64,000 bases of DNA from contig NC_087082.1 of the NCBI RefSeq assembly GCF_026151205.1, positions 15,595,365 through 15,659,364 of the forward strand. Reading direction: 5' to 3'. Under the pieces are notes generated by a model that saw nothing but the letters and a program-made list of their open reading frames with translations, made no database searches and had not been told where the DNA came from. Positions 1 through 64,000 of this stretch are shown here, piece after piece. Position numbers and translations under genes: made by a program. Within the stretch, counting starts at the first letter, position 1. The number at the start of each line of letters is the position of its first letter. The stretch is from Bolinopsis microptera (lineage: Eukaryota > Ctenophora > Tentaculata > Lobata > Bolinopsidae).

Positions 1-23
1 GTTAATAACAAGTAGCTAAACCT

Positions 24-496
24 TTGTGGCAAGTTTTGTGTGATTGCGAGCTTCGCTGAGCTTATTTGACCAATTTAGCCCCTGAGCGAGCTAGCTTGAA
101 TTTCTCACCCAGAACTGTTTACATTGGTTAAAAGAAACCACCAAAAAAAATCCTGGGTAAAATAATCAAAAAACCAGCGATTTATTCACGTTTTATCAAT
201 TCTATTCACCACGATCCATCGCACATTCCATTCTCTCTATATTTTAACTGATAAGGACTATCACAGATGATCCTTCCTGATTGTTTATATCGTTCTTCTC
301 ACATGGAATGTGCGATGAATAGAATTGGTAAAACATAAATAAATCGGTGGTTTTTTAATTTTTTTACCCAGGATTTTTTTGGTGGTTCTTATTAACCAAT
401 GTAAACATTTCTGGGTGAGAAATTAAAGCTAGCACGCTCAGGAGCTAACTTTGTCAGACAAGCTCAGACTCACACAAAACTTGGCACGAAGTTGTG
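24..496. mobile_element. Palindromic MITE-like element with arms of about 220 bp
   Basis: The two halves are imperfect reverse complements. The left arm reads CAAGTTTTGTGTGA then TTTCTCACCCAGAA, TTTACATTGGTTAA, CCACCAAAAAAA and CGCACATTCCAT. The right arm has the complement of each block in reverse order. A central spacer of roughly 60-70 bp lies near 235-300. No coding capacity is visible. This is the structure of a foldback or MITE-type non-autonomous DNA transposon. I saw no clear target-site duplication, so the ends are approximate. Confidence 0.75.
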
Positions 497-628
497 TCTA
501 ATTATGATTGACATTCTCTAAAAATTTGAAGCAAAATGTTAATCAGAACGTAAGTTATGGCGCTTTTCCATTCTGAAATAAAATGATTATTAAGATCTCA
601 GCGAGCTGTAACAATTTTAAGAGATAAG

Positions 629-658
629 GATGGGTAGTGTTTTATGGCCCACCCTGTA
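629..658. mobile_element. Solo mariner-type terminal repeat fragment
   Basis: The stretch ending in GGCCCACCCTGTA matches the right ends of the two mariner-type elements at 17446-18187 and 34855-36446 (GGGTA..tatgGGCCCACCCTGTA pattern). No matching left end was found nearby, so this looks like a single terminal relic. Confidence 0.45.
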
Positions 659-899
659 ACAGCTTCAGTTTGAGGGTGCTGTGTGCTGATTGCTGGTGGT
701 AGTTGGATAGAGCAGAGGTTCCCTTGAGGCTGCTGAAAATCTATAATTAGATGATGCGGGTGTTAGCTGGGTAGAGCTGGAAGAAGTGGAAGGTAGATCT
801 AAGAGCTGATTTTGCTCGCACTTAACGTTCTCCTCCCCTTCAATCCTCCAGAAACTCTCCGCAAGCTCCTTGCTGTAACGTCACTGTAGACTGCAGCTC

Positions 900-1260
900 T
901 TTTATCGTTGTTTTGAGATAACAAAACCAAATCCTGGGGCTACAAGAGACGTGGTAGCCTGTGAGCGTGTAGACAACTCGTCTACGGTTGTTTTTAGTGT
1001 CCAATCCAAAATCAAATCCTGGGGTTACACGAGACGTGGGAGCCTGTGAGCGTGTTAGTTTCCTGTGGAAGGTGTTATGTGCCAGTGGGTAGAGCGATTA
1101 TGTTGCGGTTCTAAGGTTAGTAGAGGCTATTAGAGCTTTTCCTTTGTTGTAGAGATGACTAGTCCATTCCTTAACATAGGTTAGAAGCAGACGTGATAGC
1201 ATGTGAGCGTGTTAGAGTCCTGACGTTACACGAGACGTGGTAACCTGTAAGCGTGTAAAC
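900..1260. repeat. Diverged tandem repeat with GAGACGTGG and GTGAGCGTGT motifs
   Basis: The phrase TCCTGGGG.TACA.GAGACGTGG followed by AGCCTGTGAGCGTGT occurs near 932 and 1016, with weaker copies near 1190 and 1222. Copies are diverged and irregularly spaced. No gene is visible here. The remainder of 1261-2575 shows no convincing coding sequence, only an imperfect hairpin near 2307-2400 (GGGGTATTATGGGG pairing with CCCCATAATACCCC). Confidence 0.5.
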
Positions 1261-2575
1261 TGTAAACCGCTCCTCTATCGTTGTTTTTAGCGTGTATATC
1301 GATCCGCTATGAAACAATAGTTTTAAAGGTAAAAGCGATCGATTAAATCAACCAGGACGCCAGATAGACCCACTAAAATGAGCGTTAAATATTCAGCGTG
1401 GTTGTAAGAAGTAAGAACCGTATACGAGTCACCAAATTGTTCAAAATTATCTGGTGTTCTAGGCTAATCCAAGAACTCGTGAGGCCAGGAAATGTGTGAA
1501 ACAAAAGGTTTGAAGGCAAGGAATATTGCTGACTGTCCTCTCTACGGTTTCTATTCTTTTAAGAGCCCCAGAGGATTAGCATAACAATGTCATATCCTCT
1601 CCTACCCTAGCAGCGAGATTACTCGCGTTGCAATATTGAAAACGCCAACTTGGAGCTGTTGCTTTGACAAAAACTGGCTTTTCTAGATGGCAAAATTTGC
1701 AAGCTTTTGGTCTATTAACTGCCTTATGCCTGAGCTGAGGACGGTGAAACTAGGCTTTACCCCACTCAGCCACTCGGTATGATCATTTTACTGCCCAATT
1801 TAAGCTCTTAACTCTAATGACTAATGACTGAGAACTATGTCATTATGCTCTACCTAACTCAATGTGATCATTTAAAAAATTTTAATGTCCAAGTTGAGCA
1901 TTTAGCTTTCCAAAAGCCGAGATATTCTCTTGTATTAGAAAGTGCTGTAGTTGCTATTATCACCAGAGCGCAAAATTTCTACCCAAGTCAAATTTGTTTC
2001 CGATCGGTTCCTTGACGTATTCCAAGTCTCAAACCCGACCTCGGGGCCAAAATGTTTTAGACGGGAATGTTACCAGATCCATGAGTATAAAGAGGAATAT
2101 AATAATTTAATAACTTTAAGTCATAAGCATGAGCAGAGCAACAGTTCAGAAATTTGGCTGTTGAGTCTAAAAAATATGCTTTTTTTCTGGTTTAATTTAT
2201 AATCTAGGCAGACTACAATTTCAACTAAAACATGCACTGAACAATGGACTGAAACTGGTTTGTGAAAACATAAACTGTTGACCACAATGAATATTTACAA
2301 TAATTTTGGGGTATTATGGGGGATTTTATTATGGGAGACTTTATCGTGGGAGATTTCCAAAATCCATTAAGGGATTCCCCATAATACCCCAAAATACCCC
2401 TTGGCTTCCCCCCTTAATCATTTCAATACTCCAATTGACGTAGTATTTCTGTTCCGTGACACTTACATAGCTGTATTTAAATCATTTGCTACAAAATAGT
2501 GTCGAAAATATTTCGGTTTTCAGATTCAGTTGAAACATGCAGCTTTTTGGATTTAATTACTTAACAATTTTAGAG

Positions 2576-5500
2576 ATGACAAGAAACCATATATTTGGTG
2601 TATTTCTACTGCTGATGAGCGTTGTATCAACATCTAGTATGCCACCATCACGTAAGTCGAATAACAAATCTTCTCTCGTACTGAACCTTTTAAATTACTT
2701 AACACAGAAATAAAAATCTAGGATAAGGCAGTAACACACCCACAAATTATACTGTTTTCAAGCTCTGACATTACTGATCGTATCTTATCGTCCAATAACT
2801 GTGGAGTAACCATTCTTAGTCACAGTGGTGGCAAGCACGACTGTCGGCCATTAAACCCTCTTTACTATTTCTTTCCTTTTGTTTGGAAAAAAGCAAACAC
2901 TGGCGACGGTCCACTCTACCCAATTTTGGTTTTTAATTAAAAAAGTAAAACTAGTACATTTGCATTCACCTTTACCAGTTGCAGTATTTACACTGCAGTG
3001 CATATTTATAATTACACATCACTACGGCTTTTTTTAAATAAAGAATGTATTGATGATACTAATAATTAAGACAAAAACTGCTTGATATACTGACGAGTCT
3101 GACATGCTTTTCTTTCAGAGACAACCGATAAAGAAGTCATCGGCGAAATATCCCCGAATGCAAACGATGCACAGTCTGTAGCCATCTGTCCGACAGGTTA
3201 CGTTGTAACGCACTGTGAAGCCCAATCCGGTAAAGTACATGATGAATGTGACGGGGTATTTGTGAAGCCTGATGACGGTAGAGTGTGTGTTGCAGTTAAT
3301 GGCGGAGGTTCTGGTGCGGTCGCTAGAGCGTTGTGTTCAAAGTTTGAACAGGTTGCCGACCCCTGCAACGGTCCAAACCTCCCCAAATACCGGAACCTCC
3401 ACTCCAGAGGACACAGTCCAAGTCTTCAGTGTCCCGCTGGTTACGAACAGATTCTGTGCAATGCACATAGCCCATGGACCGGACGGTTAAATGGTAAGAA
3501 TGTTGATGATAAGGGAGTGATTCCAAACAACAAAGATTGTGCTCTTCCGGATTGTGCAGCTAACTGGTGTGAGGTCACTTCCGTCTGTCAGCTCATCGAG
3601 GATTCAGAAGCGTACGCTTCAGCAGTGTGTAGTACCTGTGATGGATACCACTGTGGAGAGGGTGAGGAGTGTGTCATGATGGACATGTCTCCGAAATGTG
3701 TGGAGAAGCAAACTGGTTGTGATGATAATGACAGGTGGGTGATACGTTCCCTTCCAACACCGATATAAAACTACCTCCTGAGTGTATATATATAATATGT
3801 AAATAGGTTTTAAACTACAAGTGTTGAACATCCTCTCCAGAGTGAAGACTGCTCTAAAAATGCCTCTCTTATATCAGGTGTGGAGATAACGGTGTGTGTG
3901 TACCGATTGGTAATGATGATTACGAGTGCAAATGCGGGAAGGGCTACTTTTTCAGCCCCAGCTCTTGTATCCTTGTCCGTAAGTCTGTTTATGTAATTCA
4001 GTGGTTTCATGATAGTTCACCTGACGATGTCACGAACGTTAAAACGTATGTTACATACGTTTTAACGTTCGTGACGACATACGGTATGTACTATGTAGTC
4101 CATTTTGATTTATAAATCAACTACTACTTAAAGTACTTACTATCATACTTTAGACCGTTACACAGTTACCAAATTATAGTTCAATATTATAATAATTCTA
4201 ATTACTAATTACTATTGTAACGCCAATCAAATGAGGTTAAAATATTAAAACATATTTCTAACGGAACTAATCTATATTTTAGAGATGAGAGCTCACAGTG
4301 CTGAAGTAAAATCCGGTACAGACACCACTATCTCCTGTGTGATAACAGGAATTACAAGTCCAATAACTGTGGAATGGCTGGAATCAGGTAAAATTATTTC
4401 AGCTGACCCTAACTACACTCCAAACCCTGGAACAATAGAAAACAACAGTCAGACGGCTACGCTAGAAGTAAAGGGAGCTGATGTTATCGAAGATAAAACT
4501 TTCATTTGTCGAGTTCTCTTCCCTGGATCTTCACACTACGACAATAGAAATGTCCAACTCAATATTTACGGTGGGTTTTCAAGCTGGTACAATAGTCGAG
4601 GTTTTTGAATTATTTTATCATCTTTTATTTATCATCACGCTATATGATAATAAATCGTGAATCAACTCCATCAAGGATCCATCATTAATCGTTAACCTTA
4701 CAGCTAGTTTACTTGAATGATAATTTTACAGGCAAAAACATTTTCTAATTAATTGTTTCTTCTTGTAATTCAGATGTTGCGGTAAACGTCGCTGAAGTAA
4801 AATCCGGTACAGACGCAACTATTCCCTGTGTGATAAAAGGTATAACAAGCTTAGTAAAAGTGGAATGGGTGGGGGCTCATGGAGAAGATAACAGCTACAC
4901 TCCAAAATCTGGGACATTAGATGGCGACAGTCAGACAGCTACCCTTGAGGTTACGGGAGCTGCTGTTACAGAAGATAAAACTTTCACTTGCAGAGTCACA
5001 TCTGGACAGTTTCCCGATTCTCCATATTCTGACACAGAAGTGCTGATGACTGTTTACGGTAAGGGTCAAGTCCAAATTAGGTGAAAATTTGATGCGTTCT
5101 CTTACAATTTAGTTGGATTTTTTAGTTTTAATAATATTCTCTGCAGACTATCGAATCATGAGCCAGAATGTAAACATAGCAGTCAAAACATCATTTGCAG
5201 ATGTAACTTAAATCTCTAGCTAACTGTTTCAATTTCAGCATGTCAAAAGGACCAGTACCCTCAATTTTATTTTGAAACCTCTGGTCACACTATGAAAGAA
5301 GGAGAAATTGTGACGGTCACCTGTGCTACTGGTTACATCCCATCTTCTGACACAACTACTAGTACTACTGCAACTTGTGGTGCGAGCGGTGATATGGAAT
5401 TCAACGAAAAGTCGTTTGAATGTTTTGATGAAAATAGTGAGTTATCAACAAACAAAAAACACAATTAAAACAGCTGATTAGCAAATTTTTGTCACAATCT

Positions 5501-6882
5501 CAACAACTATTTGATTAATTTCCACTTCTTCAGTTGCACTAGTCAAGTAGAAAATCCTTATCGTGATAACAAAACCACCCGATAAATAGAAATGACGAAC
5601 AGTTCTAGTAAATCAATATGTGTCCCTTCAGGTTGCAAAGTAAGAGAACATTTGCCACAAGACTTGGAGTTTAATGAAACTAAAGGTAAGAATAGAACTT
5701 CGAAAAAGATTATGTCGGTCGAATTTTCTTCTTTGATGAAAATACACAATAAATACAAATAAAACAATCACTGCTGTTCAAAACAAATTAAATTACCCTA
5801 GATGTGTGGTCTGACGGAGAAACTGGTGCAATCAGTTACAAGTGTAAAACCGGTTTTATAAAGACAGAAGCAGCAAGATGTACCGAATGGAAGGTATGTC
5901 ACCTCTTGTATCTTGATTTTACTTAAACTCTTTAAGATCAGAGCAATCATGATCATCATGTCAATAAATCAATGCACTCTGCAGAGGATCGAAATTGCGT
6001 AACTTTAATATCCGCTGTTTTTACTTAAATATTTTAAACATTTTAATGAATAATTGACTGATACCCCCTTAAATTCCTCATTAGTGCGAAGGTGGAAATG
6101 TTAAGTGTACAGAACCGGAAAACGAACATAACAAACTCATAACAGGGATCGAATTCTGTAAGATCTGTCCACCAAAGACATATCATGACTTAAACAACAA
6201 TATTTGCGATAAGTGTCCAAAGGGCCACAAGTCTGGTTACGGGTTTGAAAAGTGCTTCAGTAAGTATTTCTAATTTATCTATCCTTTACTAAGGTAAAGC
6301 ATATAAGTAAAAAGTGGATTGATTTTTCCACCTATTATAATATCAGACGGTCATTCTACCCCAAAATACTGGTCACCATGTTTGTATCTAGGAGACTATA
6401 AAATATGTGCCAGTTATTTAAGGGTATAAAGACTAAATAAATAATTCTTTATCAGTTTAATAAATTATCTGGAAATCGGTGGGACGATTACCAGTATGAG
6501 TTCAACTAACCAGCTGACAGAAGCAGTGAAGAAATAATATCTTCCCTCCACTGCTTGTGGCAGTAGTGTCAGGTACTGTGAAGATGTTTAGTAGCAGCAC
6601 TAAAAGTTGAAGATGGTATAAAAGCTGTTGGAAAACGTGGCAACAGGAATCACTTCATTAACATAAAAAAGGTTCAATATTAATAACTAAATATAGAAAA
6701 TGATACTGATTTAACATATGATCACTATTCCTCTCGGAAAACTCATGGTATAACGATCGTACAAATTTTTAGATATAAAGAATCGGGAAGGTGGAGGAAC
6801 TCAAGATCAGATGAGACTGGGACCGAATAAAGAAAAGCTGATGAACATTTTCGATGATCAGACCTTTTTAGTAGGACTCTAG
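2576..6882 (+). CDS. Gene A: secreted multidomain protein (PCSK9-CRD-like, EGF, 2 Ig, 2 CCP, GCC2/GCC3)
   Basis: Exons I assign: 2576-2651, 3119-3734, 3878-3978, 4283-4570, 4774-5058, 5239-5436, 5632-5685, 5802-5893, 6085-6259 and, tentatively, 6773-6882. All have GT-AG borders, phases agree, and they give about 664 residues. Exon 1 is a signal peptide (FGVFLLLMSVVS core). Exon 2 has two Cys-rich modules (CPTGYVVTHC ... ALC; CPAGYEQILC) resembling the C-terminal modules of PCSK9. Then follow an EGF (CGDNGVC ... CKCGKGYF), two Ig domains in single exons, a CCP in one exon, a second CCP split over three exons, and a GCC2/GCC3 module (CKICPPKTYHD ... CPKGHKSGYGFEKC). No membrane segment is seen, so it is probably secreted. 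An acceptor-like AG lies 2 nt before the ATG. The last exon rests only on phase and an open frame. Function is unknown; the architecture suggests extracellular recognition. Confidence 0.8.
4029..4075. repeat. Perfect 22-bp-arm hairpin in gene A intron 3
   Basis: GTCACGAACGTTAAAACGTATG is followed by TTA and then its exact reverse complement, centred on 4052. A 47-bp near-perfect palindrome just after an exon is likely to be a small transposon remnant or a secondary-structure element. Nothing else supports a function. Confidence 0.85.
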
Positions 6883-7530
6883 CGCATTTGAATGTATATT
6901 GTTCAAAACGTAAACTAATATGTAGTCTTATTTTACTTTTCATATTTGAGAATAGTCTTAAATTATTAATATCGTGGAAATGTTAACATTAACTATGCAT
7001 CACAAAAACTAGAATATTGAATGTGTAAAGCATTCTAGTATGAATGTGTGGTCTATAATCATTATCTTGATGTCACTAAGTTACTATAATAGCTATTAGC
7101 TCACTAACAGCTAGTACAGTTATGATCAATGATGTCTTATCAGAATATTTATAGTCATTCTCATGAAAAATATTTAAATAAAGAGAAGATACTTATCACT
7201 TTTCTTTTTAAGTTTTCATGATTCAGCAACTATACCTATTTTTCCACTATGCATTCATTTGGATTGGAATCTGATAGAAAACTCTCAACGTGTTGCACTC
7301 GGACATGAGCAGTGGCACTCTCATTTCTGTTTTTCAGTAGAGTCCTTCAAACGAAACCTCGACTTGAATCGACTACTTAACTTATATGTTGTCACGAATA
7401 TTTATAATCGCCTCTCCATTTGTTCTGGGCAGTTTCTTTGTAGTTTTTAAAGACATGATAATATAACTTATCAACTTACTTCTCCAATGTTTTGAATATT
7501 CGGTTGAAGAGATGAGCAGAGAGCAGTTCT

Positions 7531-8427
7531 ATAATCTCCATTATAATTCATACTCAGTATTTATTTGTAGAAGCATACATCAGGACCGCTTAACTCTATA
7601 CTGACATTTATAGAACAACAACATTATACAAGGGTTTTACATCAATGCCTCCTTATCTTGCGTGAGGCTCTCCCCTAATAGTAATACTAGAACATTTGTC
7701 TAGCTAAAGCTTTAATGGTACTGAAAGCTAGCGCAATTCAATATAGAGTTGAGCAAATCCACGCCATCACCATTAGTCCTTCCATTTACGAGAATAGTCA
7801 GTGCAAACGGCTGAACCTTTGGTACACTGTTACTAGTGTCTGGCTGGTCGTGGGGTGAGCGTCGTTGACGTTCAGCTAAGGATCCTGAGTGGTCTATGCA
7901 GCCCCCCGGTCTATTCAGCCGAGTACTCGAGAAATCGGGAGTGAGGGTTAAATGAGGAGCTGCACATTGCAGCAAAGTCTCGGGCGAAGAAAGTATGGTA
8001 CACACTACCTTAAACGTCACCGGCCAAAATAAATCCTTCAGCTTCCTGTAATTGGCTGGTTGCACTTGTGTAACAATGTGGCTGTTAGAATACTCCGAAG
8101 TAAAATAAGTGTCTTGATAAAAATAATCTCCATTATAATTCATACTCAGTATGATTTGTGTGTAGAAGCATACATCTGGACCGTTTAACTCTATACTGAA
8201 GTTTATAGAACAACAACATTATACAAGGGTTTTACCTCAATGCCTCCTTATCTTGCGTGAGGCTCTCCCCTAATAGTAATAATTGAACATTTGTCTAGCT
8301 AAAGCTTTAATGGTACTGAAAGCTAGCGCGATTCAATATAGAGTTGAGCAAATCCACGCCATCACCATTAGTCCTTCTATTTACGAGAATAGTCAGTGCA
8401 AACGGCTGAACCTTTGGTACACTGTTA
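7531..8427. repeat. Two direct copies of a ~300-bp intergenic repeat
   Basis: Copy 1 (7531-7832) and copy 2 (8123-8427) both run from ATAATCTCCATTATAATTC to CCTTTGGTACACTGTTA and are very similar throughout. They are separated by about 290 bp of unrelated sequence. The region 6883-9773 between genes A and B has no credible gene. Parts of 7259-7750 are also related, with more divergence, to 13920-14760 downstream of gene B (shared ATAGAAAACTCTCA and GAGTTGAGC landmarks). Confidence 0.75.
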
Positions 8428-8878
8428 TATTACTCACCAGTTAAATCAAGGCGAAGAGTGACTTTTATAGTCTCCGGGAATCTTTCTCACAATTTAGTAA
8501 TTCATGGACCTGTAATAGTGTTTTAGTTTTGCACTCAGCAGCTTTAACCCTAACTTGGTGAGCACGTTATGACTTATCATGCCACTCACAGCTTTTGTGA
8601 AGTTAAACCCACCCTTTTAAGAGTGTTCAGAATTGGTAGACGTGTTAGAATTTGGATCTCTTCCTCGAACTGACAGATTGAACGACAGTCAAATAGCTTT
8701 ATCTGCACAAACTTGTTTATTTGTCCTTAAATTTTGAACATAATCACTAATAACAATGTGCTATTTGCCGTGGTCATGATCATGTCTAGGAGCAACTTGC
8801 AATATCCAGCATGGTCGTTGGTCATCAATATCTCTAACGCTCCTTAACTATTGATTAACAGTTCATTTTAATATTTAA

Positions 8879-9713
8879 GGGGGCCGGGGGGCCCCCTTAA
8901 ATTATCTCAAAATTGATTTTATAATTGTTTCTGATAGAGGGGAGTAATATCTATCAGCTGCTTTTGGTCCCATGGAAAAATATTGTTCCTAGCCGAAATT
9001 ATCGCTGGTCAAAGGTCAGCGCTCATGTGTAATTGTATTGTGCGAGCGATTTTCAATCGCACGTCCTGAAAATCGAGTCTAAAAGTCCATCTTCTCCTAC
9101 ATTTTTTGAGCAATCACCTTGAAACTTTCAGGACATGTTCTAGGGATCATTTAGAAGAGAAGCGTTGAGCCGAATTTTGAGATAGACCTTAGAACATTTT
9201 TATTCGATTTTGAAAATCTTGGACCTGGAAAAATCGTCAAAAAATTAGGTCCAAGATTTTCAAAATCAAATTAAAGTTTCCTGAGGCCTATCTCTCTGAT
9301 ATCACTCCCCTCTAGATCAGAAACAACCATAAAATCAATTGATTTTAGAGGTCCAAGATTTTAAAAATCGAATTAAAAATCTTTTAAGGCCTATCTCAAA
9401 ATTCTGGCTCTAGAGTTCTCTTCTAACTGATCCTAAGAAAATATCCTGAAAGTTGGAGGGTGATTGCTCAAATAATGTAGGAGAAGATAGATTTTTAGAC
9501 TCAATTTTCAGAACGTGCGATTGAAAATCGCTCGCACAATACAATTACACATAAGCGCTGACCTTTGACCAGTGACAATTTCGGCTAGGAACAATATTTT
9601 TCCATGGGACCAAAAGCAGCTGATAGATATCACTCCCCTCTATCAGAAACAACTATAAAGTCGACTTCGAGAGAATTTTGATGAAGACCCCCCCCCCCCC
9701 CCCGGCCCCCTTA
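8879..9713. mobile_element. Long palindromic element with G/C-run ends
   Basis: The arms are reverse complements over roughly 350 bp: left GATAGAGGGGAGT, CAGCTGCTTTTGGTCC, CAAAGGTCAGCGCT and GATTTTCAATCGC all recur inverted on the right. The ends are runs of G/C next to TTAA (GGGGGCC at the left; a run of about 16 C followed by GGCCCCCTTAA at the right). An additional inner copy of the CCCCTCTA..TCAGAAACAAC block lies near 9300-9345. No ORF. Likely a non-autonomous foldback transposon. Terminal fragments of the same type appear at 18765-18795 and 43147-43190. Confidence 0.8.
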
Positions 9714-9773
9714 AACTCTCTGTATCTCGTATAATTTTACAGATGATAATCTAACATTTCCATCTTTTTAGAA

Positions 9774-11035
9774 ATGACAGGCAACGTTAAGCTTGGTATA
9801 TTTCTACTGCTGATGATCATTGGATCAGCTTCTGCAACAAGTTAGTTAAGTTAAATCTGTATTATAGTATAAAATCAAAATGCTGACAATTAAAACTTTC
9901 TCTGACTGTATGTCACAGTTGCTAAAGTACTTATTGTCAGCTGAAGAATCAGAGGTGGTCACAGAGAATCTTGGTTGCTGGAAAGATAGAGGAGCTGATT
10001 ATAGAGCTATACAGCCGATTGAAAAGAAACACGATCTACTCAAAGATAATTACGAATCAAGAACTGATGCGTATGAAAAGTGCCTCAAGGCAGCATTGTT
10101 CTTTGGATACAGAGTATTTGCTATACAGGCTGGAGGTTGGTGTGCAAGTGCAACAGATGCAGAAGAAACCTACAAAAAATATGGAGAGTCGAATGCTTGT
10201 CTAGATGATGGTGAAGGTGGAGGCTATGCAAACCAAGTGTACAAGATCACGTATCATGGTGGGTACAACCTTTTCTAGGGATAAAAGTTCAAACACTTAC
10301 CCTTACTCTTACCTTTACCCTTACCCATTAAGTTTCTGAGGAAACAGGCCCTCCTATTGACGGGAAATATAATTACTCGGAAAGAAATGGTCTGATTTGG
10401 TTCAAATTGCACAACATAGTGTCCCGTATTTACACATGACATGTTCATTCTGTCACTATTTTGATAATTTCATTCATATTTAATTTAGTGTTTAACATTT
10501 GACATAAATCCAAAACTGATCATTTTATATCTCCCTAGATACTCAGTATAGTGAGTGGATCCCAGTTCCTGCAGATGCAGACAGGGGCACTTTGATAACC
10601 GAGATAGTGGAGGGTAAAAGGTTCCAGATCAGGACTGACAAGAAGATAGATGCTGATAACGATATCCGATGGATGATGAGGGGAATAGGCTGGTTCACAT
10701 TTACCACAACGGTAATAATTGCCGGTAGGTGTGGTGGGAGCTCTGACTCCCTAAATGAAGAAGCACCTTTCTTCCGACAAGCTGGTGTTCTGACATTCCT
10801 GAAGACGTCAACTCAACTACAAATATGGTTTGATGGTGTTCTGGAGGTCACCTGGGTCTATGAAGACAAAACTCAAAAATGCGCGATGAGGAACACACTA
10901 TCTGGATTAAAGTTCCATGCTAATAATGGAACCAATAAGGACAAGGTTTCAACACACTACAGATATCAAACAGGTTATTATGATATATTTGGTACCCTTA
11001 TCCTAATAATGACATTTATAAACTGGAATCAGTAG
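9774..11035 (+). CDS. Gene B: secreted WSC/apple-like and FAMeT-like two-domain protein
   Basis: Three exons, 9774-9840, 9941-10258 and 10539-11035, all joined in phase 1, give about 293 residues. Exon 1 is a signal peptide nearly identical to that of gene C (MTGNVKLGIFLLL). Exon 2 is one module with the pattern LGCWKD ... YEKCLKAA ... AGGWCASA ... YKKYG ... CLDDGEGG ... NQVYKI, a Cys-rich lectin-type module common in extracellular proteins of early-branching animals and related to WSC/apple-type folds. Exon 3 (LQIWFDG, IIAGRCGG, CAMRNTLSGLKFHA) resembles the beta-sandwich FAMeT/Methyltransf_FA domain, but weakly. The C-terminus is a short hydrophobic stretch (IFGTLILIMTFI), which could be a GPI signal or an anchor. 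An acceptor-like AG lies 2 nt before the ATG. Function not known. Confidence 0.8.
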
Positions 11036-11198
11036 TTACAAACTGTTTATGTATGGGGAGAGGTTAATGGCCAAACACAAATGAAGAAGCTTTTAACTCT
11101 GAACATTACTCAGCTCCTTAGTGGCAACACACCTTAGAAATGTTGTATAATTTTGATAAATCTATAAAGCAAAAATAGGGTAAAAAACTGTACATTAA

Positions 11199-13690
11199 AG
11201 GACCAGTTAACTGAAAAATTTGTAGTCTCCAATTTGGCTAAGATTTAAATCAGCTGTGACAAACTGGTAAAGAATCGTATCGCCGAAAGAACCAACTCTC
11301 TAGCGTACGTGTAACGCGTGTTATTGCAATAATAAGCTGTGGCCTCGTGACGTCACGAAGTCCCTCAGTGCGCGCTGGCATAGCGTAATACGTTGCAAAT
11401 CTTTATCGTTGTCATTAAAACACATGTAACTCACTCAAATTTTAGAATTATGACTATTACCCTAGTTCTCCCAAATCCTTATAGTTTTGGCTATCATCCT
11501 AACTAAAGGAATAGCTGATTGGATGTACAGTGCTCACGTCATGATTTTAAACAGTGATATAGCTTCTTGAACAGTGGCGGGTGAATGTACGGTTAGAAAG
11601 TTTCTGCTATTACAGTTCTTATGTCATATGTGATAATTTCGGATTGTTTTCATTGCTTAATTACACAAGCAGCCAGCAGGGAGACTGTACCGATTATTTT
11701 TCCCCAGTCCATGAAACTCTAACGAATTTAGAAAAGAACCTATAGATAAGTAGGAGTAGATAAGTAGGAGTAAGTAAGAACCTATAGATAAGTAGGAGTT
11801 TGTTCAATTCCGAGAGCAATTATATTTATAGAGTTATAGCATAGCGAAATTTCTAATTTTAATCCACATGTGTCAGCCAGTACAGGAGACAAGAAGTCTG
11901 GCTACTTTACGGCCGTTCCTCTGGAACCATCAGTAGAAGTAGCTTCTATCAGAACAGTGCCGTGGGAACAGAATTCCCGCCAAAATACCCGGTCTACCAA
12001 ATAGTAATACAGATTGGAGTTCGAGTGTATGGTGTGCGGTGTGTTTTGAATTAGACTTGCGGCTTACCTAGTTGTTATCCTAATTGCATTATCATCGGTA
12101 CATATACTTACTTTGTTACTTTGTTACTTTCTAGGGCTTCATAGAATCCTCTATCGGGCCATCGAAAAAGTCGACCCCCCGGACAGTGTAGAAACTGTTT
12201 TATCACCACTCCAATCCAGCAAGGAGTTTCCATTCCGACGGCTGCATATCCTGGAGCTGGAGGCTCGTCCGGAAATGACTTCACGAAGTTCGTTAAAGCT
12301 GCTTTGAATTGCATAGGATCCTCGATGGTGTGCATATGTGTTGGGATTACATTCCATAATCGAGGTCCGGTTACTGCAAATGAGTTGTCATGTAGTGCTT
12401 GATTACGTTGACTGCTGGACTTAGCTATACTGGGCACAACTGCTTTTTGACCATGTCTGAGAGTCACCGAGAACTGGATACCAATATCATTAGGGCACTT
12501 GCAATGCAGAACTTTCCACATGTTAATGATTAAATATCGTTCTCTTCTTCTTTGCAATGACATCAGATCTAGGGCCTTTAATCTCTGCCAGTAGTTGAGG
12601 TGCATAACATAAATAAAATACTGGTAAGTTTAAATACCAAGTGCACCCACTGAACAACTATAGAACTTCCAAGACCCTATTATTCTTTGGCCATATATTA
12701 CGGCACGATCGATTGTTAGATGGTTAAAGTTAAACGACATTTCACGTAAAACATTGTCGCCACAGGTTGATCATGGACACTAACAGCTTAATTTGAGATA
12801 AATGACTTATGAGTTTCTCTAAAGTTAACTCTAAAGTTGTGCAGTCCAGTCATTTTTGGACATTTATGGAAATGAACCTGCAAATGTTCAGATACTAACG
12901 AAACTTTGCACAGACCTTCCCGAAGGTGTGAATAAACGATTTTCGTTTGGAGACATTTTTTGACAGTGGAGAAAACCCAGGAGGGCCACGCCCATATTGA
13001 CCCAATAACGTAACCGACCCCTTGCTTCTGAAGGTCGTACAGACTTCAAAATAGGCTTAAACGAAGCCGCATATGCATGTTTATATAGGAGTTATCGAGC
13101 AACACATGGCCTAAAATCCATACTTTTCGAGAAATTCGCCAAAAACCATTTTGGGCGTGGTGCTGAGCCCATTTTCGATAGGATTGTGATAGAGTCTTTA
13201 GACAGGGTGCAAAAGAACTGCAATTAGCATATTAACATATGACTTACGAACAAACATATGCCTTAAAGTGCTTACTTTTTCAGTTATTGGCGAAAAACTG
13301 ATTTTCGGTTCCAGAAATCATGCAAAACTATGGGTATCTGGTAAATTGGGCTATGAAGGCCCTAAAGGTTTTTAAATGTGTGCAAATTGTGCAAAATGGC
13401 CATGTTTATATACAACTTATGAAGCAACATGTACCCTAAATTACTTACTTTTCGAGTTATTCGGGGAAAAACATTGTATTATGTCCATTTTCTACCTGTA
13501 AAATACAGTCTCACGGGCTCCTCTGCGCGCGCAAGGGACTTCGTGACGTCATCGCCAAAATAATACAAACGCTATTTACACGCGTTAGAGAGCAGTTAGA
13601 GATTTAGGAATTTCGACTCGTTGCTTAGTTTGCTATTTGTCACAATCTGTCAAAATATGAGGATAACTTTTTTTTCAGTTAACTGGTCCT
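11199..13690. mobile_element. 2.5-kb TTAA-flanked DNA transposon, non-autonomous
   Basis: The left end AGGACCAGTTAACTGAAAAA and the right end, its exact reverse complement, are each flanked by TTAA (11195-11198 and 13691-13694). This is the target site expected for piggyBac or Kolobok-type transposases. Subterminal regions on both sides also share an inverted block around GTGACGTCACGAAGTCCCT (11350 and 13535 areas). No transposase ORF is visible. A LINE fragment has inserted inside it. Which superfamily mobilised it cannot be decided from the sequence alone. Confidence 0.8.
12107..12605 (-). pseudogene. 3' end of a CR1/L2-like non-LTR retrotransposon (ORF2 C-terminus)
   Basis: The minus-strand frame reads YWQRLKALDLMSLQRRRERY ... 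NMWKVLH ... GPRLWNVIP ... FKAALTNFVKSFPD, the segment found after the reverse transcriptase domain in CR1/L2/jockey-type ORF2 proteins. The 3' end is a short tandem tail (GTAACAAA units, at 12107-12130 on the + strand). The copy is 5'-truncated, as usual for target-primed insertion, and lies inside the TTAA element, so it inserted later. It has no RT catalytic motif and is not functional. Confidence 0.7.
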
Positions 13691-13919
13691 TTAAAAAACA
13701 GAAACGCAAAGATAAACTATAAATTATAGCACGTCATATTAGTTAAAATCTGAACAGGAGAAACAGTTCCGTTATTACATTTTAATGTTACAGCCACTTA
13801 TTTAGAGAGCAATTAACACAAACTAATATTCTCACTATAATATATTGATCAGGCAATTCCAATGGTTGAAATATGATCTTAGAAACACTTACAAAACGAT
13901 AGAACACATTGACAACTCG

Positions 13920-14760
13920 ACCTCATAGAAAACTCTCACCTTGCTGTACTGTGTCATGAAGCCGGTGGCACTCCCTGCTTTAGTTTCCCAGTAGATTCCT
14001 ATAAACATCTTGACTAACGACTTCTTCAGTTTTCACAAATCTTTATTATCATCTATCTTTTGTTTTCTGAGAAGTACTTTTTGTAAAGTCGAAGTCTTTA
14101 TGTGCCGCGATAATTCATTTTTACAATAACTACTCCATGATAGATGTGAAGTTGCTGTTCTGTTGCATAGTTTGACTTTAGGGTGAAGAAAGTTAGAAGT
14201 TTATAGGAGTGATTGTTGGCCAGACTAACCAAAATAAATACATTTAGAGTGATCTATTTGGTCATTTCGTAGTTTGAGGACACGGCTGATTTCACGACTA
14301 ATTTTACTTTTTAAAACATCTGGTGGCAAATAACCGGTTGGTTTCCGAGATAAGTTGGTGTCTGCGTTATAGATTTTCAGAGCTTTTATTTAGAGATGAG
14401 CAATGATCTATTCTGTGGTCACCGTTATATTATATATAACATTTAAAGCCTCACAGTTTAAGCTTGCATCCTTTTAGGCGTACAAGCCTGTAGCTGTGAT
14501 TGGTCCGCTTATCGAGCCAACGCCTTACTCCATACTAACAGTAACAACAATAACATTATACGAGGTTTGCCAGCCTAAGAGCAAGGATCTTAGTTATCTT
14601 TGTCTTGTGTGATGCCCACAACTCATACTTAAACATTGCATTAGTCTGGCTTAGAGGAGCTCCAAGCTAGAGCGATTAAACTGAGAGTTGAGCTAATGCA
14701 CCCCAAAACAAGATCTCTTAGTCCACCATTGCATGAGCCCCAAAACGCAGTCCAGTTTTA
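13920..14760. repeat. Diverged copy of the intergenic block found after gene A
   Basis: The landmarks ATAGAAAACTCTCA..TTG, GGTGGCACTC/AGTGGCACTC, CAGTAGA.TCCT, ACAATAACATTATAC and GAGAGTTGAGC occur in the same order as at 7270-7760. The shared order supports an ancient duplication of a gene-plus-spacer unit. The rest of 14761-16086 has no coding sequence that I can support. Confidence 0.55.
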
Positions 14761-15722
14761 CACTTTAATAGATCATGAGTGAGAAGTTGCTGTCTCGTAG
14801 ATAAGTTCAGGAGTTGTAGGTCCCGTGATGACAATGGAAAAACGCCTACACAGGTCACGTGCCTGTACTAACCGAGTCACGTGATCAATTAGCCCACACC
14901 AGTGAATGGTTTTCTCATGACTATGGAATTAAATTAAAGCAGGAGATCAAGCTGGCACGATATGTTAATTTAAGTGAGTTTAAGTTCTAAGAGAGTGTTC
15001 ATAGACACAGAGATTCCTTTGCATCTATTAAATCCCGGGAACTGGCAGTGTCTAGTACTCTGATATCCTGGCTCTCCCTCGGTATTCACACTTAGAATCC
15101 CTGACTATAATAGAGTAACTCTCACTTCCAGTCTCTTTGGGGAGTGATACTAACGTCAGCTACAGCAACCGGGTCCAGCAAGTTCCACTCGTCATTTAAT
15201 ATGATTTATTACAGAAATTTTAAGTCTGATCAGGATTCAGGTTGACACTTTTTGATCCCAACAATTAAACGTTGGGCAACTATTAAATAGCTGGGACCGC
15301 AAGCCAAGAACAGTCATAACCAGTGCAGTGATCTGTCAGTTGTCATTACCATCAGAGAATTAGTTAGCTAGGCTTGAAATATCTTTTCAAATATTTTCTG
15401 GTTTCCCTCATGTCTTTCTGTTTTAATTTCATTTTCAAATTTGCGTGTGAATTCGGAGCCAAAACCGCCATCAATTAGTATTAGAGAGTCCCCTGGTACA
15501 GCGACCGCCACTTATCTCTATAACTTCCTTAAAACAATGCCCATAACAACCCAGCAAAGGGGAAACAAACAACATTTGTTGCTCACTTCCTGTTTGTTTA
15601 TTTTGTATTGCTGCTACAGTGTTCTTGAAATGTGCTGCCCGTAAAGAAGTGAGAGGAACTACAGTTAACTATTTTTATGCCAATCGATAAGTTAATAGAA
15701 CTGGTGGGGAGGTGAACGAGAT

Positions 15723-15787
15723 GGGTTCTCTGACACGTGACCTTATTCTCTGACACGTGACCATATTCTCTGACACGTGACCACTGA
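15723..15787. repeat. Three tandem 21-bp units with a CACGTG core
   Basis: The unit TATTCTCTGACACGTGACC repeats three times, about 300 bp upstream of the gene C start. Each copy holds an E-box CACGTG. A fourth TGTCACGTGTC lies near 15870. A regulatory role for gene C is possible but not shown. Confidence 0.6.
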
Positions 15788-16086
15788 CCGTGGATAGTGA
15801 TTAACCTATCACTCTATCAGCTCTTTAAAGTATTGACCAATCTTATTGGAACCCAGAATCACTGTCACGTGTCAAAGCATATATGGTTCACTTCCACACC
15901 AGTCTTCACAATTCAGATAATATTAAATACAAATAGCATTTTTTCTGTTTAAGTAGGCCCTGAATTCTGATCATCCTCTCTTACCTTTGCAATTAATCGT
16001 TCATTTTCCCCATTTTACAGTACAGAATCTTATATTTCGTTTATTTTAAACATGATATCTTGTAATTTCCCCACTTTTTAAAAGAA

Positions 16087-19000
16087 ATGACAGGCGACGT
16101 TAAGCTTGGTATATTTCTACTATTGCAGATCAGTGTACCAACATCAGCTGCACAGGGTTAGTCAGGTTAAATCTGTATCGAAATTTATATCTTGAAATGT
16201 TAAAATTTTTCTGCACCCAAGCCTGGAATTCTCATAAATCTCTGAGATAAAAGTTAACTCTCATAAACGAACTAGTGAATTGTTGCGGTCACTAGGTAGT
16301 TATCATTCGTATAAGGAAAAATTGTACGACAAATATAGTACTGCAATTTTAGTTTTTACAGAATTTGTCATATTACTCACAAATCCTGATTCCTGACGAG
16401 GCACTTAACACTTTTATTATAAGGCAGGCGTGATTCATACACTTAAAGGAACAAGTTCAATCAAAGTTATAAGATGAGCTAGCTGGCTACAGGCTAGCAT
16501 GTAGTTTTTGATAAGTTGAAAATTTTAAGATTAAGTAATTAACTCGAGATGCAGTAGACAGATACTGGCCAATGGAGGCACAGTAAACGTTTACTATTAT
16601 AGGCATTGAGCGTATAGTTATTGCATGTCTCATTAAACGTACTTCCATTCTGATTCTGATGAAGTTTGAAGTGGATAATTTTTACTGCTATCAACCCGGT
16701 CCCGCCCCATTTACAGTTCCAAATTTCTATAAAATTACAGTGAATAAATTACGTAAATTTTTAACAGATCCTGACACTGGGTGGAAAAAAATCGTTCAAA
16801 ACGAGGTGATACAAGGTGATCTAGACGACGTAGCGATACAGGTTAAGTCACAAAGTGCGAGTGGAAGGGTTGAGATACAGTTTCCGGACGAGAATGTGTA
16901 CTTGGATTGGTCAACAGAGCCCTCGGCGCCATTTGATATAAAAGGAACCTGCAACCCAAATATTGTATACAATGACGCTGAAGACAAACAGGTTAAATTC
17001 CAAGACATGACAATTTTTAAGGGTTTCATTTAAAGAATAAACAATTCCAAGAGTATCTACACAGCATATAAACAGCACAACTATTTCAAATGTTATATAT
17101 TGGAAGGGAAGCACCATAATATTATAACATCCGGTGATATTGTTTATTGCAGATCCCTGCTTATGACGAACAGATATGGACCTTGAAGAAATCGGGTGGT
17201 TTCCTGATCATGACTTGTAAAAAAAAGGAAGTGTTTAAATACGACTTTTATGGAAATGGGTGTATAAAGTTTAACGACTTCAGCCCGACGTTCAAGTTTC
17301 CACAAAACCAAAACACTGCTGCTTTGGAGTACAAGATACTGCAGGAAATTGGTAAGCATTAAGCACGATCCTAAATATTACCTCATCAGATGAGGGGAAA
17401 GATCTTTCTACTAATTAAATAGTCCCTACAAAGTACAAATACGTACAGGGTGGGCCAAAAGTCAGTACCCATACGTTGGGTCTTATACCTCCGCCGTGTT
17501 TTATATTTGAGAGTTGTTGCTTTGCAGATGGCATACTGTACCTACTTGTTCGAGGATTCCGTCACCAAAATTTGAAAATTAGATTTTTGGGGCCACACCC
17601 AATCAACATTGAATTGCTTATACTGGTGTTTGTGAACATGTTAGAGACTCCGTTGTAACATATTGCAATAGGTCATTTAATCCGGAATATGATCTGAAAA
17701 GATGGTGCGAAACGGATTTAAAATGACGAAGTTATCAAGCAATTTGTTTATCTCGTTAGCAAAATTGATTGGGAACTCAATGATTACCCAATTACGGCAC
17801 CGTAATTGGGCTCTCTACACGATTCCCATAATGCGGATCTAGCCTCAACCCAATTTCCTGATCACACGTAATGAACAAACTCGTTATGCTTCATATCTCG
17901 GTCATCTGAGAAGCTAGAACTCTCATTTTTTCAGGACAAACGTAATTTAAATGGCCAAACACTATTCAATAAAATTTGGCTTGATCCGACTATCCAAACT
18001 ATCAAATAAATGCAAAAATGAACCTTCATTTGAAAAAAATGAACACGAATATTTTTCGATTTGACAAATTCCTCGAACCAGTGGTGGTAGTAAGTCATAC
18101 CAGAAAGAATTATTTCAATTGTACACTCAGTGATTGAGCTATTAAGGCCAACATATGGCCATGGGTACTGACTTTTGGCCCACCCTGTATTATTCGATCA
18201 ACACTTATTTTTGTACGGATTTGTAGAAAATAACGAAAAAGATCCTAAAATTACACAATTTAAAATCCTTAAATTGCCATCTAGATAACCTAATATAGTC
18301 TATATATTAAAAAAAAACTACACGCGTGTAATAATCCTGGTCTAGAAAAGTATTATCAAAAACAAACCCCAGGAACATGTAGCTCCGGTCAGTACTGGAG
18401 TACAGAAACAACCCAGTGTGAGAGCTGTGCTGCAGGAGAGTACAGTGAAGGAGGAGTAGTAACCCAGTGTATTCCATGTACGAGTGGTAAAACAGTGCTG
18501 GCAGGACAAGGAACCAGCGCTCAGGCGTGTAGATGGGGTAAGTTAAACTATTGTAGGGGAGAGGGCCGGTGGAGAGGGAGACTGTGCGGGAAGTTCTACT
18601 AATAGTTATAAAGAGGGTTTAACTCAAACCACAGGTCTTAACTCTAAATTGATTTATAAATTCTTTGCATCATGTCAGTGCTATGAAAAACAGATGGGAT
18701 CCATGTGCTTATAATAATAAATACGGCATGAGGAACTATTCATGATGAAACTAACACGTCGGAAAGAGGGGCCCGGGGGCCGGGGGGGGGCTTAAAATAC
18801 TAGTTCCACACTTATAGATAAGATCTTTTTAACAGCCAACAAATTAATTAGACCATGTCATTTTTTCAGTTGTTGAAGTTACCAATCGAGAAGTTCACAT
18901 TCGGGCAGCGACTACTCTGTCTTGTACAGTTACTGGAATCACAGATGATCTGTCAGATCCCGTCACAATCGCCTGGTCAGGATTCACAGGTGGAATTGAA

Positions 19001-22000
19001 TATTCTCAAGAATTCGGGACGATATTATCAGAAAAGCAGACAACAACATTAACTGTCAATGGAGATATGGTAACTGAGGATAAAACATATACTTGTACCG
19101 TGACGGATAGTGGTGCAGATGAACAACAAGAGTTCGTTCATCTGGATGTGTATGGTAAGTGATAGATCATTTATTAAATGTATTCAAGTTAAAGCTTTGA
19201 GGCCCCTTCAATCCTATCAAACAATCCATAAAATGAGATATTGATTAGCTCACTTCATTTCAGATGTTCAACCACACCATGTTGAAGCAAAGTCGGGCAC
19301 GAGTGCCACAATTGCCTGTGTGATAACAAAAGCATCAGGGTTGATGACAGTGGAATGGCTAACAAGTGATGGAATCAGTATTGACTCAGCAACTGCCAAC
19401 TACGTTCCAAGCCCCGGCGTTTACGAAAGTGGGACCATGCAGAAAGCGACTCTGGTGGTTGGAGAACAGGCTTCAGAGCACGATAAAACATACACTTGTA
19501 GAGTAACATCTGGAGAATATCCAATCTCACCAAGCTGTGATAAAACTGTTCAACTGAATGTTTACGGTGGGTTTATAATAATCCAAAGGGTCTCGATTAA
19601 TGTTTATATCATTGATCGTAATCAAATTAATATTTAGTTTTTCTTGCTTAGAGACAGCGTTCTCTGATGTCATATTTTTTTAAATTGGGCAATATTAGGA
19701 CATTATAATATTATTCAAAATAGTAGAATGCAGATCACAGTACTAAAATAGCCATATTCCTGACAAATCTCATCAATACATCAGAGGTCAAAGCCGTCAA
19801 CGCTGTGGTAAAACCAGGTACAGACGCAACTATCTCCTGTGTGATTGAGGGAATAACAAGCCAAGTTAAAGTGGAATGGCTGGAATCTTCAGAAGAAATT
19901 ATCGTGGCTGACTCTAACTACACTCCAAACCCTGGAACAATAGAAAACAACAGTCAGACGGCTACCCTGGAGGTTACGGGAGCTGCAGAAGAAACAACTT
20001 TCACTTGCAGAGTCACATCTGGACAGTTCCCTAGTTCACCATCTTCTGACACAGAAGTGCAACTCAATGTTTACGGTAAGTTTCAAAGTTGGTTTAATCG
20101 ACAAGGGGTTCGAACTAATGCCTATGTCATCATCCTTGATTTATCATTATGAGATGAATTGTAAATGAACTTGGTCAAATATCCACTAAAATATAGATAG
20201 GTTTTTTAAAACAGTTAAACAGGACTAAAAATAAATGTATAATTAAACTTCTCTCCTTGGTATTCAGTTGTGACAGCCCACAGCGCTGAGGTAAAATCCG
20301 GCACAGACGCTACCATTTCCTGTGTGATAGAAGGAATAACTAGCCAGATTGAAGTGGAATGGGTGGGGGCTCACGTAGAAGATGATAACTACACTCAAAA
20401 ATCTGGTACATTGGATGGCGACAGTCAGACAGCTACCCTTGAGGTTACGGGAGCTGCTGTTACAGAAGATAAAACCTTCGCTTGCAGAGTCACATCTGAA
20501 CAGTTCCCTGATTCTTCCGTGTCTGTAACTAGTGTACAGCTCAATGTTTATGGTAAGTTCGAAATCAGTTTTAAATCAAGGGTTACTGCACACTGCACAG
20601 TGTACATTTAAAATGATCCATGATTGATCTTTTTTTAAACAAATCCACGCTTCCAAAAATGCTAATTTCTATGACCTAACTGATATTATCTTTAATTCAG
20701 AGGTTCATGCCGTCAACGCTGAGGTAAAATCAGGTACATACGCAACTATTTCCTGTGTGATAGTGGGAATTACAAGCCTTGCTACCGTGGAATGGGTAGG
20801 ACCTTCAGGTACTGATATTTCAGGTGACTCTAACTACACTCCAAAATCTGGGACATTGGATGGCGACAGTCAGACAGCTACCCTGGAGGTTACGGGAGCT
20901 GCTGTTACAGAAGATAGAACTTTCACTTGCAGAGTCACATCTGGACAGTTCCATAGTTCACCATTTTCTGACACAGAAGTGCAGCTCAATGTTTACGGTA
21001 AGTTTTAAAGTTGGTTTTAAAATGAAACTTTTTATTCACTTTACAATTTATTGAGAAAGCTAAGGGGAAACTGATTATAGCAAACTCAATGGCCAAAGAA
21101 GAACCTAGTAATAAGTAAAAGCATCTATCATGTATCTGCACCTACGGATAACTTGATAATATCTCCAACTTGACAATGTAATTTCAGGATGTTCAAAAGA
21201 CCCCAAATTCACATTTACAATCGCGGGTAACACTGAGGATACAGTAAAAGTAGGAGAGACTGTGACGGTCTCCTGTGCTCCTGGATCCACACCATCTGGT
21301 TCAGATGTAACCACTACTGCAACCTGTGTAGCGGTTGATAATATGGTGTTTACTGACAAATTATTCGATTGTACGGAGACAAACGGTGAGTTCTCACTTC
21401 TCACAATAAATCACAAAAAAGTAGCAATAACTTATAACTGACAGCTGATTTTGAAAGTTGAACAACCATTTGGTTAATTTTCATTTCTCCAGAAATAGTT
21501 TTAAAGTATGAAAAACGTAAATTTAAATTAATACCGGTGCTAACAAACTAATCCGTCTTTCCTTAGGTTGCAGGGTGAAAGAGCAACTACCACAAGACTT
21601 AGATATTACACTAACCCAAGGTAAAAATAACAATAAACTGAAATTTTATACAACTTTTGAGATAAAACTTCTACCATGCAGCGTGTAATCTAAACACCAC
21701 AAAAATGACCATATACACAAGGATGATTTAAAGTGCAAGTCACATCAGTAATAAATGGTGTGTTTAACAAATTCAACTACCCTAGATTTGTGGTCCGAAG
21801 AAGAAACTGGTGTAATAACTTACACTTGTAAGAAAGGTTATATCAAGACAGAGGCATACAGATGTAACAAATGGAAGGTTAGAACTTAGACACATCGTGT
21901 TTTTTAAATTGGGTCTATTAATATTGGCAAAACTGGGCTACATGTTGGTGACAATAAACAGTTTTTCAAATATAATCATAATGTTTTAATGTTAGCACAT

Positions 22001-23172
22001 TAGTTACTGTTGTCTGAATAATATAATCCCTCTACTAGTGCGAAGGTGGAAATGTTAAGTGTAAAGAACCGGAAAATGAAATGAACAAACTCATAACAGC
22101 GGTAGAATTCTGTAAGATCTGTCCACCAAAGACATATCATGACTCAAAGAACAATATTTGTGGAAATTGTCCAGTGGGCCACAAGTCTGGTTACGGGTTT
22201 GAAAAGTGCTTCAGTAAGTATTTTCTATCATTTAAATTCGCAAGATTACTTCGAAGGTATAGTTTATAAAAAGCGGAAACCGGTCTCGCCAGAAAACCCT
22301 AGTTTGCTCTTTTCAGCTTTCAGATCATCAATAACCCCTATCATGTCATAATCGAAAATTAAAATGAATCATTTCTTTTATCGATAGTTTCTTTGAATAC
22401 ATTGTAGATTTAGTTTACGAAACAAACCCAAATCGCGCATCAAATCGGTCCTTTTTAAAAGTTTGATCAGTGTAACTCAACACATCTGTGATTTATGAAC
22501 GCAACGGCCTCCAAGTGGAACATTACCCTCAAATACTGGTCACCATGTTTGTATCTAGGAGACTACACAATATGTGCCAGTTATTTGAGGATATATAAAG
22601 ACTTAATAAATTATTATTTATTAGTTTAATAAATTATCTGGAAATCGGTGGGACGATTACCAGTATTATTTCAACTAACCAGCTGACAGAAGCAGTGAAG
22701 AGATATCATCCCTCCACTGCTTGTGACAGTAGTGTCAGGTACTGTAAAGATGTTTGGAGATAGACACGTTTCGACTTCACTTAAAGTTGGAGAGGGCATG
22801 ATGAACGATACCAGAGGAGAGGGCATGATGAACGATACCACTAGCCCCCGGCCAGGTAACTGAGATCGCTTAATGAACATGTGCTGTTAAACATGTGGAC
22901 TTTTAAACATGTGAATTGTTCATCATGGGAATTGTTCAACATGTGAATTGTTCAACATGGGAATTGTTCAACATGGGAATTGGACTTTTCGTATGAAGGA
23001 GCAGGCCACCTTAATTAATTGCTTTGAGATCTTTTAAATCGTTATCTGATAAAAAAAGGCCTGAAGTAAATGACTGAAGTCACATTATATTCCATTATCG
23101 TCGTGCATCTCTTCAGGTCAATATTTGGAGAGATGGATCGAAGGAACTCGGAAAAGATGTTTAGAAAGCTGA
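16087..23172 (+). CDS. Gene C: secreted protein with FAMeT-like module, two GCC2/GCC3, five Ig and two CCP domains
   Basis: Exons: 16087-16156, 16672-16991, 17153-17351, 18373-18537, 18870-19154, 19264-19566, 19785-20075, 20268-20552, 20701-20997, 21188-21385, 21567-21620, 21786-21877, 22039-22213 and, tentatively, 23117-23172; about 929 residues with all phases agreeing. Order: signal peptide (MTGDVKLGIFLLL), a beta-rich unknown module (IWTLKKSGGFLIMTC, CIKFNDF), a GCC2/GCC3 module (CSSGQYW ... CAAGEYSEGG), five Ig domains each in one phase 1-1 exon (C..W..C with YTC/FTCRV), a one-exon CCP, a second CCP over three exons, and a GCC2/GCC3 module (CKICPPKTYHDSKNN). The predicted end (WIEGTRKRCLES) has no membrane segment. 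Ig exons 7-9 are near copies of each other and of gene A exons 4-5. Intron 3 carries a mariner-type MITE. Probably an extracellular recognition protein; ligand unknown. Confidence 0.82.
17446..18187. mobile_element. Mariner-type MITE in gene C intron 3
   Basis: CAGGGTGGGCCAAAAGTCAG at the left is matched by its reverse complement at the right, both next to TA, the Tc1/mariner target site. The terminal identity covers roughly 27 bp. The 742-bp interior has no transposase frame. A small hairpin around ACCCAATTACGG/CCGTAATTGGG sits near 17783-17809. Confidence 0.8.
18765..18795. repeat. G-run terminal fragment of the palindromic element family
   Basis: GGGGCCCGGGGGCCGGGGGGGGGG followed by CTTAAAA resembles the G/C-run-plus-TTAA ends of the element at 8879-9713. 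It lies in gene C intron 4. Runs of this kind can form G-quadruplexes. Confidence 0.45.
22520..22760. repeat. Intronic block shared by genes A and C
   Basis: AATACTGGTCACCATGTTTG through GTCAGGTACTGT..AGATGTTT is present here and at about 6365-6600, in the equivalent last intron of gene A. The identity is high for an intron, so either the duplication is fairly recent or the region has been homogenised by gene conversion. Confidence 0.75.
22885..22985. repeat. Tandem 18-bp repeat (GAATTGTTCAACATG)
   Basis: About five units of GGGAATTGTTCAACATG, some with GTG for GGG, lie in the last intron of gene C. No function inferred. Confidence 0.7.
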
Positions 23173-26108
23173 TGATCTTTTATCAAGATGAGGCTTTTAT
23201 TCAGAAAAGCAACTCGATGATGAACACGAAAAGGACTAGATCAAATTTTGTTTCTTGCTTTAAAAACATTTAATTCGAAAGTTTTACTTTACTCATAATT
23301 TTTGTTTCAAGTTTCAAGTCAATTCAGCTATAAAAATGTTTGTAGAAATGTAAATAAACTGCGTGTTAGCCTGCATTTGTATTTTATGGACAACATCACT
23401 GATAAGGGTATTAATAATCATTTAGATGTCAACATTTGATTGACAACTGATTAAATAAAGCAGCTCTGACACGGATTTCATATTTGTTGTTTAATATTAT
23501 CAGTTAACAGCTACTTCATAGTTCATACTTTAATGGATTTTAGAACTATCTTCTATATTACACTTTTTAAACCATCGTAAATTGTGTTTTCATTGGTTTG
23601 ATTCAAACAATGTACAAGAAGGTTAACATAATTATATGCGAATTTGATGCTAATGCGATTATCAAATCCAATAATTAAAATGTCCAATTCAGTACTTAAC
23701 CCCAAAAAAGGATCGAATAAATTGTGGATTTCCTCGCTTCTTAATAATGTATCACAATGATTCCTACGAATTCCCGCCAATTCTTAACCATTTGTTTCAA
23801 AGAATTCTTCTTGTTCTAATTGTGCAATATTGATTATTGCTTTTAGCCTAATACTCTAAAAATAGCCTATTATTCTATGAGGTGAAAATCGCGATAATTT
23901 TGCTTCCATCTGCACATTGAACTTCTTACTCTGAAAGGTTCCCGAAATATCTCAATTAAAGACTCCAGACATCAAAACTATCATTACCTTCCTCCTACAG
24001 CTGGTGTTTTTAGGACCCAAAAGAGTACTATCTCGCCCCTTAGTCATTATAAATGGTCATTAAAGTAGTTTGACACACTTAGCACAGGTGTGGTGACCGA
24101 TTACCGAATCATCATATATTCGGTATTCAGTAGTATTTGGTATTTGGTACCGAATATTTTCGATTGACCGCGACCGTATCACCAAATATTCGGTCGAACC
24201 GAATACCGAACTCCAAATCCGAATATTTTCCGAACTATTCGGTAACCCTAGTTGTGATAATCTTAGATTATATTTTCTGTCCTGAAATATTATTAGTAGC
24301 TTCAACGCTCAACAGGTGTATGAATAAGGGCACCTCAGCTCTGGTGACAACAAACGATGATAATTATGAGAACTTTCCGGGAAGTAACGAGAGAAATAAA
24401 AAAAAGAGCTTTAAAGTTAGCGAATTGTAGTTGAATTGTATGATCTTAAGTAGTGCGTACACTGAAGTGTGATTCTTGGATAGTTTAATCACGTTCTCAA
24501 ATGTTATAATTTTGAAAGTGGACTGTAAATTTGTGGATCTGTTATGACGTCATCTCGATAACCCTAAAATTATCAATAACTTTTACAGTTTCCCCCCTCT
24601 ATAACACGCTTACGGCTTAGCTGCTACAACGCAGATTTTTCACGCTAAATGTTTCATTTTTCATCCCAAAAAGCGCGTTATAGAGGGTGAATTAATCAAA
24701 CTGTAATTACTAGCTATAACTATATTATAAATTATATCAATACAAATTTTACCCGAGAAACATCAATTATATCATACACAATTTGAGCAATCATAGGAGC
24801 ATGATATGTATAAGCAACTATATAGTATGTATAAGCAACCTTTATAATGTATCAACATTTAACACTAGCTAGGCTGTTTGTGTAAATCATTAACTCATAA
24901 AATAAAGAGAACATGCTTTCTTAAATTTACAACAAAGAACAGAGGTGGTAATTGTTCATGCTTACCTCCGAGAGAACCAGCAAGTGCAACATCTCCTTTT
25001 CCTGAAGTTAGGAAGATGAGAGAAACTGAAAATATTTTAACTTAAACCGTTACATTCCCTGAATTTATATGGGGTGGCAAGTCCCCATTCATAGCAGCCC
25101 GCTAGATTTACTGCCTCTAAATATGATTCGCATCTATTAGTATTCGTATTATGCAGACAATTTTAATCCTTAAAATAATTTTTCGCATCTCATTCACTAA
25201 GATTACGTAATACTTATTGGAGCTGGCCTCATTTCCCCCGATTATGCTAATCGCGTTTAGGCTACCACTCCGATAATCGTAACCGATAATTATTTCCGAT
25301 AATTCGTTTTAAAAAGTTATCTGTAATTCTAGATAAAATATATTTTTATCGGTATAAAAATTCACTAGGAATTCCCGTAAATACTGCCACAATATAATGA
25401 AATTTGAAGGAAATATTAGTGGTTTTGCTTCTCTCTGTTCCCAAGTACTCCAAGAAACAGTCCCAAACGTCTTCTAGTATAATAAAAGAGGTAGTTTACT
25501 TGGATGTGAGCTTAAGAGGTTTATCTACATTTGTATACCTGGATCAACTGCAGAAATCCAGAGAAGGTTATTGACAATTTTCTCTTAAGGAAGGTCTAGG
25601 TGCTAGCATTTAATATTCCAACCATTCTGGAGACGGGCACGAGCATGTTACTGTTAAGCTGTTAGATAAAAGATTCCATACCGATAATGGGTAGCCTAAT
25701 CGCGTTAATTGTGTAAACTTGCTGTGTAAAACTGCAACTCTTTCCCGCGCTCTATAATTTGTCCTGGTACTATCCAAGGAAGTGATACAATCACTATTAT
25801 ATCACTATTATATCACTATTATAATATCACTGTTATATTTATATCTTGACAGACTAAAAGTGTGAGAAAAGGCAGCCAGACAGGTTGGACCTTCAATTTG
25901 ACCGAGATTTTGACATCTGTGGCGGAATGTGCAGAAATAATACGAGTTACTCGCATACAGAAATACCGTAACAACAACACTTCTTCAGACATTCACTCCT
26001 CTCAGTAATCGCTGGGGTGATGTAATGACTAATGATACGCCTCAGATTACGTGATCATAATAAGATTACAGGCATGGTGTTCCTTATATGGGATGAGCGG
26101 TTCGCCCA
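23173..26108. other. Intergenic region with small inverted repeats, no gene seen
   Basis: No ORF here has exon structure or a recognisable product. It holds a cluster of inverted ACCGAATA/TATTCGGT motifs (24091-24250), a MITE (24583-24706) and an ATCACTATT microsatellite (25785-25850). The short open frames at 23553-23780 and 24060-24430 overlap the inverted repeats or are low-complexity, and I do not call them. Confidence 0.6.
24583..24706. mobile_element. 124-bp MITE with TTACAGTTT termini
   Basis: The left end TTACAGTTTCCCCCCTCTATAACACGC pairs with GCGCGTTATAGAGGG..AAACTGTAA at the right. The short, AT-rich hairpin structure with matched ends and no ORF is typical of a MITE. Confidence 0.7.
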
Positions 26109-26326
26109 GACGTCACACTGAAGCTGTGACGTCACACTGAAGCTGTGACGTCACACTGAAGCGGACGTGTTAAAGTCCAGGAGTGTGGGACTCTGACGAC
26201 GTGTTGTCAGCTCGACCTCGTCAAACAAGGTGGAGCTAGCGCTAGTGACGACGTGACGTTAGCGCTAGTGACGACGTGACGTTACCGTTCCCTCCCAGGG
26301 CGGACACTTTACAGCTGGTATATATA
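26109..26326 (+). promoter_or_regulatory. Promoter of gene D: CRE-like repeats and TATA box
   Basis: Three 19-bp units (GACGTCACACTGAAGCTGT; 26109-26165) include two perfect CRE palindromes TGACGTCA at 26127-26134 and 26146-26153. Two 23-bp units (26238-26260 and 26261-26283) each carry GTGACGACGTGACGT, again with CRE half-sites. A TATA box TATATATA lies at 26319-26326, which predicts a start near 26350, about 65 nt before the ATG. CREB/ATF-type control is an inference from the sites. Confidence 0.75.
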
Positions 26327-26415
26327 GCAGGAGTTGAACTGAGAAAAGTATCAATATCCCACAGTTCACTTTTCTTCATAGTTTTAAATACAACTTTTTG
26401 ACCGTACTGTTTAAC

Positions 26416-28336
26416 ATGTTGCTTGTTGTTGCCTGCCTATTCGTTAGCGCTACCGCTCTGGAGGACATCATGCCTGTTATTCTCGAAGGACCAACCAATT
26501 TGACGAGAGGCATCGGAGAAACTGCTATTTTTCTCTGCAAAGGAGAAGGCAACCCCACTCCCAACGTTATGATCGTGAAAGAGGACACTATATCTGACTT
26601 CAACATGTTCAACGTTGGTGGATCGGGTTTTAGGTCTCTGGAAAGCAAAGTGAGTGTTGAAAGGACCCTTCAGAATGTGGCCCGTACTGATGCCGGATGG
26701 TATGTCTGCATCGTATCCAACCAACACGGAGTTACCTTCAGCAGAGCTTACTTGGACGTTAAGGAGGACCTGTGCAGAGGAGTGAGGTGCCCTAAGAGGA
26801 AGTTCTGTTCTGCCAACTACCAGACTCTCACCACAGAATGCAGGTGCAAACCTTGTGAAGACTCAACCTACAGACCTATCTGCGCTTCTGACTGTCAGAC
26901 TTACTTCAACACCTGCCACATGAAGACTCACAGTTGTGAGAACAACATCCAGCTGACATTAGTTAACAAGGGAGAATGCAGGATCGACCCACTGGAACTA
27001 ACTGTACCTGCCACCAGGATTGAGCTGTACAAAGGAGACAGCCTGTCTCTGACTGTTTCCCACACTGGTAGTCCTAAACCTACATCTCTTAAATGGGTTA
27101 AAATGAGGAAGAACGGCAAACAGAAGATGGTCAGTGAAGACAGCGAACATTTTGTACAGAGTGTAACGGAAAAAGATGCTGGAGTCTACAAGTCTATCGC
27201 TCTCCAATGTAACAACAAGGTTGTTTCCAAGGACGTCGAGGTTGTTGTTATTCCCAAAGAAGAAGATAATTTCGTTGATAGCCCTAAAGCAAATGTCTGC
27301 AAAGTTTTCGGAGATCCCCACGTACAGACATTTGATGGAAGGACCTATGATTTTATGGGAGCGTGCGACTACGTCTTAGCAATGGATGCCATTGCACAAT
27401 CTTGGATGATTGTTGGTAAGTTCGAAAAACATAGCCTGATTTCCTCTAACTTCTAAATTTATAATTCTGTGCTCTTATAATACCATGTAACAAACATACC
27501 AAAATTGTAAACTTTGTTCCCATATTATAATATCTCAGAATCGTCACATTGCAATTTGCTAACCGCAACTTATTTCAGGTCGATTCATGCCATGTGGAAA
27601 CGGAGTAACCTGTTTGGAGCAGATCACACTTCATCACGACAGGAGCAAGGCCCCCCTGATCATCACCAGAGGTTGGATAGTCGCACAGAACGGAGAGAAG
27701 TTCCGTCTCAAGAAGAACAAGCCAGTTGAAATAGACGACCTGCTCGTGAGCTACACCGGATTGACGATAGAGCTGAGCAGCATGGTTCACGGGATAAAAC
27801 TGCAGTTTGACGGGTTCTGGGGAGTCCAAATCATCGCCAGCCCTGGAGTAGCCACCATGGGACTGTGCGGTAACAACAACGGAGAGCCTGGAGATGACAT
27901 GTTTAGAGGAAGGTTCGGAATCACAGGAGACGATATCAACAAGTTTGGTGTAAGCTGGGGCTACAGATACAACTGGTGTAAAGTAGAGGAACCTGTCGGA
28001 GAGGTTACCTGCGACAACCAAGCTGAGGTGGAGGAGACTTGCGATAATATTCTACAGTCAGAAGCTTTCTCGGAATGTGAAACTCTTATCGGCACTAAGT
28101 TCTACAGGGACTCCTGCATCGTAGACGGATGTGCTGCTAAAGTGGAACGATATGAGGGGAATACTCTCTGTGCCTACGCTAACTCTCTTGCCCAACACTG
28201 TCAGGTTGCTGGATTCAAAGTCCCGAGGAACTTCCTCCAGCAGATTGGTTGTGGATCTAAACGAGAGTTCCAGGAGGCTGTTTATAATTCAGGATGTCCC
28301 CTCCAAGGTGATCCTCCCTTCCTTGATACTGAATAG
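26416..28336 (+). CDS. Gene D: secreted Ig-Kazal-Ig-VWD-C8 protein
   Basis: Two exons, 26416-27415 and 27579-28336, joined in phase 1. I take ATG 26416 because it opens a clean signal peptide ([14 protein letters not shown]) downstream of the TATA box. Domains in order: Ig (about residues 25-115; FLCKGEG ... DAGWYVC), follistatin/Kazal-type (about 118-185; [12 protein letters not shown] ... CRCKPCED), second Ig-like (190-280), VWD ([15 protein letters not shown] ... GLCGNNNG) and C8 ([10 protein letters not shown] ... DGCAA). VWD-C8 units assemble extracellular matrix and mucus proteins, so a secreted matrix or defence role is likely. Codon use is more GC-rich at third positions than in its neighbours, consistent with high expression. 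I cannot name an orthologue. Confidence 0.88.
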
Positions 28337-29684
28337 ACTATTCTAATTCTTAGACACTGACACAGTGGATTTAGGCACTGAAGTTTTTTTATAAAAAACT
28401 AATTTATTTTAAAGATTTAAAGATTTTTTACTGTAAATTTGTATTTGAAAGTATCGTTTCGTCATAACGTATTTTAAACGATTTTTATATTTGATGTATG
28501 ACTTTGTAACATTGTTTGGTTTTGTTATTTGATTATTGATTTTAATGTTATAAAAAAGAATACTTCTTAATTGTTGTTCTACATTCCCGAAAGAGAGTGA
28601 TCAACTAACTAGCAGGAGCATGTTAATCACAATTGAAATTAGTGAGCAAACGATTCGTACAACAAATATCGGGTCATATTATAGAGAATATAATTTTATT
28701 GACGGTATTCGGGTTAATACTAATATCTAATTTATTATTCCCGGACGGCTCCAGCTAAACTCACACTAATCTCACGAAGCATTTTCCACAGTTTTCCGCA
28801 CCTCAACTTCACACCAATTTTATAACACCTCCCTCACAAATTCATTCCACTAGACTTTCAAAGTAGCAACCTTCACTTATCACCATCCTAACACTACCCT
28901 AGCGACAACCAATCACATATCAGAAACACAAATCACGTGACACTTGATTAACCCTCCATAGCCGTCCGTGGTCTCACCTCTAATCAGTTCTTAGTATAAA
29001 TTTCTCATACGCAATGATTTTGTAATTAAGAGTCTTTAATTTACAGTTTTCCTGACTTAAGACTTTTCGAGTCACCTACAAAACTCGTGTATCACTTGAA
29101 TAACCTAAAATAGAGTAGCTCGAGTAGTCCTCAAGATCCCGGTAGCACCGGCCTCTACAATATTATATATACATCAAATTTTATGCAGAATTTATAACAG
29201 TACTTACCGTCCGATTGATCCTGCAGAAAATGAATATCTTTTATTTATCACTGTTTATCATATCTGGAAAATGAACGGAGTAATCTAGGGGTTATTATAA
29301 CGGGAGAACACAGAATGAACACAAATCTTTTGAAACAGAGTCGTTACTTAGAAAGTATATCGTTATTCTTATCAATGAGACAAACTAATCATCGAGACTG
29401 AGACAATTAACAAAATATTTTTACAACAAGCTCTCCAGAAAAGCAGGGATATAAGAAATTGAATAGAAAGGAACTTTATAGTAATATCATTGAAATATTG
29501 AAATTATTACAGCGTACATAAATCAATTCAAAATCGTCAAATACGAATATTCCGTCAACATCAAGAAATATTCCGTTCACGTCAAAAAGGTTATTTCATA
29601 ATCCAAGAGTCCAGTTCTTATAAATACAAATTACAAACTCAAATGTAAAACTGAGTGTTTATAGATTACATTGTTGGTACACTC
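28337..29684. other. Intergenic region between convergent genes D and E, nothing recognised
   Basis: The gap holds the 3' ends of gene D (+) and gene E (-). It is AT-rich with no ORF of note and no clear repeat. Confidence 0.6.
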
Positions 29685-31832
29685 CTAATTAGGATTAACA
29701 GTGAGCCTCCGTCGTAGTCCGAGTAGCTTGCAAATGAAGCGTTTGTAGTCGTAACACGTGATACCCTTCTTAGCATACTTCTCACTCTCGGGCCCGAAAT
29801 GCTCGGTCATATGCTTCTCACAGTAATCCCACAGACCGGGGTACTGTCGAGTCAGACGCTTCAACGATTTCTGTGTCATGAAGGGTTTGCCATCAACCAG
29901 CAAGTTGAAGTTGGTCTCTAGCTCTTGCCTCTTCAGAAGTAGAGTGGGAACACGGACGTCAGGGTTCGATAGTTTGTAGACAATATCTAACCACCCAGCG
30001 CAAGTAATTCGGCCGTATGGATCTAGTTTTGAAGAGTATTGCAACAAGGCAGAGTCAAGGTCACTCTTATAGCTGATATCTTTAGCAGCAGCCTTGGTTG
30101 GGGGTAAGAAAACTAGATCGTCATTTTCACTCATTTTGACGTTTTCTCGTAGGCATAGAACTCTAGTGCCTAGGTTCGAGTAGAATTCAGAGCTCTGGTT
30201 GAGGAGAATCTTTCTCTTGACCATATCTTCCATAGTTGGGTTGTCCAAGTCAATGAGGTTGATCTGATACATTACATCGTCAAGCATCACCAACATGGTA
30301 AAAATGCAGTGATTCCAACAGTTCATCAAATCTATAACTTGAGGTGTGGTTTGACCTCTTTTGTGAAGGGGACGTGCAGCTTCCACGATAAGGTCTGTTT
30401 TCTCTTTCCTCATCTTAACCAACTTCGCAAAGATACGTTCATACTTATTTGCTTTATGCTCTGCTGTGGTCTTATCAACCTTCACACCTTTTCCATCGCG
30501 TCCCTTTATCTCACGAATAATATCAGTGACGAGCTCCCGTGTTTCCTGGGCAAGGGTTTGTAATTGCTTCTCGAAATTTCCAGTGCACCCAGCATCAAGT
30601 TGAGACGCAATCTTAGCTTGAATCTCCGCCCATTGCATTGCTTCAGAAGCACTCTGCATCGTTCTCTCCCAGTGTGATAAGGCGGCCTTCAGAGTGTGAC
30701 TGGTGTAAACATTGAAGGGAATGCGATGCTTGGAACTGATTGTATCCTTAATCTCCTGTATGGTGGACACGGCATCAAGCTCATCAGCAACAGTAGAGAG
30801 CTTCGCCATAGCTGTTGTGGCATACTGAATCATCCTCTTAGCTTGAAGACCATACTTGATGACAGGTCGTCTGGAGAAATATTCGTAGAACTCTTTGAGC
30901 TCATCCTCAATGTTTTGGAGCAGGGTAGATTCTTCCACATAGAGACTATCCAGATCTCGTGCTTCTCCTTCAAGCCTCTCCAAGTGCTCTTTAGCGTCAG
31001 CAGTTTCATTAAGCAGTACCTGGTATTCATCAAGAACAGCGACAAACTTGTCCTCGTTATCACATTTATCTTCCTGGGACAGATCAGCGTCACTGAGAGC
31101 ATCATAAAGGATCTCAGCATGCTGCAACTCTTCCTTCATCTCCTTATTTTCCAAATCAAAAGTCGCCATAAGTTTGTGTCGCATCGTCAGGACGGAAAGG
31201 TTGTACCTGTCGGCCTCAATGTCAGCCACAGCACTTCTCCAGCGTTTCACCCAGCAGCGGAGCATCGAGAGCTTCTTGCCAAAGTCTCGGCTATAGTCTT
31301 GTACTTTAGCAACCGACTTCTCTAACTTTTTCGCAAGATGAACTTGTTTTCTGTAGACGGAGAGCATTGTTTGAAAACATTTCTCAATGTTTGGAAGCCG
31401 GTGTTTTGGATCAATCACAAGATCAGATTTCTGAGTTAGAAGTCTAGCCTTGGACCGGAATTTGGTAGTCAGTTGACTGATATCAGTGAATTGCTGTGTC
31501 TTATTCTCCATACTGGCTGAGAGTAAACAACGCACTTCAGCCAGAATGTTAGCATTATTACTCTCATCGGTACTCATCAACCTAGTATACTCTTTCATAG
31601 ATGTAATAGAGTACTGCAGATCATCGTAGCAGGCAGCACTGAGATCACGAATTTCATGACCAATGTCGTCTATCTCTTTGTACTTTCGCAGAAGTTTATT
31701 CAGAGTTTCCTCAGGACTTCCTTTTGGGAAGGGTCCATTCCACTCCTTCTTCTTTCGCTTCACTGGTTCAGAGCTTACGTTGACAGCAAAAGATTCGAAT
31801 TCATTATTCTGGCTGGTATCAAAATAGATCAT
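29685..31832 (-). CDS. Gene E: intronless coiled-coil protein of about 715 residues, family not recognised
   Basis: A single uninterrupted frame runs from the ATG at 31832. The open frame continues upstream to 31877, but there is no ATG there. An acceptor-like CACAG lies 16 nt before the start. The protein is rich in Glu, Lys, Leu and Arg with long heptad-like helices (for example KKWRSAVADIEADRYNL-type and ERLEGEARDLDSLYVEE-type stretches), so a rod-like, spectrin- or coiled-coil-type cytoplasmic structural protein is likely. An N-terminal basic patch (KRKKKEW) could be a nuclear signal. The C-terminus (WDYCEKHMTEHFG ... CYDYKRFICKLLG) looks globular. No signal peptide or membrane segment. 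The lack of introns in an intron-rich neighbourhood suggests an old retrocopy or a gene with intron loss. Confidence 0.8.
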   Translation of the reverse strand: MIYFDTSQNNEFESFAVNVSSEPVKRKKKEWNGPFPKGSPEETLNKLLRKYKEIDDIGHEIRDLSAACYDDLQYSITSMKEYTRLMSTDESNNANILAEVRCLLSASMENKTQQFTDISQLTTKFRSKARLLTQKSDLVIDPKHRLPNIEKCFQTMLSVYRKQVHLAKKLEKSVAKVQDYSRDFGKKLSMLRCWVKRWRSAVADIEADRYNLSVLTMRHKLMATFDLENKEMKEELQHAEILYDALSDADLSQEDKCDNEDKFVAVLDEYQVLLNETADAKEHLERLEGEARDLDSLYVEESTLLQNIEDELKEFYEYFSRRPVIKYGLQAKRMIQYATTAMAKLSTVADELDAVSTIQEIKDTISSKHRIPFNVYTSHTLKAALSHWERTMQSASEAMQWAEIQAKIASQLDAGCTGNFEKQLQTLAQETRELVTDIIREIKGRDGKGVKVDKTTAEHKANKYERIFAKLVKMRKEKTDLIVEAARPLHKRGQTTPQVIDLMNCWNHCIFTMLVMLDDVMYQINLIDLDNPTMEDMVKRKILLNQSSEFYSNLGTRVLCLRENVKMSENDDLVFLPPTKAAAKDISYKSDLDSALLQYSSKLDPYGRITCAGWLDIVYKLSNPDVRVPTLLLKRQELETNFNLLVDGKPFMTQKSLKRLTRQYPGLWDYCEKHMTEHFGPESEKYAKKGITCYDYKRFICKLLGLRRRLTVNPN

Positions 31833-33887
31833 ATTCCTTCTTCTTAAACTGTGATTATTTGATGTTAGATTTATCAAAAAGCTCTATGAGAAAATTGAAG
31901 ATTTAATTGGTCACAGTGCAATATATCATTCAAATTTCGTTCTGAAGAATTAACACGGCGCCTTAAAAATAATGCACACTGAACGTTTATGAAAAACAAA
32001 CAGGCAACCGCTGGCACTGAACTCGTGGTTCAACACTTTATGGGAGACCTTGAAATCGCTTCAACATGAAAGGAAAGAAAAATGTTTCGAATCAGCTAAT
32101 AATGGCGATAAATCATATCAATATCATTAATTACAGCGGGGCCACATTAATCCGTCGAAGGAAAACAAAATATTAATAAAAGGTGAAAAAAGAAACCAAC
32201 TACGTTCACTTAGGAGAGCATGTGTCATAAGTTATAGAAAATTGTATTATTGTCTCGTTAGCAGTTAGACAGCTTAAGTCTATCTACATTGTGCTGGACC
32301 TTTGTTTATCGTAAGAAGTCTCTATTTTTTCTTGATCCGCCAGAGCACTGTGCTTGCATGGTAATTGGTAACGTCAAGAAATAAGAATCATGGCCGAAGT
32401 ACCTAAATTCTAAAAACTAAAATCCTATTAGATACATTGTCCGGCCCTTCGATGTAAAGTTCAAGCCATTATTGCTAGATGGTAATTAATTATTCAAGCG
32501 TGATGAAAATTGAAATAGGTAGTAGCTAAACAACATAATGAAATGGATCGAAGAAATGCGGAGAAACCAGAACATTTATCCAACGCGAGAACATAAATGT
32601 CGATATTACTGAAAAGCTAATGCTTTGCGCGGCTCTACTATTTCGGTAAACAATCAAATTTCCAATAATAATTAAATCAAAAATTAATTGATATTTAAAT
32701 TTAAGTATGAATAATTTTTATTATGTAAATTTTAAATTCTTATAAATATCAAAAATGTATTATTTGATCCATAATATTTATAATCTACTAAGACGCGCGT
32801 CAAATTAAATTTGTTAACGGTCCAATAGGTTAAATGATAAAAATAAATACAATAATTTTTGTACTGTGCACATATTATGGGAGAGTATTGTATAAATATA
32901 AATACATTTTAGTGACTAAAATTATTAAAAAGTATTTCAGTGTAATCAACAATTCTTGTTGGTATCAAATTCTTAAATGTCGAATAAACGCCGCGCAACA
33001 TGCCAGTCAGCAGAAATAAAAATAATAAAGTCTGTGAAAATCGAGCGCTTCCAAGAGTTATTCTGATAGGTTTATGTTGATCGATGTACACGTATCTAAG
33101 CCCTTTTGTTTGATTAAATTCGATGTGTTCGTACGTTAATCTAGGGTTGTGCTATGTTAACCATAAATAAATTATCATTAGGCCTCTGCAGTCCCTAACA
33201 TTGATTATTTCATGGGAGTACATTTGGATCACGAAAGCTTCTTGATTAGAATTTAAATTAAATTAAATCTTGATAAATCATGATGTATTCTCGATTGATA
33301 ATTGGGTATACTTTCCGGATTGCATTTGATCACAGCTGTCTCAACACAAAGTGTGCTCGCTGAGAATGACTCTTATGTCAAAATTGCACGTGATCCTGCA
33401 CTCGTTCGGTGAGGGACCAGGCTTGAATATTATATAAATACCCATAATTCTCTTGTGTCTCAACTCCAATGCTCGCTTCACCATTTTCCAGCGCTATGTA
33501 CATCGGGATTCGAGTCAAGCAATATGTTCAAATTCAATGGCCTCCTTGGGCCACACTGTCACAAGTGGCAGCTTACTGACGGTCTGGTCAACAGCAAAAA
33601 CGTTGCTTTTAGTTGTTAATTTGCACCGAGTCACTCGAGAAGCTCTATGACTCTGTGGCAGAAATTAAAATGACCCGACTATTACCAAATTATTTGCACA
33701 TCTGATGAGATTAACGGTATCTTTATATCTAATTATTTACAGGATGATAAAATGTAAGTTTCCTTGTAGATATCATCCCTCCTCTGTACTCTGTGCCTTC
33801 CTTTCCCAAAACAGCTTAAAAGATCAGTAAGTAATTTACACACTTTTTTTATTAATTACTTTCAGCCTTAATAATAATGATCAACTT
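31833..33887. other. Divergent intergenic region, no gene seen
   Basis: This is the upstream region shared by gene E (-) and the PTCD3-like gene (+). It is AT-rich, and its short ORFs show no domain or splice structure. A 5'UTR exon for the PTCD3-like gene may lie near 33740-33830, where GTAAGT and CAG sites occur, but I cannot prove it. Confidence 0.5.
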
Positions 33888-36800
33888 ATGTCTATGAGCC
33901 AATTGATTCAAAATTCACATACATTCCATGTTTCTTTATCTGACACGTTTCTCAGGTTGTTAAAGTCTGTTGATAACAGAAAGAATACTCCAAAAACATT
34001 TCCTGTCGAGTTCAAAGCAGCTTCCTCTCCTCCTGTACACAGGGATGAGGCCAAAGAAAGGTTTTTTGCTTTTTACAATTCCTCTAACTCGTTCATCTTT
34101 AAACTTTAATCTATTAGAATGCCACTTCTATTTTTTCTTCAGACACTGATTTCGAATAATTTTATATCACCCTTTACTTCATCACTACTTTTCAAAGGTG
34201 TGACAGGGCAGTGTTAGAAGCTCTTTCTAGAGCAAACCAAAATGCACTGAAGACTGGAAATGTGCTCCTTCCCTTCTCAGCCATGAACTCTGCTGTTGTG
34301 AGTAAACTACAATTAACTTAGTCACTGAAATAACGCATTGCTTAGTAGACTTCCTAATCTACAGTATGATTAAGACATTTTATTAGTGCAGTTCTTTAAT
34401 TATCTTGCATTTAACACATTTACTCAGTTATAAGCTAACTTTCTAGAAAACCAAAAATATATTACACATCATTTGCATTGATCATTAGTTGAAACCTGAT
34501 CAATACTTCTAATTTCTCAGACAGAGAGAGGTGTTAAGACAGGAGCATTGTTGGATGTGAGACGGGCTGGATACGAGCTAGCTGAACAGTTCATTATGAA
34601 GTTTCCAGAGTCCTTTAAAATACGCTTCTCTGACAAAATGTCTGGTGCTAAACTGACTTATATTGAGGAACTGTGTAGAGATAAGAAGGTGGAGAAGGCT
34701 AAGCAGATGTTTGAAGAGATTTTAGTTACGGGGGAGTGTGAATATTTGATGGATAAAAAGAAGGATCTAGATGCTTTGATAGACTTGTTTGCGTTCTATA
34801 ATGTTTCCGAAGATATGGTTGATAGACCAGTAGTCTATGTGAGTATTTAGTATACAGGGTGGCCCATAAGTGACTACCCACACGCAACCTCTTAATAACT
34901 CACGTAATTCGTCTCCAAATTGCACCAAAATTTCAGAGATTATAGATATGGGTCAAACTTAGATTTCCTGAAAGTTTCGTAAGCCACGCCCAATTACAGT
35001 GGGCGTGGCGTGACACTCCCTCTTTTTCACTATTGTCTTCATAAAATGAGAACGCTTTTAGCTAAGAACTCAAAATTTTTTGCACACATTTGGCTTGATA
35101 ATTGAAAACTTTTCCAAAAGTTTCAAGTTCATTGGTTAAAATATGGCTAAGTTATGACCATTTCAAAACTCATCGGATACGTGATCCGAGCACTCAGTCA
35201 GTGATCTCGTCACTTGGTTAATGGCCTGTTTGGCTCACATGCACCGCTTGATTGGTTGCAGCCTGCTTATGGGCCGGCCTATACAGTTGACAGCACCTAA
35301 AACGCTATCACACGAATTTATGGTGGTGTCACCATTTCAGGGCTTGTTAGCCCTGCTAGTCACAGGTTCCTTACAATCAATAAAAAGGAATGAACCATCC
35401 ATTGAATCATCGAAAATCCTCCCTTTACTGCAGAACAACGATTGTTCGTCTACCTGAAGAAAGAAAATGGGGAGTTCTACCCTCAGATTAAACGACAATT
35501 TCAGATGAAATTCAACCGACCACCCCCTTGCCGGAAAAGCTGCTTTGACATTCATCACAAAATCAAGTTTACGATTTCTGCACACGATCGGCGAAGAGTC
35601 GGCAGAAGACGAACTGCGAGGACTGTAGAAACAGCACCCGGAAACGAGCTCCTGCCTTAGACATCAGCAGAACAACCCTTCAGCGAATCCTAAAGCAAGA
35701 CCTTTCTAACCGGGCCTACCGAATCACAAAGAAACACAAACTTTTGGACCGTGATTTCCAATCGAGGATAGATTTCGCCAACACATTCCTGTCCAAGCAG
35801 AATGTGGATCCCTACTTTGAGGACGAAATCTGGTACAGCGACGAGGCTCACTGCCATATAAACGGATATGTCAACTCCTAGAATGCAATTCACTGGGGCT
35901 CTACTAGACCGGATGAAGTGGTGGAGAGAACGGCTTTAGCTGATTTCATTTATTGATTTATCCTAAAAATTTGTGTTTTACTTTCTAGCAAAGTCATCAT
36001 CGGTATCCAATCAAAGCCTAATGAACCTCATTAATACACGCTAACGCCTTACTCTTGATCAGATTGGGTGACGAGATCACTAATTGAGTGCAAATATCAC
36101 TGACTGAGTGCTCGGATCACACATCCGATGGATTTTAAAATGGTCATAACTCAGCCATATTTTAACCAATGAACTTGAAACTTTTGGAAAAGTTTTCAAT
36201 TATCAAGCCAAATGTGTGCAAAAAATTTTGAGTTCTTAGCTAAAAGCGTTCTCATTTTATGAAGACAATAGTGAAAAAGAGGGAGTGTCACGCCACGCCC
36301 ACTGTAATTGGGCGTGGCTTACGAAACTTTCAGGAAATCTAAGTTTGACCCATATCTATAATCTCTGAAATTTTGGTGCAATTTGGAGACGAATTACGTG
36401 AGTTATTAAGAGGTTGCGTGTGGGTAGTCACTTATGGGCCACCCTGTATATAATGGTCATGTTACATGTAACGAGGCTATTTGAGTGATGGGCCAAAAGT
36501 TTAAAATCTAGTTGACTTTATGAATATAGATTTATTACTGTAAGTCATTTTAAAAGACTCTTTTGTTCATTCATGTTCTAGATAGTAGAATATACATTTT
36601 ATTGCACGTTCATGCTAATTAAATTTTCACTGTTGGCCATTATTTTAAAACCTTATATCTTTAATTCTGCAATGGCGTGCTTTTTACTTACAGTTCCTGT
36701 ATATTGTGTATAATAATATTCTTTGCAGAACGAGATAAAACAATGCTCTGAATACGTAAAAAGAACATTGAATGAAGACGGGTTAGTTAAAAATACATGC

Positions 36801-39800
36801 TGAGCTTGTAATGACAGCTACACAATATGTGCAGTGGACAGCTTCACACTTCTACATTATATAAACTATTAACCATCAAAAATGTTTAAAGATGCTTTTA
36901 ATTGAGCGTCGTTCACTATAGATTTTAATGCCGGGAATGTTTGGAGCATGCATATTGCATAGTACTGCAAACGACTTATCCTAATTTCCTCCCCAGTTCC
37001 TCGGAGGGGGTATCAGTAGAGTTGCCCTACTCCAGGTCCTTATTTAAAACTATGGATGTAGAACAGAGGAATGTGGACTATGTGATAGCAGATCTGATGA
37101 AACCAGATGTGATGCCTGTAAGTAAAGAATGTTATTTTGAATGAATTATAAGTTTTTTTTTCTTTTTTACACGTATTTGATGGTGTTACCGACGCGATGG
37201 TGACCTAAATGTGCAATTAATTTTTGATTCCGGGTATTGTGATTAACTGAGGCTGCGTTCAGAGAGTAAGTGCTGAGAAGAAGCAGAAGATGATAAACAA
37301 TATTGTTGGAGATGAGGAGCCTCGTTCTGTTATGTCAATCTCCAGCTTGTAAGTTACTGCTAGTTTAACTCGTCGTGTTATTAATTTTAAAGTTGTTGCT
37401 TATTTTTAGCATGAATAATAGCAAAACATGTTTGGCAACGGTCCAATAGTACACAGCTCCCTCTCAGCAAGAGCAAATCTAAGATTCTTATTAACTTGCT
37501 GTGTATATCGTTAATAGAATAAATTAAACCGAGCGCTCGCAACATTAGGTTTTTTCGGATGATTTGATATTTAAATTTGTAATCATGCTCAGCTATAAAG
37601 TTATTATTTCAGGTATGAAGAAGCGAAGAATGCCGCAAAGTAAGCACTTAACATGGAAATTACATAGCATTATTCATTAATCTCTAGGTCATCCGCTAGG
37701 TCATCCTCTAGAGATTTAACACTCAAAGTAACCCTGTTGTTTAAATAACAAATTAACTTGCTAGAACGAAAGAAGACACAACTCTAAATCTAACCCCTCA
37801 TTCTAACCCCTCAATCTAACCCCTCGGCCCTCATTCTAACCCCTTAATCTAACCCCTCATTCTAACCCCTCAATCTAACCCCTCATTCTAACCCCTCATT
37901 CTAACCCCTCATTCTAACCCCTCAATATAACCCCTCTCTAACCCCTCAATCTAACCCCTCAATCTAACCCCTCAATCTAACCCCTCAATCTAACCCCTCA
38001 TTCTAACCCCTCATTCTAACCCCTCAATCTAACCCCTCATTCTAACCCCTCATTCTATCAGCGACAACACCGAGCTGATCTACACCAAGAAGGAAGGTCT
38101 AGCCTCCCTCCCAAAACAATCAGCTCCCCTTTACATCAGTGTGATGGAGGAGACCACCTCGCTAGCCCTACAATCTCTACAATACCTGAAGGAGCAGGAA
38201 CTGGTGTCTGGTGGTAATTACGACAGTGTTATCCAGGCTGCTGTCCGGTTCCATCGTCCTGATCTGGCGTGGGAGCTATATGTGGAGATGCGGGAGCAGG
38301 AGTTCCTTCCTTCTACTGATACTGTCACTGATCTTATATACAGGTGTGTGTTACTGTCACTGATCTTATATATACAGGTGTGTGTAACTGTCACTGATCT
38401 TATATACAGGAGTGTGTTACTGTCACTGATCTTATATTATACAGGTGTGTGTTACTGTCACTGATCTTATATACAGGAGTGTGTTACTGTCACTGATCTT
38501 ATATTATACAGGTGTGTGTTACTGTCACTGATCTTATATACAGGTGTGTGTTACTGTCACTGATCTTATATACAGGTGTGTGTTACTGTCACTGATCTTA
38601 TATACAGGTGTGTGTTACTGTCACTGATCTTATATACAGGTGTGTGTTACTGTCACTGATCTTATATACAGGTGTGTGTTACTGTCACTGATCTTATATA
38701 CAGGTGTGTGTTACTGTCACTGATCTTATATACAGGTGTGTGTTACTGTCACTGATCTTATATACAGGTGTGTGTTACTGTCACTGATCTTATATACAGG
38801 TGTGTGTTACTGTCACTGATCTTATATACAGGTGTGTGTTACTGTCACTGATCTTATATACAGGTGTGTGTTACTGTCACTGATCTTATATACAGGTGTG
38901 TGTTACTGTCACTGATCTTATATACAGGTGTGTGTTACTGTCACTGATCTTATATACAGGTGTGTGTTATTTTGGTTATATATTATAGATCAGATGGAGA
39001 AAAGTGGTTTCGAGGCATAGTTGTATTAAACGAATAAAACATGGCTTCGGATTATGATAAGCAGCTACAGTTGTAAAAGACAGGAATTTAGGAATTACCC
39101 ATTTTAGATTGTAAATTCCTCAGTGTGACACACAGCATGCCACCGGAGCAGTTTGTGAAGGAAGGAGCCCCTCACAGAATTAAAACAATATTGACTGATT
39201 TGACAGAAAATCCTACTACTAATATTACTGATGGTAAGGGGTGTGTTCTGTATTTATTCATTTTTGCTATTTTCGTCAAATTTTGTTGAATATCATTCTA
39301 TTTCTAAGACTTAATGTTGACCAAAATCAACAAATATCACTGACTTTTCTTTATATTTTGGTATATTGTTCCTGGTTGATTATTTTTGGGTAAATCATTT
39401 CGTTGCAAGATCATGTATTGCTTAATTGCATGTACTGTTCGTGTGGAACTGAAATGTGGTGAATGTAAGCTTACACATTTCCAATTCCAGAGATGTTCCT
39501 AAACCTATTTTATGGATACCATATGGTAGACTTCGTGAAAGAGGAATACGAAGAAACTGACGAAGAAGATCGCGGAGGTTTACTTTCGCTAGAAATATTT
39601 TGATAACGATAGCATTTGTGTTTTTGCTTCAAATTTATCATCAGCATTTCATTTCAAGGTCACTATTAAGAAACTAATGGTCCAATTGAGAACATCAACT
39701 AAGTAAACCACAGGAAAGTCATCGAAGGGGAAGACAGATCCAAAGAAAGTGGCCTACCAGGCTGTTCGAGATGGTATCCACAAATATAACTACCACATCC

Positions 39801-42800
39801 TAAACGAAATGAGGGAGTGTATGATAAATGGCAACTTTAAAATGAGGTCTGTTTACCAGTTTACCATTTCTTGGAAACCTTTTGATTTTACTTGAAAATC
39901 TTGTGATGTTTGAAAACACAATTTTTCAACTGGTCATAACTAATCGTTTGATTATTTTTCTAGAATTGTTTACCGCAGCGCCAATAATCATGAAACCTTG
40001 CTGTAGTAACTATATCTGATTTTTTTACTACGATATTGTTATCACCCGTACATTAGATAAGACCAAACAGATACCATCACTTATTTATTACTATGACCAG
40101 GTATTCAACGGGTTATAAGATTCTGGAAATGCACAATCTCACTGTTGGTGATCACCGTAAGCCATACATTACAGCTCACCTTAACCGTGCTATGCTGGAT
40201 CTCTACGATGATCGTCCGGACTTGTTTGTGAGGTAAGCAGTAAGAATCAGTTTTAGTATATACTTCTTGTGTGTGCTTATAGTGTGTTCTTCTGACACGT
40301 CATATTAAAGAACGATCCTACATTTTTTTAATCAGAATATCTGAGCAAATTCGAACCGTTTGTTTCTAGAATTAATTCAAGCATAATTATTGGCCATATC
40401 GGTGGTCGTTATGGGAAATTTTGAAGTAAACATGTTATCGCTTAAGCTACCTCATACAACATAATATATTTTTAATTATTTCTAACATATTTCTAATTAT
40501 ATAGTCTTTTTAATAAACTGATGGTTAGCAAGCTTACACTTATTGGGACTATCTTTTTGCAGGGATTTAGATCACGACAATTGTATCAATTTCGTGACGA
40601 AGCTAATTTATTATGCTAGACAAGGAACGGGAGGGTTTGACGTGGATGACTTTTACTCAAAACACCGAGAAGACCTCATTGCCATGAGTAGGACTTAGCT
40701 TCTTTTTGTGAATAAAATTGGATAGCTCGCACCCTCAGCCGAGTGGATTTTTAATTAAAACTGTAATTTGGAGAACATTCGTTAAGTTTAATCACATCAC
40801 ACCTAGAAAAATGTCAACATTTTCAGAAAAGTACGTCTCGCTCAACCCTGATAGTTTCAAAGCAAGCTGGAGTAAGTTGGAGAGTTACCTCTCGTTTGAT
40901 CTGAAAACAATGAAAGGACAGCCTCTCCCAGAGGGTTTGTTCAGAAGATTGGAAGATGTGAGACGAGTCAACATCATAGACTTCTACAATGACATGTACA
41001 AGGATGTGAGTTATGGTTAATAGTAGAAATAGAAGGATTTTGTTTAATAACTTGATAAATAGATTTCTGCGTTTATTACACACTCAGACATTAAACACAT
41101 ACCCAAAACCTTTACTCAATTAAAAGGCTCCAAAAATTGCTATAGAGATAGGAGAAGTGGTGTTAGTAATAATCCCACAAAATTCTTACAAAAACACAAT
41201 CCATAAATGAAAAATCTTAAGAGAAGCTCTTAACTGACCGGTCAAAGATATTAAATACAATAAGTATATTTCAAAATAACATTAAGATCCTATCATTATC
41301 TAGCTACTTGACACCTGTTTATATTAGCCCTATAATCTATATTAATTAGATTATAGGGCTGAAATTATAATTTCAGTATAAAGATTTATTGTATTCCGAA
41401 AATAAAATTAAACATTATTGTTTCAGAACCTAGAGCACCTGCCTGTGGGCGAAGCACGGAACATTATGGTTGAAGTGTTTAAGTTTGCCAGCTGTATAAA
41501 CCCTTATACTGCAGATGTGGACTACGTGCTGGGGGTCTACAAGATGATTATCCAGGGTATAGCTGATAAAATAACATTTTAGGGAGGTGGTCGAGGGAGG
41601 GGGGTCTACAAGATGATTATCCAGGGTATAGCTGATAAAATAACATTTTAGGGAGGTGGTCGAGGGAGGGGGGTCTACAAGATGATTATCCAGGGTATAG
41701 CTGATAAAATAACATTTTAGGGAGGTGGTCGAGGGAGGGGGGTCTACAAGATGATTTTCCAGGGTATAGCTTATAAAATAACATGTTAGGGAGGTGGTCG
41801 AGGGAGGGGGGTCTACAAGATGATAATCCAGGGTATAGTTGATAAAATAATATTTTAGGGTGGTGGTTGAGGGAGGGGGGTCTACAAGATGATTATCCAG
41901 GGTATAGTTGATAAAATAACATTTTAGGGAGGCGGTCGAGGGAGGGGGGTCTACAAGATGATTATCCAGGGTAAAGCTGATAAAATAACATTTTAGGGAG
42001 GTGGTCGAGAGAGGGGGGTCTACAAGATGATTATCCAGGGTATAGCTGATAAAATAACATTTTAGGGAGGTGGTCGAGGGAGGGGAGGGGGTCTACAAGA
42101 TGATTATCCAGGGTATAGTTGATAAAATAACATTTTAGGGAGGTGGTCGAGGGAGGGGGGTCTACAAGATGATTATCCAGGGTATAGCCGATAAAACAAC
42201 ATTTTAGGGAGGTGGTCGAGGGAGGGGGGTCTACAAGATGATTATCCAGGGTATAGTTGATAAAATAACATTTTAGGGAGGCTAGGTGGTCGAGGGAGGG
42301 GGGTCTACAAGATGATTATCCAGGGTATAGTTGATAAAATAACATTTTAGGGAGGTGGTCGAGGGAGGGGGGTCTACAAGATGATTATCCAGGGTATAGT
42401 TGATAAAATAACATTTTAGGGAGGTGGTCGAGGGAGGGGGGTCTACAAGATGATTATCCAGGGTATAGCTGATAAAATAACATTTTAGGGAGGTGGTCGA
42501 GGAAGGGGGGTCTACAAGATGATTATCCAGGGTATAGCTGATAAATTAACATTTTAGGGAGGTGGTCGAGGGAGGGGGTCTACAAGATGATTATCCAGGG
42601 TATAGCTGATAAAACAACATTTTAGGGAGGTGGTCGAGGGAGGGGGGTCTACAAGATGATTATCCAGGGTATAGTTGATAAAATAACATTTTAGGGAGGT
42701 GGTCGAGGGAGGGGGGTCTACAGGATGATTATCCAGGGTATAGCTGATAAAATAATATTTTAGGGAGGTGGTCGAGGAAGGCGGGTGGGTTTTCTAAGAT

Positions 42801-45800
42801 ATTAGGATGCATTACGAATACTGTAATTAATATGATCACAGAATCTTAATTTCAGAAAACATCAGAATATCAGAGGTATGCATCAAAGGCAACGCCGTCA
42901 ACAACGACAAAATCTGGACCGTTGCTCTATTCACTTTCCTAGAAAATTTCTTCAACCACTTCAACGCAAAGTACCTGATATTATTCTTCCTATCAGAGGA
43001 CAGAAGAGTTCCAGCCTCTTTACCTGGTTCAGGGGTAAGTAACTTCACAGCTAAGTAACACAGGACACGACATGACCATATAAGGGCACCACGTGTTAAA
43101 AAAAAACGATGACAGTAAGTGTGGGGAGGTGACGGTAATTGTCACTTAAGGGGGCCGGCGCGGGGGGGGGGGGGGGTCTTCATCAAAATTGTCACTTATA
43201 ATCTAGGTAGAAGGTTCGTAGAGAAGTATAACAGACGGCTTTGTTTGTAATTAAATGGAAAGTTTGATTAATATAAGTCAGAAAAGTTCATGGCAATCAA
43301 CAAACCGTGCAAAATGTTTTAGTCAGAGCCCAAATGATTTGTAAGAACACCAAGTCGCTCGTTTTAAAAGCTAATTATGAACGGTTAACATTTTTTACTA
43401 GCCGCATTGTTGTAATGGTCATATTCATCTTTTAAGATCATGAATACGATGTTGTTACATTGAAATGTAGAACATTTTCTCATCCTGATAAAAGCCTTTT
43501 CCATGTCGCTGTAAACGGGAAAACTACAAATTTTGCCCCAGAATGCTGAAGATAATTCTTAAAACAATTGAATTTTTGCATTTGATGCAATGAGGGCGTT
43601 TTGGCCACACCCTTTCCCAGAGGCTCGCGGTAATTCGATTTATTTTCATTTCCGACTACCCTTCGAGACATTTTTTTGCTTTCAGCTTTTCTCATCTTAT
43701 TTATTTCAGGATATTGAAATGATGCAGTCCAGAAAATTAACACTCTCTGAGGTAAAGATTTTAATCTTAACTGTTAAACTGTTAAAACAGTTCACAATTG
43801 ATATCTAATTATTTACCTTTCACTCTTTCACCATTTACCTTTTAACGGCTGATGTAGTAGTGTTTTGAATAAATGTTTTCTAAATTCTCAGAATAGTTAT
43901 GATTAGGCTCTAGTAATTCAGGGTACTTAGAGTGATTCAATTAATTTAGGTAATTTAGACGATTAAAACGATTATTAGAATTCACATAATAATGGCGATA
44001 ATCCTTTAAATTAGCTAGATATTATGTAATATTATTATTGTTATTACAAACTGGTTACCTTAACAACGACATATTTAGTCTACCTTAAATTTAATCAAAA
44101 ATGTTGACTAAATTTCTTCTTCTGTCTGGTTAACATTGTTCACATGTCCTTCTTTTGTTTGGTTAACATTGTTCACAGGTCCTTCTTCTGTCTGGTTAAC
44201 ATTGTTCACAGGTCCTTCTTCTGTCTGGTTAACATTGTTCACAGGTCCTTCTTCTGTCTGGTTAACATTGTTCACAGGTCCTTCTTCTGTCTGGTTAACA
44301 TTGTTCACAGGTCCTTCTTCTGTCTGGTTAACATTGTTCACAGGTCCTTCTTCTGTCTGGTTAACATTGTTCACAGGTCCTTCTTCTGTCTGGTTAACAT
44401 TGTTCACAGGTCCTTCTTCTGTCTGGTTAACATTGTTCACAGGTCCTTCTTCTGTCTGGTTAACATTGTTCACATGTCCTTCTTCTGTCTGGTTAACATT
44501 GTTCACAGGTCCTTCTTCTGTCTGGTTAACATTGTTCACAGGTCCTTCTTCTGTCTGGTTAACATTGTTCACAGGTCCTTCTTCTGTCTGGTTAACATTG
44601 TTCACAGGTCCTTCTTCTGTCTGGTTAACATTGTTCACAGGTCCTTCTGGATGATTGACATTGATTTGTGGTCTCCTAGTTTCTCTGTCTAATCTCAATA
44701 TCCTCCTGATATTTTCTCTCAGAGCAGGCATCCTCCAAATATAAAGGATAGGATTAGCAGCCGAGTTAGTGGCTATAAGCAGCATGCTGACCATGCTACG
44801 GTAGTACCCCTGCAGCCTATCAACTTGGTTACATTTCTCCCTGTTACCATGAAGCACGCAGTTTGTTCTTAAAATAATATTAACAACGTAGGGAACGTTG
44901 CAGACTTCGTAAACAAGAGAAAACAGTAAAATAGTTACTGTCGCCCTGTTTCTGGTTTTTTGTAGCTCTCTTTGTTGAAGATGGTGATTTGTTCTTGTCA
45001 GCAACCCTGCTGATATGACACAGCTTATAGCAACTACACACACTGGAACTATGAAGGTTACGCTGGTAGCTAGGTAACTAAAAAAGGGTGGAGCGTTTGT
45101 AGATGAGTCTGCATATAGTACACATCCGGGTAGCCACTTGAGCGTTATCGCTTGCTCAGAGATGCCTATTAGCGTGGCTAACATTGCAACTAAGTATGTT
45201 ACTACAGCTACAATCAGATATCTGACTTTTTGTTTTTTAAAGGGTCTGAACAGTGAAACTGTCCTAGTTACATTCAGGCATATAACGAGGAAGATACTGA
45301 GTGCAACTGTGATGTGCCACAAATACGCCCAAACGAAACAACCGTATTCGTTACCGAACAATATGCCTGGTTTTCTTTTTGACCAGAGCGATATTCCCAC
45401 AGGAAGTATTGACACGCTTATCACCATATCATTTGTCGTTATTATCATGTAGATAACACTGGAAATGTTCCTTGTTTTTGATTTGAAATAAAGGAAGCTG
45501 ACTATGTTTCCTAATGTTCCGATAAGGAAGTACGCACAACATAGTACAGACCCGTAGAACGCATCTGCTACCTGGTTGAAGTTCAGTTCGTAGAAAGAAT
45601 TCCAATCTGTTGCTGTCGAGTTATGATACTGCTCCATCCTGTCTAAAGTAAATGGTAAATTACGATTATCAAGATATTCAGTTTTTAAAAGAAGATAAAG
45701 AATGACGTGATAAAACCATCGAGCAGAATCTGCAGCACAAAATAGTGGTTGCTATTTCTCTTTTTGTTTCTTCGTCACTTTACAGTTTACCCCAGGTGGG

Positions 45801-48800
45801 AATTCCTTACAAGGTCATTGCTCTTCTTTGTCAGAGGCCTTGGTCATTTAACAAAATTTTCTCTCCTGCAATCGTAATATCACACAAATTTTGTTTGCTA
45901 GCAGCTGTGTTCCCTACAATTTTTCATTGTAAAGTATTTATGGGTTCCGTTTTTTACGATCTGCGAACAATTATTGTTTACAGTATAGTATCATTTCTCC
46001 ATCAGAGCTCTCTAATAGGACCAACAAACTCCAAGTTTGTCATGACTGTAGATCGCAAAAGCTCTAACAGCTGTTATTAATTATATTTAGAACACGTACA
46101 ACTTTTCTAAGCCACACGTGTGTTTTGCGTACTGCACATTATGTGTACTGCACGTGCGTTATACGTACTCCACATGTGCGTTATGCGTACTGCACGTGCG
46201 TTATACGTACTGCACATGTGCGTTATGCGTACTGCACAATTATACGAGTACCATTAAAACTTGATAAATAATATCGTATTGTTACACTCAAATTCCGTGT
46301 AAAATCATTATTCTTCAAGCTCGTTCAACTTAATATGCTAGAATAAACTAGAATAAACTAGAATAAACTAGAATATACTAGAATAATCTAGAATATACTA
46401 GAATATACTAGAATATACTATACTAGAATATACTAAAATATACTAGAATATACTAGAATACACTAGAATACACTAGAATATAATACTAGTTAAATATTGT
46501 TGTTGAATATATGTATAATATATTATTTTCATTGTCTTGTTTTCAGACGAATATTAGAGACGTAGTAAACTTGACAACCAGCGCTTTAACACATCTCTTA
46601 GAACACGAAGGTACATTGTTTTGTGTTTTATTAATGCTTTATTCCTTTTGATTCTTTATGTAGCGGGCCGGGTGGTGTGTACTAAAACTGGGTAGTTAAT
46701 AAGTTGTTAATAATAACTCGTTTTGATCCTTACGTAACGGGCTTGAGAAATGTAAGTATAGTACTATATTTAATAGTATAAAGTATATAATTAATGTATA
46801 AAGCTGGTAATCCCAGGGGTACCAACTACAATCATGGTATATGTTCTGATCAAGTTCACGCTACTGTCCGGAGCATACGAGCAAGCTTGGAAACTCCTAG
46901 ACATTTACAACACTTATAGTGAGTTGTGGCTATCAAATTATAATAATTGTGATTAATATATTTTTTTTTTTTTTTGTTCAGGGAGCAGGCTTGCCACATA
47001 GGTCCAGGAGTACCGAACGTTTAGGCAGGGTGCTAGGTTATGGAACACACTCAACTAGGTAGTAGGTAGTCTGAGAGTCCGAAAATCTCCAAAAGGAGAT
47101 GTCATCAGAGTGTGATCCACTGCCTGACTAACCTGTGGGTAGAGTTCATTAGACTCTATAATGATGACAGGTAGTATCTTCTGTATGTTGCTGAGATCCA
47201 GTGTCCATGGTACCTATTTTTGAATTAGTTGGAAGAAGGATAATCGATAATATTGAAACCACTTTCTGCAAATTACACTGATAACTGAAATAAAAATTTA
47301 AAAACCAATAATAAATATAAGGATAAATACCTTGACTGAAATAGTGAATGTCTCTGAAGAAGGAGAGACGATAAAGCATGATACAACACGGTATGTTGAA
47401 ATAAAGCCTGTCTCTGAAGAAGGAGAGACGATAAAGCATGATATGACACGGTATGTTGAAAGAAAGCCTGTGTCTGATGAAGGAGACACGATAAAGCATG
47501 ATACGACACGGTATGTTGAAAGAAAGCCTGTCTCTGAAGAAGGAGAGACGATAAAGCATGATGCGACACGATATGTTGAAATAAAGCCTGTCTCTGAGGA
47601 AGGAGAGACGATAAAGCATGATACGACACGGTATATAGAAAGAAAGCCTGTCTCTGAAGAGGGAGAGACGATAGAGCATGATACGACACGGTATGTTCAA
47701 AGAAAGCCTGTGTCTGATGAAGGAGACACGATAAAGCATGATACGACACGGTATGTTGAAAGAAAGCCTGTCTCTGAAGAAGGAGAGACGATAAAGCATG
47801 ATGCGACACGATATGTCGAAATTAAGCCTGTCTCTGAGGAAGGAGAGACGATAAAGCACGAAACGACACGGTATGTTGAAATAAAGCCTGTCTCTAAAGA
47901 AGGAGAGACGATAAAGCATGAAACGACACGGTATGTTGAAATAAAGCCTGTCTCTGAAGAAGGAGAGACGATAAAGTATATTACGACACGGTATGCTGAA
48001 ATAAAGCCTGTCTCTGAAGAAGGAGAGACGATAAAGCATGATACGACACGGTATGTTGAAAGAAAGCCTGTGTCTGATGAAGGAGACACGATAAAGCATG
48101 ATACGACACGGTATGTTGAAAGAAAACCTGTCTCTGAAGAAGGAGAGACGATAAAGCATGATGCGACACGATATGTTGAAAGAAAGCCAGTCTCTGAAGA
48201 AGGAGAGACGATAAATCATGATACGACACGGTATGTTGAAAGAAAGCCTGTGTCTTATGAAGGAGACACGATAAAAACGACAAACGATACGTTATGCTGG
48301 AAATATGGAAATCTCTGAAGATTAAACAAATGGCAAGAAAAATACTATAAAAGACCCATCGCAGGATCTGGTGCTGGCCAGCCTGTGAACGCACAAAATA
48401 TCTGCACTGTGCAGAAAAACTAGAAATAACCGAGGAACTAAGGCGATGTAGCGCCGAAACAAGTGAAACATTCCCAGATGGGGAGAAGGAACCATCAACT
48501 CAGTGTGCGAGACCAAGAGATAAACAAATACTTAACAGTAACACAAATAAATGTGCAGTTCAAAATACTGTTATGCTAACTGTAAGCGTAAAAAGTATGG
48601 GGAGAAGTAATGAAAATGGGAGTGATAAAGTCACATCCAAAGAGTTAGTGAAGAAGGTGTTTACAAACCTTGACCAGAAGTGTCTAATGAAGTAAGTCAG
48701 ACAAGCAAACGCTTCCTTAAATGATGATTTAAGTCGTCTCTATCCCAGAAATTATGAATGATGACCCAGTGTAAAAGTGCAGAAATCGGCCGAAAATAAC

Positions 48801-50397
48801 AAAGACTACAAACAGTTAAAAAGTGACAGGATTCAAACACAAGGAAAATTAATAACATAAAGCGTAATAAGGAATATCTCCAAAAGGAGTTTTCTTAGAG
48901 GGTGAGAGGTTCTTTAATGAGACCTAATGATTAAATGAGACCCACTAAAGGTACTAAATTAACCGGACTGCTAGCGAGGAATCGAGAGTAGGAATAAAAT
49001 AAAAGCGGAATAAGTTCTAAGATAACGAAAAACTGGTACAGACAGCTAAAGTCCTAACACGGAGTCTAGGAAAAACCTGTGAACCAAATAAGTAGAATGG
49101 CACCCGAGCATGAAGTGTTAAAATATATACCGTTCAAGAATGCCTGCGGAGGCATCACTCCTTCATAATGCACGTGTTAGAAAATTTATTTATTAAAAGA
49201 TAAAAAGAATAAAGCTACAAAATTAACGAAGCGGTGAAAATCTTAGAGGGTGAGAGGTTCTTTAATGAGACCTAATGATTAAATGAGACCCACTAAAGGT
49301 ACTAAATTAACCGGACTGCTAGCGAGGAATCGAGAGTAGGAATAAAATAAAAGCGGAATAAGTTCTAAGATAACGAAAAACTGGTACAGACAGCTAAAGT
49401 CCTAACACGGAGTCTAGGAAAAACCTGTGAACCAAATAAGTAGAATGATTGTGATTAATAAATCAGTAATTAATATAATATATAGTTTAATCATAAGATT
49501 TAATTATAGAATTTAATGATGATCCATGTGCAGTGTGCACACTGCATAGTGCAGCTAAAATGGGGTAGATACAAAGAAAAACAAATATTTGCTGCTCAGC
49601 AATCTTACTTGTTTCTAATTGACAATCTAACTCATCTCATAAGTGAATCAATATATTATTAAAGTTTCAAAATAATTTGTTAATAATATTTGCAGTTTGT
49701 TAACATATAATCACGTGTTTCAGATATACCGCTGGATGATAACCCGCTGCTAAATTACATCGAACTTACAACTAACTGGGAGTCAGATGGTAAATTATTT
49801 AGTTAGATTGTTATTTCACTTAAATATAATGCTGAGATAATTGATTCATCAGCTTAGTCGTTTGTTTGACTAATTAACTACACTTAAATGTGTCTCTTGG
49901 AGTAACGTGAGTTTGAACTGGTATATTTTTCAGAGTGCCATTTACCTCGACCTTCGTAGGAGTCATATTTACCTCTTTGTGTTCCTTATTCTACCACGTG
50001 ACTTGTACCACGTGACTTGTACCACGTGACTTGTACCACGTGACTTTTACCACGTGACTTGTACCACGTGACTTGTACCACGTGACTTGTACCACGTGAC
50101 TTGTACCACGTGACTTGTACCACGTGACTTGTACCACGTGACTTGTACCACGTGACTTGTATCACGTGACTTGTACCACGTGACTTGTATCACGTGACTT
50201 GTACCACGTGACTTGTACCACGTGACTTGTACCACGTGACTTGTACCACGTGAATTGTACCACGTGAATTGTACCACGTGACTTGTATCATGTGACTTTG
50301 TGTTTCAGGTGCAAGTTATCTGGAGAGCATTGCAGAGCCGCTTCAAAGTTCAGTGCGGGGACGGATAGAAAAAATGGAGCGAGAAAAGAAAGAGTGA
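33888..50397 (+). CDS. PTCD3: PTCD3-like mitochondrial pentatricopeptide repeat protein (mS39), 21 exons
   Basis: Exons: 33888-34060, 34198-34297, 34521-34838, 36729-36781, 36997-37117, 37263-37348, 37613-37639, 38062-38343, 39124-39233, 39491-39577, 39714-39846, 40101-40232, 40563-40687, 40827-41005, 41427-41556, 42856-43034, 43710-43751, 46547-46610, 46817-46918, 49724-49789, 50309-50397. All phases agree, giving about 865 residues. The N-terminal block (RAVLEALSRANQNA ... AGYELAEQFIMKFPESF ... KVEKAKQMFEEIL) follows human PTCD3 closely, and near the C-terminus VLIKFTLLSGAYEQAWKLL matches its AWKMLGLF block. The PPR-type helices (AAVRFHRPDLAWELYVEM) lie in exon 8. PTCD3 binds RNA in the small mitoribosomal subunit. 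The protein is longer than the human one (about 690 residues), mostly in the middle. The stop TGA (50395) overlaps a possible donor GTGAGT, so a further exon is possible. Confidence 0.85.
34855..36446. mobile_element. Mariner-type element with long inverted repeats, in PTCD3-like intron 3
   Basis: The ends CAGGGTGGCCCATAAGTGAC and the reverse complement are flanked by TA/TATA, the Tc1/mariner target. The inverted repeats are unusually long, about 365 bp on the left and 385 bp on the right; the right arm has an extra block of about 20 bp near 36085. Between them is a degenerate transposase. Arm identity is very high, so it inserted or was homogenised recently. Confidence 0.9.
35430..35955 (+). 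pseudogene. Decayed mariner-family transposase
   Basis: In one frame (35654-35881) the sequence reads LDISRTTLQRIL, then RITKKHKLLDRDFQSRIDFA, then EIWYSDEAHCHINGYVN, the helix-turn-helix end and second-Asp region of a DD(E/D) mariner-like transposase. It is broken by an in-frame TAG at 35879, and the upstream part (RLFVYLKKENGEFYPQIK) is in another frame. No initiator Met and no complete catalytic triad. The element cannot move itself. Confidence 0.8.
37790..38056. repeat. 13-bp minisatellite (CTAACCCCTCATT) ending at the exon 8 acceptor
   Basis: About 19 units alternating CTAACCCCTCATT and CTAACCCCTCAAT, with a few shortened ones, end at CTATCAG, the acceptor of exon 8 of the PTCD3-like gene. 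The array supplies the pyrimidine-rich tract of that splice site. Confidence 0.85.
38321..38968. repeat. 32-bp minisatellite carrying the exon 8 end and its 5' splice site
   Basis: About 20 units of ACTGTCACTGATCTTATATACAG plus GTGTGTGTT. The first 23 bases of the first unit are the last coding bases of exon 8 and the next bases are its donor site. Later units repeat both. Some units are 33-34 bp (TATATATA or TATATTATA) or have GAGTGTG. Confidence 0.93.
41531..42790. repeat. 69-bp minisatellite carrying the exon 15 end and its 5' splice site
   Basis: About 18 units of GGGGTCTACAAGATGATTATCCAG, then GGTATAGCTGATAAAATAAC and ATTTTAGGGAGGTGGTCGAGG. The first part is the end of exon 15 (GVYKMIIQ) and GGTATAG is its donor. 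Period 69 keeps the frame, and every unit has an in-frame TAG (in TTTTAG). Small indels (for example GAGGGGAGGGGG at 42079) vary a few units. Confidence 0.92.
43147..43190. repeat. Terminal fragment of the G/C-run palindromic element
   Basis: TTAAGGGGGCCGGCGCGG followed by a G run and GTCTTCATCAAAATT is the reverse complement of the right end of the element at 8879-9713. It lies in intron 16 of the PTCD3-like gene. Confidence 0.65.
44108..45637 (-). CDS. Class A-like GPCR with sixteen 11-residue C-terminal tail repeats, nested in a PTCD3-like intron
   Basis: Intronless, 509 residues, on the opposite strand inside intron 17 of the PTCD3-like gene. Seven hydrophobic segments: TM1 with GTLGN, TM2 with TTNDMV, TM3 after C (YGCFVWAY), TM4, an extracellular loop Cys (PGCVLY), TM5 with a Pro, TM6, and TM7 with NPILY. 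The DRY motif is replaced by TRT (NVTRTVSL) and the TM6 CWxP by CNVP, so it is a divergent class A receptor; its ligand cannot be predicted. After helix 8 the tail holds sixteen copies of VNNVNQTEEGP (33 bp each; 44111-44650), nearly identical at DNA level. The N-terminus has an NST glycosylation site. An acceptor-like TTTAG lies 5 nt before the ATG. Confidence 0.88.
   Translation of the reverse strand: MEQYHNSTATDWNSFYELNFNQVADAFYGSVLCCAYFLIGTLGNIVSFLYFKSKTRNISSVIYMIITTNDMVISVSILPVGISLWSKRKPGILFGNEYGCFVWAYLWHITVALSIFLVICLNVTRTVSLFRPFKKQKVRYLIVAVVTYLVAMLATLIGISEQAITLKWLPGCVLYADSSTNAPPFFSYLATSVTFIVPVCVVAISCVISAGLLTRTNHHLQQRELQKTRNRATVTILLFSLVYEVCNVPYVVNIILRTNCVLHGNREKCNQVDRLQGYYRSMVSMLLIATNSAANPILYIWRMPALRENIRRILRLDRETRRPQINVNHPEGPVNNVNQTEEGPVNNVNQTEEGPVNNVNQTEEGPVNNVNQTEEGPVNNVNQTEEGHVNNVNQTEEGPVNNVNQTEEGPVNNVNQTEEGPVNNVNQTEEGPVNNVNQTEEGPVNNVNQTEEGPVNNVNQTEEGPVNNVNQTEEGPVNNVNQTEEGPVNNVNQTKEGHVNNVNQTEEEI
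46075..46245. repeat. Irregular tandem repeat of GCGTTATGCGTACTGCAC type
   Basis: Units containing TGCGTTATxCGTACTGCAC(ATG/G)TG repeat about six times with variants. It lies in intron 17 of the PTCD3-like gene, upstream of the nested GPCR start. Confidence 0.65.
46338..46490. repeat. AT-rich 10-bp repeat (ACTAGAATAT)
   Basis: About 14 units of ACTAGAATA(A/T) with variants, about 60 bp before exon 18 of the PTCD3-like gene. Confidence 0.75.
46959..49447 (-). mobile_element. SVA-like composite retroposon: 5' direct repeats, 60-bp VNTR, poly(A), 13-bp TSD
   Basis: The insertion lies in intron 19 of the PTCD3-like gene and is flanked by a 13-bp target duplication ATTGTGATTAATA (46946-46958 and 49448-49460). 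Read on the minus strand it starts with two apparently identical 207-bp direct repeats (49447-49241 and 49099-48893), followed by about 590 bp of unique sequence, sixteen 60-bp units (48300-47341), about 360 bp of unique 3' sequence, and an A15 tail (the T run at 46961-46975). The hairpin TCTCCAAAAGGAGA occurs at 47088-47101 and again (as TCTCCAAAAGGAG) near 48876-48888. TSD plus poly(A) indicate target-primed retrotransposition. No reverse transcriptase or gag frame is present, so it needs help from another element. Confidence 0.72.
47341..48300. repeat. VNTR of sixteen exact 60-bp units, open in several frames
   Basis: Unit period is exactly 60 bp. A plus-strand frame (from about 47332 to 48318) would read EEGETIKHDTTRYVERKPVS repeatedly, and minus frames are open too, which is expected for a repeat whose unit is divisible by three. 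Two unit types alternate in a higher-order order: GTCTC...GAGAC and GTGTC...GACAC, always matched within the unit. I treat it as part of the retroposon, not as a gene. Confidence 0.85.
49993..50297. repeat. 14-bp E-box minisatellite ending just before the exon 21 acceptor
   Basis: About 21 copies of ACCACGTGACTTGT, a few with ATCACGTG or GAATTGT. Each has the CACGTG core recognised by bHLH-ZIP factors (USF, MYC/MAX, TFEB type). The array ends about 10 nt from the acceptor of the last PTCD3-like exon. Confidence 0.9.
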
Positions 50398-52514
50398 GTT
50401 CTAATCTACTAAGTTACTTACTAAATTACTAAACTACTAAGTTTTTAAAGTTCACCAATACTCCCTGTTATGTAGATATTATGAGGAATAGTCCTATTTT
50501 CTGACTTTACCAAGCGTTACTAACGCTTAGCGTTAGTTTTCTGACGAAAGTACAAAACCCTTGGAATTATAAACTTATCAACTAGTGTAGATTTGAATTT
50601 CTTTATTAATAAAGAAAAGAGGAAAGAGGTATATGCAGCTCTGCTACAATAAGAACTCATATCTATTGTTAACCAGAAATAGTAATTATTAATTAAGAAA
50701 ATAAAGAACGCGTACAACCACTATTCTAAGAGGGCAAGAGAGAGAGCCTGATTCCATGTATTAGTTATTACAGTCTTTGCTTTCAGTAACCGAGTGACTA
50801 CATTGCGTCTTAGGTCCAGGGAAAAGCGAGACTGAGCCGGCAGGTAACCGCACCATATTGCGACACTAACTATATTGCGACTGTGATCACTTTGCGACAA
50901 CTTGATAATAACCAACTTACTATATTGCGACAAGTTTCATTTTATTAAATGGCATAATATGTATATTTAAAGGTGGTATTACAGCTTACACGGATAAATA
51001 ATGAATCTGTGTCGCAATATAGTTTTGTCGCAATATAGGGCGTTTTGAGAATTATTAAGGTTATTCTGGTCACATGTCGCAAAATAGTTCATTTCGTGAT
51101 CTAGTTATCATGGTGCGGTAATCTACCGGTAAAATCTTCCTGTTCAATTCTTAATTTAAGTTAAGTCATCCTCGAATTAACCTGAAATTTGGAGAAGGGC
51201 TCTTCACAACTATAATATAAATCAAGAGGCTTGCATATAATGAACATATTGACACGGGTGCAGAGTTGAGTCTGTACGGAACCTAGTAGTTTCAGATCCT
51301 TGTTTAACTTGCCGTACAGCAAGGTCATCCACTACCTTAGCCCGGCGAGGCACATAACTCCCTCTACAACTCCATGACAAATGTTTCATATATACTAGCC
51401 GAGTTCACAAGTTATATCCTTGTGTTTGAGAAGAGCTCGTTAGAACTGCTTCCTTTCCCTTCAGTATCCCACATATGAGAGGATCATGCCTTTGCCGTTT
51501 ATTGAAATTTTCCCAATAATTAGCGTACAGGGTAAAAGTAACATCTTAAAACGCCTTACCACGATACAAATTTAGCGCCACTTTAGGTCGCATTTTTTCC
51601 CTTGGCTGAACTTTAATATAATTTTCTAATTTCAGATCAACATTTCAGAGGTATAGACACGATCAGTCAACGTTCTCGTTTCGAACCCCCTCATATATTT
51701 GTTAACCGTGGCTCGGACGATCCTGTGGACAGATTTGTTTTCAAAACCGATCTCGTTTGAGTGGTGTGGGTACGGAGTAAACTCTCAGGAATTTGTAGCA
51801 TTCCGGAGATATTTTGAATTTTGGTTGTGAAATATCTTGATGTGCTTTATAGGCTTTCAATTAATCTAATATTCCTTACCATGTTTTACGTATCGTAGAA
51901 TTCTGTAAGTTATTCTACTGTAACATCTTTACCAACTCCCCTATCTTTACAAGTTACCAAACCTCCATCGAGCCGTGACCCACACCAGCGGAGACAAATT
52001 AGCACAGTTTTCTGCTAACTCGGTTTTATTTATTTTTTAACGTAACTTATTGAACTTTTGCCTGAACCTAACTTATTGTAATATCACAAATTATATGTTA
52101 GTGATTTTGTAACTTATCGGATATTATATGTTGAAGTTTTATATTATTTTCACAGAAACCTTCGTCATTTTTATTCTGGTCTTTGGTCATATTGTGTCAC
52201 GATTAGTGAAATCACCCAAAGTATCAAAGTATGCTTGATTGTCGGACTTATCTTATATATGTATACAGTATTGAATATAGAAAAACTTCATTCAACTTGT
52301 GAATTCAAATTTTAGCTCCATTATTTCGTTGTAAAATAGTAAACAGCATTACAAATCTAGGATGAGAATAACAGTTGAAATGTAGAGCATCCGTAGTAAC
52401 AACTCCTATCCTCACCCGATTCCTGATTCAACACACTCAACATCGTTTCAACATCTATACGCTACATATTATAAAGGGATCTATCAACAGTTGAACAGAA
52501 GTTGCGTGGTCTGC
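50398..52514. other. Intergenic region with one MITE, no gene seen
   Basis: Between the PTCD3-like stop and the ENTPD-like start. It contains the MITE at 50845-51121. The short minus frames 50520-50717 and 50721-50933 have no domain or splice signals and are not called. Confidence 0.55.
50845..51121. mobile_element. MITE with ACCGCACCAT termini and ATTGCGAC iterations
   Basis: AACCGCACCATATTGCGAC on the left pairs with ATGGTGCGGTAA on the right. Inside, TATATTGCGAC and its complement GTCGCAATATA recur about eight times in inverted orientation, giving a strong foldback. Confidence 0.75.
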
Positions 52515-55500
52515 ATGTTGGACGATCAGATGAGAATTTCTATACCGAGATGTAAGAATAATCTATATAAATATATTTTTTAAACATTATGATTTCTTCA
52601 AAATTAAAATTAAAATAAACTTGCAATAATTTATTTTGAATTTAACTTAAAATCAAACTTAAATATGCCGTGATAAACGACTTAACCGTATGATATCTAC
52701 CAAATAACATCTATATTCCACTCACAATATATTGGCTTGCTCAACAGGTGGCTTGCTGAAGTACATAGTCTGGTTTGCAACTCTTGCGTGCACAGTAACC
52801 GGTGTCTTATGTCTACTCTACCTACACATTACTGCTAACGTTAATCGACCTCCCGTAAGTCAAATGTTTTAAGGGTCTGCCCACACTACGCCTCTATTCC
52901 CCGAAGGTCTGCCCACACTACGCCATGTGGTGACGGGCCACATGGCGTGGGTCAAAAAAACCGGATTCATTTTGTTACGTTTATTTAAAATCTACATGGT
53001 TAAATAAACTAGTCTATTCGTAATTGACGCTGTTCACTTCAAAGGGTTTGCTTTTTAAAAACATTTATACCCAGATTGAGTTGAAGCCCCAGGACTTCCA
53101 GTATGGAGTTATGTTAGACGCTGGTAGCTCAGGAACAAGGTAATTTAATTATTTTGATATTTAACAACTGTTGTTCAGAGCCGGTTAATGTTACTTTTCA
53201 TCCCAGCGCAGCAAGTGTGGGCTATTCCTTGCTTCCTTGCAAAACTATAAATATCTCTACTGTACCCAAGTAGTATGTTCCTTCTTTAAACATGACAAAC
53301 ATGACAAATATGCTAAATGATAACTATGACAAGCAAAGAATAATACCAGAGATCAAATAACCAAGTTATTTTATATTTTTATCCTGAATATTTCAGGGTA
53401 TATTTGTACAAGTGGCCTCCGGGACACACCAACGGCCTGCTCCGAATAGAACAGATGAAAGATAAAGCGGGGAAGATTCTTGCTATGGTAACAAGCCCTG
53501 GTCTGTCTGCTTATGCGGTATGTATATTTAATATTTAGTTGATCTAATTGATCTAATTGATCTAATTGATCTGATTGATCTAATTATGTAAATGGATTTG
53601 AGTAAATCACCAAAACCCACCCTCCACTAGGACAACCCTCTATCCGCCTACAAGTCTATAAAATCACTCCTTCTCTACGCCTCACTCAATATACCTAATG
53701 GGAAACACAAGGAAACCCCTCTTTACATTCTCTGCACTGCTGGTAACTAATTGGTTAACTAATTGAATTTGGTGTTATTTTCATTGTTCTGGAGTTGTGG
53801 AATTATGTGATGTTGTTTAATTGTTTAATTCCTAATTACTGATTTATAGGGATTGTAATTGACCGTGGTATTGTAACTTCGGCCTGAATTTTAGCAGATT
53901 CTTAATTCTATAGTTTTAAGTTTACAAATCCGCAGAACTAGATACACGTATTTTACTACATCGTGGCATTATGAATCAATACTGATTATGTATACGTCAC
54001 AAGGTATGCGATTGTTACCAGAAGAAAAAAGAAACAACATTATGAACATTGTAGCGTCCAACATACGTCAACAGTTTGATTTCTTCTTCAAGCCATCTCA
54101 CATTGAGGTATGTGATCAACCAATTACACAACTGGAGACTTCATTCAAGTTATATTGTTACTAACATTGCCCCAATATTCGGGAACATTTTCACAATAAA
54201 ATCGTTCGGTCAGGCACGCGCGATGTCCTTCTTCGAATGTTTTCAGAATCAGTCACGCGCCGCGGCGGGGATCGGATACTCAAATTAAATCAATTCATAG
54301 AATTAAATTCATAGAATTAAATTCATAGAATTAAATTGCGAATCGTACGTATAAAGGTATAATAGTTGCAGATCATAGCAACCAAATAATTAGTTAACCA
54401 TAAATTAGTTAACCATAAATCGAGGCAAAATTTTGACTTATAATTGTTACCTACCTATTGTTATATATATTAATAAATTTAATATGTTGACTATGACTTC
54501 GGTTAATTTTCTGTTGCGTTACCACTATTAACCAACTGCAGTTGTGTAAGTAGTATTTAGCAGTTCATTATTTTTAATCGTCTCATATGTATGGGCAACA
54601 CAACATTTGGGAATTTTCACTCTAGTAACTTCAAAAAAAGTATAATAACTTGTTAAAAACACATACAAATTTGGGTTGACAAAATTTGTGTGCAACTAAT
54701 TTGAGTGCGAAATATTTGGGAGAAAGAGCCCCTCAAATTTTTCTTCGCACAAATTCTTGGTTACTAAAGTAGCTCTATAACTTTTCTTTGTTCGTGAGTT
54801 AATTTGTCATGATGATTGATGAATAGACAGAATTTGCATTGCATTAGGTAGCATCTTGAATAGAAGTTAGAACATAGATGATATTGAATCAGTCGATATT
54901 CAAATGTCTTGTGAATCTTACTATCGGAATAGTATGGTCATTATACATTATACATTATACATTATACATTACACATTACACATCATTATATTCAGCGTTT
55001 GTTTATCTCTACTCCCCACCATCTTTACTGTATTTTTTCCCCTACTTTCTAAAAAATGTGTAGTCATTTAGTCGATATACTATTCTGTCATCAGATAAAT
55101 TTCAAAAGTATACTAATTTAACGTCGTTTGTCAACGTTTAGATTTAGGCGAAATTACAAGATGTTCACCCTTTTCTCAATCAGTGGCGAACTATTTTGTT
55201 AGCCTTACAAAACTACTTCCAGGTTATAGACGGTCGTATGGAGGGAGTGTATGGTTGGATAGCTGTGAACTACATGTTAGGACGGTTTGATCACGACTTT
55301 GTGGAGCACCAGCGCCAACCAACTGTGGGGGCACTTGATATGGGAGGCGCTAGTACTCAGATTACTTACGAGGTATTTACTGACGGTCAGTCTATTCTAA
55401 TCTGATATCTGAATCTTCACAGGAAAATTGATATTATTAGATAAATGTGTATATACGGGATAATTTAAAAAGCGCCCAAGTCTAATTCCCCCTGAAAACC

Positions 55501-57167
55501 CGATAAATGTTATCCGTATGGACCTGTTGGCTGCATGGGTTAATTGACCAGTCTTTGACAACTATTTTAATCTATCTTATCAGGTACCAAAGAGTGAGGA
55601 ACTTCCTTCAGAACTCTCAATGGATATAGATCTAGGCTGTCACGCTCACCCCGGCCCCAAGAGCCACACATACCGCTTATACGCTACCACATTCCTGGGA
55701 TTCGGAGCTAACGAAGCTAGGAAACGATACGTGGACATGTTGCTGGACCAGAACCAGGTTTGTACATTAATTGTACATTAATTGTACATTATTGTACACT
55801 GATTAAATACATTATTGTGCATTAATTGTACATTATTGTACATTAATTGGTGTTATCATGAGACAATATTCTAGTGTTTTCTAGTGAGACCGGAATTTGA
55901 AAGTTTTTGAGTTCTTGAGTTTGAAGCTTATCAATTGCAAATGTAGCGAAACATCTATTTATTGATGTTTTCAGGTGAATCCAGATCACGGACTCCACTA
56001 CGTATCAGATCCCTGTTTACCCAAAGGTATGAGGGATTATTATATCTACTTTGAAATAGACTCGTAGGACTAACCCCCCTACAGCTATTATAGTGCCTCG
56101 GCACACAGTGGCTTAGGGTTACTGAAAAGGAGATAAGCACCTCAGGCCATCCCAACTTGTGGGAGAGACCTGCTCTTGTATCTTGTTGCGTTGTATCTTT
56201 GAAATGAGTAATCGAGCTTAACGATCAACAATGAGATTTAACTAACTCACCAAATAGTTTTGGGGTATGTTCTAACTTGATCACAACTAAATGACCGACC
56301 GTCAGGAATGTTGGAAACACAAAGTAACCACCTGTTCCACCACGTGACCTTTAAGGGTGAGGGTAACTTTACCAAGTGTAGGGAGAAACTGAACCCACTC
56401 CTCAACAAGCCCAACAGTTGTCCTAGATCTCCCTGTAGTATGAACGGTGTGTTTCAACCTCCTATCAACTTCTACGATCAGGTTGGGTTTTATTTCAACT
56501 TATCAACTTTTACAATTAGGTTTTGGCTTTCTTTTAACCTATCGGTTTATTAACCAGTCTTCTACATTAATTAATTGTAATCAGACTTAAGTTTACTGAA
56601 TTTAAGCCTACTATCAATTGTGAACACACTCATTTAAGAGTTTTAATTATCTTGTCCTTGAAACATTTTAAAAAGTAGAAAGAAAAAAAACCTCCACCCA
56701 CGTTATCTACAGGAAATGTACGGGTTCTCTGAGTACTGGTACACACTAGACGATATATTGCACGTGGGCGGTGTCTACAAGGAGGAGAAGTTCATGAGAG
56801 CAGCTAAAGAGTTCTGTGCTACAGATTGGCAGATTCTGAGTGATCGGTTCAAGTCAGGAGAGTTCCCTGCTGCTGATCAACATAGGTCAGATGATCATTT
56901 AAAAGTTATGAAGTTCCATGTTATATGGTGAGGTTATGTTGAGAATTTGGAGTGGTGCGCGAAGAAAGTGACGCGGCAAGAGTTAGAGGGTCATTCCCAG
57001 CTTGTTCAGAACCTGTTCGTGTGACATCACCAAAATACTAATAATTGTTATCTAGACATTATTCCAGATTCCAGTATCAGTGCTTTAAGAGCGCCTGGGT
57101 TTTAGCTATCCTTCACGACGGGCACCACTTCCCATCCAATTATGAGAAATTCATCTCAGCTAAAACG
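52515..57167 (+). CDS. ENTPD4/7: ENTPD4/7-like nucleoside di/triphosphatase, C-terminal exon not found
   Basis: Exons: 52515-52551, 52748-52854, 53075-53139, 53397-53517, 53631-53742, 54004-54107, 55223-55372, 55584-55757, 55975-56026, 56306-56481, 56713-56885, 57068-57167; phases agree, 457 residues so far. A membrane anchor (YIVWFATLACTVTGVLCLLYL) is in exon 2. Apyrase conserved regions: ACR1 DAGSSGTR, ACR2 YILCTAGMRLLP, ACR3 RMEGVYGWIAVNYMLGRFDHD, ACR4 ALDMGGASTQI. ACR5 (WTLGA type) and the second membrane segment are missing. The spacing YGFSEYWYTLDDILHVGG and CFKSAWVLAILHDGHHFP matches ENTPD4/ENTPD7, Golgi/lysosomal UDPase-type enzymes that hydrolyse nucleotides in the lumen. The last exon must lie beyond a long intron or has been lost. 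An acceptor-like CAACAG lies 24 nt before the ATG. Confidence 0.88.
53533..53585. repeat. Short GATCTAATT tandem repeat
   Basis: Five units of TGATCTAAT in ENTPD-like intron 4. Related short AT-rich runs occur at 54290-54345 (ATTCATAGAATTAA x3), 54930-54985 (CATTATA) and 55760-55850 (TTGTACATTAA). All lie in ENTPD-like introns and no function is inferred. Confidence 0.7.
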
Positions 57168-57885
57168 GTATGTGGTTTCTACAATTCTACTATTCACAAT
57201 TTACTATTTTAAATATATCTAACGATGATTTAAGCTGCTTTTAGGTCCTGCTTTTTGGTCTCAGACAACAGAGTTATTCCGCCGCTTTCAATTTAGTCGT
57301 TTGTTTTCAGGTGATTTGATGCGGCGGCCATTTATTAACTCGTTTAAGATAATATATATCGTCGAACGAATATTTACTAAAGACTGTGGTAACCCATAGA
57401 ATATAAATAAAACGATAATTTTGGGCTATGTTTAAACAATTTTTACACACAAAAAGTTTTACTAGCAGAAATAAATGAAACTCCAAGTTTCGTTGAAAGC
57501 TAGGACATTGGAAATGTTTTGTCTAAAGTTGAAAAAGAAATAATATAAAAGACAATTCTTGTTTTATGAAACAGCCACCGTAAAGAAAGTTTAATAAATG
57601 ACAATTAGTAAGTTCTTCTAACACATATCGAATATCTAAAACAAAATCTAAAACACACATCTCTTTTTTTTGCTTAAGAGAAGAGACAATCTGGGATAAA
57701 AGTTATATTTCAATTCGTATCCAATATTTTTTCAATATTTAAAAAACTTTTCATTCATTTACCCGGAAAACTGCATATCACTAACATCCAACTCCTAAAA
57801 AGCTAAAACTACAAAATTAAGTAGGGAGCTGCAATCTAAAAAAATTAATAATAATAGTTCTAATTGCTAAATTATGACAGGATTC
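57168..57885. other. Region downstream of ENTPD-like exon 12, no exon found
   Basis: I searched for the final ENTPD exon (a WTLGA motif and a C-terminal membrane helix) and did not see it here or up to about 61 kb on the + strand. The sequence is AT-rich and has no other features. Confidence 0.5.
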
Positions 57886-57909
57886 CTAAGAATCCTGTTT
57901 GCGAACAGA
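57831..57909. repeat. Duplicated 78-bp segment with stem-loop AGGATTC/GAATCCT, copy 1
   Basis: CAATCTAAAAAAATTAATAATAATAG ... GACAGGATTCCTAAGAATCCTG is repeated almost exactly at 60992-61069. Copy 1 covers the stop codon region of the ORF at 57886-58311; copy 2 lies directly downstream of the carbonic anhydrase stop. The stem-loop has an 8-bp stem and a CTAA loop. Confidence 0.8.
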
Positions 57910-58311
57910 AGGGCCACACTCCCTGGCTAGCTCTGCTACAGCTCCTTTTTTCTTAGATGGTGATGTGGGGACATCTCTGAGGAGCTTCTTCACTGCTTTC
58001 CTAAGTGCTGGTTTGCTTTTGAAGCCAGTCTTCCTTTTCATTGAACTCCTGGGAGAAAGACACGCTAGAGCTGATGCCGCATTTTCTGGTGTGTGACATA
58101 CTATTTGAATCTTCTCCTGCTTCTTTAACTGCCTCCACTCCTTCATATATTGTCTATGTTTCAGTCTTTTATTATCCTTTTCTTCGTCCGTCATTTCTGC
58201 ATACCTCCTCTTGTTCAAATCGTTAACACGCTGATTTTCCCTTTTCCTGTACACCGGGTCCTGCTCCGTCCTCTTCTTTCTGTACCTCTTTTGTTTATCA
58301 TATAACCCCAT
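57886..58311 (-). CDS. Small basic protein, 141 residues, possibly transposon-derived
   Basis: An ATG at 58311 follows an acceptor-like TTTTAG by 12 nt. The N-terminal half is a run of Arg/Lys-rich helical repeats (YRKKRTEQDPVYRKRENQR ... NKRRYAEMTDEE ... RQYMKEWRQLKKQ), a pattern seen in proteins carried by DNA transposons and in chromatin-binding proteins. The C-terminal half (MKRKTGFKSKPALRKAVKKLL ... SPSKKKGA) is basic too. No catalytic domain. It may be an exon of a longer gene or a relic; the end is shared with the repeat at 60992-61069. A spurious ORF is possible. Confidence 0.4.
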   Translation of the reverse strand: MGLYDKQKRYRKKRTEQDPVYRKRENQRVNDLNKRRYAEMTDEEKDNKRLKHRQYMKEWRQLKKQEKIQIVCHTPENAASALACLSPRSSMKRKTGFKSKPALRKAVKKLLRDVPTSPSKKKGAVAELARECGPSVRKQDS

Positions 58312-61103
58312 TCAGACCTGATCCTAAAACAGAAACAACTTTAAGCACAAAAAGACTATATTCACTTAATACTTTGACCAATTAGTAGTCGATTAAACCT
58401 AGAATAAGTAAACTACATTATACTTAATTAGTCTGTTATTATAGGAACTAAGTTGGGACCAAACAATCGTTACTTTAAAGCAAGAACAGACTAAATGCAT
58501 TATATTATATAGTTCAATCTATACAATAATTGCTCGATAATTGGTCCAATTAGTTAAATACATTAGATGTAAAATGGCAATAGGGTGTAATCTACACCAT
58601 TACCAGTATCTAATTGGACCAGTTAGTAGGCAATTTAATTTAAAATCAGTAATAGTCAGTCTACTTCACCATGTTACAATAGCAGCAACCAAATCAAGAA
58701 CAAGCAAACATCAATATAATACAACGCACAAACAGAGCAACTGGGCAGAGTATGAGTTACACTACCTCCAAATGTGAATTACGTTTACTTCCTATATTGT
58801 CCCTGTACTACACACATTCCACAAATTTATGTTAGGAAGGACATAGGAAGTTGAAAAAATGTGTACTTTATTGTGATCAAGCCTTATTGTAACTTCTGCT
58901 ATTACACTGGGGCACGAATTGCAATTTTAAGGCAAGATTTCTAAAACACCAAATTCTGCCTGTGAATTACGCCTACTTTTTAAAATGCTGCTCACATAAA
59001 AAGTACAAGAGATAGACATTAAACTTTTGTTGCCACATCATCACAAACGTTTAAACTTCATTCTGACTTTATATTTTGTGCAAAGTGTGCATTACACTAC
59101 GTGGAATTGCCCATATAATATCTGTGGCCTGCTAACTTTTGTATAAAACACAATTTAACAGGGTTCCTGCAGTGTTCCACGGGACAATTGCAGAACAGCA
59201 AGCTTTTATTTTTACACGCTAGGTTTAGAGGTTTTGTCTTTTGGGAGGAGGGACAATATAATTTTACAACATAACATGTTTTAGAGTTATATTTAAAAGT
59301 TATAATATTGGAAACTCTTCTTCAATTGTTCTCAGCTCAACTAATAAAACAATCATTTATTTTTACGACACAATCGAACAATATCATTGGTAAATAATCA
59401 GTGGAGGTTAGAAGTGGTTTCAAACGCTAAAGGTCACTGCTTATCGTTGGATTTGAGAGCGACCTGTGCTTGAAACCAGCTCAACCATCCACTACTATAC
59501 GTCAACTAGCCCCAGCCATTCTGCCCATCTAATTCTAAAACCTTCTATGAGGATAATGAATAATCTTAGGTTCATACATCTTGAATTGTATACATTACGT
59601 AATTAGACACCTAGTAAGTTAATTGTCGTGTTTGTTAAAAACAATCGTGTAAGGCAACGTTACATACTACACTATTGAATAATCCAACCTAAAAGAACTT
59701 GATGGCGGCGAATTTGGCGCATTGTTCATGTTCAATTGCAGTTTTTTGTCTCAAAATTTGCCGCACATAAAATTTTTCTGGGCAGGTACGGAATCGCACT
59801 ATTTACAAAATATGACCGCACCTACATGTTGCCTCTGGTCGCGTGGTATAGTTGGTGAATTACTAAAAACCAAATTGAGTATTTCGTGTTTGATACCCGC
59901 CAGTGTAAAATGTTTTCATTGCTTTGGCAATTACGAATTACTGTGTTTACCGCAATGATGAGTTCAGATCTGCGTAAGTCTTAAGTAAGTACGTTTACTT
60001 ACTTCATGAACCAATAACCCATTACTGTACATGATTATACCCACAATGCCAATGCTACATTTGAACGGTAAAATAAAAATCCCGGCTTGGTCCCTGGCAA
60101 AATTTCCAAATTTTAGCCGGGTCTCCAAATATAAGCTGATTTTGAATGTAGGAGTTAATGTAAGAATGTGCGGTCTATGGAAGTCTGTTATAGTGTTGTT
60201 CTCAAAGATGAAATTTGTTAGAATTCTTCAAATAATTCTCTTTCCATTAACTGGTGTGGGGAACTAATCGAGCACATCTATTTAAATTCCTCAAGTCTCA
60301 TATGATCTGCAATAAGGGGCAGTAAAAACAATAGCAGTCGTCAATAAATCTACAAATTGTTAATGTTCGTTCATGTTCAACAGAGTAGAGATTCAGCTTC
60401 TCAAACAAAGGGGGACAACAATGCTATTCCATTTGAAGCTTTGTCAGCAAGTGCTGCTGACTTAACTATTCTAGGGAGGTGACCTCGCTAATTTCCATTT
60501 TTACCGTCAGTGAGACAAGGATGAATTCATGTTTAGTCCGCGACTGGAATTGGAAGAAATCACAGCGGAGAGGATGACAATTTCATAGTGCTGTTTTATA
60601 GGGCTGATCAGGCGGCTGCAACTCTGCTTTGCTTAACTACTCGAGTGGGGATCTCAATTGTTAGGAGCGACATGCAATCCTGTGCATCCTGTCCGAACCC
60701 TGTATATTAATCCTATGCAATCCTGTATTAATCCTGTGTTAATCCTGTTCAATCCTGTGCAGTGTGCAATCCTGTGTAATCCCATCTTCAATTAATCGAA
60801 ATAAGTCTCATGATCTGATCACTGGGCTTTTTAAAAAGAACTTCAAAAATCATACAAGTTACAACGATAAACGAATAAAATTTCAGTTTTTCTGTTCAAT
60901 ATTTTACAGCATCGGACAGCTCAAAATTCTATTAAAATAAGCACAAATGAAAATTTTAGGATGATTTTCTGAAGAACCCTGTTTGGCAATCTAAAAAAAA
61001 AATAATAATAGTTCTAATTGCTAAATTATGACAGGATTCCTAAGAATCCTGTTTGCGAACAGAACACTGGCTGACTGCTTGCTTCTCCGAGTAGTTTTGA
61101 TTA
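58312..61103. other. Intergenic region, no gene seen
   Basis: AT-rich sequence with a cluster of ATCCTGT(G/A)(C/T) repeats at 60665-60785 and the second copy of the stem-loop segment at 60992-61069. The short + frames at 58541, 59722 and 60031 lack domains and splice context. Confidence 0.55.
60992..61069. repeat. Duplicated 78-bp segment with stem-loop, copy 2
   Basis: See copy 1 at 57831-57909. Here it forms the region just after the carbonic anhydrase stop codon, so on the - strand it would lie in that gene's 3'UTR. Confidence 0.8.
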
Positions 61104-62995
61104 CTACATAACTCTGGAATATCCTGTGGATTGTCTTCCGTTGAGTGGCTGAGAGTTCCTCCAGTTGCGCGACATAGGATGAAGGTTTCCGTTTCCTAGG
61201 GAGATGAATGGTAACAGTGATAAGGAAAGATATTGGGGTTCATTGCCATTCGCTGTTATATACTCAATATTTGCGCTACCCAAATAAATTCGCCATTGTT
61301 GCTATAATTCGGTATCATGGGAGCAATATGGCAAAAATGGCGACAATATTTTACAACTAGATAATATTTGTTCATAGTTAACAGAAGTTATATGGTTAAT
61401 AAAGAGTCTTAATTAACGAGTTGAGGCTCTTACCAAGTGGCGTTGTTCTGAGCCTGTTCAACTGATTTTGGGAGATAGTAAGCGGTTTATTTACAATGAC
61501 CCAGTGAACTATCTCGCTGCAGGGAGGCGTCGTCAGTCCACCCATATATGTCACCCATTTTACTGCGAAGGGGGATTTTAGTTAAATCAAAAAATACTCA
61601 TTTATAGTCTTGTATCGTGTGGCAATACAAGTGCACTTTAGTAACTTGTTGTTTATTTTACAAAAGGTTAAAATAGATGTAAATTAATTAAAATAAATAC
61701 TGGACTGAACGAACTTGCGTTAGACGGGTAGAGAGCGCTCAGATCAAACTGTGCAATGTCCCTAGCAGCACCCGCCGTAGCTTCACCTTGTAACATCTGT
61801 TCTACCTGGTTATTCGCGTCCCCTAACTTAAACACCCTGTGAGAACAAAAGGCGGATTGAGTTGTTGAATAGTGTTTTTAATCGATTTAATCGATGTCTA
61901 GTTTTTAATCGATTTTACGTTTGCCGGTTTGCCTTTTTTTGGGAATTTTGTCTTCCAAATGTCTAGAATTTTCCTGAAATGATGAAAGTAAAATAACACT
62001 TACCGAGCGAAGACCATGTACTTTGTACTCCCATCAGAATCAGTGTAGCTGGTTACAAGATGTGCCTCCGCAGCGAAAGCTTTTCCTCCGATTATGTGTT
62101 CAGATCCTCGAGCTCCTGGTTCTCCCCAATGAATATGGAGCTGCACGAGTGTTGCCATTCTGTTATTCATCCAAGGTACTTTCGCGTAACTTCCGGTTGG
62201 GTTCACGGAGTATTTCATCGTGTTTGCGTTGTTCATGTTAGTCTGAAAATTGAGTGACTAGGTAGATTGGAAATTGGAATGTCATTATGTAAAGTACATG
62301 ACAAAAAATGGGAACATTCGATTTTAATTATCGACAGTCATAGTTTAGTCAGTTCAAACCCTGACATCATAGCATGTAATTATTATCCAACTGCTTAATT
62401 TAACGGTATTAAAAATTTTACCATCTTAACGATGTTCTGCGGTAAACTCAGAAAAGGTGTTGTTGAATCCACAGAAACATTTGAGGAAGGATCTGGGACA
62501 TTAATGGGAGATTGTGCAGCTCCTGTGGTACAAACTCCGCCCCTGATAGAGAACATATCTGTTAGTTTTTCACTCTTCACGATGGTCCCATGATCTCAAG
62601 AAGGTGATAGATGTAATACTCTATCTGTTGACCTGTTATTATACCGACCCGCAAATCTGGCATCAGCAATTTCCGGTGATGAGGAGGGTTTTTTACTGCC
62701 TAATTCCCGGGATCGGCCAGAAATACCGAAATTCCTGGCGACTGGGAGAAGTTCCAGTCTCGGGCCAAAATCTAGCTCTAGTAGTAACTGCATATAAGCA
62801 ACTCTCACCAGATTATGATAACAATTCAATCATGATTAGTTCGTTCTAGTTAAACAACCAAATGAAGCAATGTCGCCAGTACAGGACGACGTAATCTGTA
62901 TTGTGTTCTTACCAGTGATTTTGGCTGCTGTAGTCCAGCTGTGTTCCACTGTTAGATGCAGAAATAACTTCCATCAAGGTTAAAAACAGAATCAT
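61104..62995 (-). CDS. Secreted alpha carbonic anhydrase, complete, six exons
   Basis: Exons on the - strand: 62995-62913, 62542-62422, 62242-62004, 61836-61715, 61562-61434, 61195-61104; 786 nt, 261 residues, all phases agree. It starts with a signal peptide (MILFLTLMEVISAS). CO2 hydration residues are present: the zinc ligands in QLHIHWG (His94, His96) and AEAHLV (His119), the SEH motif (Glu106), and GLTTPPCSE (Thr199). QSPINV in exon 2 and SQPLNGR near the C-terminus are also typical. It should be extracellular, interconverting CO2 and bicarbonate in acid-base balance or biomineral chemistry. The exon 4 donor (GTTCGT) is weak but the phase join to IKWVTYMGGL supports it. An acceptor-like CTCAG lies 4 nt before the ATG. 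The 3'UTR contains the shared stem-loop segment. Confidence 0.92.
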
Positions 62996-64000
62996 TGTTC
63001 TGAGAGTATAGACTATAGAAACATATTATGACGAAAATGGGAAACATCCAATAATCTTTCCACGTTCAATAACGCGTTAAACTTAACATGTCGTTACTAT
63101 GCGTCTATGCAACTTCATAATTTCACCTAATTTTCACGTGCGGTCAAAGAAGCACGAATATATCTCTGAATTATCAAAAGTTAATAAAATTATCAAAAGT
63201 TAACAAAAGTTGCACCATCGGCTGCTTTCTACTCGAGACCGAAAGAACATTTCTAAGACAAATGATATAAACTTCGGTCCTGGACGAGGAAAATTATTAA
63301 CGTCAGTTGTCAGCTATCGTAACTGTAATTGGAGTTACCGATTGACCCTCTGTGAGGCAAGTAAAGGGCATCGACTGTCTGTTTATTATATTTCATTCAG
63401 ATAACGTATGGAGCATCAATTGTTTGTCATAATGAGAGGCAGTAAAACTCCAGGGCTGTGATGAATAATGACAATGGTCATCCCGTGGTAACATTAAAAT
63501 ATATCGACTCAGTTACATCGCGATCGCTTCCTCGAACTATTTGTTATATTTGTTATATTTATTTCGAACTATTTGTTATTATTATATATTTGTAGTAGTG
63601 TTGAAAGTATTGAAACTCGTATGCATTTTTAATGAAAGCTAACAATAACATGTTCAATGTTTAGGACCGAGGAGTAAATGGCAAGTTTTCTATTCTTTTT
63701 AAATCAATGTCACTAAAACCTGGACAAAATAATCTCAACTTTGTATCAGTTAAGACCGAGAGACAATGGCAGGTATTGTATTTATTTGTAAGACATATAA
63801 TCTAGATATTTCCTTCCGGTCATGGTCTCGTTCAGAAGCAATATACATTATACAAGTGTGATGGGATCGCACTATTGACCTATCACTATTCACCGCGCTT
63901 TTTTGCACCATCGGCCGTTATTCGTTCTATCTGATTTGTGTACTTCAACTTGGTATTGCTGTGTACAATGATCAACTTGCCCATCACTATGGTTAGGGTT
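62996..64000. other. Upstream of carbonic anhydrase, no gene seen
   Basis: AT-rich DNA with a short TTGTTATAT repeat (63540-63585). No supported ORF or RNA gene. The promoter or an upstream leader exon of the carbonic anhydrase may lie here. Confidence 0.5.

Follow-up and report, generated by a model that had tools for sequence, protein, structure and literature searches.

A VNTR-containing composite retroposon family in the ctenophore Bolinopsis microptera, apparently combining parts of two LINEs

Introduction

VNTR composites (SVA, LAVA, PVA and FVA) are described as hominoid-specific in the excerpt of PMC4432496 used here; with this single known case, the needed and the accidental features of such elements are hard to tell apart. 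A second, unrelated case asks whether an internal VNTR and a make-up from two sources are convergent solutions for LINE parasites. The element of Bolinopsis microptera analyzed in this study is, like the hominoid families, a non-coding, non-autonomous composite with a central VNTR that varies between copies, an A-tail and target duplications, and it is apparently moved by a LINE in trans; unlike in the hominoid families, its 5' part corresponds to a LINE 5' UTR with monomers and its 3' end to a LINE 3' UTR, and an RNase H-bearing LINE, rather than the L1 of SVA, seems to serve as its helper. To our knowledge, a hexamer, an Alu-like part, a SINE-R or another primate part is not to be expected in a ctenophore composite. 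The initial annotation had proposed a convergent counterpart of SVA in an early-branching animal: the host, a ctenophore, agrees with this, the likeness extends to the central variable VNTR and to parts from two LINEs, nothing points to shared descent (the 5' and 3' parts match LINEs of the ctenophore genome), and the case looks independent because VNTR composites are described as hominoid-specific (PMC4432496, same excerpt). Among the matches listed in the open-licence literature for a non-primate VNTR composite, a ctenophore retroposon or LINE monomers there was no such element, which leaves its absence from print unproved.

Two further systems are comparable in parts. According to an excerpt of PMC10620060, tandem promoter-region monomers of ~200 bp, varying in number, precede a non-monomeric region in the mouse L1 5' UTR. 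The 207-bp repeats of the ctenophore element, being parts of LINE 5'-UTR monomers, are closer to these than to any part of SVA; unlike in mouse L1, the monomer measures ~276-356 bp (varying by family), belongs to an RNase H-bearing LINE and is also present in non-coding elements. Mouse L1 is the best-known carrier of LINE 5'-UTR monomers; here they occur in a ctenophore LINE and in its non-coding relatives. SINEs and LINE deletion derivatives share their 3' end with a LINE, presumably for recognition by the reverse transcriptase of that LINE. The ctenophore composite likewise has its 3' end in common with a LINE, and differs from them in its length of ~2.5 kb, in ends that match two different LINEs and in the lack of a tRNA gene or Rfam match.

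Results and Discussion

Architecture of the element in the window

The window, i.e. the whole stretch of 64,000 nucleotides analyzed, is located at 15.6 Mb of a 20.8-Mb contig. Direct reading places the element on the minus strand at 46959-49447 (2,489 bp), between identical 13-bp copies of the target duplication ATTGTGATTAATA (46946-46958 and 49448-49460); two extra bases separate the 3' duplication copy from the T15 tract (46961-46975). In sense orientation, 207 bp, 141 bp and again 207 bp precede a unique region of ~600 bp; then come the array of sixteen 60-bp units, a second unique region of ~360 bp and the A15 tail, so that the initial observation of a 2.49-kb insertion with a 13-bp duplication and an A15 tail is confirmed. 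The features are, in element sense:

49448-49460, no strand: target-site duplication, 5' copy; 13 bp identical at both ends
49241-49447, minus: monomer part 1 (207 bp), element start (CATTCT.CTTATTTGG); nine composites and L026 begin within ~2 nt
49100-49240, minus: spacer (141 bp) completing the 348-bp monomer; tandem arrays of spacer plus 207 bp elsewhere in the genome
48893-49099, minus: monomer part 1 again (207 bp); 100% identity to the copy at 49241-49447
48670-48889, minus: midA, unique 5' segment in common with the LINE-A 5' UTR and a LINE-A-like non-coding family; sequence matches
48290-48669, minus: midB, unique segment, of which the LINE-A 5' UTR contains the first ~143 bp; matches to L049 and L026
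47337-48275, minus: 60-bp VNTR, in which the seed motif marks 16 units, a 6-bp stem being possible in most; TRF and seed motif
47268-47336, minus: linker (~70 bp) from the VNTR to the LINE-B-derived tail; LINE-B matches start at tail position 73
46976-47267, minus: 3' segment in common with the LINE-B 3' UTR, ending CTCCCTGAAC; matches to L031, L033 and L034
46961-46975, minus: poly(A) tail, A15 on the sense strand; direct reading
46946-46958, no strand: target-site duplication, 3' copy; 13 bp identical at both ends

The sixteen VNTR units reported initially were recovered as 16 seed-motif matches at a spacing of exactly 60 bp (15.4 copies at 47349-48275 by TRF). No RT or gag frame was present among the open reading frames of the element, as had been stated before; the longest frames (356 and 328 aa) both cross the VNTR, since the unit length is a multiple of three, and a coding role was dropped in favor of a by-product of the 60-bp unit. 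A Pol III SINE was rejected as well: the window element contained neither a tRNA gene nor an Rfam family at E 1 or better.

A dispersed family with two subfamilies

Searches covered the 264.65-Mb assembly (232 contigs) and yielded at least 40 matches for the tail (40 of 204 candidates scored), at least 245 for the monomer, many of them in arrays (37 of 174), at least 40 for the unique middle, mostly a LINE-A-like family with midA only (40 of 118), and at least 154 for the VNTR (40 of 53); all four counts are lower bounds. Based on these matches and on 58 stretches of genome taken for the family analysis, the window element belongs to a dispersed family whose members have the 207-bp repeats and the 3' end in common.

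Two composite subfamilies were distinguished, labeled S1 and S2 for this study only. S1 (the window element, L005-L007, L009, L013 and L015; the latter two 5'-truncated) consists of monomer, midA, midB, VNTR and tail, whereas S2 (L011, L012, L018, L019, L050, L053-L055 and L057) comprises at least one monomer of ~335 bp, midA cut at ~208 bp, VNTR and tail. L008 and L020 possess midB and lack the tail. VNTR length, proposed initially for comparison between copies, varies from 5.3 to 19.8 units in seven tail-bearing S1 copies and from 13.7 to 16.2 units in S2 and reaches ~53 units in L016; lower numbers occur in truncated or partial copies (L051, L052, L020, L037, L039), and L003/L004 have three. 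The central VNTR thus differs between copies and the source elements differ at the two ends (LINE-A 5', LINE-B 3'), as in the VNTR-composite design.

Two side observations concern outlying sequences: another midB piece (94%) lies at C13:4031177, and the L003/L004 family shows diverged monomers (~71%), its three VNTR units (88%) and, by eye, a stretch like antisense RT; L003 and L004 are also alike upstream of the monomers, and ~ten further places were present among the VNTR matches.

The 5' part matches the 5' UTR of LINE-A

According to tandem arrays elsewhere in the genome, the 207-bp repeats (48893-49099 and 49241-49447; 100% identity, offset 348 bp) mark where the first and the second 348-bp monomer (207 + 141 bp) begin. 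Of the initial description as two direct repeats, their presence and identity hold; they are not separate features, together with the spacer representing 1.6 copies of a LINE monomer. MidA was 88.6% identical to L049, 81.8% to L026 and 95-96% to L001/L002/L042, and positions 1-143 of midB were 82-84% identical to L049/L026; midB 140-380 had no match in the 20 loci compared. Both L049 and L026 are LINE-A copies: L049 has a frame of 1286 aa, its protein being 96-98% identical to the 936- and 374-aa frames of L026, which hold endonuclease, RT and RNase H domains. Upstream of the LINE-A frame, midA and midB 1-143 are present in both copies (82-89%); the monomer precedes the frame in L026 only, as L049 starts inside midA. 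L026 is flanked by a 13-bp duplication (ACTTGAAAAAATT) and, compared with L049, carries an insertion of ~0.9 kb in the 3' UTR. The LINE-A 3' UTR ends GGGTTCTATAAACAAAC and differs from the composite tail.

The nine composites with a common start (window, L005, L006, L007, L009, L012, L018, L019 and L053) begin within ~2 nt of one monomer base, which is also the first base of L026; the start of L056 is ~5 nt further in, and the remaining composites with both ends are truncated elsewhere. A non-coding family (L001, L002, L021-L024, L028 and L042) combines LINE-A 5' UTR monomers or midA with the LINE-A 3' UTR, mostly ends (AAAC)n and looks like a plain deletion derivative of LINE-A.

Separate from this, the 13-bp duplication ACTTGAAAAAATT of L026 recurs between its monomers 1 and 2 (L026 193-440); a joint duplication of monomer and flank, upon insertion or later, may be responsible and would hint, from this one case, at how monomer arrays start. 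A tandem array was also seen in a composite of ~12.9 kb (L056/L057, G000:C6:12235348-12248206), in which 337-bp monomers (at least 26 matches) lie upstream of VNTR and tail; the middle is known only from the monomer matches listed (gap ~2.5 kb). This composite is flanked by TATACCCGGGATG and was apparently retroposed as a single unit. Two candidate associations were excluded as probably chance neighbors: a lone monomer plus 76 bp of midA that a 1240-aa LINE frame follows at a distance of 1.5 kb (L025), and a monomer directly beside a Penelope-like frame with a GIY-YIG-like part by eye (L030 199-1273).

The 3' end matches the 3' UTR of LINE-B

From position 73 onward (73-372), the tail matches the LINE-B 3' UTR in L031-L034 at 91-93% identity (L031, ~92.6-92.8%; L033, 90.6%; L034, 91.0%), so that a LINE with the same 3' end, proposed initially as the element to be sought, was found. 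In L031, endonuclease, RT and RNase H domains are encoded in two frames (529 and 616 aa); this copy is 5'-truncated and has its frame broken by a stop; L032 duplicates L031 and shares its downstream flank, and L033 has a 14-bp duplication. L1 is not known to carry RNase H. The match of the composite 3' end to an RNase H-bearing LINE would argue against L1 as the putative mobilizing element; LINE-B is presumably I-like rather than L1-like, given its RNase H domain. Among the 82 of 4325 candidate protein matches scored, none represented a LINE-B copy whose full-length frame is open, which counts against the model proposed here: six of the 82 were at least 78% identical to the LINE-B protein (query included, two from one copy), and none of these six had a frame over 529 aa. 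A LINE-B 5' UTR was not found in these copies, all of them truncated or broken.

Taken as direct observations, the modular make-up, shared ends, A-tails, target duplications and variable repeats very probably reflect a non-autonomous non-LTR composite of a LINE-A 5' part, a VNTR and a LINE-B 3' end that would be mobilized in trans by LINE-B-type machinery. An improbable alternative to a chimera of two LINEs is that a single LINE, itself bearing monomers, VNTR and LINE-B 3' UTR, gave rise to the element by internal deletion. LINE-A provides a precedent in the L001/L002/L042 type (monomers, midA and LINE-A 3' UTR), and as no LINE-B copy with a 5' end was seen, LINE-B may carry any 5' UTR; against this, the 5' part of the composite matches LINE-A, the 3' UTR of which differs, and the LINE-A and LINE-B proteins are merely 28% (endonuclease and RT start) and 33% (rest) identical.

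For the two-LINE composite, the tail tree (290 columns; 29 rows, 24 of them different) separated five LINE-B rows from S1 plus S2 with a support of 87/88 and in 99% of 200 bootstrap trees, a bootstrap that is not settled and leaves eight of the 29 rows in no group. The LINE-B side also holds L016, with its ~53 VNTR units, and the fragments L037 and L038; no clean split between S1 and S2 tails emerged (3 and 2 changes), and the inner branches were mostly weak. The simplest reading is a fusion that took place once, which is unproved because L016, L037 and L038 group with the LINE-B tails.

Marks of retroposition

The 3' end was examined in a pool of 30 loci made up of composites, tail fragments and LINE-B (L031 and L032 being duplicates of each other); in 27 of them an A-tract directly follows CTCCCTGAAC, and the end base is identical in LINE-B and composites. 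The exceptions are L013 (one base different), L037 (beginning ACA7) and L036 (without 3' end); the A-tract of L012 is short (AAACAAA). Flank repeats of 10-16 bp were found in 14 of the 19 composites with both ends available: 13 bp in the window, 14 in L005, 12 in L006, 16 in L007, 15 in L012, 10 in L014, 12 in L015, 10 in L018, 12 in L019, 12 in L051, 11 in L052, 14 in L053, 15 in L055 and 13 in L056/L057. Poly(A) and target duplications thus recur in other copies, as the initial annotation had proposed to check. The five composites without duplication (L009, L010, L011, L013 and L016) share only 4-5 bp and are counted against the retroposition model. L050 and L054 (5' end beyond the stretch), L008 and L020 (no tail) and the tail fragments L037, L038 and L039 (type uncertain) were left out of this test.

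In the control, 342 mismatched 5'/3' flank pairs of the 19 copies shared 10 bp in two cases, 9 bp in one and at most 8 bp in the rest. This test replaces a smaller one (11 copies, 110 mismatched pairs, longest shared stretch 8 bp), in comparison with which its control is slightly less clean owing to the two pairs at 10 bp. The target duplication in the window is therefore not due to chance (13 bp versus at most 10 bp in the 342 mismatched pairs). In four 5'-truncated copies, the duplication ran into or fell short of the start of the alignment by 1-8 nt (L014, +1; L051, +8; L052, with a locally repetitive flank, -3; L055, +7); in L018, the repeat stops 6 nt before the monomer start. Apart from L006/L020, L054/L057 and one 26-bp match, the flanks compared (23 at 5' ends, 25 at 3' ends) were unrelated. 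As a separate observation, ~300 bp are in common between the 5' flanks of L006/L020 (89.5%) and the 3' flanks of L054/L057 (92%), either by duplication of the loci or by insertion into the same repeat.

With an A-rich end after a fixed terminus, duplications at independent sites and a LINE-shared 3' end in the absence of an own RT, the family has the features of a non-autonomous non-LTR retroposon. A one-off retrocopy of a repeat-containing host transcript, with which the lack of a coding frame outside the VNTR would agree, is refuted by the copy number and of negligible probability, as many copies occupy unrelated sites with their own target duplications and both ends are common to LINEs. Spread of the tandem-repeat block at the DNA level (segmental duplication or satellite seeding), for which the long monomer arrays on C23, C154 and C10 and the common flanks of L006/L020 and L054/L057 might speak, was dropped as scarcely credible: the target duplications contradict it, the fixed 3' end is followed by an A-tract and the flanks are otherwise unrelated.

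Proposed mobilization and the role of the VNTR

For the LINE-B-mobilized composite, the following course is proposed. RNA polymerase II would start at the fixed base of the LINE-A-type monomer, giving a transcript from CATTCTGCTTATTTGG to CTCCCTGAAC-poly(A). A LINE-B-type endonuclease/reverse transcriptase would recognize the LINE-B 3' end of this transcript and, through target-primed reverse transcription, insert a copy of it elsewhere in the genome. The fusion might have arisen, most simply once, via RNA template switching or read-through between adjacent insertions; the excerpt of PMC13174262 used here describes LINE-1 chimeras that are broadly similar in kind. Slippage or unequal exchange would then have shifted the numbers of monomers and VNTR units.

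The VNTR unit contains an inverted repeat, GTCTCT-CCTTCTTC-AGAGAC. Its stem was paired in 96% of cells across 135 distinct units, compared with at most 92.7% in 500 shuffles and 20-66% when the stem partners were slid by 1-3 columns. The main double change in the stem (C-G to G-C) was present in 18 of the 135 units and accompanied by a loop change in 17; owing to this linkage, it probably represents one inherited event. Four other double changes were discounted, all coming from one misregistered unit of L020. Selection on the hairpin is in consequence suggestive only. It is conceivable, if rather doubtful, that VNTR composites evolved independently in ctenophores in such a way that an RNA combining one LINE's monomeric promoter with the 3' recognition end of a second LINE evades the control of one parent and parasitizes the other, the VNTR of this RNA being under selection for protein binding or packaging.

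Surroundings of the element in the window

Further tandem arrays are located near the element at 37789-38057 (13 bp x 21), 38320-38969 (32 bp x 20), 41531-42786 (69 bp x 18), 44116-44648 (33 bp x 16) and 49992-50298 (14 bp x 22). Possible plus-strand exons flank it at 46549-46609 and 49722-49790, with TTTCAG and GGTA-like borders recognized by eye; the element may, by the same visual inspection, lie antisense within an intron of a plus-strand gene.
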